In this document: positions 1 to 44,398 of the stretch, in pieces
Layout of the letters: every line of letters starts with the position of its first letter
How positions within the stretch are numbered: the stretch's first letter is position 1
NCBI GenBank assembly: GCA_014338185.1
Contig: QUBV01000018.1
Location: 1-44,398, forward strand
Direction of reading: 5' to 3'
Origin: Lysobacterales bacterium
Lineage (GTDB): Bacteria > Pseudomonadota > Gammaproteobacteria > Xanthomonadales > Rhodanobacteraceae
Length of the DNA stretch: 44,398 nucleotides
Made by a program: the position numbers and the translations under genes
Notes under the pieces: generated by a model
What the model saw: only the letters and a program-made list of their open reading frames with translations
Database searches by the model: none
Told to the model about the DNA's origin: nothing

Positions 1-6
1 GCAATG

Positions 7-135
7 AGCGCGATCCATCGCGCTCCCCCTGCGGGCCGCTTCGGCCACCGCCCGCCGCCGCTGATGGGCATCGGCAAGAGCAGCGCGCTCCTGCGCGCCA
101 AAGGCTGCACTGCGAGCAAGCCAGTGTCGTCAGCG
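7..135. repeat. Imperfect direct repeat, copy A (left end of island)
   Basis: This GC-rich stretch matches 16587-16716 in the same orientation, including the identical run cgctccccctgcgggccgct at position 21 and at 16601, followed by long near-identity with single-base differences and one indel. The two copies lie about 16.6 kb apart and bracket the accessory region. No gene is evident in it. It may be part of a dispersed element carried by mobile DNA. The end points are approximate because similarity fades gradually. Confidence 0.75.
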
Positions 136-176
136 TCGGTGCGACAACCGACTCACGTCCCTGGTGTGTTCGTCCC

Positions 177-490
177 GCATCCCTGCGCGCGAAAGCCGCA
201 AGCAAGTTCAAGGCGACGACGAACGCCAACCACGCGTTGCCAGTGGCGGAGAACCGGCTGCAACACGACTTCACGGCGCAGCGCCCGAATCAAGCGTGGG
301 TGTGCGACATCACCTACATCGGGACCGATGAGGGATGGCTGTATCTGGCGGCCGTGCTGGGCCAGTTTTCGCGCAAGATCGTCGGCTGGTCGATGTCCGA
401 CCGGATGACAGCGGCACTGGTCTGCGACGCACTGCGAATGGCACTGTTCAACCGCAAACTGCCACGAGGCGTGATCGTGCACAGCGACCC
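177..490 (+). pseudogene. IS3-family transposase (OrfB) internal fragment
   Basis: The frame starting near 177 reads through a typical IS3-family integrase-core segment: LRAKAASKFKATTN, then QRPNQAWVCDITYI with the first catalytic Asp, EGWLYLAAVL, FSRKIVGWSM, and GVIVHSD with the second catalytic Asp. The usual continuation after the second Asp is lost at about 487 and the catalytic Glu region is missing. The N-terminal part is missing too, since copy A of the direct repeat occupies that position. Both ends are therefore broken and the fragment cannot be active. No terminal inverted repeats were seen. It marks past transposition at the left edge of the accessory region. Confidence 0.85.
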
Positions 491-552
491 CTTCGGACAA
501 GCTCGCGCTGGAAGTTCACCCCTTCCAGCGCGATCCGCTTCTGCGGCGCAAC

Positions 553-3399
553 TCATCCTTCGCCGAGCAGTTCGGCCTCTTCCAGCCAGTCCAGGTACTC
601 GATCTCTTCCGGGGCGGCGGTGGGTTGCGGTGGACAGTTCGCCAAGGCGCCCGCGTCGTTGAACTTGATCTCGCCGCCATCCCTCACCTGCGCTGACGAC
701 CACGGCGGCAGCGGTACGGAGTCCACATCGGTGCCGTCGAGGATGCTGAAGTAGATCGGTTGCGCGATGTCGCCGAACGCGATGCCGCGTCTCTTCTGCA
801 CCGGATCGAAACACCAGTATTCCGCAGCGGTGGGCGGCGACTGGAAACAGCCCAAGTAGGGCGAGGCCAATGTGGCAGGCGCCACCAGTTCCTTGTTCGC
901 CTGCCGAATCTGGCCGCGCGTGAACCCGGAGCGCATCTGCGCCGACGGCGAGGTCTGCATGATCGGGACCGAACGCACCGCGAAGCGCGAGTTCGGACTG
1001 GAAGGCTTGCCGAACAGGAACGCCAGACGAACATACCCGGGATTGGGTGGCGTCGTCATCGCAAACGCGCCCGTCGCGCCCTGGTAGCGGTAGACGAACT
1101 TGCTCGGAACGCCGGCGCAAGCCCAATAGCTGTAAACGCCCTTCTGCGGGTTGCTCGAATTCTGCGCGACCCATGCCGAGCCGTTCCAGAAATAGTCGGT
1201 GTTGTTCCACGCCGCGGCGAACGTCGGCTCGCTCACGTCGTAGCTGCCAACGGCAATACCGTCCGGCTCCTCGCCCAGCGGCCCGCGATAGGCTAACTGA
1301 ATGAACAGGTCCGTCGCGTTCACCGGGATCGGATCGTCGGAGAAGTCGAACATCTTCTCGACCGCCGCGCCGTCCAGCTCGCCCGCGGCGACCGTGAGAG
1401 GCGCGGACACGGAAATCTCCTGAAAGCTCGTCCGGACGGGCTGATTGCCTGCGCAGGATGGCTCGACGATGGTGCTGTCGTAGGACTGCACACGCTCGCC
1501 GCTCATGTCGGGCTTATAGCAGGCGTTGCGGTGATAGCGCGCGATGGCAACCAGACGTGCGCCCGTGCCGCCCGTACCCTGCGGCACATTGGTGCCCGTA
1601 CCGCTCTCGACGATGGCTGGTGTTGCGTTACGCACCATCAGGCGCACCGCCTCGAAACCAAACGTCTTTGTCGGCTGGCCGGTCTTGCGCGGATATCCAT
1701 CCGCGTCCATCGTGTGCGGGTCGCCCTGGTTCATCACCGCGAAGATCGACTGATCGATCGACGTCACCTCAAGGCGTCCGCGGAAGAAGAAGTCGATCAT
1801 GCCCGCCGAGTAGCCGACCGCGCGGGGCACCATCACGTCCGCCATGTAGCGCATGTCGTTATAGGTGATGAGATAGCCCGTCGACTCGAGATACTGCGGC
1901 TGGAGGTCGTCTGGAATGATGTCGCGCCAGATGCCTTTGGTCACCAGCGGCGCCTTGCCGCCATACGCCGCGAGCGTATTCGCCGACTGGTCGTAGTTGG
2001 GTGCGATCACGTCGGTGATGGGATACGCATACTCCGCCAGGTGCACCACGCGTCCATGCACTCGCAAGCCGCTGGGCACCGACACCTCGCTGTACCCCGA
2101 CGACGTGAGATCGCTCGGCGGCAACGGATAGGTAGGGGCGGAGGTCGGCATGCAGCCGCTAGTACCCGGGGGCTGACACTCGCGGTATCCGGGCAACGTG
2201 CCTGCCGTGAAGAAGCTGCGATTGGAAAGATCGGCCAGGCCGCGGCGGCTGCGAAGCACCGTCTCGGTCATCCCAGGCTCGATGTGCCGCGTCGTGAAGA
2301 ACTTCACCGGCGTGCTGAACTGGACGTGCCCACCGCCGCCCGGGTAGTAGTTCGGCGAGCCGAAGCGCAACGCTGGGAGATTGTTCTCGGTTGGCAGCGT
2401 GTCGTCGTACATGCGACGCAGCGGGTTACCCGTCGGAATGCTTATTGCCAACGCGTCCGATCGACTACGCAACACTCGATAGTCCGTGTAGGACTCGAAT
2501 GCCGCATCCGCCTCACCCTCCGGCCAAGCCGCGGCCAACGGCGGTCCATGCGCATCGTTGCGGACATGCTGCGGCTGGGCGGCATCCTGAAGTAGATGGA
2601 TGACGTGGCCGAGGTCGTTGATGGTCGTTGCCCATCGACTCAGGCGTTCCTTGCTGTCTTCGATCGCGTCGTCGATGAAGTTCGGACCACTCCGCTTCAG
2701 CACCAGCGACCACCAGTAGTTATTGCGCGCGTCCTGCCAAGTGAAGTGATTGCGGCGAGCGTTGTCGTCCAGGTCCGAGCCGGGGTTGAGTGGATTTGTG
2801 CGCCCCATCGCCCAAAGGATCGAGCGCACGCAGGTATATGTGCCGCAGTAGTTCGGGTAGTCGAACGCGCGGTCGTACACCGGATCGTAGAAATGCTTCG
2901 TCGCACGCAGAATGTGCCCGAAGGGGTCGTTGTCGCGGTGATCCGGGTTGTACCAGATCCCCAGCACCGGGAGGATGATGTCGTTGTCGTCCTCGCGCAC
3001 GGCGCCGCGAAGCAGCCACGAGCGTATCCGCTGTTCAACAGCCTCCCCGGACGCGCCGGGTATCGCGCTCTTCTCCACCAGGTCGTCGAGCACCTTGCGC
3101 TCCTGCTGCTGCGGAACGCGCGCATAGTTGGCACCGGCCGCCGGTAGCGTGGTGGCTGGGTTGATGGCCGCGTACTCGTCGTGATACGGCGTGTTCTCAG
3201 CGTCGCCCGTGAACGAGAACGGGTAATCGACATCGAGCCGGTCGAACCCCAGTATCGGCGCGATGCTGTCGGGGTTCGACGGGTTGAGCACGGAATCCCG
3301 ATACGCATGATCCGTAATCAGGGCGTGCGTCGAAATCTCATAGGCCCAGCATGGGGTGGTCAGTGCCAACGCTGCGAGAGCAGCACTCCGTCGCTTCAT
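553..3399 (-). CDS. Secreted zinc-dependent phospholipase C/nuclease-like protein
   Basis: This 948-aa protein begins with a signal peptide (MKRRSAALAALALTTPCWA). The mature part starts YEISTHALITDHA, and residues 263-280 read LGHVIHLLQDAAQPQHVR. His265, His268, Asp272 and His278 reproduce the LGxxxHxxxDxxxPxH zinc motif of the phospholipase C/P1-nuclease fold. Upstream, GAVREDD (about 132-138) and KHFYDP (about 168-173) also fit that family. The remaining 600 or so residues have no fold I recognise, making the protein much longer than a classical 250-300 aa phospholipase C. It is last in a three-gene minus-strand unit, 30 bp after the preceding gene. The catalytic class is inferred from the motif; the substrate is unknown. 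Confidence 0.65.
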   Translation of the reverse strand: MKRRSAALAALALTTPCWAYEISTHALITDHAYRDSVLNPSNPDSIAPILGFDRLDVDYPFSFTGDAENTPYHDEYAAINPATTLPAAGANYARVPQQQERKVLDDLVEKSAIPGASGEAVEQRIRSWLLRGAVREDDNDIILPVLGIWYNPDHRDNDPFGHILRATKHFYDPVYDRAFDYPNYCGTYTCVRSILWAMGRTNPLNPGSDLDDNARRNHFTWQDARNNYWWSLVLKRSGPNFIDDAIEDSKERLSRWATTINDLGHVIHLLQDAAQPQHVRNDAHGPPLAAAWPEGEADAAFESYTDYRVLRSRSDALAISIPTGNPLRRMYDDTLPTENNLPALRFGSPNYYPGGGGHVQFSTPVKFFTTRHIEPGMTETVLRSRRGLADLSNRSFFTAGTLPGYRECQPPGTSGCMPTSAPTYPLPPSDLTSSGYSEVSVPSGLRVHGRVVHLAEYAYPITDVIAPNYDQSANTLAAYGGKAPLVTKGIWRDIIPDDLQPQYLESTGYLITYNDMRYMADVMVPRAVGYSAGMIDFFFRGRLEVTSIDQSIFAVMNQGDPHTMDADGYPRKTGQPTKTFGFEAVRLMVRNATPAIVESGTGTNVPQGTGGTGARLVAIARYHRNACYKPDMSGERVQSYDSTIVEPSCAGNQPVRTSFQEISVSAPLTVAAGELDGAAVEKMFDFSDDPIPVNATDLFIQLAYRGPLGEEPDGIAVGSYDVSEPTFAAAWNNTDYFWNGSAWVAQNSSNPQKGVYSYWACAGVPSKFVYRYQGATGAFAMTTPPNPGYVRLAFLFGKPSSPNSRFAVRSVPIMQTSPSAQMRSGFTRGQIRQANKELVAPATLASPYLGCFQSPPTAAEYWCFDPVQKRRGIAFGDIAQPIYFSILDGTDVDSVPLPPWSSAQVRDGGEIKFNDAGALANCPPQPTAAPEEIEYLDWLEEAELLGEG

Positions 3400-3429
3400 C
3401 TTTTTCGTAAGAATGTCCCTGTCGTTGGA

Positions 3430-3732
3430 TCAGTGCATTCCGGCCACGCTCAGCGCCCTCGCGAAAATCATCAGCAAGGCGAAGGCGATGAGCGCGAGCA
3501 AGGGTGGAAAGACCCATCTCGATTGCTTGGTCTTGGCCAGCAGCACGATCCCGCCGAACGCCGACACCGGAAGGCTTGCCAGCAAGAGCATGCCGAGCAG
3601 CCCACCGACATACCGCGCCCTGAAGAACCAGGGCGCGCTAATCAGCAGAATCAAGAGCGCCACCATCATCACCGTCGCCACAACGACGAGGACGGAGCCA
3701 ACGCGAATTGCAGTCGAGTTGTTCCCTTCCAT
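3430..3732 (-). CDS. Small integral membrane protein of unknown function
   Basis: A 100-aa protein with about three hydrophobic segments: residues 10-34, 42-64 and 73-95. It has no recognisable enzymatic motif. It lies 12 bp downstream of the secreted PKD/Ig-like protein gene and 30 bp upstream of the phospholipase C-like gene, so the three are probably co-transcribed. It may help export, anchor or protect against its secreted neighbours, but nothing in the sequence proves this. Its ribosome-binding site is weak, suggesting translation after readthrough from the upstream gene. Confidence 0.6.
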   Translation of the reverse strand: MEGNNSTAIRVGSVLVVVATVMMVALLILLISAPWFFRARYVGGLLGMLLLASLPVSAFGGIVLLAKTKQSRWVFPPLLALIAFALLMIFARALSVAGMH

Positions 3733-3744
3733 ATCGTCGTGCGC

Positions 3745-4785
3745 CTACATCGAGTCGATGCGCCACACGCCATTGGTGTCGCGCGCGAAATGGACCGGGT
3801 AGCCGCGCACGTCGCTGGTCAGGTCGCGCACCGCGATGACGTCCGCCGAGTCGAACCCGATGAGCCCGTCTGCCAGCGTCCCCAAATTGGTCGCGACCGT
3901 CGGCATCCGCGTACCCAGCGCCGTGAACAGTGGCGTCAGGCGAGTCTTGATGCCGTCCGCCAGCGCGTAGCCGGCCCCGTTCACGTCCTGGGCACTCAGC
4001 CGCGCGCGCAGCTGCGCGTAGGTGGAGCAGATCGCGGTGCGCTGCTCGGCCAGCTCCACCACCATCACGCGGCACTTCACCGTGACCGGCGCGTGGCCGG
4101 TGAAGGTGAGGTTGGCGGTTGCGGTGTATGCCCCCGGCGCCGGGTACGTGAAGATGGGCAGATCGCCTGCCGCGCTGGCCGTGTAGTCGGTGGTGCCGTT
4201 TCCGTCGAAGTCCACCGCGACCGACTGCAGCGCCAGCCCGCTTTTCACCTCCACGCGGAACTGCGCCGGCAGCGGCGAGAACCCCACTGGCGTCGACGTC
4301 GTAAACGTCGCGTCGGGATCGCCCGTCGGGACCGACACGGCAACGTTCGCCGATGCGGTCAGGCCGTCCATCGTCGTCGCCGTCGCCACTAGGCTGGTCG
4401 CCGACGAGTCGAGCGTCAGCTCCGGCGTCACGAACACGCCGTTGTGCACGTAAGCGCGTGTGCCCGCCACGGCGACGCCGGTGTTCACCGACCCCGTGAC
4501 CGTGCCGACCACCTGCATCTTGCCGGCGGGCAAAGCCGTTCCGGCCGTCGGCCAGGTAATTGCTATGGTGGGGGTGATGCCGAGCGTGGGCGCCGGCGTG
4601 GTAAGCGCGGGTGGCCCGATGCCGCCACCGGTTGTCGCCGGGTCAAAGCCATCGACGAACTTCGAATCGAAGTTCACGTCCTGAAGGCCGCAAACCTCTT
4701 GCGCTTGGGCAGACGCGGCCATAAGGCATGGCCCCATGAGCATCGCGGCAAGGCACCGCGATGAATAACTGTTTTTGAGTCGCAC
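3745..4785 (-). CDS. Secreted protein with PKD/Ig-like region
   Basis: A 346-aa protein with a signal peptide (cleavage after ASAQA, about residue 28). It starts at GTG, preceded by GGGAGGA at 7-nt spacing. Near the mature N-terminus, NFDSKFVDGFDP resembles the short xFxDGF(D/E) motif I associate with secreted Xanthomonadales proteins. Residues about 70-235 are beta-rich and Ser/Thr/Val-rich. They include VDFDGNGTTDYT and a YPAPGAYTATANLTF stretch typical of PKD-like domains, which usually bind carbohydrate or protein. The C-terminal 100 residues are more helical and end in a WRIDSM segment. It is first in a three-gene unit. No catalytic residues are apparent. Confidence 0.6.
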   Translation of the reverse strand: MRLKNSYSSRCLAAMLMGPCLMAASAQAQEVCGLQDVNFDSKFVDGFDPATTGGGIGPPALTTPAPTLGITPTIAITWPTAGTALPAGKMQVVGTVTGSVNTGVAVAGTRAYVHNGVFVTPELTLDSSATSLVATATTMDGLTASANVAVSVPTGDPDATFTTSTPVGFSPLPAQFRVEVKSGLALQSVAVDFDGNGTTDYTASAAGDLPIFTYPAPGAYTATANLTFTGHAPVTVKCRVMVVELAEQRTAICSTYAQLRARLSAQDVNGAGYALADGIKTRLTPLFTALGTRMPTVATNLGTLADGLIGFDSADVIAVRDLTSDVRGYPVHFARDTNGVWRIDSM

Positions 4786-4821
4786 GACGATCCTCCCTGT
4801 GCAAAGGGCGCCGATCGTCCG

Positions 4822-4853
4822 AAGGTCGGTCTATGGGAACCCCTTCCGACCTT
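4822..4853 (-). promoter_or_regulatory. Inverted repeat in the leader of the secreted-protein operon
   Basis: AAGGTCGG (4822-4829) and CCGACCTT (4846-4853) form perfect 8-bp arms around a 16-nt spacer that itself contains GGGAACCCC. It lies 37 bp upstream of the GTG start of the gene ending at 3745. It could be an operator or a leader hairpin. There is no U-tract on either strand, so it is not a standard terminator. Confidence 0.35.
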
Positions 4854-5206
4854 GGAGAGAGCGCCTGATTCGAAGCTAGCACAAGGAAAACGCCACTGTC
4901 TCGCACATGCTGAGACTCGATAGATCGCTAATGCACTACATCAAGCTGTCGCATTGGCTCAATCGTTGTTCCAGTCTCCGCGAGGACCGAACGTGCATTG
5001 CGTGCCGTATGCGAAGATGCTCACACGAGCATCGCGCGCTGCTGGAGGCACACTCATGCATGAATCTGGTACCGTTCTTCACGGCTCAGGTGCGTATAGG
5101 AGTAGAGACGGACCCGGCCGAGAAAGTGGCCAATTTTGGGCGTTTCGGCTGGTGGCCACCCGCAGCAGTGATGGCCGGAACCTCGCGTGGTTTGGGGATT
5201 TCAGGC
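4854..5206. other. Gene-poor spacer between the secreted-protein unit and the defence operon
   Basis: I see no convincing gene here: the short open frames lack ribosome-binding sites and protein-like composition. The stretch probably carries the promoter of the minus-strand secreted-protein unit. A 7-bp inverted repeat, GTGGCCA (5126-5132) and TGGCCAC (5153-5159), could be a relic of an insertion-sequence end, but this is not certain. Confidence 0.4.
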
Positions 5207-5236
5207 AAAAAAAGGGCCTGGAGACTATCCAGACCC
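5207..5236 (-). terminator. Rho-independent terminator of the defence operon
   Basis: On the minus strand a 9-bp stem (5236-5228 with 5222-5214, one mismatch, 5-nt loop) is followed at once by seven T residues (5213-5207). It lies 104 bp after the stop codon of the SNF2 helicase gene, the last gene of the six-gene operon, and is correctly oriented to end that transcript. Confidence 0.85.
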
Positions 5237-5340
5237 TTGTGATTGGTGGCGTGCAGTTTACTACCGAACAACTTGCTATTGGGGCCAATGGCCACTGCTG
5301 CGGAAGATAGTACGTGCGCAATGAATCTATGTGACATGAT

Positions 5341-7983
5341 TCACACGGTGCCCGATGGCGCAAAATTTGGGGCAGCACCATTTATCTCTGCGATCATCTC
5401 CTCGGCATCTGGATATTTTTCGGCAATGCGTGGAGAGATGACTATGCCGTGAAGGTGTGCGCGTAGGTCATCCCATCGATCATGCAGTACCTGCCAGTTT
5501 TTCTCATCATAAGTTCCCCGGAAAACAACTGGGCGAATTTCGATTCTAGGAAGGTCGCCATTCGCTTGCGTGTCAGCGATCACCTGATTCAGTTTTTCTT
5601 CCCACAAACTACCGATCCTATCGACTCGACCAATCTGCTGCTCAACCACACCAGGATTCCACTCTGGGTGCAGCAGCACAACCGTACGACATGCCTTGTG
5701 AAGATTAAGCCCTTCACGGCCCACCAACGATTGCGCTACCAATACCTTTGGGTGACCTTGCTTTCGATTGAAGGCCAATTGCAAGAAGCGCCGAGTCGCT
5801 GGTTTTGTCTCCCCAAACATTAATCGTGCGTATCCACCTTCAGGGCGGTTGTATTCCTCGTGTAGCCTGATTTTTAGTTCAGCCCAGAGACCGGATGCTT
5901 CCGCTTCATTCAACTGCCCATCACCATCTGCATCACCTTCGTCACGATCACTTGCCGCAGCCACTAAGTCAATAAAGGCCTGCGCGAAGTCGAATGGCGT
6001 GGCATTCTGGGCATTAGCCTGTACCAATTCGTGCATTGCTCGAGCCACTACTCCCAAGGCAGAATCTTCGTTGCCTTGAGCCTGTTCCGAATCCTCCTTA
6101 ACCGTTTTCTTAAAGACATCAAACAGCGATCGCACGCGTTTGTCTGGCTGCTTGACGGTGAAACCTTCCTCGATGTGGCTGATTAGATTTTTCCGAATAT
6201 TGCGGCGCTGATTCTCGAGTGCTTGGTATTGTTCAGCAAGGGCATCATCCAGAAGCGCGCGATCCAATTCTCCTTGCCTGCGCAACTGCCGATGAGCAGA
6301 TAAGATAGCCTCCCATTCTTCGTTCTCATGCACCTTGGATTGCGGCCATGGTAGATTGGCATCAACACACCGTAGCATCTCCCGAGCATTGAGCAGTTGC
6401 ACCAGTGCTCGTAATGGACGTGTGAACCGACCGAACACCAAAACTTTTTCCCCTTGCAGACAGATAGCTTCAATTTCTTTAACAGCCGCCAGAATTGCCG
6501 GGTGATCAAATAGCGGCGATCCAGCATTCTTCACGAATGGCTCGATCATGACCTTTTGCCACCACGCTGCGCGTAGCAGACGCTTGTCAGCTGTCGGTTC
6601 TATTTTGGAGCTATACTGTGCAGCGATCCAGGGCTCGTGATCGGCTTCTATTTGCTTCTGATCCTCGTTGTCATCTCGATGCACCTGATCAATCAGTGAA
6701 GCAATGCCGTGGCCATTACCTAAGGTTAGGCGCAGCCGCTTGGCAACCGTACGGTCGGATTGGCGAGTAACAAACGATAAGGCTTCTGCTGCACACACCG
6801 CCCGCTTCCATTCAGAAGACAGTTGGGCTGTATCGATCAGGATTTCCTGTTCGCGCCGATAGGCGTGATAACCCTCGCCAGATTCATTCTGAAACTTGAT
6901 GATCGCAGGATCTTTCCGTTTATCTCGTCGCAGCAGATAGTCACTTAGTGCCAGCTTGAACGCAGTTGCCGATTCTTTGAATTCCTTGCGCACCTCTTCG
7001 TCACTCGGGCATTGCCTTACCCTGGTTACAGATTTTGCATAATTCGAAATGGCTGTAGTTGCTGCTGTTCTCGATGCAACATCAACCCGGATGCGTCCCA
7101 GCATTTGCGTCCATTGTGTGGCATCGAGCTCAACTGGAGTTGCGGTCATTGCCAGGCGGCGGGCATCGACAGATTCCAGAACGACCTCAGTCAACAATCG
7201 ATTTAGCCCACTGTCTTGCCCCCTGCTTTTGTGTGCCTCATCAACAATGACCAGATCAAATACACCCAGCCCAAGTCCGACCGCACGTTCCAGCCATGGC
7301 CGTAATTGTGCGTTATGCCTATATTCGCCGGCAGTCAGAGCGCCAGGCCAAGGTGTCGTTTCAGCTAATTCCTCAATGAGTTTTCGAGCAGGATGATTTT
7401 CTGGGCTGGCGCATACTGCAACGACGATGCTCTCCGCAGCTTGTCGAACCCACGCGTCGTCGAGCATCTTGTTATTGCGATAATCGCGTGGCCAACGCCC
7501 GTTCGCTTGCTTTCGCCATCTAGCATATATTTCTGGGAGCAGAGCCCAGCGCCACGGAACGGTGTTCTCTCCAAGCCGCCAGTTTGTGAAAGCAAGAGAC
7601 ACAACTAGGGCCGATTCCATAAACCACGGAGCATTCTTATCCTTGGATTCCCATGCCTGCAAATATTGCCAGAGACTACGTAAGATCGGCGGCGCATTTA
7701 CCCCAGCGGTTTGTAATTCGTCGCTCCACTGATAGCCCAACCCAGGTGGCACCAGTATCGCAACCCGACCACCTGTGGCAATCACAGCCCGGGCGACCGC
7801 CGCAGCTATCCGGGTCTTACCCATGCCGACTTCGTCCGCGATTATCACGCCGTTATTCGGTAGTCGCTTGGCAAGTTCCTGGAGGCTCGCTGCCTGCCCG
7901 TCGTTAAGTTGAATTACACGACTATCTGCAAGAGAAAGAAGATGATTTGCGACTCTGTTCCAGCCTCCGAACCTTTGACTCAT
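5341..7983 (-). CDS. SNF2/DEAH-type helicase of a putative defence operon
   Basis: An 880-aa superfamily 2 helicase. Walker A is ADEVGMGKT (about 49-57), motif II is VDEAH (about 248-252) and motif III is AMTATP (about 279-284). The C-terminal RecA lobe has SLVGREGLNLH and QQIGRVDRIG (about 782-791), the SNF2/RapA-like motif VI. More than 400 residues separate motif III from the second lobe; this region is largely helical and charged, includes DRDEGDADGDGQLNEAEA (EF-hand-like acidic), and may hold a coupling or DNA-binding module. The start overlaps the stop of the PLD-like gene by 4 bp, so translation is likely coupled. Motifs make DNA translocation or remodelling likely; a defence role is inferred from its neighbours. 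Confidence 0.88.
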   Translation of the reverse strand: MSQRFGGWNRVANHLLSLADSRVIQLNDGQAASLQELAKRLPNNGVIIADEVGMGKTRIAAAVARAVIATGGRVAILVPPGLGYQWSDELQTAGVNAPPILRSLWQYLQAWESKDKNAPWFMESALVVSLAFTNWRLGENTVPWRWALLPEIYARWRKQANGRWPRDYRNNKMLDDAWVRQAAESIVVAVCASPENHPARKLIEELAETTPWPGALTAGEYRHNAQLRPWLERAVGLGLGVFDLVIVDEAHKSRGQDSGLNRLLTEVVLESVDARRLAMTATPVELDATQWTQMLGRIRVDVASRTAATTAISNYAKSVTRVRQCPSDEEVRKEFKESATAFKLALSDYLLRRDKRKDPAIIKFQNESGEGYHAYRREQEILIDTAQLSSEWKRAVCAAEALSFVTRQSDRTVAKRLRLTLGNGHGIASLIDQVHRDDNEDQKQIEADHEPWIAAQYSSKIEPTADKRLLRAAWWQKVMIEPFVKNAGSPLFDHPAILAAVKEIEAICLQGEKVLVFGRFTRPLRALVQLLNAREMLRCVDANLPWPQSKVHENEEWEAILSAHRQLRRQGELDRALLDDALAEQYQALENQRRNIRKNLISHIEEGFTVKQPDKRVRSLFDVFKKTVKEDSEQAQGNEDSALGVVARAMHELVQANAQNATPFDFAQAFIDLVAAASDRDEGDADGDGQLNEAEASGLWAELKIRLHEEYNRPEGGYARLMFGETKPATRRFLQLAFNRKQGHPKVLVAQSLVGREGLNLHKACRTVVLLHPEWNPGVVEQQIGRVDRIGSLWEEKLNQVIADTQANGDLPRIEIRPVVFRGTYDEKNWQVLHDRWDDLRAHLHGIVISPRIAEKYPDAEEMIAEINGAAPNFAPSGTV

Positions 7984-9977
7984 TTCGCATCCCCAATCGG
8001 GCTCAATTCATTGACCTTCCAACTCTCTTCAATCCTGAGTAACATCTCGTCATACAGCTTTCCGGACTCTGAGTCGCTGGTATCTGCAAACGATGGACGA
8101 AAAGACTGGTGGCGCAGTGGGCTTAGAGGGTTCAGTCTCAATGCGTCGCGAAAATACTTAACAGGGGCGCTGTCGCAGGCTTGTGCCAAAATTTGCTCAA
8201 GGCGATTGCACCAGAGCGCCCAGTCAATTTCATCGAGCTCTATTTGCTTAGCGGCAATGTTTTCGATCAGGTCCATCATCTGCCGTATCGGATAGCTGGC
8301 GATCGGTACAGAGTGCCCCTTCTTGTTGTTCTTGCCTTCGCTTTCATCGCCACCATCGCTTCCGTCGTCATCATCATCCGGTGGCATTGGAAAATCCGCG
8401 AGTTGCCACCATGCCTCGTCGATATCGATGGCTGGCAATTCGGTCGCAGCAATACGTCCGTATTGATCGACGACAGGTATCCGAGCTTCAAGATTCTTGT
8501 CTCCAGATTTCCAGCGGATGCGAACTTCACGGGGTCGCGCTTCGCACCACTGAAATCCACTTTTTGTCATTGAGCAGGTTAAACTGGCTGAATCAAGTAC
8601 ATCGAAATCGGTGACGCAGCTGTCGTTGGTACGTAACTCGCGAACATCGTCCGACTCGTGCCATACGAGCCAAGCAACGGGTGGCGCAACATAAATTGCA
8701 TCCCGTTGCTCCATGCCGGGGCCAGCATGAAGCGTGGAAACGTCACGAATCTCATCACCCCCTCGCTGAATGGGTAATAGGTTCGTCACCACCTGATGCT
8801 CAGGGGTACCCTTGCTTTTCTGCCAGCAGAGCGTGTTCGGGGCAAACACAACGCCTGCTTCGAGGTTGCCCGCAGCGGAGCTCATCTTGTTGGCGAAGCC
8901 TGGATGAGTCAGGTTCCCTGAACCTAGGTAAACCCAGGAGCTTGTGCATGCATTGGAGTCGTCTCGACGATTAGCGCTGAACAGGAATTTTGCATGCAAA
9001 TTACGTCGTGCTCCTTCACCGAACACAACGGTTGGGATAGCTGCAGGACGTACTGTGATGCCCCTGTCGCGCAATGATTGCAGCGATGTGGCTATGGATT
9101 GGCAGGCATTTGGATTGACATAGAGGTCTACCTCCGATTTCTTAGTCAGCAAGCCCTTGTCACGAAGAGTTTTGAGAATCGCAAGTGGCACTTCGGGTGG
9201 CTCTTGTTGATCATCTGATGTTTCATAAAATCCGGACCCAATGGCCAGGTAATTGCGTTTTACTTCGCAGTTTGCCTGGATTTGTGCAGGTAGCTGAGAC
9301 AGCAGGGACTTGTTCCGATTGTCGAAAACTCTCGGCTGTCCATTTGCCTTTTTCGAGCACACATTGATCCATTGCCTGACTTGCTGCTGCGCGAGCATCG
9401 TTTCGCTGACATGACCATGAGCGGAAGCATTGAGCAGCCGGACGTCGAAAAGCTGCTGAATCCATTCCAATAGTTTCCAGGCTGCGCTAATGTCGGCACA
9501 GTTTTTCTGGATATCCACATCAGGGTTGCTGAGTGATTCACTGGCGATATCGATCCGCCATATCAGGTCCAAACTCTCTTCCAGTGTCTGCCATGTCCAA
9601 TTGCCTGTTGACACCAGCAAGCGTAACCGCCACTGACTGTGGTTCTCCTGATGACGAAAACCTAGCAAAGCGACCTTGGCATGGAGGAGCCGAAACGGCT
9701 TTTTCGCGTAATCAATAATCGGCAAATGCGCAGCACCAGGGGCGTCCAGCAACGAAATGTGAGGGGTGCCAGGATCAAGCAACGTAGCTAGGGCAATACG
9801 GCCTTGGCGGACGCGTTGGGAGTGGGTAAGTCGAGTAAAGCGTTCAGTGGCGTCATTCAGAAATAACGCATCCGCCGAGTACCCGCACAGCCAACCAAAA
9901 TGTCCGATGTAGTCTTCTGGCGCGTCAAAATGCTGTGCCAGCGATGGTGGCCTAAAGGATTCGCGATTGATACTCAT
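7980..9977 (-). CDS. Phospholipase D-fold nuclease-like protein (Tdp1-like HKN motifs)
   Basis: A 665-aa protein with two PLD half-sites. The first is LLHAKVALLGF (His99, Lys101) followed by LVSTGNWT (Asn126). The second is NLHAKFLF (His328, Lys330) followed by YLGSGNLT (Asn355). The Asp of a classical HxKxxxxD motif is absent from both sites. The HxK...N pattern instead resembles tyrosyl-DNA phosphodiesterase 1. An acidic run (PPDDDDDGSDGGDESEG, about residues 560-577) sits before the C-terminal helical part. Overlaps of 4 bp with both neighbours tie it to the helicase and the 432-aa protein. Phosphodiesterase action on DNA ends or DNA-protein adducts is inferred from the motifs. Confidence 0.8.
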   Translation of the reverse strand: MSINRESFRPPSLAQHFDAPEDYIGHFGWLCGYSADALFLNDATERFTRLTHSQRVRQGRIALATLLDPGTPHISLLDAPGAAHLPIIDYAKKPFRLLHAKVALLGFRHQENHSQWRLRLLVSTGNWTWQTLEESLDLIWRIDIASESLSNPDVDIQKNCADISAAWKLLEWIQQLFDVRLLNASAHGHVSETMLAQQQVRQWINVCSKKANGQPRVFDNRNKSLLSQLPAQIQANCEVKRNYLAIGSGFYETSDDQQEPPEVPLAILKTLRDKGLLTKKSEVDLYVNPNACQSIATSLQSLRDRGITVRPAAIPTVVFGEGARRNLHAKFLFSANRRDDSNACTSSWVYLGSGNLTHPGFANKMSSAAGNLEAGVVFAPNTLCWQKSKGTPEHQVVTNLLPIQRGGDEIRDVSTLHAGPGMEQRDAIYVAPPVAWLVWHESDDVRELRTNDSCVTDFDVLDSASLTCSMTKSGFQWCEARPREVRIRWKSGDKNLEARIPVVDQYGRIAATELPAIDIDEAWWQLADFPMPPDDDDDGSDGGDESEGKNNKKGHSVPIASYPIRQMMDLIENIAAKQIELDEIDWALWCNRLEQILAQACDSAPVKYFRDALRLNPLSPLRHQSFRPSFADTSDSESGKLYDEMLLRIEESWKVNELSPIGDAK

Positions 9978-11272
9978 GCTTCACCGCCGCCCGCGTGCGG
10001 ATTTAGCCATTCATCCAGTTCACCGTGCATGTCGAGATTCAACAGATAGAGATTTCGTACACGGTAGGAGATGCCTTCCGGCAATGAAATGCGCCCCCCG
10101 TTCGGCGTTTCTGGCTCTTCGTCGTTGGCACTGACCTCCTTTATCGAGCCACGAAATGCCGCCCCTGGCTTGATTTCATCCCCTATCAGACGCAGCACGT
10201 GCCCGTCTCGATAGACCAATTTTCGCAAGATGCTGACCGGGTCATCTCCGCCGCACTCCTGACAAAATGTCGTGGCATCCTCATCGACGCGGGCGAGATC
10301 CAAGTATTGTGTTGCTACGAGTTTAAGCTTTTCAAGCGACTGTGCCAGCGAATCAGGAACTTGATGTTTCAAGGATAGGAATTGGCCGGCACCCTGGTTT
10401 CCGATATGGACCTCTGCTGCATCGAGCGTAGCAATTGCGGCTTCACGAGCTTGAAAAAACAAGGCCCCTGCCTGAAGGTCGTGCCAATGATCTTCTGAAA
10501 TTTCTTGCGGACGCTGCGCCCCCGCTAGCTTGTCTGGCCCATTTGTTCGGAGTGACTCGACCCACGCCAGTGCGTTACCTCGCCGTTTCTTATCCTCACG
10601 GGATTCGGTCCCTCCTTGAATTAGCCTTTCGCGAAGTAATTGAATTGCGCCTTGCGAGAGAGAGTCAAGAGGAGACAGTGCCTGAATAAGTCGGAGGGAA
10701 TTCTCCAGCTTGTCACTCTCGCCCAGTACCCACTTGGTTAGATGGTCAATGACTGATGTTTTATGTGGGCTGTAACTTCTTGTGGCTTGCTCAATGAAAT
10801 TACTTCCTTCTTCCGTGCAACAAAATGCATTAAAGCGTGCGCTGTCGGACTCGACAAAGCCAAGTGCGTGCAAGGCCTGGACGGTCGCCATTCGCATAGG
10901 CTGTGTGACGTAGAAATTTCGCTGACGGGCCCGCCGGAAACTGAAATCATCTTTGCCTTGCAACTTGGTATTTCCGCGCAAGCGACTGTCACTACTCCAG
11001 TCATTGCTTTTGAAGGCCAGCCAACAGGCCAGCGCTTCAATTGCGTTCGCCACTTCAATATTCTGCACTCTCACACCTTGGCTGCGCGCAGCTTCCGCTA
11101 CAGCCACACCAAGCGCCGCAAGTAGCAGCTGCTTGCCGTACCAGACGCCACCTATCCCGGGAACAGCAAGATCATTAAAGCGGCGTATTGAAGCGCCAAG
11201 TCCAAGGGTTCGAGTTCGTCGCGTATTCGGCAGAAATTCGGGACCGAGAAGGCCCCACACACCTTCGATCAA
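9974..11272 (-). CDS. Unrecognised 432-aa protein of the defence operon
   Basis: I do not recognise this family with confidence. The N-terminal 60 residues contain LGLGASIRRFNDLAVPGIGG and a hydrophobic helix, loosely like the start of uncharacterised defence-associated proteins that precede PLD/helicase pairs. The middle is helical and charged. Residues 337-340 form one CxxC pair (FCQECGG), too few ligands for a zinc site within one chain unless Cys150-Cys151 contribute. There is no transmembrane segment, Walker motif or obvious nuclease motif. It starts 14 bp after the WYL gene, and its end overlaps the PLD-like gene by 4 bp (ATGA). It may be a recognition or adaptor subunit; this is inference from position only. 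Confidence 0.7.
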   Translation of the reverse strand: MIEGVWGLLGPEFLPNTRRTRTLGLGASIRRFNDLAVPGIGGVWYGKQLLLAALGVAVAEAARSQGVRVQNIEVANAIEALACWLAFKSNDWSSDSRLRGNTKLQGKDDFSFRRARQRNFYVTQPMRMATVQALHALGFVESDSARFNAFCCTEEGSNFIEQATRSYSPHKTSVIDHLTKWVLGESDKLENSLRLIQALSPLDSLSQGAIQLLRERLIQGGTESREDKKRRGNALAWVESLRTNGPDKLAGAQRPQEISEDHWHDLQAGALFFQAREAAIATLDAAEVHIGNQGAGQFLSLKHQVPDSLAQSLEKLKLVATQYLDLARVDEDATTFCQECGGDDPVSILRKLVYRDGHVLRLIGDEIKPGAAFRGSIKEVSANDEEPETPNGGRISLPEGISYRVRNLYLLNLDMHGELDEWLNPHAGGGEA

Positions 11273-11286
11273 TGAGATCTCCTTCG

Positions 11287-12261
11287 TTACGGCTTCACCG
11301 AGACAATGGAACGCCGCCCAACAACTTCAATTGCATCCCCGAACCGCCGCAGCCACCATTCGAGCATGGCGCTATCCATTACTGACGCTGTGATTTCGAG
11401 CCGCCCGTCATTGAGTTCGACCACTTGTTGGTCACTCGACAGTGGAGATTCCAGCAAATGAAAGCCGGCATTACGCTCGATACGGAACGCCAATTGCACT
11501 TTTTCGCCCTCGCCGAAGCCGAAACGTCCATCGTCGTCATACTTCTTGAGGTCAAATTCTTTGGGCCTATCGAACGTCAGCGTCGACATCTCGGCTGACA
11601 AGATTCGGTGCAGCGCCAAGCTGCGTTCGTTGTCATAGCCACGGTATCGGCAAACGAGATAGAGGCGTGGCCCCTGCTGGGCTAAGCCCAGAGGCATAAC
11701 TTCCACCTTGCCTCGCTTCCCTCCCGAATTCCGGTAGTCTAGATGAAGCCAGCGGTTGCTGTACAACGACTCACTGACAATTTCGAATACGCCGGAAACA
11801 ATCTTTGGCGGCAACAGCGGCTGGCTGGTAGCCACGACACGTACCTTGCCGGGCCACTCACGCTCCAGACGCGCACTGCTATTCGGACCTAGATTTCGCC
11901 GGGCTTGGCTGAAAAAACCTTCCATCGATTTCATCAAACGCGTGGGCAGAAGATTTCTCAGATGTTCCTCGGCCAACTGGAGCAGCAACGACTCCTGTGG
12001 CGTGAGATTGGGCACCGCCAAGGATTTGGCCTGCTCCAGCCAACGATAGCCATAGGGTTTGCTACGGTCGTCACGCTCGATCTCGAAATGCTCGCTGAGC
12101 ATTTCCAGTTGTCGCTGGATGGTGCGCAGATCCCTATCGATACCGGCATCCTTGAGTTGCCGATGCAGTTCACTGGCGGTCACCTTGCGGCCGCGCGGAA
12201 TGCGGCGCAACAACTCGACGGCAAGCAATACGGTTTCGAGTGTGTCGGAGCGCTTTGCCAT
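11287..12261 (-). CDS. WYL-domain transcriptional regulator
   Basis: A 324-aa protein with an N-terminal winged helix (about residues 10-75; ELHRQLKDAGIDRDLRTIQR looks like the recognition region). A WYL domain lies at about 155-225 (WLHLDYRNSGGKRGKVEVMP, then RLYLVCRYRGYDNERSLALH), and a C-terminal WCX-like region at 250-320 ends in WWLRRFGDAIEVVG. This matches defence-associated WYL repressors such as BrxR/CapW in size and order. WYL domains are thought to sense nucleic-acid ligands. It is encoded inside the operon, one base after the DUF2779 gene, which suggests autoregulation. The palindromes upstream of the AAA+ gene are plausible binding sites. Confidence 0.88.
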   Translation of the reverse strand: MAKRSDTLETVLLAVELLRRIPRGRKVTASELHRQLKDAGIDRDLRTIQRQLEMLSEHFEIERDDRSKPYGYRWLEQAKSLAVPNLTPQESLLLQLAEEHLRNLLPTRLMKSMEGFFSQARRNLGPNSSARLEREWPGKVRVVATSQPLLPPKIVSGVFEIVSESLYSNRWLHLDYRNSGGKRGKVEVMPLGLAQQGPRLYLVCRYRGYDNERSLALHRILSAEMSTLTFDRPKEFDLKKYDDDGRFGFGEGEKVQLAFRIERNAGFHLLESPLSSDQQVVELNDGRLEITASVMDSAMLEWWLRRFGDAIEVVGRRSIVSVKP

Positions 12262-12262
12262 C

Positions 12263-13762
12263 TCAGACCTTCAATGCCGACCCTGTAAAGACCGACCATA
12301 AGCGAACCATGGCATAGGTGTCGAGCGCGCAGTAGGCCAGCAATTGCTGCTCGATCTCGGTCCTGCGCATCTTGCTGGTTTGCGGTGACAACGCTTCCAG
12401 GAAGGCATCCATGGCCATCCCGCCATCCTGAACACCATCGAGATCTCCGTAATCCAAGTCCGGGCAGAGTGCTGGCAGCACGGCCTTGATGCTCCAACTG
12501 CCTTGCTGGCTGGGGTGGTAGTAATGGTCTCGAGCCACAGGTAAGAGATCCACCACGCGCTCGTTCAATGCCAGCAGTGACTTGGCCATACGAGGAAAGC
12601 GCTCAGACAACTCGCGGATGCGGGCCGTTTCAAAACCGGCGTTGTAGACGAATATTGGACCTCGCTCGCCGCACGCGGCAATCAAGGCTTCGGTAAATGC
12701 CTTGGACGGATCGCTGCCTGTGATATCGAGAAATGCCTGCTGATCGAGCTTGCCTGTACGTGAGAGGCGGTGTACGCTGAACTGGAAAGGAATCTGCTGG
12801 TAAGGCCGTGTTCCCTTCCAGATCGGTACGGCAAATTGGATGGTTTCAAAGTCCAGGAAATAAGCGGGCAGCTTGTAAGCGGCAAGTGCTTGCGCGGACG
12901 CCCGCTGGTCGAAATAGGGTTTGCCGGAGAGGGTGGCCGCCTTGACGCGTTGCTGCTTGTCGTTAAGCAGTGCATCAGGCAAGTCGCGAAGTTCTGTCAG
13001 GCCATGCGCCTCAATGTGCGCCTGAAGCCCGTTGCTCAGGCGACCAGGTAGCCACTTGATCGGCTGCTCTGCCTGCGGTTCCTGACTTTGGCAATAGGCA
13101 AGAAATCCGCACTCATAGGGATTGCCGCAGTGCTTGCCCGTAGCAACCCTGGGCTCGCGTTTCTTTGCGACGATCTGTTGCGCCTCGGCAATCCAGCCGC
13201 GCACCTCTTCTCCCCGGCCGAAAACTTCATCCGTCAGATCGTTTTCGAGCAATAGCCCGTTGTAATCCTCATTGCCTGGATAAACCCAATCGCTGTCGAT
13301 ATGTGCGAGCGCGATTTTGGTGAGTGGCACACCGGAGGAGCGGGCGACGAAGGATTGCACAGCCGCGTCGTCGCGATGGTAGTCCTTGACTGAGGTGGAG
13401 GATTTCACCTCGACCATACGCCAGGCCAGCTTGCCACATCTTCTTATCGGCAACATCACGTCTGCAAGAGCTAACGCTCCTTCGGCGCGAAAGCCCGCTT
13501 CGAAGATCGGTTGAGCTACCTGTAGAAGCTCCAGGGTACGAGCGAATGCAGCATCAAAGCCGTCTGCTTGCGGATCGATAAGAACGCCCTTGCCCTTGGG
13601 GTCATACAATCGTCGGGCAATGTCACCGACTTGATGCCCCACGGCAAAACTAGCCTGGGTGGCGGCCGAATCCTCACGCAACTTGGGGCGATGCACCTCA
13701 AGCCACAGTCGCTTGGGGCACTGCCGGTAAGCCAGTAGCTTGGACTTCGAAAGCGTGCGCAT
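12263..13762 (-). CDS. Cas4-like nuclease fused to DUF2779 exonuclease domain
   Basis: A 499-aa protein with two nuclease-like halves. Residues 1-230 resemble Cas4/PD-(D/E)xK exonucleases: Cys15 (CPKRLW), Asp101, VEVKSS (Glu118, Lys120), Gln136, and a CGNPYECGFLAYC cluster (Cys212, Cys218, Cys224). Together with Cys15 this gives four candidate Fe-S ligands. Residues 300-490 are the DUF2779 region with a DnaQ-like pattern: FLDFET (Asp304, Glu306), YNAGFE, VVDLL (Asp405) and YCALDTYAM (Asp481). The gene lies 41 bp after the AAA+ gene and one base before the WYL gene. All expected catalytic residues look intact. DNA or RNA end trimming is likely; the substrate is unknown. Confidence 0.85.
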   Translation of the reverse strand: MRTLSKSKLLAYRQCPKRLWLEVHRPKLREDSAATQASFAVGHQVGDIARRLYDPKGKGVLIDPQADGFDAAFARTLELLQVAQPIFEAGFRAEGALALADVMLPIRRCGKLAWRMVEVKSSTSVKDYHRDDAAVQSFVARSSGVPLTKIALAHIDSDWVYPGNEDYNGLLLENDLTDEVFGRGEEVRGWIAEAQQIVAKKREPRVATGKHCGNPYECGFLAYCQSQEPQAEQPIKWLPGRLSNGLQAHIEAHGLTELRDLPDALLNDKQQRVKAATLSGKPYFDQRASAQALAAYKLPAYFLDFETIQFAVPIWKGTRPYQQIPFQFSVHRLSRTGKLDQQAFLDITGSDPSKAFTEALIAACGERGPIFVYNAGFETARIRELSERFPRMAKSLLALNERVVDLLPVARDHYYHPSQQGSWSIKAVLPALCPDLDYGDLDGVQDGGMAMDAFLEALSPQTSKMRRTEIEQQLLAYCALDTYAMVRLWSVFTGSALKV

Positions 13763-13803
13763 TGATCCTCCCTTTTTGTCAAATTATCCCATGCGGTTGA
13801 TGG

Positions 13804-15894
13804 TCAGATAAACCCAATCGATGCCTTTCCACCTTCTTTCACGGCACACTCCGCCTCCAGAGCCGAAACCAGTGTGGCCGGTGATTGAATGGGGCGGAAT
13901 CGGTGTTGACGCAGCACGGCGGCGAAATCGCCAGGGGTCAGCCGCTGCAGACGCATCGTCCTTGTCAGCAGATCAGGCTGTGGAGCAGGGAGGTTAAGTT
14001 GTATACAGTAACGACGCACCAGTTCCCAGGCCTGTTCTGGTCGCAGAAAGTCGAACTTCACCTTGAGGTCGAAGCGACGCAGCGCAGCCTGATCCAGACC
14101 TGTCATCAAGTTTGTCGAGGCGATGAATACGCCGGAGAACGATTCCATCTGGGTGAGCATCTCATTGACCATGCTCACTTCCCAACCACGCTGAGCCCCG
14201 CGACGATCCTGAAGAAAGCTGTCGACTTCGTCGATCAGCAGCAGCGCCCCATCCTGCGCTGCTTGTCGAAATGCCCGAGCGATGTTCTGCTCGTTTTCGC
14301 CGACATAGGGGGACATCAAGTCAGAGGCACGTTTCACCAACAAAGGGACATCCAGTTGTTGAGCCAGCCACCGCCCATAGGCGGTTTTGCCCGTACCGGG
14401 AGGGCCATACAAACAAAGTCGGCCAGCGCGCGCCGCAATCAGTCCATCTGCAACACTGCTTAGGTCGGCATCGGCATGTATGAACCCCGGATCGTAGATT
14501 TCCGGCAGTCGATTCGGATCGTTCTGAACGATGGGACGGTGTCCCTGTGCTTCCAAGGTATTACTGATCAACCGTTCAAACGCCGTGGCGCAACCCTTTT
14601 GGCCAAGATCCTCGCGTATCGAGCGAACGACTGAGCTTGCCTTGGCCACCACAGCGGGTGCCAGAGATTCGGCCTCGGCAATCCGCGAAATAATGCAAGC
14701 ATCGATCAGGTCGCCGCAATTCTCCTGCAGAATCCGCTCACGCTGCTTTTTTGGCGGCACGGGCAGTTCGAACACCATGTCGAAGCGGCGAATGAAGGCC
14801 GGATCGAGGCCATCAATGGAGTTGGACAACCAAAGCGTCGGCACCGGATTTTCTTCGAGCATCCGGTTGATCCACGCCTTGCGGACCTGAGCCGTACTCT
14901 TGCGGCCAAAGAAACTATCACCATCGTTGAAGACATCCTCGACCTCGTCGAAGGCGATGAGTGCCTGGCGTTGTGCGAAGAAACTCTGGGCAGCGCGAAA
15001 CGCACGCAGACGGCGTTCGCCATTCACTGGATCGCCATCGGCGTCCTCACTTGCCACCTCGAACAGTTCACATCCCAGTTCATCAGCTAGGGCTCGTGCC
15101 AGCTGACTCTTGCCTGTACCCGGCGCTCCATGTAGGAAGATGTTGACCCCACGCCGCCCGGTCGTGGCCGCGTGCCGTAGATACGGACGCAGAATTTGCA
15201 GGGAAGCATTGATGTGGCTGTAATCGGCCAGCTTGAGTTGTGCTGGGCCTGCGGCAGATACGGTGCCGCGCAGCAAACTGATCGGATCGGCTTCCGAAGA
15301 TGCCATCAGATCGGCAAACCCATCGGAGAGCAGATCCAACTTGCCGCTCAGCGTGCTGGTACCGCTACGGTCGACCGAAACCAAGCCGGAGCGTGCGAGG
15401 ATGCCCTGTGCACTTAGTGATGCACGAATTTCTGGCTCGGGCAGACCAAGAATCGCCGAGAGGGCATGAAAGGCCTTGACTGATGAAATCTGGCCAAGCC
15501 AGTCGGCAGTGTCGTCCAAGAGTCGTTCATTGTGGATTGACACGGCGAACTCCAGGATTCTGCAATCGGTTGTACTGAGACCGACCAGATCGGACAGTTG
15601 TCCAACGTTGTTGCGCAGGCAAGCGGGCAGAGGGGCTTTTTCCCATTGTTTTTCAGCCTTCTGATGCAGCATCCGCAGTTCTGATTGAACGGCCTTGAGG
15701 TCAAAATCATTGGGGGACGGGTCGATCCAATGCCCCAGGCCAATCACCTCAGCCAACGTATCGTTGTTGAAGCCGTGAGAACGCACGAAGTCACGCTGCC
15801 CACCCAGCGGCACCAGAATGCGCAGCAACCAGAGAAGAATGATGGGATCGGGACCAACCGCATTTGCGGTGCAACGCGACCGACGTCTTGCCAT
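13804..15894 (-). CDS. Double AAA+ ATPase, first gene of the defence operon
   Basis: A 696-aa protein with two AAA+ modules. In module 1, Walker A is HGAPGTGKS (255-263), Walker B is ALIAFDEVED (311-320), and AFIRRFD supplies the arginine finger region. In module 2, Walker A is YGPPGTGKT (496-504), Walker B is LLLIDEVDS (551-559), and AALRRFD (603-609) is the corresponding arginine region. It resembles FtsH/Cdc48-type AAA domains without a protease domain. The N-terminal 230 residues are helical and unrecognised. The start is supported by AAGGAG at 8-nt spacing. The start codon lies in an 11-bp inverted repeat, so expression may be controlled there. Hexameric remodelling activity is inferred from the family. 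Confidence 0.88.
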   Translation of the reverse strand: MARRRSRCTANAVGPDPIILLWLLRILVPLGGQRDFVRSHGFNNDTLAEVIGLGHWIDPSPNDFDLKAVQSELRMLHQKAEKQWEKAPLPACLRNNVGQLSDLVGLSTTDCRILEFAVSIHNERLLDDTADWLGQISSVKAFHALSAILGLPEPEIRASLSAQGILARSGLVSVDRSGTSTLSGKLDLLSDGFADLMASSEADPISLLRGTVSAAGPAQLKLADYSHINASLQILRPYLRHAATTGRRGVNIFLHGAPGTGKSQLARALADELGCELFEVASEDADGDPVNGERRLRAFRAAQSFFAQRQALIAFDEVEDVFNDGDSFFGRKSTAQVRKAWINRMLEENPVPTLWLSNSIDGLDPAFIRRFDMVFELPVPPKKQRERILQENCGDLIDACIISRIAEAESLAPAVVAKASSVVRSIREDLGQKGCATAFERLISNTLEAQGHRPIVQNDPNRLPEIYDPGFIHADADLSSVADGLIAARAGRLCLYGPPGTGKTAYGRWLAQQLDVPLLVKRASDLMSPYVGENEQNIARAFRQAAQDGALLLIDEVDSFLQDRRGAQRGWEVSMVNEMLTQMESFSGVFIASTNLMTGLDQAALRRFDLKVKFDFLRPEQAWELVRRYCIQLNLPAPQPDLLTRTMRLQRLTPGDFAAVLRQHRFRPIQSPATLVSALEAECAVKEGGKASIGFI

Positions 15895-15925
15895 GATGGT
15901 TTCTCCTTGTGATGGAAACCATCAT
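15893..15925 (-). promoter_or_regulatory. Mutually exclusive leader hairpins over the start codon of the AAA+ gene
   Basis: On the minus strand, ATGATGGTTTC (15925-15915) pairs perfectly with GAAACCATCAT (15903-15893) across an 11-nt loop. This stem contains the first two bases of the ATG, and the AAGGAG ribosome-binding site (15908-15903) sits in its loop edge. A second hairpin, TGATGG-TTT-CCATCA (15924-15910), uses the same left arm and would leave the ribosome-binding site free. Both cannot form at once. As DNA the same sequence could be an operator. The pairing is read directly; the regulatory role is inferred. Confidence 0.6.
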
Positions 15926-15943
15926 CCGGGTTGCTGCGACGTA

Positions 15944-15954
15944 ATGTGTCACAT
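15944..15954. promoter_or_regulatory. Palindrome ATGTG-T-CACAT, candidate operator
   Basis: Perfect 5-bp arms around one central base lie in the 150-bp region between the AAA+ gene and the divergent DUF3489/recombinase chimera. Position and symmetry suit a dimeric winged-helix protein such as the operon's own WYL regulator. No strong -35/-10 pair was identified for either direction. Confidence 0.4.
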
Positions 15955-15968
15955 CGATAGGTGCCGAG

Positions 15969-15985
15969 AAGCCAGAAAATGGCTT
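15969..15985. repeat. Inverted repeat AAGCCA-N5-TGGCTT
   Basis: Perfect 6-bp arms around gaaaa, followed by a further GGCTTC (15986-15991) that can pair with GAAGCC at 15968-15973. It is the third inverted repeat in this 150-bp divergent intergenic region and may be a second regulator site. Confidence 0.4.
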
Positions 15986-16044
15986 GGCTTCCTGCTTGAA
16001 GAACGCATTCATCGTGCTCCCAATCACCCTTGAAGGAGCACACG

Positions 16045-16482
16045 ATGAGCAATTCCCCAACCCCGACCCAGCAGACCATCCTGACCCATGCCGTCGGCCA
16101 CACCGAAGGCCGGATCGAATGGTTCCCCGACAACATCAAGGACGGTGCTCGCCAGAAGGTGCTGGCGGGCCTCACGCAGCAGATCGTGGCGGCGCTGACC
16201 GCCCCGCACATCATGCAGGCGGTCTGGGATCGGATGCAGGTCACCCGGCCCGACCTCACCGAACCGCAGGTCGTGCTGCCGATGCGCAACCTCGCGGGCC
16301 TGTGGCGGGAGCTGTTCCCGGCGGAACATTGCCGTCTGGCAAAACTCCTGATCGAGCGTGTGGTAATTGCCGATGGCGGGTTGGAAATCACCTGGCGCGA
16401 TCAGGGCTGGCAGGAACTGGCCGGGGAATTGCTGCCCGGCAGCATCGGCGCGGAATTGCAGGAAATGGAGGAAACCGTATGA
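16045..16482 (+). pseudogene. DUF3489 / serine-recombinase C-terminus chimera
   Basis: A 145-aa frame starting at ATG 16045, with AAGGAG 6 nt upstream. Residues 1 to about 43 (TPTQQTILTHAVGHTEGRIE, WFPDNIKDGARQKVL) match the start of DUF3489 proteins. From about residue 44 the sequence becomes the C-terminal tail of a large serine recombinase (LWRELFPAEHCRLAKLLIERV, LEITWRDQGWQELAGELLPG). Genes of these two families often lie next to each other in mobile elements, so an internal deletion near 16175 probably fused them in frame. The recombinase catalytic serine domain is absent, so recombination activity is not expected. The fused product may still be translated. Confidence 0.65.
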
Positions 16483-16599
16483 AGCCGAAACTGCAGACCT
16501 TGGGCGCAGCCATCGCCCGCGAACGGCGCGATGGTGGGCAAGTGAAGCTGTCGACCTTCATCCCGCTGAAGATCCGCAAGCGCGGCGCGATCATCCAAC
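16479..16599 (+). pseudogene. Truncated recombinase-associated gene (N-terminus only)
   Basis: ATG at 16479 overlaps the TGA of the chimera by 4 bp. The reading MKPKLQTLGAAIARERRDGG, then QVKLSTFIPLKIRKRG, resembles the start of small proteins encoded just after serine recombinases in mobile elements. At about 16587 it runs into copy B of the direct repeat and the protein-like sequence ends. The frame stays open to 16835, but the rest has repeat-type, Arg/Pro/Ala-rich composition. I treat it as broken by the repeat. Confidence 0.55.
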
Positions 16600-16716
16600 G
16601 CGCTCCCCCTGCGGGCCGCTTCGGCCCACCGCCCGCCGCCGCTGATGGGCGTCGGCAAGAGCGGCGCGCTCCTGCGCGCCCAAGCCCGCACCGCGAGTCG
16701 GGCTGGATCGTCGGTG
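16587..16716. repeat. Imperfect direct repeat, copy B (right end of island)
   Basis: Same orientation as copy A at 7-135, with scattered substitutions and one extra C after the tcgg at 16624. It cuts off the small gene that starts at 16479. Recombination between the copies would remove about 16.6 kb carrying all accessory genes of the window. Confidence 0.75.
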
Positions 16717-16782
16717 CCAGCGCGACCGCCAACCCACATCTGTGGTGGGCTCGTTGCGCACTCGGCGGGTTGCTTGCATCCG

Positions 16783-16810
16783 CAACTAACGGGGTCCAAC
16801 TAACGGGGTC
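16783..16810. repeat. Perfect 14-bp tandem repeat at the island/core junction
   Basis: CAACTAACGGGGTC occurs twice head to tail (16783-16796 and 16797-16810), followed by aggttcactt. GGGGTCAGGTTCACTT-like strings are often found beside REP-associated transposase sequences, but no such gene is seen here. It lies just before the first core gene and may mark the insertion point. Confidence 0.65.
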
Positions 16811-16920
16811 AGGTTCACTTCCTGATCGCCCATGACCCACAAGCCGTCGATTCAGCGGCTGGCGCGCCGCCTACCGCTGGCTTGGCCTTGCCAGGCGCAC
16901 CCGATGCGGTCGATCGGTGC

Positions 16921-18351
16921 TCAGTCCCAACCCTTGTCGTCGGCGAATGCGCCGGGCCTGGAGCCGAAGTCACCCTGTGCCTGTGCGGCCAGGTAGGCGA
17001 CCACCGCGTAGGCGGCCACGTTCTGGCGCAGCTGCTCGGGGTCGATCTTGTCGAAGGTGTCGTTGGCGGTGTGGTGCCAGTCGAAATAGCGCGTCGCGTC
17101 CTGGTGCAGCGACAGGCCGGCCATGCCCACCGCATGCACGGCCGACAGGTCCGAGCCGCCGCTGCCGGAGCGCTTGGCGTCGTAGGCGATGCCGAGCGGT
17201 TCGAGCACCTTGGCGATCTGCGCGACCGCGTCGCGCGCCTCGGGCTTGACGCTCGCGGTGGCGAGATAGATGCGGTCAGCGCCCAGGTCCGACTCGCTGC
17301 CTAGCACGGCCTTGGCGATGTCCTTGGCATGCGCGCTGGCGTAGGCGCGCGCGCCGTACAGGCCCGATTCCTCGTTGGCGAACGCGATCACGCGGATGCT
17401 GCGGGCGGGGCGTTGTGGCAGGTTGGCGATGAGCTTGGCCGCGCCGACCGCGATGCCGATGCCCGCGGCGTCGTCGATCGCGCCGGTGCCCAGGTCCCAG
17501 GAGTCGAGGTGGCCGCCCATGATGAAGTACTCGGCCGGCCTCTTGCTGCCGGTGAACTCGCCGATCACGTTGGCGCCGGTGTACTCACCCTCGAAGCCGC
17601 AGTCGAGCGTGAAGGCGATGCGCAGCACCTGGCTGCCGGCGAGGATGCGCTCGACCTGGTCGGCGTCGGGCGCGGCCAGGGCCGCGGCCGGGATCGGCGT
17701 GACGCCTTCGGCAAAGCGCGTCACGCCCGTGTGCGGCAGGCGGTTGGCGTCGGTGCCCGCGCTGCGCAACAGGAAGCCGAGCGCGCCCTTGCTCGATGCC
17801 AGCGACGGGCCGATCGAGCGTACGCTCGAGCCGATGCCGTAGTCCTGGCCGCTCTGTTTGGCGTGCATGCGCGCACCGACGTAGACGATCTTGCCCCGGA
17901 CCTTGGCCGGATCGGCGTTCTTGAGCGCGTCGAGCGTGTCGAAGCCGACCACCTCGCCGCTGAGGCCGCCGGCCGGCGTGCCGGGCGAATGGCCCAGTGC
18001 GGTGAGGCTCAGCGGCTGCGGGAACGGTGCCAGCACCTGGCCGTGCTCGCCGCGCCGCACCCACTTGGGGTAGGTCACCGGCTCGCTCCACACCTTGTCG
18101 AAGCCGAGCGCCTTGAAGCGCGCGATGGTCCACTCGCGCGCCTTGAGGTCGTTGTCGCTGCCGGCCAGGCGCGGCCCGATCTCGGTGGTGAGGTCGCGCG
18201 TGAATGCGAGGGCGACCTCGTCCTTGAGCGCGGCCTCGCGCAATTGCGCGGCGGTGGCCAGCGCCGCATCCGGGATCACGGTGGGCTTGCCCGCGGCGAT
18301 GGCGAGCGGCGAGGCGAGCAGGAGCAGGGCGAGCGGCAGCGAGCGGCGCAT
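16921..18351 (-). CDS. Secreted M28-family zinc aminopeptidase
   Basis: A 476-aa protein beginning MRRSLPLALLLLASPLAIAA, a signal peptide; the chosen ATG has GAGGAAC 6-8 nt upstream, which favours it over a start 21 codons earlier. A PA-type insert (GKIVYVGARM) precedes the catalytic domain. Zinc and catalytic residues appear in GGHLDSWDLGTGAIDDAAG (His, Asp), NEESGLYG (Glu pair), ESDLGAD (Asp) and HHTANDT (His). The order and length fit M28 peptidases that release N-terminal residues from peptides in the periplasm or outside the cell. It is the first intact core gene to the right of the island, transcribed toward it. Confidence 0.92.
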   Translation of the reverse strand: MRRSLPLALLLLASPLAIAAGKPTVIPDAALATAAQLREAALKDEVALAFTRDLTTEIGPRLAGSDNDLKAREWTIARFKALGFDKVWSEPVTYPKWVRRGEHGQVLAPFPQPLSLTALGHSPGTPAGGLSGEVVGFDTLDALKNADPAKVRGKIVYVGARMHAKQSGQDYGIGSSVRSIGPSLASSKGALGFLLRSAGTDANRLPHTGVTRFAEGVTPIPAAALAAPDADQVERILAGSQVLRIAFTLDCGFEGEYTGANVIGEFTGSKRPAEYFIMGGHLDSWDLGTGAIDDAAGIGIAVGAAKLIANLPQRPARSIRVIAFANEESGLYGARAYASAHAKDIAKAVLGSESDLGADRIYLATASVKPEARDAVAQIAKVLEPLGIAYDAKRSGSGGSDLSAVHAVGMAGLSLHQDATRYFDWHHTANDTFDKIDPEQLRQNVAAYAVVAYLAAQAQGDFGSRPGAFADDKGWD

Positions 18352-18421
18352 GGCGGCGTTCCTCGTGGGGGAACGCCGATTATGCGCGCGGCGTGGCGCC
18401 ATGCTTTGGGCCAAAGGTCAT

Positions 18422-18447
18422 GCCTGCGCGGCGGCCGCCGCGCAGGC
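18422..18447 (-). terminator. 26-bp perfect palindrome downstream of mscL
   Basis: GCCTGCGCGGCGG and its exact complement form a loop-less 26-bp palindrome 11 bp after the mscL stop. As RNA it would fold into a very strong GC hairpin. No T-run follows, so it may be a GC-rich terminator or a 3'-end stabiliser. Confidence 0.5.
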
Positions 18448-18458
18448 CGGGCGTGGGC

Positions 18459-18857
18459 CTACTTGCCCTGCTTGAGCAGGTCGCGGATCTCGGTCAGCAG
18501 CGCCACATCGGGCGGCGGCGGCGCGGGCTCGGCGGCCTTCTTGCGCAGCGCGGTGTTCATGAGCTTGACCACCATGAAGATCGCGAAGGCGATGATCGTG
18601 AATTGGATGATGGTGTTGAGGAAGGCGCCGAACTGGATCGCGACCTCGCCCTTGCCGTCGGCGCCGGCGGCCTTGAGCACCCATTTCCAGGCCGAGAAGT
18701 CGATGCCGCCGATGAGCATGCCGATCGGCGGCATGATGATCTGGTCGACCAGCGAGGTGACGATCTTGCCGAACGCCGCACCGATCACCACGCCCACGGC
18801 GAGGTCGATGGCGTTGCCGCGCGCGGCAAATTCCTTGAATTCCGAGATCAGGCTCAT
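18459..18857 (-). CDS. mscL: Large-conductance mechanosensitive channel MscL
   Basis: A 132-aa protein with the classical MscL start [20 protein letters not shown] followed by [17 protein letters not shown] (TM1, the pore-lining helix) and [11 protein letters not shown]2 is [21 protein letters not shown], and the C-terminal bundle helix is [10 protein letters not shown]. Length and order match the family. It forms a homopentameric inner-membrane pore that opens under membrane tension and releases solutes on osmotic downshock. It is a single gene with a strong GC palindrome just after its stop. Confidence 0.97.
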
Positions 18858-18979
18858 GGGCGGTCTCCATCACACAGGGGAATCGACGTCGCCGCAGCGA
18901 CAGGCGATTGTGGCGCCATCGCGGCAGGCTGTCATTGCGCGACACCATTGTTTGCGGCGGCGCGGCGTGCGCGCGTGCG

Positions 18980-19678
18980 TCAGGCGATGTCCACCGCGAG
19001 GCTGGCGATGCCTTCGAGCGAGGCGCTGAGGCGGTCGCCGCGCGCGAGGGGCCCGACCCCGGCCGGGGTGCCGGTGTAGATGAGGTCGCCCGCGGCGAGC
19101 GTCCACAGCCGCGACAGCTCGTGGATGATCGCGGCCACGTCGAACAGCATGTCGGCGGTGTTGCCGTGCTGGCGCAGTTCGCCATTGACGCTGAGCGTGA
19201 GCGCGGCGGCATGGGGATGGCCGCCGCGCGCCACCGGCATCAGCACCGAGGCCGGCGCCGAGGCATCAAAGCCCTTGGCCGCATCCCATGGCTGACCCTT
19301 GGCCTTGGCCGCGGCCTGCAGGTCGCGGCGCGTGAGATCCAGCCCCACGCCGTAGCCGTAGACACACTCCAGCGCCGCCCCCCGCGCGATGTCGCGCCCG
19401 CCACCGGCCAGCGCCACGATCATCTCCACTTCGTGATGCAGCTCGTTGGTGGCCGGCGGATAGGGCACCACCACGCCCGCGCCCGCGTCGGCCACCAGCG
19501 CACCGGCCGGCTTCATGAAGAACATCGGCGTGCCACGTTCGACCGGTGCGCCCATTTCGCGCGCGTGCTCGGCGTAGTTGCGGCCGATGCAGTAGATGCG
19601 ATGCACGGGCAGGCGCGCGGCGGAATCGGCGATGGCAAGGCTGGCGGGAGCGGGTGGCGCGACGACGTAGCGGGTCAT
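18980..19678 (-). CDS. Fumarylacetoacetate hydrolase-family protein
   Basis: A 232-aa protein from the ATG at MTRYVVAPP. The FAH fold is shown by YCIGRNYAEHAREMG, PMFFMKPAGALV, the metal-binding HHEVEMIVAL (His, Glu, Glu), YGVGLDLTRRDLQ, and IYTGTPAGVGPL near the C-terminus. The small size fits the UGL/YcgM-like subgroup (acylpyruvases or oxaloacetate decarboxylases) better than true fumarylacetoacetase. It probably cleaves C-C bonds in 2-oxo acids with Mg2+. It is divergent from the ABC exporter operon, with a 171-bp shared promoter region. The exact substrate cannot be read from sequence. Confidence 0.88.
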   Translation of the reverse strand: MTRYVVAPPAPASLAIADSAARLPVHRIYCIGRNYAEHAREMGAPVERGTPMFFMKPAGALVADAGAGVVVPYPPATNELHHEVEMIVALAGGGRDIARGAALECVYGYGVGLDLTRRDLQAAAKAKGQPWDAAKGFDASAPASVLMPVARGGHPHAAALTLSVNGELRQHGNTADMLFDVAAIIHELSRLWTLAAGDLIYTGTPAGVGPLARGDRLSASLEGIASLAVDIA

Positions 19679-19849
19679 GGCTGCGGGGCGGGAAGGACTT
19701 GTCCGGGCCGGCACTGCCGATGCGCATGGTGGCCGGGCCTCGGGTGACAGCTGTCACCTCCGATCCCTGATGCCTGCCAATCGCGGTCGCGGTGCGAATG
19801 CCGCAGCATGCGACAATCAAGGCTTCCCCGCCATACCCGTGCCCGCACC

Positions 19850-21079
19850 ATGGACCAGTCGCAACTGCTCAAGGAACTGCGCATCGATCGCAGCGCGCCG
19901 CCGGCGCGCCCGCCGGCCCGCGGCGGCTGGATCGTCGCGGCGGTGGTGCTCGCGCTCGCGGCGGCGGGGGGTGGCTGGTGGTGGCTGCAGGGCGCGCGGC
20001 CGGTGAGCGTGGAAACCGCCATCGCGAGCGCGCCGCAGGCCAGTGGCGGCAACATGGCCGTGCTGCAGGCGACCGGCTATGTGACCGCGCGGCGGCAGGC
20101 GACCGTGTCGGCACAGATCACCGGCACCTTGACCCAGGTGCTGATCGAGGAGGGCGAGCGGGTCGAGGCCGGGCAGGTGCTGGCCACGCTCGAGGATGCC
20201 GCGCAGAAGGCCATGCTCGCGCAGGCGCAGGCGCGGTTGCACGCGGCGCAGGCGCAGCTGTCGCAGGTGCGCGCGCAGCTGGCGCAGAGCCAGCGTGACG
20301 AGGTGCGGGCGGCCGAACTTCTGGGCCGCCACCTGGTGTCGCAGCAGGCGGTGGAGCTGGCGCGCACGCAGGTGGTGAGCCAGCGCGCGCTGGCCGAGGC
20401 GCAGGCACGCGAGGTCGATGTGGCCCAGGCCAATGTCCATGCCGCGCAGGTGCAGCTCGACTACTGCACCGTGCGCGCGCCGTTCGCGGGCGTGGTGACG
20501 GCCAAGGCCGCGCAGGTCGGCGAGATCGTCTCGCCGCTGTCGGCGGGCGGCGGCTTCACCCGCACCGGCGTGGGCACCATCGTCGACATGGATTCGCTGG
20601 AAGTCGAGGTCGACGTCAACGAGGCCTACATCCAGCGCGTGGATGCGGGGCAGGTGGTCGAGGCGGTGCTCGACGCCTATCCCGACTGGAAGATCCCCGG
20701 CCACGTGATTGCGATCATCCCGACCGCCGACCGCGGCAAGGCCACGGTCAAGGTGCGGGTCGGGTTCGACCACAAGGATCCACGGATCCTGCCCGACATG
20801 GGCGTGCGTGTGTCCTTCCTCGAGGACGACGAGGCCGATGCGGCTGCGGCCCCCGCGCCAGCGGGCGTGCTCGTGCCCGCTGATGCGATCGTGCAGCGCG
20901 ATGGCCGCAGCCTGGTGTTCGTGGTCGATGGCGATCGCGCGCGGCAGCGCGCGGTCACGCCCGGACAGGCCTATGCCGACCAGCGCCTGGTCGAGGGCCT
21001 CGCCGCGGGCGCGCGCGTGGTGCGCAAGCCGGGCGCCGGGCTTGCCGATGGCACGCGGGTCGAACCCGTGCGCCGATGA
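19850..21079 (+). CDS. MacA/HlyD-type periplasmic adaptor of an ABC exporter
   Basis: A 409-aa protein with one N-terminal transmembrane helix (WIVAAVVLALAAAGGGWWWL, about 25-44). It then has the barrel-sandwich half ATVSAQITGTLTQVLIEEGE, a long coiled coil rich in AQAQARLHAAQAQLSQV heptads (about 115-195), and the second lipoyl half DYCTVRAPFAGVVTAKAAQVGE. A membrane-proximal beta-barrel follows. It would link an inner-membrane ABC transporter to an outer-membrane channel. It is first of four plus-strand genes with short gaps (adaptor, ATPase, two permeases). No outer-membrane factor is encoded nearby, so TolC is presumably supplied elsewhere. Confidence 0.92.
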   Translation: MDQSQLLKELRIDRSAPPARPPARGGWIVAAVVLALAAAGGGWWWLQGARPVSVETAIASAPQASGGNMAVLQATGYVTARRQATVSAQITGTLTQVLIEEGERVEAGQVLATLEDAAQKAMLAQAQARLHAAQAQLSQVRAQLAQSQRDEVRAAELLGRHLVSQQAVELARTQVVSQRALAEAQAREVDVAQANVHAAQVQLDYCTVRAPFAGVVTAKAAQVGEIVSPLSAGGGFTRTGVGTIVDMDSLEVEVDVNEAYIQRVDAGQVVEAVLDAYPDWKIPGHVIAIIPTADRGKATVKVRVGFDHKDPRILPDMGVRVSFLEDDEADAAAAPAPAGVLVPADAIVQRDGRSLVFVVDGDRARQRAVTPGQAYADQRLVEGLAAGARVVRKPGAGLADGTRVEPVRR

Positions 21080-21126
21080 CATCCGGGCACGTGCAATGGC
21101 GCGCGTGCCGCAACCAGGAATCCCAC

Positions 21127-21816
21127 ATGAACCACATCGTCGAAATCCGTGAGCTGAGCAAGGTGTACGAGCGCGGCCGGCAGAAGGTCGAGGTGCTGCA
21201 CCATGTCGATCTCGACATCGGGCAGGGCGATTTCATCGCGCTGATGGGACCGTCGGGTTCGGGCAAGACCACCCTGCTCAACCTCATCGGCGGGCTGGAC
21301 TCGCCGACCCAGGGCAGCCTGAGCGTGGCGGGCCAGCGCATCGATCGCATGAGCGAGGGCGCGCTGGCCAAGTGGCGCAGCGAGCACGTGGGCTTCGTGT
21401 TCCAGTTCTACAACCTGCTGCCGATGCTCAGCGCGCAGAAGAACGTCGAGTTGCCGTTGCTGCTGACCAAGCTGTCGGGCGCGCAGCGCAAGCGCAATGC
21501 CGCGATTGCGTTGCAGTTGGTGGGCCTGGCCGACCGCGCGAGCCACAAGCCGACCGAACTGTCGGGCGGCCAGCAGCAGCGCGTGGCGATTGCGCGCGCG
21601 ATCGTGTCCGATCCGATCCTGCTCGTGTGTGACGAGCCCACCGGTGACCTCGACCGGCAGTCGGCCGAGGATGTGCTCGGCCTGCTGCAGATGCTCAATC
21701 GTGACCACGGCAAGACCATCATCATGGTCACCCACGATCCCAAGGCGGCCGAATACGCGCGCCACACGCTGCACCTGGACAAGGGCACGCTGGTCGAGCA
21801 GGCCACCCATGCATGA
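21127..21816 (+). CDS. ABC transporter ATP-binding protein (MacB/LolD type)
   Basis: A 229-aa ATPase. Walker A is GPSGSGKT (41-48), the Q-loop is in [12 protein letters not shown], the signature is [15 protein letters not shown], Walker B is [12 protein letters not shown], and the H-loop is in MVTHDP. The SGGQQQR and GDLD forms are typical of the MacB/LolD/FtsE group, which powers mechanotransmission rather than classical substrate transport. The start has AGGA upstream and lies 47 bp after the adaptor gene. It would serve both downstream permeases. Confidence 0.95.
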
Positions 21817-21867
21817 CGATCGCACCGGCCTGGATGTGCGCGGCCGCATCGCCCGGAGGACTGGCAG

Positions 21868-23028
21868 ATGAAGTACTTGCACTTGGTGTGGGCGGCCCTG
21901 ATGCGGCGCAAGGCACGCACCGGCTTCACGCTGGTGTCGGTGCTCACCGCGTTCCTGCTGTTCGGCTTGCTCGATTCGGTGCGCACCGCATTCGGTGACG
22001 CGGGCAGCACCGTGTCCGGCGTCAACCGCCTGCTGGTGATGTCCAGGATCAGCATGACCGTGTCGCTGCCGCAGAGCCTGCTGCCGCGCATCGAGGCGGT
22101 GCCGGGCGTGGCCGAGGTGGCCTACGGCAACTGGTTCGGCGGCATCTACCAGGACCCGAAGAACTTCTTCCCCAACGAGGCGGTGAGCGAGAACTTCCTC
22201 GACGTGTTCGACGACTACGAGATGCCGACCGAGCAACGCGAGGCGTTCCGCAACACGCGCACCGGCGCGATCATCGGCGCCGAGCTGGCGCAGCGCTTCG
22301 GCTGGAAGATCGGCGACAAGATCCCGCTGCAGGCGACCATCTATCCGCAACGCGACGGCAGCAACACCTGGACCTTCGATCTCGTCGGCATCTTCCATGC
22401 GCGTGACCGCAAGGACAAGAACCGCGAATCGATCATGTTCTTCAACTGGAAGTATCTCGACGAGAACCGTCCGTTCGATCGCGGTCGCATCGGCTTCTAC
22501 GCGGTCAAGGTGGCCGACGTGGACCAGGCCGACCAGGTCGCGCATGCGATCGATGCGATCTCGGCCAATTCCGACCACGAGACCAAGACCCAGAGCGAAA
22601 ACGCGTTCAACCGTGCCTTCGTCAGTCAGTTTGCCGACATCGGCCTCATCGTCGGCGGCATCATGAGCGCGGTGTTCTTCACCCTGATCCTGCTCACCGG
22701 CAACACGATGGCGCAGGCGGTGCGCGAGCGCATACCGGAACTGGCCGTGCTCAAGACCATCGGCTTCTCCAACCGCAGCGTGCTTGGCCTGGTGCTGGCC
22801 GAATCGGTGCTGCTGATCCTGCTCGGCGGCCTCCTCGGGATCGGGCTGGCCGCGCTGATCGTGCCGGCGATGAGCAGCGAGGTGGGCGGCCTGTTGCCCG
22901 ACCAGGTGCGGCTGGGAACCTGGAGCCTGGGTCTCGCGCTCATGGTGGGGATCGGCCTCGTGGTGGGCGCATTGCCCGCGCTGCGTGGCATGCGTCTGCG
23001 CATCGTCGATGCGCTGGCCGGCCGTTGA
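21868..23028 (+). CDS. FtsX-like ABC permease, first of two
   Basis: A 386-aa protein with an N-terminal transmembrane helix ([18 protein letters not shown]), a periplasmic MacB-PCD-like domain of about 220 residues, and three C-terminal transmembrane segments. These begin near [19 protein letters not shown] and end in the FtsX pattern [29 protein letters not shown] precedes the ATG. It has no ATPase domain, so it depends on the preceding gene product. It shares its overall plan with the next gene, consistent with a heterodimeric permease. Confidence 0.9.
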
Positions 23029-23039
23029 AGGAGTTCGCC

Positions 23040-24350
23040 ATGTACAAGGTGCTGGTCAATGGGGTGATCACGCTGGCGCTGCTGGGAGCAGCCGTCGTGC
23101 TCGCGTTGCTGCCGTGGTCGCTGCTCCTCGTGCTGGCCGTGCTGTTTGCGCTGTGGAGCGCGCTCAGCCATCGCGGCCGCCAGGCCTGGGCCGTCACCCG
23201 TGTGGGACTGGCGACGCTGCCGCAACGGCTCGGCTCGTCCTCGGTGGTGGTGATCGGCATCGCCGGCGTGGTCGGCGTGCTGGTGGCGCTGCTGGCGATG
23301 GGCGAGGGTTTCCGCGCCACCCTGGTGCAGACCGGCAGCGACGACACCGTGCTGGTCATGCGCGCGGGTGCCAATGCCGAACTCAACTCGGTGCTGGTGC
23401 GCGATGCGGTGGTGCAGATCGAGCAGACGCCGGGCATCCTCAAGAATGCCAAGGGCGAGCCGATCGCATCGCCCGAACTCGTGGTGGTGGCATCGCTGCC
23501 GCGCAAGGGCAGCGGGCTGGACGCCAACCTGCAGATCCGTGGCGTCGGGCCGCAGGTGCGCGAGCTGCGCCCGCATGTGCACATCACCGCGGGACGTGAT
23601 TTCCAGCCGGGGTTGCGTGAACTGGTGGTCGGCAAGGGTGCAGCCGAGCAGTTCCAGGGCCTCGATCTGGGTGCCACGATCACGCTCAACAACCAGGTGT
23701 GGACCGTGGTCGGCAGCTTCGAGGCGGGCGATGCCTTCGATTCGGAAGTGTGGGCCGACGCCGACATCGTGGCCTCGACCTATCGCCGGGGCAACAGCGT
23801 CACCGATGTCACGGTGCGCCTGGTCAATGCCGATGCGCTGGACGCATTCAAGGCCGCGCTCGCAGCCAATCCGCAGCTCAAGGTCGATGCCGAGACCACG
23901 CGCTCCTACTTCAGCAGGCAGTCCGAGAACCTGACCCTGCTGATCCGCATCGTCGGCAGCGTGGTCGGTGCGATCATGGCGATCGGCGCGATCTTCGGCG
24001 CGCTCAACACGATGTATGCGGCGGTGGCCACGCGTGCGCGCGAGATCGCGACCCTGCGCGCGATCGGTTTCCGCGGCCTGCCGGTGATCGTGTCGGTGAT
24101 GATCGAGACCATGCTGCTCGCGCTCGTCGGTGGACTGCTCGGCGCGGCCATCGCCTGGCTGATCTTCGACAACTACAGCGTGTCGACCATGAGCCAGAAC
24201 TTCAGCCAGGTGGTGTTCGCGTTCAGGGTGTCGCCCGCGCTCGCGCTCGAGGGCCTCAAGTGGGCGCTGGTGATCGGCTTCATCGGCGGCCTGTTTCCGG
24301 CGCTGCGGGCAGCGCGCCTGCCGGTGACGACGGCGTTGCGGGAACTGTAA
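23040..24350 (+). CDS. FtsX-like ABC permease, second of two
   Basis: A 436-aa protein from ATG 23040, with AAGGAG immediately upstream and overlapping the end of the previous gene. Two hydrophobic segments lie near the N-terminus (LALLGAAVVLALLPWSLLLV and SSVVVIGIAGVVGVLVALLA). A periplasmic domain follows, then the FtsX domain with AREIATLRAIGFRGLPVIVS and three helices. The extra N-terminal helix sets it apart from its partner. Its last 71 bp overlap, on the opposite strand, the 3' end of the EamA transporter gene. Confidence 0.9.
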   Translation: MYKVLVNGVITLALLGAAVVLALLPWSLLLVLAVLFALWSALSHRGRQAWAVTRVGLATLPQRLGSSSVVVIGIAGVVGVLVALLAMGEGFRATLVQTGSDDTVLVMRAGANAELNSVLVRDAVVQIEQTPGILKNAKGEPIASPELVVVASLPRKGSGLDANLQIRGVGPQVRELRPHVHITAGRDFQPGLRELVVGKGAAEQFQGLDLGATITLNNQVWTVVGSFEAGDAFDSEVWADADIVASTYRRGNSVTDVTVRLVNADALDAFKAALAANPQLKVDAETTRSYFSRQSENLTLLIRIVGSVVGAIMAIGAIFGALNTMYAAVATRAREIATLRAIGFRGLPVIVSVMIETMLLALVGGLLGAAIAWLIFDNYSVSTMSQNFSQVVFAFRVSPALALEGLKWALVIGFIGGLFPALRAARLPVTTALREL

Positions 24351-25266
24351 CCGTGGCGCTGCGCGTGAGCGCGATGATCGCGACCCCGGCCAGGATCACC
24401 GCCATCGCGACCAGATCGCTGCCGTGCACGGTCTCGCCGCCGAGCCAGGCGCCGATCAGCACCGCCACCGGCGGGTTGACATAGGCATAGCTGGTGGCCA
24501 GCGCCGGGCGCACGTGGCCAAGCACGTACAGGTAGGCGCTGAAGCCGACGATCGAGCCGAACACGGCCAGGTAGAGCAGTGCGAGGTGCGCCGCCGCCGG
24601 CGCCGCGGATGGCCAGCGTTCACCGATCGCGAAGGCGAACACCAGCAGCATCACGCCCGCGGTGAGCATCTGCGCGGCGGTGTTCATCGCCGGCGCCGGC
24701 ATGTCGCGCTGCTGGCTCCAGATCGAGCCGAAGGCCCACGCCGCCGCGGCCACCACCAGCGCCAGCGCGCCCAGCGGCGCCCCGGCCATGCCACCGCCGA
24801 AGTTGAGGATCACCACGCCCGCGAAACCGACCGCGAGGCCGAGCCATTCACCGCGATGCGGCCACTTGCCGTAGAGGCCGCCGAACACCGCCGCGAACAG
24901 CGGCATGCTCGCCACCGCCACCGCCGCGAGCCCCGACGCGACGTCCTGCTCGGCGTAGCACACCAGGCCGTTGCCCAGGCCCAGCAACAGCGCGCCGCTC
25001 CATGCACAGTTGCGCCACTGCCGCGGCGTGGGCGCAGCCATGCCGCGCCAGCGCAGGAACGCGTACAGCGCGATCCCGGCGCCCAGGAAGCGCACGGCGG
25101 CCAGCAGGAACGGTGGCCAGCTCGCCACCGCGATGCGGATGGCCAGGTAGGTCGAGCCCCACACCAGGTACAGCGCCAGCAGCGCCGCCGGCACCAGCAG
25201 CGCGGGGCGCAACAGTGCCGACGGGACGGATGGCGGGGTGGCGGCCGCAGGTGAGGGCTGCTTCAT
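24280..25266 (-). CDS. EamA/DMT-family metabolite exporter (YedA-like)
   Basis: A 328-aa protein with about ten transmembrane segments in two EamA halves. The first half begins YLVWGSTYLAIRIAVASWPP, the usual EamA repeat start, and the second begins near GALALVVAAAAWAFGSIWSQ. Size and start are typical of YedA/RhaT-type drug/metabolite exporters of the inner membrane. The last 20 or so residues are Pro/Ala-rich and extend past the final helix into the region that overlaps the convergent ABC permease gene by 71 bp. The substrate is unknown. Confidence 0.9.
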   Translation of the reverse strand: MKQPSPAAATPPSVPSALLRPALLVPAALLALYLVWGSTYLAIRIAVASWPPFLLAAVRFLGAGIALYAFLRWRGMAAPTPRQWRNCAWSGALLLGLGNGLVCYAEQDVASGLAAVAVASMPLFAAVFGGLYGKWPHRGEWLGLAVGFAGVVILNFGGGMAGAPLGALALVVAAAAWAFGSIWSQQRDMPAPAMNTAAQMLTAGVMLLVFAFAIGERWPSAAPAAAHLALLYLAVFGSIVGFSAYLYVLGHVRPALATSYAYVNPPVAVLIGAWLGGETVHGSDLVAMAVILAGVAIIALTRSATVTVPATPSSPAGALPAAPETGRR

Positions 25267-25332
25267 CGGCGCAGATGCGGGGTGGTGGCTGGGGCGGGAA
25301 GCGGCAGCGGCGACGGCGTCGCCGCGCGTGGC

Positions 25333-25608
25333 TCAGTTGGGGCGTTGTGGCGCGCGTGGCTGTGACAGCACCTCGAACTCGCCGTCGATCACGCCCGGCG
25401 TCGGCGCGGCACGCGGCGCCGGCGCACCGGTGAGCCCATCGCGCACCTTGCGCCACACCAGCCACAGCGCGCCGCCCGCGAGCAGCAGCGCGAGCACGAT
25501 CGCGCCGAGCATGAGCGCCACGCCGACGGCGAGCACGCCGAGCACGAGCGCGGCCAGGCGCGCCAAGGGGTGGCGCGGGCGGACGAAGTGCAAGCGGGTG
25601 TAGAACAT
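25333..25608 (-). CDS. Small two-helix membrane protein
   Basis: A 91-aa protein from the ATG at MFYTRLHFVRPRHPLARL, chosen because codons further upstream are not protein-like and run into the divergent promoter. Residues 17-50 are one long or two short hydrophobic helices. The tail ends with PGVIDGEFEVLSQPR, an IDGEF-type signature seen in small proteobacterial membrane proteins of unknown function. It is divergent from the Rieske gene, with an 89-bp spacer. Confidence 0.65.
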   Translation of the reverse strand: MFYTRLHFVRPRHPLARLAALVLGVLAVGVALMLGAIVLALLLAGGALWLVWRKVRDGLTGAPAPRAAPTPGVIDGEFEVLSQPRAPQRPN

Positions 25609-25697
25609 CGTGGCGGTGGCCTGTGCCAGAATCGCAGGTTCCGGGGAAACAGCACCATAGGGGTGCCGCGCCTCACCCACAAGTGCTGGAAGTTGGC

Positions 25698-26030
25698 ATG
25701 ACCGCATCCGTTCCGCTGTGCCGGCTCGACGAGATTCCCGCCGACGGCGCGCTGTCGGTGCATGTGGACAGCGCCACCGGTGGTTTCGACCTGATCCTCA
25801 TGCGCGAAGGCGAGCGCGTGGTCGCCTACCACAATGAATGCCCGCACCAGGGGCGCCGGCTCGACTACGCGCCCGGGCGCTTCCTCGTGCGCGACCAGCA
25901 CATCACCTGCGCGGTGCACGGTGCCACTTTCCGCAGCGGCGATGGCTATTGCGTCTCCGGACCGTGCTGCGGCTCGTCACTGGCCACGGTGGCCGTGCAC
26001 GTGAGCGACGGGCTCGTGTACGCGCGCTGA
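25698..26030 (+). CDS. Rieske [2Fe-2S] ferredoxin-like protein
   Basis: A 110-aa single-domain protein. The cluster ligands are Cys and His in CPHQGRRLD and Cys and His in CAVHGATF, the CxH and CxxH pattern of Rieske proteins. Length and the PLCRLDEIP start fit soluble Rieske ferredoxins that feed electrons to oxygenases or reductases. It has no signal peptide or transmembrane anchor, so it is not the bc1 subunit. There is no oxygenase gene nearby. The start ATG follows a GGAAG motif. Confidence 0.9.
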   Translation: MTASVPLCRLDEIPADGALSVHVDSATGGFDLILMREGERVVAYHNECPHQGRRLDYAPGRFLVRDQHITCAVHGATFRSGDGYCVSGPCCGSSLATVAVHVSDGLVYAR

Positions 26031-26116
26031 GCAGCGGTCGGGCTTGAGCGCGCAGCCGGGTTGCGGCGGCGCGAGTCCCGAGCGGCACGGGGTCGGCATC
26101 CGTATGCTGGCAGCGG

Positions 26117-27964
26117 TCAGGCAAACAGCAGGTTGATGCTCACGAGCAGCGTCACCAGCATCACGACCGTCAAGGGCAGTCCCACGCGCAGGAAGTCGCG
26201 GCTGCGGTATCCGCCCGGTCCGGCGATGATCATGAGCACCGGGCTCGCATGGGGCAGGATGAAGGTGTTCGAGGTCGAGATCGCGACGATGAGCGCGTAC
26301 ATCGCCGGATTGCCGCCCGAGGCCAGCGCCACGTTGATCGCCATCGGCACCATCATCACCGCGGCCCCGACGTTGGACACCACCTGCGAGAACAGCAGCG
26401 CAAGCACGGCCACCACCAGCTGCAGGCTCCATTGCGGCCAGCCGTCGAGATAGGCCATCACCTGCTGCGCGAGCCAGGCCGCCGCACCGGTCGAGTCCAT
26501 CGCCGCGCCGAGCGGAATCAGGCAGGCGAGCGTGAAGATCGTCTTCCAGTTGATCGCGCCGTAGGCCTCGTCCATGTCGAGCACACCGGCCAGCAGCATG
26601 CCGACCGCGCCGCACAGCATCGCCACCGACAGCTTGAGGTCGGTGAACAGGCCCAGGCCCAGCGCGAGTGCGAAGAACGCCACCGCGTACCAGATCTTGG
26701 CCGGGCGCTGTTCTTCCTTGGGGTAATCGGTCACGACCACGAAATCGTGCGACTCGGCGGCCTGGGTCAGGTCGCGCCAGAAGCTGTGCAACACCAGCGT
26801 GTCGCCCGCGCGCAAGGACACTTGGCGCACATCCTCGCGAAACACCTGGTCGCCGCGATTGACCGCGAGCACCGAGATGCCGCGTGTCTTGCGCAGGCGC
26901 AGGCTGCCCACCGCCTGCTTGATCCACGGCGAACTGGGCGGCAGCACCACTTCGGAGATGCCCGCGCGCGTGGGATTGAACAGGTCGGCGAAGTGGCGCA
27001 GGCGCGAGGACATCTGGCACAGCTGGGTATTGGCGAACTCGGCCACGGCCTCGCGCTTGCCGAGCACGCCGAGCACGCTGCCGACCCAGATCATCTGGTC
27101 GCCCGGCGGCGCCATGCGCGCCTCGTTGCCACTCTTGAGCGCAAGGATGAGCGGCGCATTGTGCAACTGCTCGACCTCGCTCACGTTCATGCCCACCAGC
27201 GGACTGTCGGTGGTCACGGTGAGCTCGCTGACCTCGCCCGCGATGCCGTAGGTCTCGGCAAAGTAGGTCTCGGTGCGGCCCGGGGTAACCATCTGCCGTT
27301 CCTCGTCCTCGCCCGGGAACAGCTTGCGCGTGAACAGCGCGAAGTAGGCCAGGCCCGCGAGCAGCAACGGGATGCCGATCGGCGCGATCGCGAACAGGCT
27401 GAAGCTCTGGATGGTCTGCGCGCCGGGCGGCAGGTTGCGGTTGGCGCTGGCGATGAGGTCGTTGAGCAGGATCAGCGGCGAGTTCGACACCATCGTCATG
27501 TTGGTGCCGCACAGGATCATGAATGCCATCGGCAGCAGCAGGCGCTTGAGCGGCAGGCCGGTGCGCGAGCTGATGCGGCTGACCACGGGCAGGAACAGTG
27601 CCGACAGGGCCTGGCTCTGGATCACGCTCGACAGCGCGCCGGCCATCGCATTGACCAGCAGCGACACGCGCGCCTCGACGCCGCCGGCCATGCGCAGGAT
27701 GAACGAGGCGGCCTTGCCCAGCACGCCGGTGCGGTCCAGGCCCGCGCCCATGATCATCACCGCGATGAGCGAGATCACCGCATTGCCCGCGAAGCCGTCG
27801 AACAACTGCTCGACCGGCATCAGCCGCGTGACCCCGATCACCACGATCACGAGCAGCGCGATCAGGTCGGTGCGGATCCATTCCAGCACGAGCATCGCCA
27901 CGGTGAACGCGAGCAGCGCGAACACCAGGATCATGTTGGTGGTGAGGGTCAGGCTGGCTTCCAT
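26117..27964 (-). CDS. SLC13-family permease with RCK_C (TrkA-C) domains
   Basis: A 615-aa protein with about ten to twelve transmembrane segments in two blocks (residues 1-210 and 415-615), separated by two cytoplasmic RCK_C regions. These cover about 235-300 (SELTVTTDSPLVGMNVSEVE) and 320-395 (GISEVVLPPSSPWIKQAVGS). The signature CGTNMTMVSNSPLILLN and ISTSNTFILPHASPV segments are the paired re-entrant Asn/Thr motifs of SLC13/DASS transporters. It probably takes up dicarboxylates, sulfate or another anion with Na+. The ATG at MEASLTLTT was chosen; the 290 bp upstream (27965-28254) contain no gene I can support. Confidence 0.88.
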   Translation of the reverse strand: MEASLTLTTNMILVFALLAFTVAMLVLEWIRTDLIALLVIVVIGVTRLMPVEQLFDGFAGNAVISLIAVMIMGAGLDRTGVLGKAASFILRMAGGVEARVSLLVNAMAGALSSVIQSQALSALFLPVVSRISSRTGLPLKRLLLPMAFMILCGTNMTMVSNSPLILLNDLIASANRNLPPGAQTIQSFSLFAIAPIGIPLLLAGLAYFALFTRKLFPGEDEERQMVTPGRTETYFAETYGIAGEVSELTVTTDSPLVGMNVSEVEQLHNAPLILALKSGNEARMAPPGDQMIWVGSVLGVLGKREAVAEFANTQLCQMSSRLRHFADLFNPTRAGISEVVLPPSSPWIKQAVGSLRLRKTRGISVLAVNRGDQVFREDVRQVSLRAGDTLVLHSFWRDLTQAAESHDFVVVTDYPKEEQRPAKIWYAVAFFALALGLGLFTDLKLSVAMLCGAVGMLLAGVLDMDEAYGAINWKTIFTLACLIPLGAAMDSTGAAAWLAQQVMAYLDGWPQWSLQLVVAVLALLFSQVVSNVGAAVMMVPMAINVALASGGNPAMYALIVAISTSNTFILPHASPVLMIIAGPGGYRSRDFLRVGLPLTVVMLVTLLVSINLLFA

Positions 27965-28254
27965 GCGGGGTGCTTTCGATCGTGGCCTGCGTGCATCGGG
28001 ATCCCGGTTGGCGATCGCAGCTTCGCACGCCGCGGCGCTGGTGTCGCGCGGGGTCGCCGGAGCGGCATGGCGGATGGCGCGTGGGCGTCTGGCTTGCCGG
28101 CGCCCGGCACCCGGGGCAGGGCGCAGGGGTGGCGCGGTGTCGCCCATCGCCGCTGCCGGCCCGGCCGGACGCGCGCGTGCGGACCCGGCGCACGCGTGCC
28201 TGTTTCGCGTCCGATCCTCGCGTGGGGCTTCGAGCTTGAAGGGCTCACAAGCTC

Positions 28255-28956
28255 TCAGATGCGTTCATGGACGAAATCCCAGGTTCGATGGCCCAGCCGC
28301 AGGCCGCGCCGTTCGAAGTGCGTCTGAACGCGCCACGGCGGGCGCACCGCCGGATCGCCATGTCCCGCACTCGCGCGCCAATGGCGCGCCCCGAGCAGCA
28401 CCTGCTGCATGTGCTCGGCATAGTCGGCCCAGTCGGTCGCCAGATGCAAGCGCCCGCCGCGCACCACGCGGGTCGCGAGCAGGTCGAGGAAGTCCGCTTG
28501 CACCAGCCGTCGCTTGTTGTGCCGCTTCTTGTGCCATGGGTCGGGAAAGTAGATGCGCACCTCGGCCAGCGTGTCGGGTGCGATCTCGTGCGCGAGCACC
28601 TCGACGGCATCATGGTTGTACAGGCGCACGTTGGCGAGGCCGGCGGCGGCCAGCGCGTTCATGAGCCGACCCACGCCCGGGCGATGCACCTCCACGCCGA
28701 TGAAATCGCGCCCGGGCTCGGTCGCGGCCGAATGCAGCAGCTGCTCGCCGTTGCCGAAGCCGATCTCGAGCACGCGCTCGGCGTGGCGCCCGAACAGCGC
28801 GTCGAAATCCCGCGCCTGGCCGGTGCAGGCGATACCGTAGCGTGCCCAGTGCTGCTCGAACGCGCGCTGCTGCGCGGGCGTGAAACGGCCCTGGCGCAGC
28901 ACGAAACTGCGGATGCGATGTTCGCGGCGGGTCGGATCGGCGGGCGTGGCGGGCAT
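28255..28956 (-). CDS. trmB: tRNA (guanine-N7-)-methyltransferase TrmB
   Basis: A 233-aa methyltransferase from the ATG at [20 protein letters not shown]. The SAM-binding motif is [12 protein letters not shown]. The TrmB hallmarks are [22 protein letters not shown] and [16 protein letters not shown], and the family ending [12 protein letters not shown]. It methylates G46 in the variable loop of tRNAs using S-adenosylmethionine. It stands alone on the minus strand, just downstream of the terminator of the FecR-like gene. Confidence 0.96.
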
Positions 28957-29081
28957 GGTGTGGGATCGGGCCTGGCAGGGTTGCGCGCGTCGGCCGGGTT
29001 GCCCACATGCGCAGCGCCAATGATCGCATTGCCGGGCACGCGGCACAGCATCGGCCGCCCACGCCTGGCGCACGCTCCCCC

Positions 29082-29111
29082 AAAAAAAGATGCCGCGCAG
29101 GGCGCGGCATC
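29082..29111 (-). terminator. Rho-independent terminator of the FecR/DUF6600 gene
   Basis: On the minus strand GATGCCGCGC (29111-29102) pairs perfectly with GCGCGGCATC (29098-29089) around a 3-nt loop, then seven T residues (29088-29082) follow. It lies 22 bp after the stop codon of the gene ending at 29134 and separates it from trmB. Confidence 0.93.
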
Positions 29112-29133
29112 GAAAGGGTGGAGTGGATCGGGC

Positions 29134-31599
29134 TCAGTGCCGTTCGAAGCCGCGGCGACCACCGTCGGAGTCTTCATGCCGGCTTGGCCGTGCCGGAGCC
29201 GACTCGCGTGCGGGCGCTGCCTGGCGCACTTCGCGCGGCGCCTCGTAGCTGCGTGAGGGTGCGGCCGGCTGCTCCATGGAGCGTTGCGGCGGCGGTGCCT
29301 CGTAGCTGCGCGCACGCATCGCCGGCTGTTCCATCGAACGCTGCTGCTGCGGCGCTTCGTAGCTGCGTGAGCGCGTGGCCGGCTGGCTGTACTCACGCTG
29401 CTCGGGCGCGGGGGCGTAGCTGCGCGAGCGCGTGGCCGGCTGGCTGTACTCACGCTGTTCGGGCGCGGGGGCGTAGCTGCGCGAGCGTACCGTCGGCTGC
29501 TCCATCGAACGCTGCTGCTGCGGCGCTTCGTAGCTGCGCGAGCGCGTGGCCGGCTGGCTGTACTCGCGCTGCTCGGGTGCCGGGGCATAGCTGCGCGAGC
29601 GCAGCGCGGGCCGATCGCCCTCGCGTGAGGGTTCCTGGACGCCGCGTGAGGGCGCGACGTCCGATCCGCTGGTGCCGCTGCGCTCGATCGTGCGGCTGCC
29701 GCCGCGCTGTGCAGGTGCGGTGACGGGCTGGTACGTGCCACCGCCGCGCGCGGGTGCGAAGCGCGAGGACGGCAGCGCGCGCTCGTTGCCAGGCATGCTG
29801 CCGCGGCTGTCGCCGCGTGCGCCTGGCGTGGTGCTGCCACGCGGCGGCGCAAGGCTGTCTGTCGACGGCGCACGCGAACCGCGCTCGGGCGCCATGCTGC
29901 CACGATCGGCGTTGCTGCCGCCGCGCGCGGACGGATCCGCACCACGCTGCGCGCCCGTGGTCGCGGTGCCGCGAGTCAGCGGCTGCGGCTGCACCTCGGG
30001 ATTGCCCACCACGCGCACGCGTCCGGCGACACCGCGTTGGTCCGTCGCCACATCGCCGCGATCGGCGCTGCCCGTGGCCACCGGCCGCGCCAGCGGCTGG
30101 CCGCCATTGCGCTCGATCGCCTGGATGCGCTCACTGATCGGCGCCACACGCGGTGGCGGTGCGGTGCGCGCGACGATCTGGCGCTCCAGCACGGCGGCCT
30201 GCGGCCGTGCGTCGCTGCGGCGTGCTGTGGCCGAAACGAAGCTGGCCTGCGTCGGCGCGACACCAAGGCGGCTCACCACCGCGGCGTCGTTCCACTGGCG
30301 TGCATTGACCCGTACCTGTCCGGTCATGACCGGACGGGCGCCGACGAAGGTGTCACGCGACACCGCGGTCAGTGCGGCGGTGTTGTTGCGCCACATGTAG
30401 TTGTTGCCCGGCACCGGCCGACCACGCGAATAGTCGTTGTAGATGTTGGTGATGTGCACGTTGTTGATGATCGTGGTGTTGTGCACGTTGATGTTGGTGA
30501 AGTAGCGGTGCGAAGTGTGGTACCAGGGCACGTACACGTCGCGCGGCCCGAGCGGGAACCAGCCGATCGGTCCACCCAGCGATACGCTCGCGCTCCAGCC
30601 GTGGCCACCCACGAACGCCACCATGGCCGGGGCGTAGAACGCACGCACGTGGCGCGGACCCGGGCACCAGCCCCAGCGATTGCCGATGTAGACCCAGCGG
30701 CCGTAGTGGAACGGCGCAAAGCCCCAAGGCGCGCTGTCGATCCAGGTCCAGCCCCACGGACCGATCCATGACCAGTAGCCGCTGCGGTACGGCGCCCAGC
30801 CCACGGCGACGCGGGTCGGATACCACACCGCGCCATACTCGCGCACGGTGGACCAGGAGCCGTACGCATCCAGGTCATAGGCGCCGATCATGTCGTCGGA
30901 CACGTACTGGCGCGACACCGAGCGCGAATAGGCGCGGTCGCGCGACGCCACCCAGTTGTCGAAGTCGTCGGCACGCGGCAGGTCCAGGACCTCGTAGTCG
31001 CGCAGCGCGCTGTCGTGGAAGCGGTACGAATTGCCCGCGCGCACGCGGTAGCTCGCATTGTTCTCGCCATAGACCTCGGCGCCGCCGTCGAACACCGTCA
31101 CCATGGTCGAGCTGCCGTCGGGCGCGATGTCGATGCGGTAGCGGCCCGGCAGGGTCGTGACGAACGCGAGTGTGGGCGTATCGACCTCGTAGCTTTGGCC
31201 CTGTGCGAGGCTGCGCACGCTCAGGCTCAACACGCCTTCGCTGAGTTCGAACTGGGCGAAGTCGTTGTTGAGATTGAGCAGGTTGATCGAGGTGCGATCG
31301 TCGATGCGCACCGTGGCACCGCCAAGCTGCAGCTCGGTGCGCGCGTTGCGATCGGTGTGCAGCAAGTCGCCGGTCATGAGCGGGCGGTTGAGCGAGGCCT
31401 GCACCCACTCGTTGCCGCCGGCGGGCTGGAAGCTCACCGCGCCACCCAGGAAGCTCAGCCGTGCCACGCGCTCGGGCGGATCGATGGGGTCGCCGTCGTC
31501 CTGCGCCAGCGCCGGGCCGGCGGTCGTGGCCGCGAGCAACACTGCCAGTGCCGCCGCACGCCAGGTGCGCGAACCGGAAAAGATCGTCAACATCGCCAT
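29134..31599 (-). CDS. Secreted FecR-domain/DUF6600 protein with C-terminal repeats
   Basis: An 821-aa exported protein (signal peptide ending AGPALAQ). Residues about 45-200 are a FecR-like domain (TGDLLHTDRNARTELQLGG, VRIDDRTSINLL, YRIDIAPDGSSTMVTVFDGG). The next 200 are the Trp/Tyr/Gly-rich DUF6600-type region with repeated WAPYRSGYWSWIGPWGW and GRWVYIGNRWGWCPG segments. The final third is low-complexity, rich in Arg/Ser/Pro/Gln, with seven tandem 17-19-aa units. GGAGGAGGAG lies directly upstream, so ATG 31599 or 31593 could be used. It is probably periplasmic or envelope-bound. The open frame continues upstream but has no coding character there. Confidence 0.85.
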   Translation of the reverse strand: MAMLTIFSGSRTWRAAALAVLLAATTAGPALAQDDGDPIDPPERVARLSFLGGAVSFQPAGGNEWVQASLNRPLMTGDLLHTDRNARTELQLGGATVRIDDRTSINLLNLNNDFAQFELSEGVLSLSVRSLAQGQSYEVDTPTLAFVTTLPGRYRIDIAPDGSSTMVTVFDGGAEVYGENNASYRVRAGNSYRFHDSALRDYEVLDLPRADDFDNWVASRDRAYSRSVSRQYVSDDMIGAYDLDAYGSWSTVREYGAVWYPTRVAVGWAPYRSGYWSWIGPWGWTWIDSAPWGFAPFHYGRWVYIGNRWGWCPGPRHVRAFYAPAMVAFVGGHGWSASVSLGGPIGWFPLGPRDVYVPWYHTSHRYFTNINVHNTTIINNVHITNIYNDYSRGRPVPGNNYMWRNNTAALTAVSRDTFVGARPVMTGQVRVNARQWNDAAVVSRLGVAPTQASFVSATARRSDARPQAAVLERQIVARTAPPPRVAPISERIQAIERNGGQPLARPVATGSADRGDVATDQRGVAGRVRVVGNPEVQPQPLTRGTATTGAQRGADPSARGGSNADRGSMAPERGSRAPSTDSLAPPRGSTTPGARGDSRGSMPGNERALPSSRFAPARGGGTYQPVTAPAQRGGSRTIERSGTSGSDVAPSRGVQEPSREGDRPALRSRSYAPAPEQREYSQPATRSRSYEAPQQQRSMEQPTVRSRSYAPAPEQREYSQPATRSRSYAPAPEQREYSQPATRSRSYEAPQQQRSMEQPAMRARSYEAPPPQRSMEQPAAPSRSYEAPREVRQAAPARESAPARPSRHEDSDGGRRGFERH
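29209..29603 (-). repeat. Seven tandem coding repeats of about 57 bp
   Basis: The repeats encode two alternating unit types, RSRSYAPAPEQREYSQPAT and RSRSYEAPQQQRSMEQPA with variants, in the order A-B-A-A-B-B'-B''. Two adjacent A units are nearly identical in DNA, suggesting recent duplication. Because the unit is about 57 bp, copy-number change keeps the reading frame. Confidence 0.85.
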
Positions 31600-31848
31600 G
31601 CTCCTCCTCCCGCCTACACCAGTCCCCGTCGCGGCGGGCCGGGCCCAGGAACGACCACCGGAACTGACAGGCGCGCCAGTATTCGCGTGACGCGGCTGAA
31701 CGATGGCTTGCCAGTGGCGGAAGTTTGCAGTGGCTTGCAGTTGCGCTGTGCGGTCGTTCACATCGGCGGGTGCTTGCCGCGGCCGGTCGCGGCCGCTACC
31801 CTGCTCGCGCTTCGTGCCCGGCCCTCGCGCCGGCCCAAGGCGCCGCCC

Positions 31849-31922
31849 GCGGGCGTAGCTCAATGGTAGAGCTGCGGCTTCCCAAGCCGCTGACGTGGGT
31901 TCGATTCCCATCGCCCGCTCCA
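31849..31922 (+). tRNA. tRNA-Gly (anticodon CCC)
   Basis: A complete cloverleaf. Acceptor GCGGGCG (31849-31855) pairs with CGCCCGC (31912-31918). The D arm is GCTCAATGGTAGAGC, the anticodon stem GCGGC/GCCGC encloses TTCCCAA, and the T arm GTGGG-TTCGATT-CCCAT follows. The discriminator base is T and CCA is encoded. The CCC anticodon reads GGG. Confidence 0.96.
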
Positions 31923-31996
31923 ACCCCGACCTCGTGGCGGGCCCGCCACACCCCGATGCCGTGGCTCGGCCGGGGTGGCCGAATGACCTGCGGCAG

Positions 31997-32025
31997 TTGA
32001 CAAGCGGTACCTGCGCAGGTAAACG
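31997..32025 (+). promoter_or_regulatory. Sigma70-like promoter with a perfect palindrome in its spacer
   Basis: A consensus -35 TTGACA (31997-32002) is followed after 17 bp by TAAACG (32020-32025) as a weak -10. TACCTGCGCAGGTA (32008-32021), a perfect 14-bp palindrome, fills the spacer and touches the -10. This geometry suits a spacer-binding regulator of MerR type, or a repressor. The start codon of the first small secreted paralogue is 37 bp downstream of the -10. Confidence 0.6.
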
Positions 32026-32049
32026 TACGACATCGTTCGTACTACCTGC
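32015..32049 (+). promoter_or_regulatory. Nested inverted repeat in the leader of the small secreted paralogue
   Basis: GCAGGTA (32015-32021) pairs with TACCTGC (32043-32049). Inside it, GTACGA (32025-32030) pairs with TCGTAC (32037-32042) around a 6-nt loop. The outer left arm is also the right half of the promoter palindrome, so three copies of the same heptamer half-site occur within 42 bp. It may be a second operator or a leader stem ending just before the GGAG ribosome-binding site. Confidence 0.5.
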
Positions 32050-32061
32050 CGGAGCAAGACC

Positions 32062-32562
32062 ATGCGCGTGTGCCGCCACCCCCTGTCCATCCTCGTCCTG
32101 GCCGCTGGCCTGGCCATCCCGGCTGCGTGGGTGCAAGCGCGCACCGCCGACCAGCCGTGGCAGAACTCGGTCGATGCGGCCGCATTCGCGCAGCAGGCGG
32201 CCGAAGTGCGCGATGCGATGAAGCCGAACGGTCGTTTTGGCAACATCAGTCAGCCCGATCGCGCCGAGGTCGAACGCAACCTCGCGATCCTGCAAAAGCT
32301 GTTTGACGAGCGCGACGCGGTGTCGCGCATGAGCAACGCGCAACAGGTGCAGCTGGCCAATGCGCAGGAAAAGCTCAATGCGGTGCTGACCGGCAACGAC
32401 GACGAGCGCCTCATCTGCACGCTTGAGCAGCGTTCGGGCACCCACTTCAAGACCAAGTTGTGCATGACCGCGCGCGAGCGCCGCGAGGTGCGGCGGCAGA
32501 GCCAGGAAGGCTTCCAGAATCAGCTCATGAAGGGTAGCCCGACCCAGGCGCCCGGCGACTGA
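32062..32562 (+). CDS. Small secreted protein with C...CMT motif, paralogue 1
   Basis: A 166-aa protein with a signal peptide (cleavage after WVQA). The mature part has a helical middle (VERNLAILQKLFDERDAVSR) and the segment LICTLEQRSGTHFKTKLCMT, followed by a basic tail (ARERREVRRQSQEG). The two Cys residues and the G(S/T)(H/R)...CMT pattern recur in many small exported proteins of Xanthomonadales, whose function I do not know. Its neighbour at 32674 is a clear paralogue. It has its own strong promoter and GGAG 9 nt before the ATG. Confidence 0.75.
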   Translation: MRVCRHPLSILVLAAGLAIPAAWVQARTADQPWQNSVDAAAFAQQAAEVRDAMKPNGRFGNISQPDRAEVERNLAILQKLFDERDAVSRMSNAQQVQLANAQEKLNAVLTGNDDERLICTLEQRSGTHFKTKLCMTARERREVRRQSQEGFQNQLMKGSPTQAPGD

Positions 32563-32594
32563 GCTCGTGCCGTCCGCCGCCGCTCGCGTGCCCC

Positions 32595-32644
32595 TCCACC
32601 CGCCGTAAACCCGCGCCGCTGGACGCGGCCGTCGGGCGGGTGGA
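32595..32644 (+). repeat. Two-tier inverted repeat between the secreted paralogues
   Basis: TCCACCCGCC (32595-32604) and GGCGGGTGGA (32635-32644) are perfect 10-bp arms. Inside, CCGCG (32611-32615) and CGCGG (32624-32628) form a second stem. It lies 32 bp after the first paralogue and 29 bp before the second. Without a T-run it may act as a partial terminator or RNA-stability element. Confidence 0.5.
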
Positions 32645-32673
32645 TGATCACCCCCACACACGAGGACACACCC

Positions 32674-33174
32674 ATGCTGCGCACGTTCGTCAGGTTGTCG
32701 ACACTGGTTGGCGTCATCTTGCTCGCAAGCCTGTCCAGCGTCGCTCCCGCACACGCGTCCGAGCGCCTGTGGCGCGATTCCGCCGATACCGCGGCGTTCA
32801 ACGCGCAGGTGGCCAGGCTGCGCGAGCAGATGCAGCCTGACGAGCGCTTCGGTGCGATCAGCGATGCGGACCGGCAAAAGGTCGAGGACAACATCGAGGT
32901 GCTGCGCAAGCTGTTCGATCTGCGCGGTTCGGTGGCGGGCATGAAGGACGAGGAACGGGTGGTCGTGCTCAACGCCCAGGAGACGATCAATGCCCTGCTC
33001 GAGGGCAACGATGGCGATCGCATGGTGTGCCAGCGCGAAGCGCAGATCGGCACCCGCTTCAAGTCGACGGTATGCATGACCGCGCGCGAGCGTGCCAGCC
33101 GCAAGAAGGACGCCAGCGAGGTCGTGCGCAAGAACCAGTACCACACCGACACCAAGGCCGACCGCGGCGGCTGA
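32674..33174 (+). CDS. Small secreted protein with C...CMT motif, paralogue 2
   Basis: A 166-aa protein from the ATG at MLRTFVRLSTLVGVILLASL (GAGGA upstream), with a signal peptide cleaved after PAHA. It aligns end to end with paralogue 1: (Q/R)W(Q/R)(N/D)S, F..(I/S)(S)(Q/D).DR..VE.N..(I/V)L.KLFD.R, (L)NA...(T/L)..ND..R(L/M)(I/V)C, and CMTARER. Identity is high enough for a tandem duplication. It lacks a promoter as strong as that of the first copy, so the pair is probably co-transcribed. Function unknown; it may bind something in the periplasm. Confidence 0.75.
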   Translation: MLRTFVRLSTLVGVILLASLSSVAPAHASERLWRDSADTAAFNAQVARLREQMQPDERFGAISDADRQKVEDNIEVLRKLFDLRGSVAGMKDEERVVVLNAQETINALLEGNDGDRMVCQREAQIGTRFKSTVCMTARERASRKKDASEVVRKNQYHTDTKADRGG

Positions 33175-33223
33175 GCGCCGGCCCACGCGGCCTCGGCCAA
33201 GCCTCGGGGTGCGGATCGAAAGT

Positions 33224-33259
33224 CTTGCCGCGCAAGGCACGCTCCGCGCGCGCGGCAAG
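33224..33259 (+). terminator. Inverted repeat after the second paralogue, possible terminator
   Basis: CTTGCCGCGC (33224-33233) and GCGCGGCAAG (33250-33259) are perfect 10-bp arms with a 16-nt loop. The hairpin lies 50 bp after the stop codon of the second secreted paralogue and precedes rimK. There is no clear T-run, so termination is a guess. Confidence 0.4.
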
Positions 33260-33372
33260 GCGGTTCCGGTCCGTCGCCGATTGTGCTGCGCCGGACCCGT
33301 CCCATTGCGCCCGGATTTGCTGCACACTGCCGCTCGCCGCAGCCCTTGCGGCGGATCCAGCGGACCCGGCGC

Positions 33373-34287
33373 ATGAAGATCGCCATCCTGTCGCGCAATG
33401 CACGGCTGTATTCGACCCGCCGCCTCATCGAGGCGGCACGTGAACGCGGCCACGTCGCACGCGCGCTCGACCCCTTGCGCTGCTACATGCGCATTGCGCC
33501 GGGCAGTTTCGAGATGCACAGCGGTGGCAAGCGCCTGCACGGCTTCGACGCGGTCATCCCGCGCATCGGCGCCTCGATCACCTTCTACGGTACCGCGGTG
33601 GTGCGCCAGTTCGAGAAGATGGGGGCCTACACCCCCAACGACGCCGATGCGATCCTGCGCGCGCGCGACAAGCTGCGTGCGTTGCAGATGCTCGCCGCCG
33701 AAGGCGTGGACCTGCCGACCACGGTGTTCGGTGACAACCCCGAGGACAGTGCCGACCTGCTGGCGATGCTCGGCGAGCCGCCGCATGTGCTCAAGCTCAA
33801 CGAAGGCGCCCAGGGGCAGGGCGTGCTGCTGGCGGAGAAGCGCAGCGCTTCGCTGGGCATGATCGAGGCGTTCCGTGCGCTGTACGCCAATTTCATCGTG
33901 CAGGAATTCATCCGCGAGGCCAACGGCGCCGACTTGCGCTGTTTCGTCGTGGGCGAGCGGGTGGTGGCGGCGATGCAGCGCCAGGCTCCCGAAGGCGACT
34001 TCCGCGCCAACCTGCATCGCGGTGGCAGCGCCAGCGCCGTTGAACTCGACGCCGCCGAGCGCGAACTCGCGCTGCGCGCCACGCGTGTGCTCGGCCTGGG
34101 CATCAGCGGCGTCGACCTGCTGCGCTCGGCGCGCGGACCCCTCGTGCTCGAGGTCAATTCCTCGCCGGGCCTGGAAGGCATCGAGGCGGCCACCGGCGTG
34201 GACATCGCGGGTGCGATCGTGGAATACATAGCCGCAGCCGTGGCGCGGCGCGCCGTGCCGACGGCGTCGCGCCAGCGCGGCGCCTGA
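33373..34287 (+). CDS. rimK: RimK-family ATP-grasp ligase
   Basis: A 304-aa protein. The start [20 protein letters not shown], the [19 protein letters not shown] segment, and the ATP-grasp motifs [33 protein letters not shown] and [15 protein letters not shown] are near-textbook RimK. RimK adds glutamate residues to the C-terminus of ribosomal protein S6. Length and motifs fit RimK rather than the longer glutathione synthetases. It is a single plus-strand gene, convergent with apt. Confidence 0.94.
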
Positions 34288-34363
34288 CACGCAATGGCGC
34301 ATGGGTGGCGTCCGCCTGGTGCCGCGCCGAGGCGGTGCACGGCTACCCGCCGCACGCCATGCC

Positions 34364-34882
34364 TCAGTAATGCAGCAGCGCGTGCAGCGGCGCCGCGTCA
34401 CCCCACCGCGCCCGCCCACCGAGCGCATCGAGTTCGAGCAGCAGGCTCGCGCCGACCACGCATGCGCCCTGGGCCTGCACCAGCGTGCGCGCCGCGCACA
34501 GCGTGCCGCCGGTCGCCAGCACGTCATCGGCCAGCAGCACCTGCTCACCGCCCGACAGCGTGTCGGCGCGCATCTCGAGCCGGTCCTGGCCGTACTCGAG
34601 CGCGTAGTCGACCCCGACCACGGGTGGCGGCAGCTTGCCCGGCTTGCGCAGCGGCACGAAGCCGGCGCCCAGTGCACCGGCCAGCGCGGTGCCGAAGATG
34701 AAGCCGCGCGCCTCCACCGCGCACACCACGTCGATGTGCCTGCCGCGCCACGGCGCGGCCATGCCCTCGATCGCGCGTTGCAGCGCCGTGGTGTCGGCCA
34801 GCAGTGGCGTGATGTCGCGGAACAGCACGCCCGGGCTCGGGAAGTCGGCTACCGCGCGGATCAGTCGGCTGAGCTGCTGCAT
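34364..34882 (-). CDS. apt: Adenine phosphoribosyltransferase
   Basis: A 172-aa protein from the ATG at MQQLSRLIRAVADFPSPGVL. Apt features are PSPGVLFRDITPLL, VCAVEARGFIFGTALA, VPLRKPGKLPP, DYALEYGQDRLEMR and the PRPP-binding LLADDVLATGGTL. It salvages adenine to AMP using PRPP in the cytoplasm. The start choice drops a 45-residue non-homologous extension. It is followed on the same strand by no close neighbour and is convergent with rimK. Confidence 0.96.
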   Translation of the reverse strand: MQQLSRLIRAVADFPSPGVLFRDITPLLADTTALQRAIEGMAAPWRGRHIDVVCAVEARGFIFGTALAGALGAGFVPLRKPGKLPPPVVGVDYALEYGQDRLEMRADTLSGGEQVLLADDVLATGGTLCAARTLVQAQGACVVGASLLLELDALGGRARWGDAAPLHALLHY

Positions 34883-34977
34883 GTCGTGCCCTCGGCGGCG
34901 TGCGTGCCCGGCCGCCTCACGCGCCTGCCCCGCATCCGCCGAGCGCTGGCATCGCGCGAACGCGTCCGGGGCCGGTC

Positions 34978-35901
34978 TCAGTAACGCGGCACGCCCGGGT
35001 CGATCTCGCGCGACCACGCATCGATGCCACCCTCGACGTTGTACAGGTTGCTGAAACCATGGTCACGGAAATGCTCGGCCGCGTTGCGGCTCGCCACGCC
35101 GTGGTGGCAGATGAACGCGATCGCGGTGTCGCGCGGCAGCTGGGTGAGGCGCTCGTGGGTTTCGGGCGCGAACACCTCGGCACCCGCGAACGGCACGCGG
35201 GTGCGTTCGTCGAGATTGCGCACGTCGAGCACGAGCAGGTCGCCCGCCTGCATGCGCCGCTTGAGTTCATGCACGTCGATCGACTTGATCACCTCGGGTG
35301 CCGCGGGCAGGAAGATCGCCAGTCCCATGCCATGCGGGGTGCTGGTCCAGTCGATCTGCGCGCCCTGCGCACGCGGCGCACTGGCCAGGTCGAAGTGGAT
35401 GTCGAGCCCGTTGGCATGCGCCACGATGTCGTGGGCGCCGGCCGCGCGCAGCTGGAAGCGCGGCTGGAAATGGCTGTCCACATCGAGGAACAGCGCGGCC
35501 TCGCCCGCATCGCCGAGTGCGGCACGGATGTGCCCGGCCGCGGTGTCGCTGATCGTGAGCGTGGGCGGCGTGCGGTCGGGCTCGGGCCGACCGAACAGGC
35601 GGTGCAGTTCGCCCGAGTCGTACATCGACTGCACGATGTCGGCGCCGCCGACCAGTTCACCCTGCACGTACAGCTGCGGGATCGTCGGCCAGTTGCCGAA
35701 CTCCTTGATGCCGGCGCGGATGTCCTCGTCGGCGAGCACGTCCACGCTCAGGTAGTCGTCGAGCAGGGCATTGAGGCGGTCGGCCGCAGCGGCCGAGAAG
35801 CCGCAGCGCGGCGCGTGGCGGGTGCCCTTCATGAACAGCACGACGGGGTGGCTGGCCAGCAGCGCCTCGATGCGGGCGCGGGTATCGGGTGACAGGGACA
35901 T
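34978..35901 (-). CDS. Monothiol glutaredoxin Grx4 fused to a middle domain and rhodanese
   Basis: A 307-aa three-part protein. Residues 1-105 are a Grx4-type monothiol glutaredoxin with the CGFS site (Cys33) and NWPTIPQLYVQGELVGGADI. Residues about 115-205 (LTISDTAAGHIRAAL, FQPRFQL, GLDIHFD) resemble an A-type Fe-S carrier or HesB fold without its cysteines. Residues 210-307 are a rhodanese with active-site loop FICHHGVASRNAAEHF. Such fusions occur in Xanthomonadales. It probably handles Fe-S clusters and sulfane sulfur. The first in-frame ATG with Grx homology is used. Confidence 0.88.
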   Translation of the reverse strand: MSLSPDTRARIEALLASHPVVLFMKGTRHAPRCGFSAAAADRLNALLDDYLSVDVLADEDIRAGIKEFGNWPTIPQLYVQGELVGGADIVQSMYDSGELHRLFGRPEPDRTPPTLTISDTAAGHIRAALGDAGEAALFLDVDSHFQPRFQLRAAGAHDIVAHANGLDIHFDLASAPRAQGAQIDWTSTPHGMGLAIFLPAAPEVIKSIDVHELKRRMQAGDLLVLDVRNLDERTRVPFAGAEVFAPETHERLTQLPRDTAIAFICHHGVASRNAAEHFRDHGFSNLYNVEGGIDAWSREIDPGVPRY

Positions 35902-35960
35902 GACGACTTCCGCTACGGACAACCGCCCATGATACCGGCAGATGCCGCGTCGTGGACGAA

Positions 35961-36905
35961 TCAGGCGCTGACCGCGTCGAGGCGTGCCAGGTCATCCGCG
36001 TCCAGGCGCAAGTGCAGCGCGCCGGCCAGTTCGGCCACCTGCGCCGCACTGGTGGCGCTGGCGATGGGCGCGCTCACGCCGGGGCGCGCCATGAGCCAGG
36101 CCAGGGCGACCTGCGCCGGGCTCGCGCGATGGCGGCGCGCGACGTCATCGAGCGCGGCCAGCACCCGCAGGCCGCGCGCGTTGAGGTGGCGGCCGACCGC
36201 GCCCGCGCGCGCCGCGCTCTTGCCCAGGTCGGCGCGGCTGCGGTACTTGCCGCTGAGGAAGCCGCTCGCGAGCGCGTAGTAGCACACCACGCCGAGCTGT
36301 TCGCGCTGCGCGAGCGGCGCCAGCGCGCGCTCATGGTCCCGGCGCGCGACGAGGCTGTATTCGGGCTGGATCACCTCGAAGCGCGGCAAGCCATGCGCGG
36401 CGCTGGTCGCCAGCGCCTGGGCCAGCCGCGCGGCACCGAAATTGGATGCGCCGATCGCCGCCACCTTGCCGCGCTCGATCAGTCGCGCGAACGCGCCGAG
36501 CATGTCGGCCAACGGCACCTGCGGGTCGTCCTCGTGGGCAAAGTACAGGTCGATCCGTTCCAGCCCGAGCCGGCGCAACGAATCGTCGGCGGCGGCCTCG
36601 ATGTTGGCAGGCGCGAGTCCGCGCCGCGGCGGCCATTTGCCGACCTTGGTGGCGATGCGCACACGCCCGCGCCGGCCGCCGTGCCGCAGCCACTGGCCGA
36701 TGATCGTCTCCGATTCGCCGCCGTGGTTGCCCGGCGCCCAGGCCGGGTACACGTCGGCGGTGTCGATCATGCCGATGCCGGCGTCGATCGCGGCGTCGAG
36801 CACACTGGCCGCATGGGCCGCGTCAACGCTCCAGCCGAACACGTTGCCACCGAGCACCAGTGGCGGGATGGACAGGCCGGAGCGACCCAGTGGACGCGTG
36901 TTCAT
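35961..36905 (-). CDS. Aldo/keto reductase
   Basis: A 314-aa TIM-barrel oxidoreductase from the ATG at MNTRPLGRSGLSIPPLVLGG. The catalytic tetrad is readable: Asp and Tyr in MIDTADVYPAW, Lys in RIATKVGKW, and His in YFAHEDDP. NADPH-binding segments are GASNF, QPEYSLVARR and ASGFLSGKY. It resembles YajO/YghZ-type reductases that act on aldehydes and ketones; the substrate cannot be told. It lies 43 bp after the NlpC/P60 gene on the same strand. Confidence 0.92.
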   Translation of the reverse strand: MNTRPLGRSGLSIPPLVLGGNVFGWSVDAAHAASVLDAAIDAGIGMIDTADVYPAWAPGNHGGESETIIGQWLRHGGRRGRVRIATKVGKWPPRRGLAPANIEAAADDSLRRLGLERIDLYFAHEDDPQVPLADMLGAFARLIERGKVAAIGASNFGAARLAQALATSAAHGLPRFEVIQPEYSLVARRDHERALAPLAQREQLGVVCYYALASGFLSGKYRSRADLGKSAARAGAVGRHLNARGLRVLAALDDVARRHRASPAQVALAWLMARPGVSAPIASATSAAQVAELAGALHLRLDADDLARLDAVSA

Positions 36906-36948
36906 GACCCGCAGTGCCGGCGCCCGCGCCGCGGGTGCGGCGGCACAC

Positions 36949-37539
36949 TCAGCCGAGCACGTCGGGACGCTTGGCACCGGCGAAGCGGCGCGCCCAGTAG
37001 GCCTCGTCCAGGCTGCTCACGCTCACGCGCTTGCCGGTCGAGGGCGAGTGGATGAAGCGGTTGTCGCCCAGATAGATGCCCACGTGCGAGATGCGCTTGC
37101 CGTGGATGCGGAAGAACACGAGGTCGCCCACTCGCATGTCGGCGCGCGCGACACTGCTGCCGACCTGGAACTGGCCGGCCGAATTGGACGGCAGCACCGC
37201 ACCGATCGTGTGCTGATAGACGTAACGCACGAAACCGCTGCAGTCGAAGCCGGTCCTGGGGTCGCGACCCCCGCGCCGATAGCGCACCTCGCGCAGGCTC
37301 AGCGAGAAATCGGCCAGCAGCGTGCGCATGCGCGATGCAGCGGATGCCGCGCCCTCTGGCGCCTCGGGCGGCACCACCAGGGTGCCGGTCGCGGGCCAAG
37401 CGGTGGTGGCGATCGCACCGGCGCGGTCGAGGCTGAACGCGGCCAGGTCGAATCCGGGCGCGGGCGCAGCGGCCGCGCCCGTGCCGGCCGACAGCAGCAA
37501 CGCGAACAAGACCGACGACGTCAATCGCTGGAATGGCAT
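36949..37539 (-). CDS. Secreted NlpC/P60 peptidoglycan hydrolase
   Basis: A 196-aa protein with a signal peptide (LTSSVLFALLLSAGTGAAAA). The NlpC/P60 catalytic triad is Cys100 in TGFDCSGFVRYVYQ, His152 in RISHVGIYLGD and His164 in RFIHSPSTG. It should cleave the gamma-D-glutamyl-meso-diaminopimelate bond of cell-wall peptides, like Spr/MepS. Unlike MepS it lacks a lipobox. It is upstream of the aldo/keto reductase on the same strand, but functional linkage is doubtful. Confidence 0.92.
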   Translation of the reverse strand: MPFQRLTSSVLFALLLSAGTGAAAAPAPGFDLAAFSLDRAGAIATTAWPATGTLVVPPEAPEGAASAASRMRTLLADFSLSLREVRYRRGGRDPRTGFDCSGFVRYVYQHTIGAVLPSNSAGQFQVGSSVARADMRVGDLVFFRIHGKRISHVGIYLGDNRFIHSPSTGKRVSVSSLDEAYWARRFAGAKRPDVLG

Positions 37540-37762
37540 GGCTGGACCCCGGGCAGCGGTACTGGCAGGGGTGAGCCACGGCCAACCGCGCACCCCGCGA
37601 GCGCGGCAAGTTAGCAAACGCCTTGCTGAACGGTGTTGGGGTTTCGTTAAACCCACGCGCCGTGGGCCGTGCCGCCGGTGCGGCACCCGCGCACCGGGCG
37701 CCGACGTGCCGGCGGTGCTGCGGGCGCGCCACGGTCGGTCCGCGCGCGGCGGGCGCCCGCGC

Positions 37763-39001
37763 TCAGGCGACGCGGCGGGTCGCCTCCGCGGCGCAGCGTT
37801 GCAGTTGGCGCTCGATGCGCGCGAAGGCGTCTTCCAGTACCGCGGGCTCGGGCAGCAGCGTCACGCGGAAGTGGTTGCGCGCGGCGATGTTGAAGCTCGA
37901 TCCGGGCACCAGCAGGATGCGTTCGGATTCGAGCAGATCGAGCGCGAAGCGCGCATCGTCGAACTCGGGCAGGCGCTGCGGATCGATGCTCGGGAACGCA
38001 TACAGCGCGCCCTGCGGCGCCACCACGCGCAGGAACGCGCTGCGCGCCACCGCTGCGCACACCGTTTCGCGCGCGCTGTGCAGGCGACCTCCGGCGGCGG
38101 TGAGCGCGCCGATCTCGTTGGGGCCTTCCAGCGCCGGCTTGATCGCCCATTGCGCGGTCACGTTGCTGCACAGGCGCAGCGAGGCGAGCAGGTCGAGCGC
38201 GCGCGCGAGTTCGCTGCCGCGCGCCTCATCACCGCTGAGCACCAGCCAGCCGACACGATAGCCACAGGCCAAGTGCACCTTGGACAGCCCGCCATAGCTC
38301 AGGCAGGGCACCTCGGCCGCCAGCGGCGCCAGCGGCGTGTGGATGGCGCCGTCGTAGAGCACGCTGTCGTAGATCTCGTCGGCCAGCAGCACGAGGCGGT
38401 GGCGGCGCGCCACCTCGACCAGCGCCAGCAGCAGTTCGCGCGGATACACCGCACCGGTGGGATTGTTCGGGTTGATGATCACGAGCGCGCGCGTGCGCGG
38501 CGTGACCAGCGCCTCGATCTCGGCCGCATCGGGCAGGTGCGCGCGCGTGGCCGGGCAGGGATAGTGCACCGGCACGCCGCCGTTGAGGCGCGTGGCCGCG
38601 GTCCACAGCGGATAGTCGGGGGCGGGCACGAGCACTTCGTCGCCGTCGTTGAGCAGTGCGCGCAGGCTCAGGTCGATGAGTTCACTCACGCCGTTGCCGA
38701 TGAACACGCGCTCGGCGCTTGCGTCGGCACCGTGGCGCCGGTGCAGCGCCGCGATCGCGGCGCGCGCCTCGGGCAGGCCCTGCTGGTGGCAGTAGGCCTC
38801 GCTGTCGGGCAGGTGCTGCGCGATCGCATCGCGCAGGTGCTGGGGCACGCGGAAGCCGAACAGGCCCGGGTTGCCGATATGCAGGCGCAGGATCGCCTGG
38901 CCGTCGCGCTCGAGTTCGTGGGCGCGGCGGCTGAGCGGGCCGCGGATGTCGTAGCGCACCTGGCCGAGACGGCCGGCAACCGCGATGGAGGGTTCTTGCA
39001 T
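37763..39001 (-). CDS. alaA: PLP-dependent aminotransferase, AlaA-like
   Basis: A 412-aa fold-type I aminotransferase from the ATG at MQEPSIAVAGRLGQVRYDIR. The substrate loop RLHIGNPGLFGF, GNGVSELIDLSLRALL, PAPDYPLWTAAT, VIINPNNPTGAVYP, LADEIYDSVLYDG and YGGLSKVHLACGYRVGW (Schiff-base Lys) match AlaA-type glutamate-pyruvate transaminases closely. FRVTLLP supplies the C-terminal substrate-binding Arg. It probably makes alanine from pyruvate and glutamate. It lies 26 bp downstream of the GGDEF gene on the same strand and may be co-transcribed. Confidence 0.9.
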   Translation of the reverse strand: MQEPSIAVAGRLGQVRYDIRGPLSRRAHELERDGQAILRLHIGNPGLFGFRVPQHLRDAIAQHLPDSEAYCHQQGLPEARAAIAALHRRHGADASAERVFIGNGVSELIDLSLRALLNDGDEVLVPAPDYPLWTAATRLNGGVPVHYPCPATRAHLPDAAEIEALVTPRTRALVIINPNNPTGAVYPRELLLALVEVARRHRLVLLADEIYDSVLYDGAIHTPLAPLAAEVPCLSYGGLSKVHLACGYRVGWLVLSGDEARGSELARALDLLASLRLCSNVTAQWAIKPALEGPNEIGALTAAGGRLHSARETVCAAVARSAFLRVVAPQGALYAFPSIDPQRLPEFDDARFALDLLESERILLVPGSSFNIAARNHFRVTLLPEPAVLEDAFARIERQLQRCAAEATRRVA

Positions 39002-39027
39002 GGGGCAAAGCCGGGTGAAAAGGTGGC

Positions 39028-40200
39028 CTATCCTAGCAATGATGACGCGTTGCAGCACGCCGTGGGCGACTTCGACCCCGCCGCGTCGCGGCCACTGCCG
39101 TCGCAGCCGCGCACGCAGTTGCGGCCGGCCGCCTTGGCCATGTACAGCGCGCGATCGGCCGCCTCGACCAGCGCCTGCGCACTGGCCGCGCGCGTGGTCG
39201 GGTTGGCCGCCACGCCGATGCTCACGCTCAGCCGCGTGAGCTGCGGCAGCGGCGGTTGCGGGAACACGTTGGCGGCGACCGCGACGCGCAGCCGTTCGGC
39301 GCAGGCGAGCGCGGCGTCCAGATCGCACGCTGGCAGCAGCAGCGCGAACTCGTCGCCGCCGATGCGGGCGACGGTGGCTTCGGGCTGCGGCGCCGCGGCC
39401 ACGCACTGGCGCGCCACCTCGCGCAGGCATTCATCGCCACGCAGGTGCCCGGCGGCATCGTTGAGCGGCTTGAAGCCATCGACGTCCACCAGCAACAGCG
39501 CCAGCGGCTGCGCGCGTGCGAGGTGGCGCTGCCATTCCTCGGCCAGCTGCGCGTCGAAACAGCGCCGGTTGGCCACTCCGGTCAGGCCATCGCTCAGGGA
39601 CAGCTGGCGCAGCCGCCGGTTGGCCTGCTCCAGCTCATGCACGATGCGCGCGAGGTGGATCGCGCCCGCGATCTGGGCCGCGATCGCGTCGAACACCGCG
39701 CGTACCTCGGCGCTGAAGAAGTCGGCCTGGGTGCTTTCCAGGTTGAGCACGCCATGCAGGCGCTCGCGATGGCGGATCGGTACCAGGTACTCGCTGCGCA
39801 CCGCCTCGTTGCCCGCGACGTAGTCGGGGTCGGCGGTCACATCGCTGATGAGCTGGGGCTGGCCGCTGCGCACGGCGCGCCCTGCCGCGCCGATCTCGAT
39901 CGGCCAGGGCAGCCCGCTGGGCAGTTCGAGGGTGAGCTCGCCGCTCCAGACTTCCTTGCTGAAGTGGGTGCCTGCCTCGTCGAGCAGGATGATGCTCGCG
40001 ATCGCGACCGGCAGTTCGCGCGCGAGGCAGTCGGTGATGCGTTGCAGGGTGTCGCCGAGCGAGTCGCCCTGCAGGGCCTGGCTGGACACCTCCGCGAGCA
40101 GGCTCGCGAGCACGAGCCGGCGACTGCCGTCATCGTGCTCCAGCCACGCCGTGGATGGCACCGTGGGCCGTGCCTCGCCACGCATTGTCCGCTCCGCCAT
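39028..40200 (-). CDS. GAF-GGDEF diguanylate cyclase
   Basis: A 390-aa soluble protein. Residues 30-185 form a GAF domain (ASIILLDEAG, SEYLVPIRHRERLHGVLNLE). Residues 200-365 form a GGDEF domain: DGLTGVANRR, LLLVDVDGFKPLND and ARIGGDEFALL (GGDEF at 281-285). The active-site motif is intact, so c-di-GMP synthesis from GTP is expected. I do not see the RxxD inhibitory site before GGDEF, so product inhibition may be weak. There is no EAL domain or transmembrane segment. It is divergent from rsgA. Confidence 0.93.
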   Translation of the reverse strand: MAERTMRGEARPTVPSTAWLEHDDGSRRLVLASLLAEVSSQALQGDSLGDTLQRITDCLARELPVAIASIILLDEAGTHFSKEVWSGELTLELPSGLPWPIEIGAAGRAVRSGQPQLISDVTADPDYVAGNEAVRSEYLVPIRHRERLHGVLNLESTQADFFSAEVRAVFDAIAAQIAGAIHLARIVHELEQANRRLRQLSLSDGLTGVANRRCFDAQLAEEWQRHLARAQPLALLLVDVDGFKPLNDAAGHLRGDECLREVARQCVAAAPQPEATVARIGGDEFALLLPACDLDAALACAERLRVAVAANVFPQPPLPQLTRLSVSIGVAANPTTRAASAQALVEAADRALYMAKAAGRNCVRGCDGSGRDAAGSKSPTACCNASSLLG

Positions 40201-40294
40201 GACGCCGGCTCCGGGGACTCCGGATGGATTCCAATCCCGCCGAGTCTACGCCAGCTGCGTGGCGGTGGCGCCGAACGTGGCTAGAATCGCGCCG

Positions 40295-41368
40295 ATGCCA
40301 GCCGCCCACCACCCCGACGACCGCCTCGCCCGCATCGGCTGGCGTGCGGTCGAGGGCGTGGAAGCGACTGCCGAGGCGGCGATCGCGCGCGTGGTGGCGC
40401 AGCACCGTGGCGGCTACGAACTGCATGATGGGCTGGCCTGCTTCACCGCCCAGCCGGCCGCGCGCTTCCTGCGCCGCGGGCTCGACCCGACCCTGCGGCC
40501 CGCGGTCGGCGACTTCGTGACCTGCAGCCGCGGCCAGCCCCCGACCATCGAGCGCGTGCTGCCGCGGCGCACGGTGTTGCGGCGCGGCGCCGCCGGCGAA
40601 CGCCAGCAACAGCAGGTCATTGCCACCAACATCGACCTCGTGCTGGTGCTGGTCGGCCTCGACGGCGACTACAACCCGGCGCGCATCGAGCGCTACCTGC
40701 TGCTGGTCGATGGCAGCGGTGCGCAGGCGATCGTGGTGCTGACCAAGGCCGATCGCGCCGAGGATGCGGCGGCGCGCGTGGCGCAGTTGCAGGAGCGCCT
40801 GCCCGGTACCCGCGTGATCGCGGTCAACGCCAAGGACGCGCACAGCGTGGCACCGCTTGCGGCCGAACTCGGGCCCGGGCGCAGCGGTGTGCTGGTGGGC
40901 TCATCGGGCGCGGGCAAGTCGACGCTCACCAACACCCTGCTCGGGCAACAGCGCCAGGCCACCGCGGCCGTGCGCGCGCACGACAGCCGCGGCCGCCACA
41001 CCACCACCCATCGCGCGCTCATCATGCTGCCCGCGGGCGGCTGCCTGATCGACACGCCCGGCATGCGCGAGCTCAAGCTCAGCGGCGAGGAATCGCTCGA
41101 TGCGGGCCAGTTCGCCGACATCGAGGCGCTGGCCCAGGCTTGCCGCTTCGGTGACTGCGCGCATGGGGTCGAACCCGGCTGCGCGGTGCAGGCCGCACTC
41201 GCCGACGGGCGCCTCGATGCCGATCGCTGGCGCAACTACCGCAAGCTGCGCGACGAACTGACGGCCACCGCCGATGCCGTCGAGGCGCAACTGCGCCGCA
41301 AGGGCGAGGCCAAGCGCCTGACCAAGGCACTGGATCGGCGCCTGCGCGAGAAGGCCGGCAGCGGCTGA
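40295..41368 (+). CDS. rsgA: Ribosome small-subunit-dependent GTPase RsgA
   Basis: A 357-aa circularly permuted GTPase. After an N-terminal OB-fold (PAVGDFVTCSRG) the motifs run G4 (VVLTKADRAED), G5 region (VNAKDAHSV), G1 (VGSSGAGKSTL), G2/switch (DSRGRHTTTHR) and G3 (IDTPGMREL). A C-terminal zinc finger CRFGDCAHGVEPGC follows. RsgA checks and releases late 30S subunits during ribosome assembly. The start ATG follows no strong ribosome-binding site, but homology begins within the first 15 residues. Confidence 0.96.
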   Translation: MPAAHHPDDRLARIGWRAVEGVEATAEAAIARVVAQHRGGYELHDGLACFTAQPAARFLRRGLDPTLRPAVGDFVTCSRGQPPTIERVLPRRTVLRRGAAGERQQQQVIATNIDLVLVLVGLDGDYNPARIERYLLLVDGSGAQAIVVLTKADRAEDAAARVAQLQERLPGTRVIAVNAKDAHSVAPLAAELGPGRSGVLVGSSGAGKSTLTNTLLGQQRQATAAVRAHDSRGRHTTTHRALIMLPAGGCLIDTPGMRELKLSGEESLDAGQFADIEALAQACRFGDCAHGVEPGCAVQAALADGRLDADRWRNYRKLRDELTATADAVEAQLRRKGEAKRLTKALDRRLREKAGSG

Positions 41369-41451
41369 CAGCCTGCGCCAGCCGGGTCCGATGCCCGCCG
41401 CGGCGCGGGCCCGTGGTGAACTGCTATCGTCGCGCGCACCACCGCCTGCGG

Positions 41452-42717
41452 ATGCCGATGGCAACCTCGACCGACATCGAACGCTACGCCGAACTCGATC
41501 GCCGGCTGGTGGCCGCGACCCGTGGCGTGCACGTGTTGCAGAGCGTGAGCTGGCCGGCCGCGGCCGAGCATGCGTTCCTCGCGGCGTGGCGCGCCGGGCA
41601 GGCGCGGCTGCCGCAGGTCGAGTATCCGCGCAGCGACCTGGATGCCACGCGCGCCGAACTCGACGCCATCATCGCGGCCGTCGACGCCAGCCACCCGCTC
41701 GGCGATTACCTCGCGCGCAGCGCGCGCTCCTGGCGCATCGCCACCGACCTGCTCGCCGTGCTCGGCACCCCCGCGGTCACCGCGCTGTCGGTGCAGCTGT
41801 ACGGGCAGCCGCAAGACCGCCTGCCGGGGGCGACGCTGACCAGCCTCGATGCCGCGCGCCACTTCATCGCGGTGGCCGAGGAGGTCGGCGCCGGCGCCGG
41901 TCTCGCCGAAGCGGCCGACGACATTCCGGCGACGGTGCTGCGCGACGAACTGGCCAGCCGCCTGGCTGCGTTCTTCGGCGCGGATGTGGTGCAGGTGGAG
42001 ACCGATCCCGACCTCATCGCCAAGGCCGCCGCCGGCGCCACCCGCATCCGTCTGCGCGCGGCGACGAGCTTTTCCAGCTACGACCGCGACCAGTTGCTCA
42101 ACCACGAGGCGTTCGTGCACTCGCTGACCGCGCTCAATGGCCGCGCGCAGCCGTACCTGAAGTCGCTGGCGCGGGCGTCGCCGCGCATCACCGCGACCCA
42201 GGAAGGTCTGGCGGTGTTTGCCGAGCTGGCCTCGGGCGCGATCGACATCATGCGCATGCAGCGCATCTCGCTGCGCATCCTCGCCATCGACATGGCGCTG
42301 CGCGGCGCCGACTTCATCGAGGTGTTCCGCTACTTCCTCGATTCCGGGCAGGGCGAGGCCGACAGCTTCACCTCGGCGCAGCGCGTGTTCCGCGGCGTGT
42401 CACCCCGCGGTGGCGCCGCGTTCACCAAGGATGCGGTGTACCTGCACGGCCTGCTGTCGGTGCACACCTTCTTCCGCTGGGCGCTCAAGCACAACCGCAT
42501 GGCGCTGTGCCGCAATCTGTTCGCGGGCAAGCTCACGCTGCGCGACGTGTTCGCGCTCGAGGCGCAGTTCGACGATGGCACCATCGCCGCGCCACGGTAC
42601 GTGCCGCCATGGCTGCAGCATGGCCGCGGGCTCGCCGGCGCACTCGCATTTGCGCTGTTCGCCAATCGGTTGCATCTTGACCATGTCACGCCCGCCGACC
42701 TCGCGCCGGGCCTGTGA
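41452..42717 (+). CDS. QEGLA-motif (DUF1704/MATCAP-like) metallopeptidase homologue
   Basis: About 421 aa. LLNHEAFVHSLTALNG carries HEAFVH, an HExxxH zinc motif, and ITATQEGLAVFAELASG carries the QEGLA motif that names the family, with a Glu likely to be the third ligand. Bacterial members were called flavohemoglobin expression-modulating proteins; eukaryotic relatives include the tyrosine carboxypeptidase MATCAP. I take ATG 41452 because residues before it are not protein-like; 41458 is also possible. Peptidase activity is inferred. It ends 26 bp before the M20 gene. Confidence 0.85.
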   Translation: MPMATSTDIERYAELDRRLVAATRGVHVLQSVSWPAAAEHAFLAAWRAGQARLPQVEYPRSDLDATRAELDAIIAAVDASHPLGDYLARSARSWRIATDLLAVLGTPAVTALSVQLYGQPQDRLPGATLTSLDAARHFIAVAEEVGAGAGLAEAADDIPATVLRDELASRLAAFFGADVVQVETDPDLIAKAAAGATRIRLRAATSFSSYDRDQLLNHEAFVHSLTALNGRAQPYLKSLARASPRITATQEGLAVFAELASGAIDIMRMQRISLRILAIDMALRGADFIEVFRYFLDSGQGEADSFTSAQRVFRGVSPRGGAAFTKDAVYLHGLLSVHTFFRWALKHNRMALCRNLFAGKLTLRDVFALEAQFDDGTIAAPRYVPPWLQHGRGLAGALAFALFANRLHLDHVTPADLAPGL

Positions 42718-42743
42718 CGCTTGCACACCCAGGAGCACAGACC

Positions 42744-44060
42744 ATGCACAAGACCCTGCTCATCGGCGCGCTGGCGCTGGCCACGCCCACGCTGGCCGCT
42801 GCCGACCCATCCGACGCCACGCGCACGATCGAGCCGCTGCTCGGGCAGATCACCGCGTGGCGGCGCGACCTGCACCAGCATCCCGAGCTGTCCAACCGCG
42901 AGACGCGCACCGCGCGCATCGTCGCCCAGGAACTGCGCAAGTTCGGCTATGAGGTGCACAGCGGCATCGCCCACACCGGCGTGGTCGGCGTCCTCAAGAG
43001 TGGCCGGCCCGGTCCCAGGCTCGCGATCCGCGCCGACATGGATGGCCTGCCGGTGACCGAGGAGACCGGCCTGCCGTTTGCCTCGAAGGCCAAGGGCGAA
43101 TACCTGGGCAAGCCGGTCGGCGTCATGCATGCCTGTGGCCACGATGCCCACGTCGCGATGACGCTGGGCGTGGCGCAGGTGCTCGCGCAGCGACGCGGGC
43201 AATGGCCCGGCGAGGTCATGTTCATCTTCCAGCCGGCCGAGGAGGGCGCGCCGCCGGGCGAGGAAGGCGGTGCGCCACTCATGGTGAAGGAGGGTGTGTT
43301 CAAGGACTTCAAGCCCGACGCGATCTTCGGCATGCACGTGGTGAGCGCGCTGCCCGTGGGCAGCGTGGCGCTGCGCGCGGGTGGCGCGATGGCCAGCTCC
43401 GACACCTTCCGCATCCTCGTGCACGGCAAGCAGAGCCATGGCGCGACGCCGTGGAAGGGCATCGACCCGATCGTGACCGCGGCCGAGATCGTCACCGCGG
43501 CGCAGACCATCGTGAGCCGCCAGCTCGACATCAACCAGCAGCCTGCCGTGGTCACCTTCGGCATCTTCGACGGCGGCTCGCGCTTCAACATCGTGCCCGA
43601 CCACGCCGAACTGCAGGGCACCGTGCGCGCGTTCGACGAGGACATGCGGCAGCAGGCCCTGGCCAGCCTGCGCACCATCGCCGAGCACGTCGCAGCCGCG
43701 CATGGCGCCACGGTCGAGGCCCAGGTACCGCTGTCGGCCGACAGCAGCAACCCGGTCAACTACAACGACCCGGCGCTGACCGCGCGCGTGCGCGCCAGCC
43801 TGGAAACCGCGCTGGGCAAGGCGCAGGTGCACGAGGCGCAGCGCTGGACCGCATCGGAGGACTTTCCACATCTGGGCCGGTCGATCCACGTGCCGAGCGT
43901 GTACTTCTTCGTCGGTGCCACCTCCGCGGGTGTGGATCCGGCCAGCGCGCCGACCAATCATTCGCCCCACTTCCTGCTCGACGAAGGTGCGCTCGCGGCC
44001 GGCAGCGCGGCGATGCTGCAGGCGGCGCTCGACTACCTCGGCGGCGTGGGCGCGCCCTGA
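42744..44060 (+). CDS. Secreted M20 amidohydrolase/peptidase
   Basis: A 438-aa protein with a signal peptide (MHKTLLIGALALATPTLAAA) and AGGAGC 8 nt before its ATG. M20D signatures are WRRDLHQHPELSNRETRTA, IRADMDGLPVTEETGLPF, GVMHACGHDAHVAMTLG (Cys/His metal ligands), FIFQPAEEGAPPGEEGG and FGMHVVSALPVG. The dimerisation domain starts at GKQSHGATPWKGIDP, and SEDFPHLGRSIHVPSVYFFVG carries late ligands. The family removes N-acyl groups (hippurate, N-acetyl amino acids, IAA-amino acid conjugates). Export suggests action on periplasmic or external N-acyl amino acids. Confidence 0.93.
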   Translation: MHKTLLIGALALATPTLAAADPSDATRTIEPLLGQITAWRRDLHQHPELSNRETRTARIVAQELRKFGYEVHSGIAHTGVVGVLKSGRPGPRLAIRADMDGLPVTEETGLPFASKAKGEYLGKPVGVMHACGHDAHVAMTLGVAQVLAQRRGQWPGEVMFIFQPAEEGAPPGEEGGAPLMVKEGVFKDFKPDAIFGMHVVSALPVGSVALRAGGAMASSDTFRILVHGKQSHGATPWKGIDPIVTAAEIVTAAQTIVSRQLDINQQPAVVTFGIFDGGSRFNIVPDHAELQGTVRAFDEDMRQQALASLRTIAEHVAAAHGATVEAQVPLSADSSNPVNYNDPALTARVRASLETALGKAQVHEAQRWTASEDFPHLGRSIHVPSVYFFVGATSAGVDPASAPTNHSPHFLLDEGALAAGSAAMLQAALDYLGGVGAP

Positions 44061-44122
44061 ACGGGTGCGGCCGCGAGGCGGCGGGTCCGCGCCACCGCGC
44101 CCGTGCCCGCGCCGCGCACCCT

Positions 44123-44398
44123 TCAGTGCGAGGGCGTGGTCGTGCGCCAGCGTGAAGCGGCGGGGTAGGCGCGCGCGACGATCGCCTGCAGTTGCTCGCG
44201 CAGCGGCGCCGCGAGCGTGGGCTGGCGCGCTGCATCGAGCGCCTGCGCATACAGCAGCCCGATGCGCGCGGTGACGGGATGCGCGGCGCCGGCCTGGTCG
44301 TGCAGGCGCTGGTAGGCCGCGCCGAGGGCCGCGGCCGCGGCCGCGGGCTGGCCTTGCAGGCGCGCGAGCGTGGCACGCGCGAGCGCGGCGCGGGTGCG
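44123..44398 (-). CDS. C-terminal part of an Ala-rich helical-repeat (TPR-like) protein
   Basis: The minus strand is open from the window edge to a TGA at 44125-44123, giving 91 residues. The reading RATLARLQGQPAAAAALGAA, then YQRLHDQAGAAHPVTARIGL and LYAQALDAARQPTLAAPLRE, has paired amphipathic helices like the last repeats of a tetratricopeptide protein. In this group such tails often belong to Ser/Thr kinases or transcriptional regulators with TPR arrays, but the defining N-terminus is outside the window. It is convergent with the M20 gene, with a 62-bp gap. Confidence 0.55.
   Translation of the reverse strand, partial: RTRAALARATLARLQGQPAAAAAALGAAYQRLHDQAGAAHPVTARIGLLYAQALDAARQPTLAAPLREQLQAIVARAYPAASRWRTTTPSH

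Follow-up and report, generated by a model that had tools for sequence, protein, structure and literature searches.

Do six tightly packed genes of a Lysobacterales bacterium encode one defence machine, and does that machine already have a name? According to the original prediction, which was made from the DNA letters, these genes form a multi-component anti-phage or anti-plasmid system that, as a full set, corresponds to none of DISARM, BREX, Zorya and Druantia. The genes lie on contig QUBV01000018.1 of assembly GCA_014338185.1, and positions 1-44,398 of that contig, the whole stretch of DNA that was analysed, are referred to here as the window.

Layout and boundaries of the operon

Six minus-strand open reading frames of the window form one unit at 5341-15894. 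The accessory module comes first and consists of a tandem AAA+ ATPase (13804-15894, 696 aa), a Cas4-like PD-(D/E)XK nuclease fused to DUF2779, a predicted 3'-5' exonuclease (12263-13762, 499 aa), and a WYL/WCX transcriptional regulator (11287-12261, 324 aa). The core cassette follows and consists of protein A, which has a TTG start (9974-11272, 432 aa), a PLD/Tdp1-like phosphodiesterase with two HxK motifs (7980-9977, 665 aa), and a SNF2-family translocase/helicase (5341-7983, 880 aa). The predicted arrangement of six minus-strand genes, with gaps of 41, 1 and 14 bp followed by two 4-bp ATGA overlaps, is borne out by both the coordinates and the letters. The single terminator that had been claimed corresponds to one intrinsic-terminator-like stem-loop followed by a T tract at 5238-5212 of the minus strand (one site observed, compared with a mean of 0.2 in shuffles of the same 301-bp stretch). 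The palindrome TGCGACGTAATGTGTCACA, a probable WYL operator, occupies 15935-15953, 41 bp before the start of the AAA gene, and no sigma-70-like promoter was found ahead of the operon.

The GC content ranges from 52 to 57.5% across the operon (52-53.5% in the core and 56-57.5% in the accessory module), is 55.6% in the 540-bp strip downstream of it, and reaches 64-71% in the flanks further out. Among 16 genomes of the genus, including the window's own, the right flank is conserved in all 16 and the left flank matches in six, three of them over 24-49 bp only; the island-side sequences differ, and a clean empty site was not found among the 16. No direct repeat longer than 9 bp is shared by both edges. 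A perfect 9-bp inverted repeat near the AAA start was dropped as a candidate because it is absent from the repeats at that place in three relatives. Rfam gave no match within window positions 4000-17500. CRISPR array-like direct repeats (minimum 22 nt, spacing of at most 100) were not found in positions 1-22000, and a CRISPR-linked reading of the Cas4-like protein was therefore dropped.

The core cassette and its distribution

The domain calls of the original prediction stand in Pfam for the AAA, DUF2779, WYL and SNF2 proteins. The PLD call falls below the Pfam cut-offs (PLDc_2, 4e-4; Tyr-DNA_phospho, 5e-3), but the motifs H99/K101 and H328/K330, together with N126 and N355, are invariant in 82/82 full-length homologues. 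The SNF2 protein matches ResIII (1.4e-9), Helicase_C (1.8e-7) and SNF2-rel_dom (2.2e-6), and the residues of its Walker motifs and motif VI are conserved in 82/82 homologues (K56, D248, E249, H251, R786 and R789) or, for A250, in 81/82. Protein A reaches no family cut-off in Pfam, PADLOC or NCBIfam: its best matches are DUF7439 (E 0.039, Pfam) and Csf3 (E 0.093), and PADLOC gives none at E 0.1. A Pfam scan of 59 of its homologues returned a best E-value of 0.025, with weak EarA-like matches in five. Among solved structures, sequence comparison identified RapA as a relative of the SNF2 protein and nothing usable for A, PLD or the DUF2779 protein; some antibody matches were judged spurious. Protein A has no viral-contig pattern match, and the SNF2 protein, the only one of the six that was searched against a phage collection, has one partial match there. 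We recognised no description of an A-PLD-SNF2 cassette in the literature searched.

A scan of 84,980 genomes with a pattern from the PLD alignment yielded 153 pattern matches, and 125 of these were confirmed as relatives. The best 80 of the 125 span Pseudomonadota, Planctomycetota, Acidobacteriota, Nitrospirota, Thermodesulfobacteriota and Myxococcota; A is present in 77 of these 80 loci, SNF2 in 75 and both in 72. When seven plasmids, two genomes of the family identified through A, and the window itself are added, the resulting 90 loci include 87 with A, 85 with SNF2 and 82 with both, and the eight incomplete sets are all at contig ends. Every one of the 82 complete sets has the order A-PLD-SNF2 on one strand. 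The last three genes stay together in genomes of several phyla, so their association exceeds chance, and they constitute a conserved cassette that often occurs without accessory genes.

The cassette also travels on plasmids. A protein search of 72,556 plasmid records found seven with A. Five of these have gene tables that could be used, and in them A is followed by the PLD and SNF2 genes, which were identified by blastp. The two others have no gene table at this place; read by script, L005 shows A and PLD in one open reading frame and L008 a PLD gene split in two. In 299-genome samples of the phylum, two genomes (the window's and one more) contain A, three contain ZacB and one contains PDC-M27B, with E-value limits that differ among the searches.

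The accessory module and its candidate operator

The AAA protein matches Pfam AAA over two stretches (9.4e-45), and both domains have retained their Walker A lysines and the Asp/Glu of Walker B in 19/19 homologues. The DUF2779 protein matches DUF2779 (3.4e-43, Pfam) and Cas4 (2.5e-6), and each of its residues D101, E118, K120, C15, C212, C224, D304, E306, Y477 and D481 is conserved in at least 12 of the 13 homologues compared. Alongside its conserved PD-(D/E)XK and Cys residues, the protein has a DEDD-like domain. According to the available part of one study, DUF2779 is classed with presumed 3'-5' exonucleases, and the PD-(D/E)XK-like DUF83 is reported alongside it (PMC3985635). The regulator matches WYL (3.8e-11) and WCX (4e-7) in Pfam.

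If the six genes constituted one obligate machine, all six proteins would be needed and the AAA protein and the DUF2779 nuclease would be integral to it. The tight one-strand spacing argues for such a machine, and the order AAA-DUF2779-WYL is kept in Acidovorax, Diaphorobacter and Rhodoferax. In a census of the 73 loci where the sequence extends 4 kb or more upstream of A, with thresholds of 60 bits for WYL and 150 bits for AAA, the three genes share a locus with the core in five, one of which is a near-copy of the window. However, 40 of the 73 core loci contain no AAA, WYL, DUF2779 or AddBA-like gene at the thresholds used, and Ferrovum, which is the window's closest relative on the PLD tree (paired with 91% support), has no accessory gene. 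The module, in turn, is found without the core in Diaphorobacter, and the AAA family occurs in 31/299 phylum genomes compared with 2/299 for A (limits of 1e-40 and 1e-10). The exact six-gene order recurs, among the loci examined, only in L011, a contig of 6,731 bp that is 99.985% identical to window positions 8754-15484 and ends inside the PLD gene. Therefore, the expectation that homologues would be found in the same order elsewhere holds for the core trio and is not supported for the six genes together, and we consider the obligate six-component machine very unlikely.

The operon is a mosaic of the core cassette and a separate AAA-DUF2779-WYL module. Blocks of DNA homology meet at the WYL/A junction: Ferrovum matches window positions 5355-11295, and Acidovorax matches 11338-15953 as one block, with a core that matches the window in patches only. 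The AAA-DUF2779-WYL trio lies downstream of the core in Acidovorax, and in Rhodoferax it precedes a complete PDC-M27ABC (66-69% protein identity). On the PLD tree, a quick one with 71 rows and some long branches, the AAA label requires 10 changes, and at least four of them are forced by well-supported branches. In addition, an AddBA-like pair accompanies the core in 10/73 loci, all alphaproteobacterial, nine times before it and once after it (L005). Such a pair also lies upstream in 5/9 of the Azaca loci examined: four (L113, L115, L120 and L121) have an annotated UvrD helicase, preceded by a nuclease or unnamed gene, upstream of ZacA, and L116 has an AddA-like open reading frame there, whereas L096, L097, L098 and L114 have no such pair upstream. 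The UvrD parts of the AddBA-like pairs of this core and of Azaca align over 986 columns, and the nuclease parts align weakly (E 5e-6).

These observations agree with the part of the original prediction that described the last three genes as an Azaca-like helicase/PLD unit joined to an ATPase/nuclease/regulator module, since co-occurrence and swapping indicate that the module is separable. Its genes probably make up a modular system against viruses and not a single machine with six fixed parts. Nevertheless, because the module is uncommon beside the core (DUF2779 in 6/73 loci; an AAA homologue of at least 150 bits anywhere in the locus in 20/73, some of them broken, partial or on the opposite strand), their joining may be mere co-location.

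The palindrome upstream of the AAA gene differs at two positions from the consensus TGCGACA-N5-TGTCGCA (7-5-7). A relaxed form of the pattern has one match in the whole 3.17-Mb genome, namely the site at 15935-15953, although within the window that site by itself is not significant (0.44 expected). We defined a close WYL homologue as one of 350 bits or more and a site as a match with at most two mismatches anywhere in the locus. Sites occur in 14/18 loci with a close WYL homologue (25 sites vs. 2.0 expected under a Markov model) and in 20/79 other loci (27 sites vs. 7.6 expected), and the close-WYL fraction is 10/14 when the four loci where the motif was first seen are left aside. Among 22 AAA loci outside the earlier scan, four have a site with at most one mismatch and 18 have none; in L170 and L172 the site immediately precedes AAA, in L119 it lies between the WYL gene and the AAA gene as annotated, and in L173 it falls within the 5' end of the longest-start open reading frame. 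The repressors BrxR and CapW bind comparable palindromes, according to the available parts of two studies (PMC9122601, PMC9122588). We infer that the WYL protein is a palindrome-binding protein, and its operator, judged from this pattern of occurrence, is likely to be this candidate site. As a candidate operator, the palindrome also offers a sequence-based means of finding WYL-controlled immune genes.

Predicted function of the locus

To which process do these genes belong? The domains in question are common to repair enzymes (Tdp1-like PLD, SNF2, RecB-like nucleases), and one AAA homologue adjoins genes for plasmid transfer, approximately 7 kb from a gene for a Y-family polymerase, so an operon for DNA repair or for plasmid or island maintenance, with no part in immunity, has to be weighed. 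The distribution is patchy, however, with A in 3/233 genomes of the window's family, its own included, and the layout and type of accessory pair are as in Azaca. The neighbours of the core also argue against a repair role. Of 296 flanking open reading frames from 69 loci, 110 drawn at random matched 28 PADLOC models at E 1e-15, one protein per model, with at least 13 protein names among the matches listed; these include PglZ (nine models), KwaB, MkoA, MkoC, LmuA, Avs1a, LeoA, SoFic and RTasMBL. The control, 110 of 167 open reading frames from 18 random regions, matched seven models, mad3 with four proteins and six more with one each (up to 10/110 proteins). We judge that the protein counts are not sharply different and that the contrast is one of system-specific genes versus broad families: the neighbour matches cover BREX, Kiwa, Mokosh, Lamassu, Avs and DRT models, none of which is matched by the sampled control proteins. 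A repair or maintenance operon is accordingly an improbable reading. The kinds of neighbouring genes, the plasmid carriage and the patchy distribution lend support to the earlier suggestion of an anti-invader role, which remains a predicted function; the locus is real and mosaic, and probably immune.

On balance, we favor the view that the locus arrived by horizontal transfer, serves against invaders and consists of two modules, core and accessory; WYL would act as the repressor, PLD-SNF2 would attack DNA and the accessory nucleases would process the ends. The gene content, the conserved core block, the intact catalytic residues, the swapping of modules and the palindrome that recurs upstream of AAA genes are observed; the defence activity, the roles of the subunits and the sequence of events are predicted. 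The SNF2 protein would track along DNA and the PLD protein would cut it, and most likely the two would operate as a DNA-tracking nuclease aimed by A. Protein A would then be the subunit for DNA or target recognition, or an adaptor, a role that is a guess because A has no recognisable domain. WYL would repress through the 7-5-7 palindrome before the AAA gene until an infection or damage signal releases it. The ends made by the core would be resected by the Cas4-like/DEDD nuclease, that is, the DUF2779 protein, or elsewhere by the AddBA-like pair, and the tandem AAA+ ATPase would remodel or license the complex. Because no methyltransferase is recognised among the six proteins in the matches listed, repression or the sensing of DNA structure, rather than modification, may be what protects self DNA.

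The same lack of a recognised methyltransferase is compatible with a self-directed effector, in which the WYL-controlled core attacks host DNA and the cell dies before phage release. Furthermore, the available part of one study describes the WYL protein CapW as a repressor of CBASS and abortive infection as common among anti-phage systems (PMC9122588). However, many core loci lack a close WYL homologue, as the 40/73 loci with no accessory match, WYL at 60 bits included, indicate, and the partner modules resemble end-resection machines, which would suit the degradation of an invader. We therefore regard an abortive effector as rather unlikely. The module swaps make the roles of the subunits testable: if the first subunits set the targets and the end-processors are interchangeable, hybrids should show it. 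An unnamed and widely spread cassette (125 confirmed PLD relatives in 84,980 genomes) joins the poorly understood PLD-SNF2 systems.

Comparison with named systems

The libraries compared were PADLOC-DB 2023, the NCBIfam cut-offs and Pfam. Among the matches listed, none of the six proteins has a whole-protein match to a named PADLOC-DB 2023 system or reaches an NCBIfam cut-off, as had been predicted. The operon is unnamed in these libraries and, from its sequence, appears to be of the PLD-SNF2 type, in a variant not previously named. The DISARM protein DrmD is a SNF2-like helicase, but the window's SNF2 protein scores 75.5 bits compared with a NCBIfam cut-off of 610; among the matches listed, the six proteins include no DUF1998/DrmB, no methyltransferase and no match to the BREX protein PglZ, which agrees with the earlier exclusion of DISARM and BREX. 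Similarly, neither the DUF499 ATPase nor the N6-methyltransferase of Hma/DUF499-centred systems appears among the six in the Pfam matches listed. The nearest named defence relative of the AAA region at residues 487-634 is IetA/IteA (IetA, 131 bits in PADLOC, among the matches listed; IteA_antiphage, 121 bits in NCBIfam), but the window's protein has two AAA domains plus an extended N-terminal region, its 120.6 bits lie far under the NCBIfam cut-off of 510, and no protease domain is recognised in the other five proteins among the Pfam matches listed. Regulation resembles that by BrxR and CapW, WYL-family repressors with a palindrome before the operon. The 5-bp spacer is as in BrxR sites, whereas the BrxR arms are 10-11 bp long compared with 7 bp in the window and the operon differs, according to the available parts of the two studies (PMC9122601, PMC9122588); binding by the window's WYL protein is predicted.

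Azaca was reportedly named by Millman et al. in 2022. It comprises three genes, DUF6361-PLD-SNF2, and the window's core has the same order, X-PLD-SNF2; in some loci an AddBA-like pair lies upstream, as for some alphaproteobacterial copies of the window's cassette. The window's PLD protein has ZacB as its sole PADLOC match (31 bits, partial, 3e-8), its SNF2 protein matches ZacC (43 bits, 8e-12), and a 133-aa ZacA-like fragment adjoins the core in Acidovorax, all of which would suit a divergent member of Azaca. However, the scores are far under those of genuine members (555 and 391 bits for two ZacB proteins, 886 bits for ZacC). Moreover, ZacA/DUF6361, the first gene of Azaca, is absent from the six proteins among the matches listed and from the window's genome at E 1e-10, and the hhalign probability between A and ZacA is 0.1%, from a ZacA profile of seven sequences. 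Membership was therefore rejected, since the unit contains no ZacA and its protein A is unrelated to ZacA in profile comparison, and we consider a divergent Azaca extremely unlikely. The mechanism of Azaca itself is listed as unknown in the available part of a 2026 review (PMC12926258).

The PADLOC phage-defence candidate PDC-M27 shares the X-PLD-SNF2 layout, and its Rhodoferax copy follows an AAA-DUF2779-WYL module of the type seen in the window. The window's SNF2 protein matches a range of defence helicases in PADLOC, with PDC-M27C the best among the matches listed, at 66 bits compared with 1287.5 bits for the Rhodoferax member. The PLD protein has no match to PDC-M27B at E 0.1, compared with 805 bits for the Rhodoferax member, and the hhalign probability between A and PDC-M27A is 0.0, from a profile of two sequences. 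Membership in PDC-M27 was rejected because A and PLD have no PDC-M27A/B match. In profile comparisons, the SNF2 links are clear, the PLD links to ZacB and PDC-M27B are weak and partial, and no kinship was detected among A, ZacA and PDC-M27A, the last two with profiles of only seven and two sequences. The interchange of modules between these cassettes suggests that they all perform the same kind of task. Tentatively, and with chances that we place a little short of even, Azaca, PDC-M27 and the unnamed cassette may represent three branches of one modular immunity class, in which a PLD-SNF2 engine would be aimed by swappable, non-homologous first subunits and assisted by end-processing modules that can replace one another, either AddBA-like or WYL-controlled AAA-Cas4/DEDD.

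Edges of the operon

The six-gene operon (window 5341..15894, minus strand) is adjoined by an open reading frame at 16045-16482 that gave no match in the Pfam search and resembles the tail of a serine recombinase. At the downstream edge, a 149-bp stretch that includes the operon terminator (5104-5251) is 82.6% identical in DNA to a stretch of the Acidovorax locus (L077:6391-6539), where the copy lies upstream of the core cassette of protein A, PLD protein and SNF2 helicase. This stretch, which is perhaps an element end, was matched in 5 of the 61 genus genomes searched, namely the window's own and four others in which the matches are mostly of partial length.

A longer match, at 99.985% identity, was found between window 8754-15484 and positions 1-6731 of L011, a contig from a metagenome bin labelled Planctomycetota. 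Either mis-binning or very recent transfer would account for this near-identity. The PLD protein encoded on a contig of a same-family genome is identical to that of Luteibacter yeojuensis NZ_JZRB01000025.1, and the window's own genome probably belongs to Rhodanobacteraceae.

Variation among comparison loci

The palindrome considered a probable WYL operator (TGCGACA-N5-TGTCGCA, window 15935-15953) is also present near the start of the AAA+ ATPase homologues at L170, L172 and L173, three loci with no core or WYL match on the fetched contigs. In the Paracoccus plasmid pBEN, a single open reading frame of 1,004 aa (L005:8974-11988) holds both protein A and the PLD protein, and this shared frame, a single case, hints that the two proteins may be in direct contact. 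The PLD gene of Novosphingobium pSA1 is split into parts of 148 and 511 aa lying ~2.3 kb apart, and at L023 fragments of AAA and WYL genes, encoded on the other strand, adjoin an intact core.

BREX genes and a possible Azaca remnant nearby

In Haematobacter, BREX-1 pglZ/brxL adjoin the core cassette with its AddBA-like pair, and in Sphaerotilus, BREX-2 pglZ/brxD adjoin a homologue of the AAA protein that is accompanied by WYL and Sir2 genes. In the Acidovorax locus, an opposite-strand open reading frame of 133 aa (L077:14775-15176), with the core on one side and the AAA-DUF2779-WYL module on the other, matches the profile of ZacA, the DUF6361 protein of the Azaca system (E 1e-14, 53 bits). Judged by this profile match, the frame appears to be what is left of an Azaca locus within the same island.
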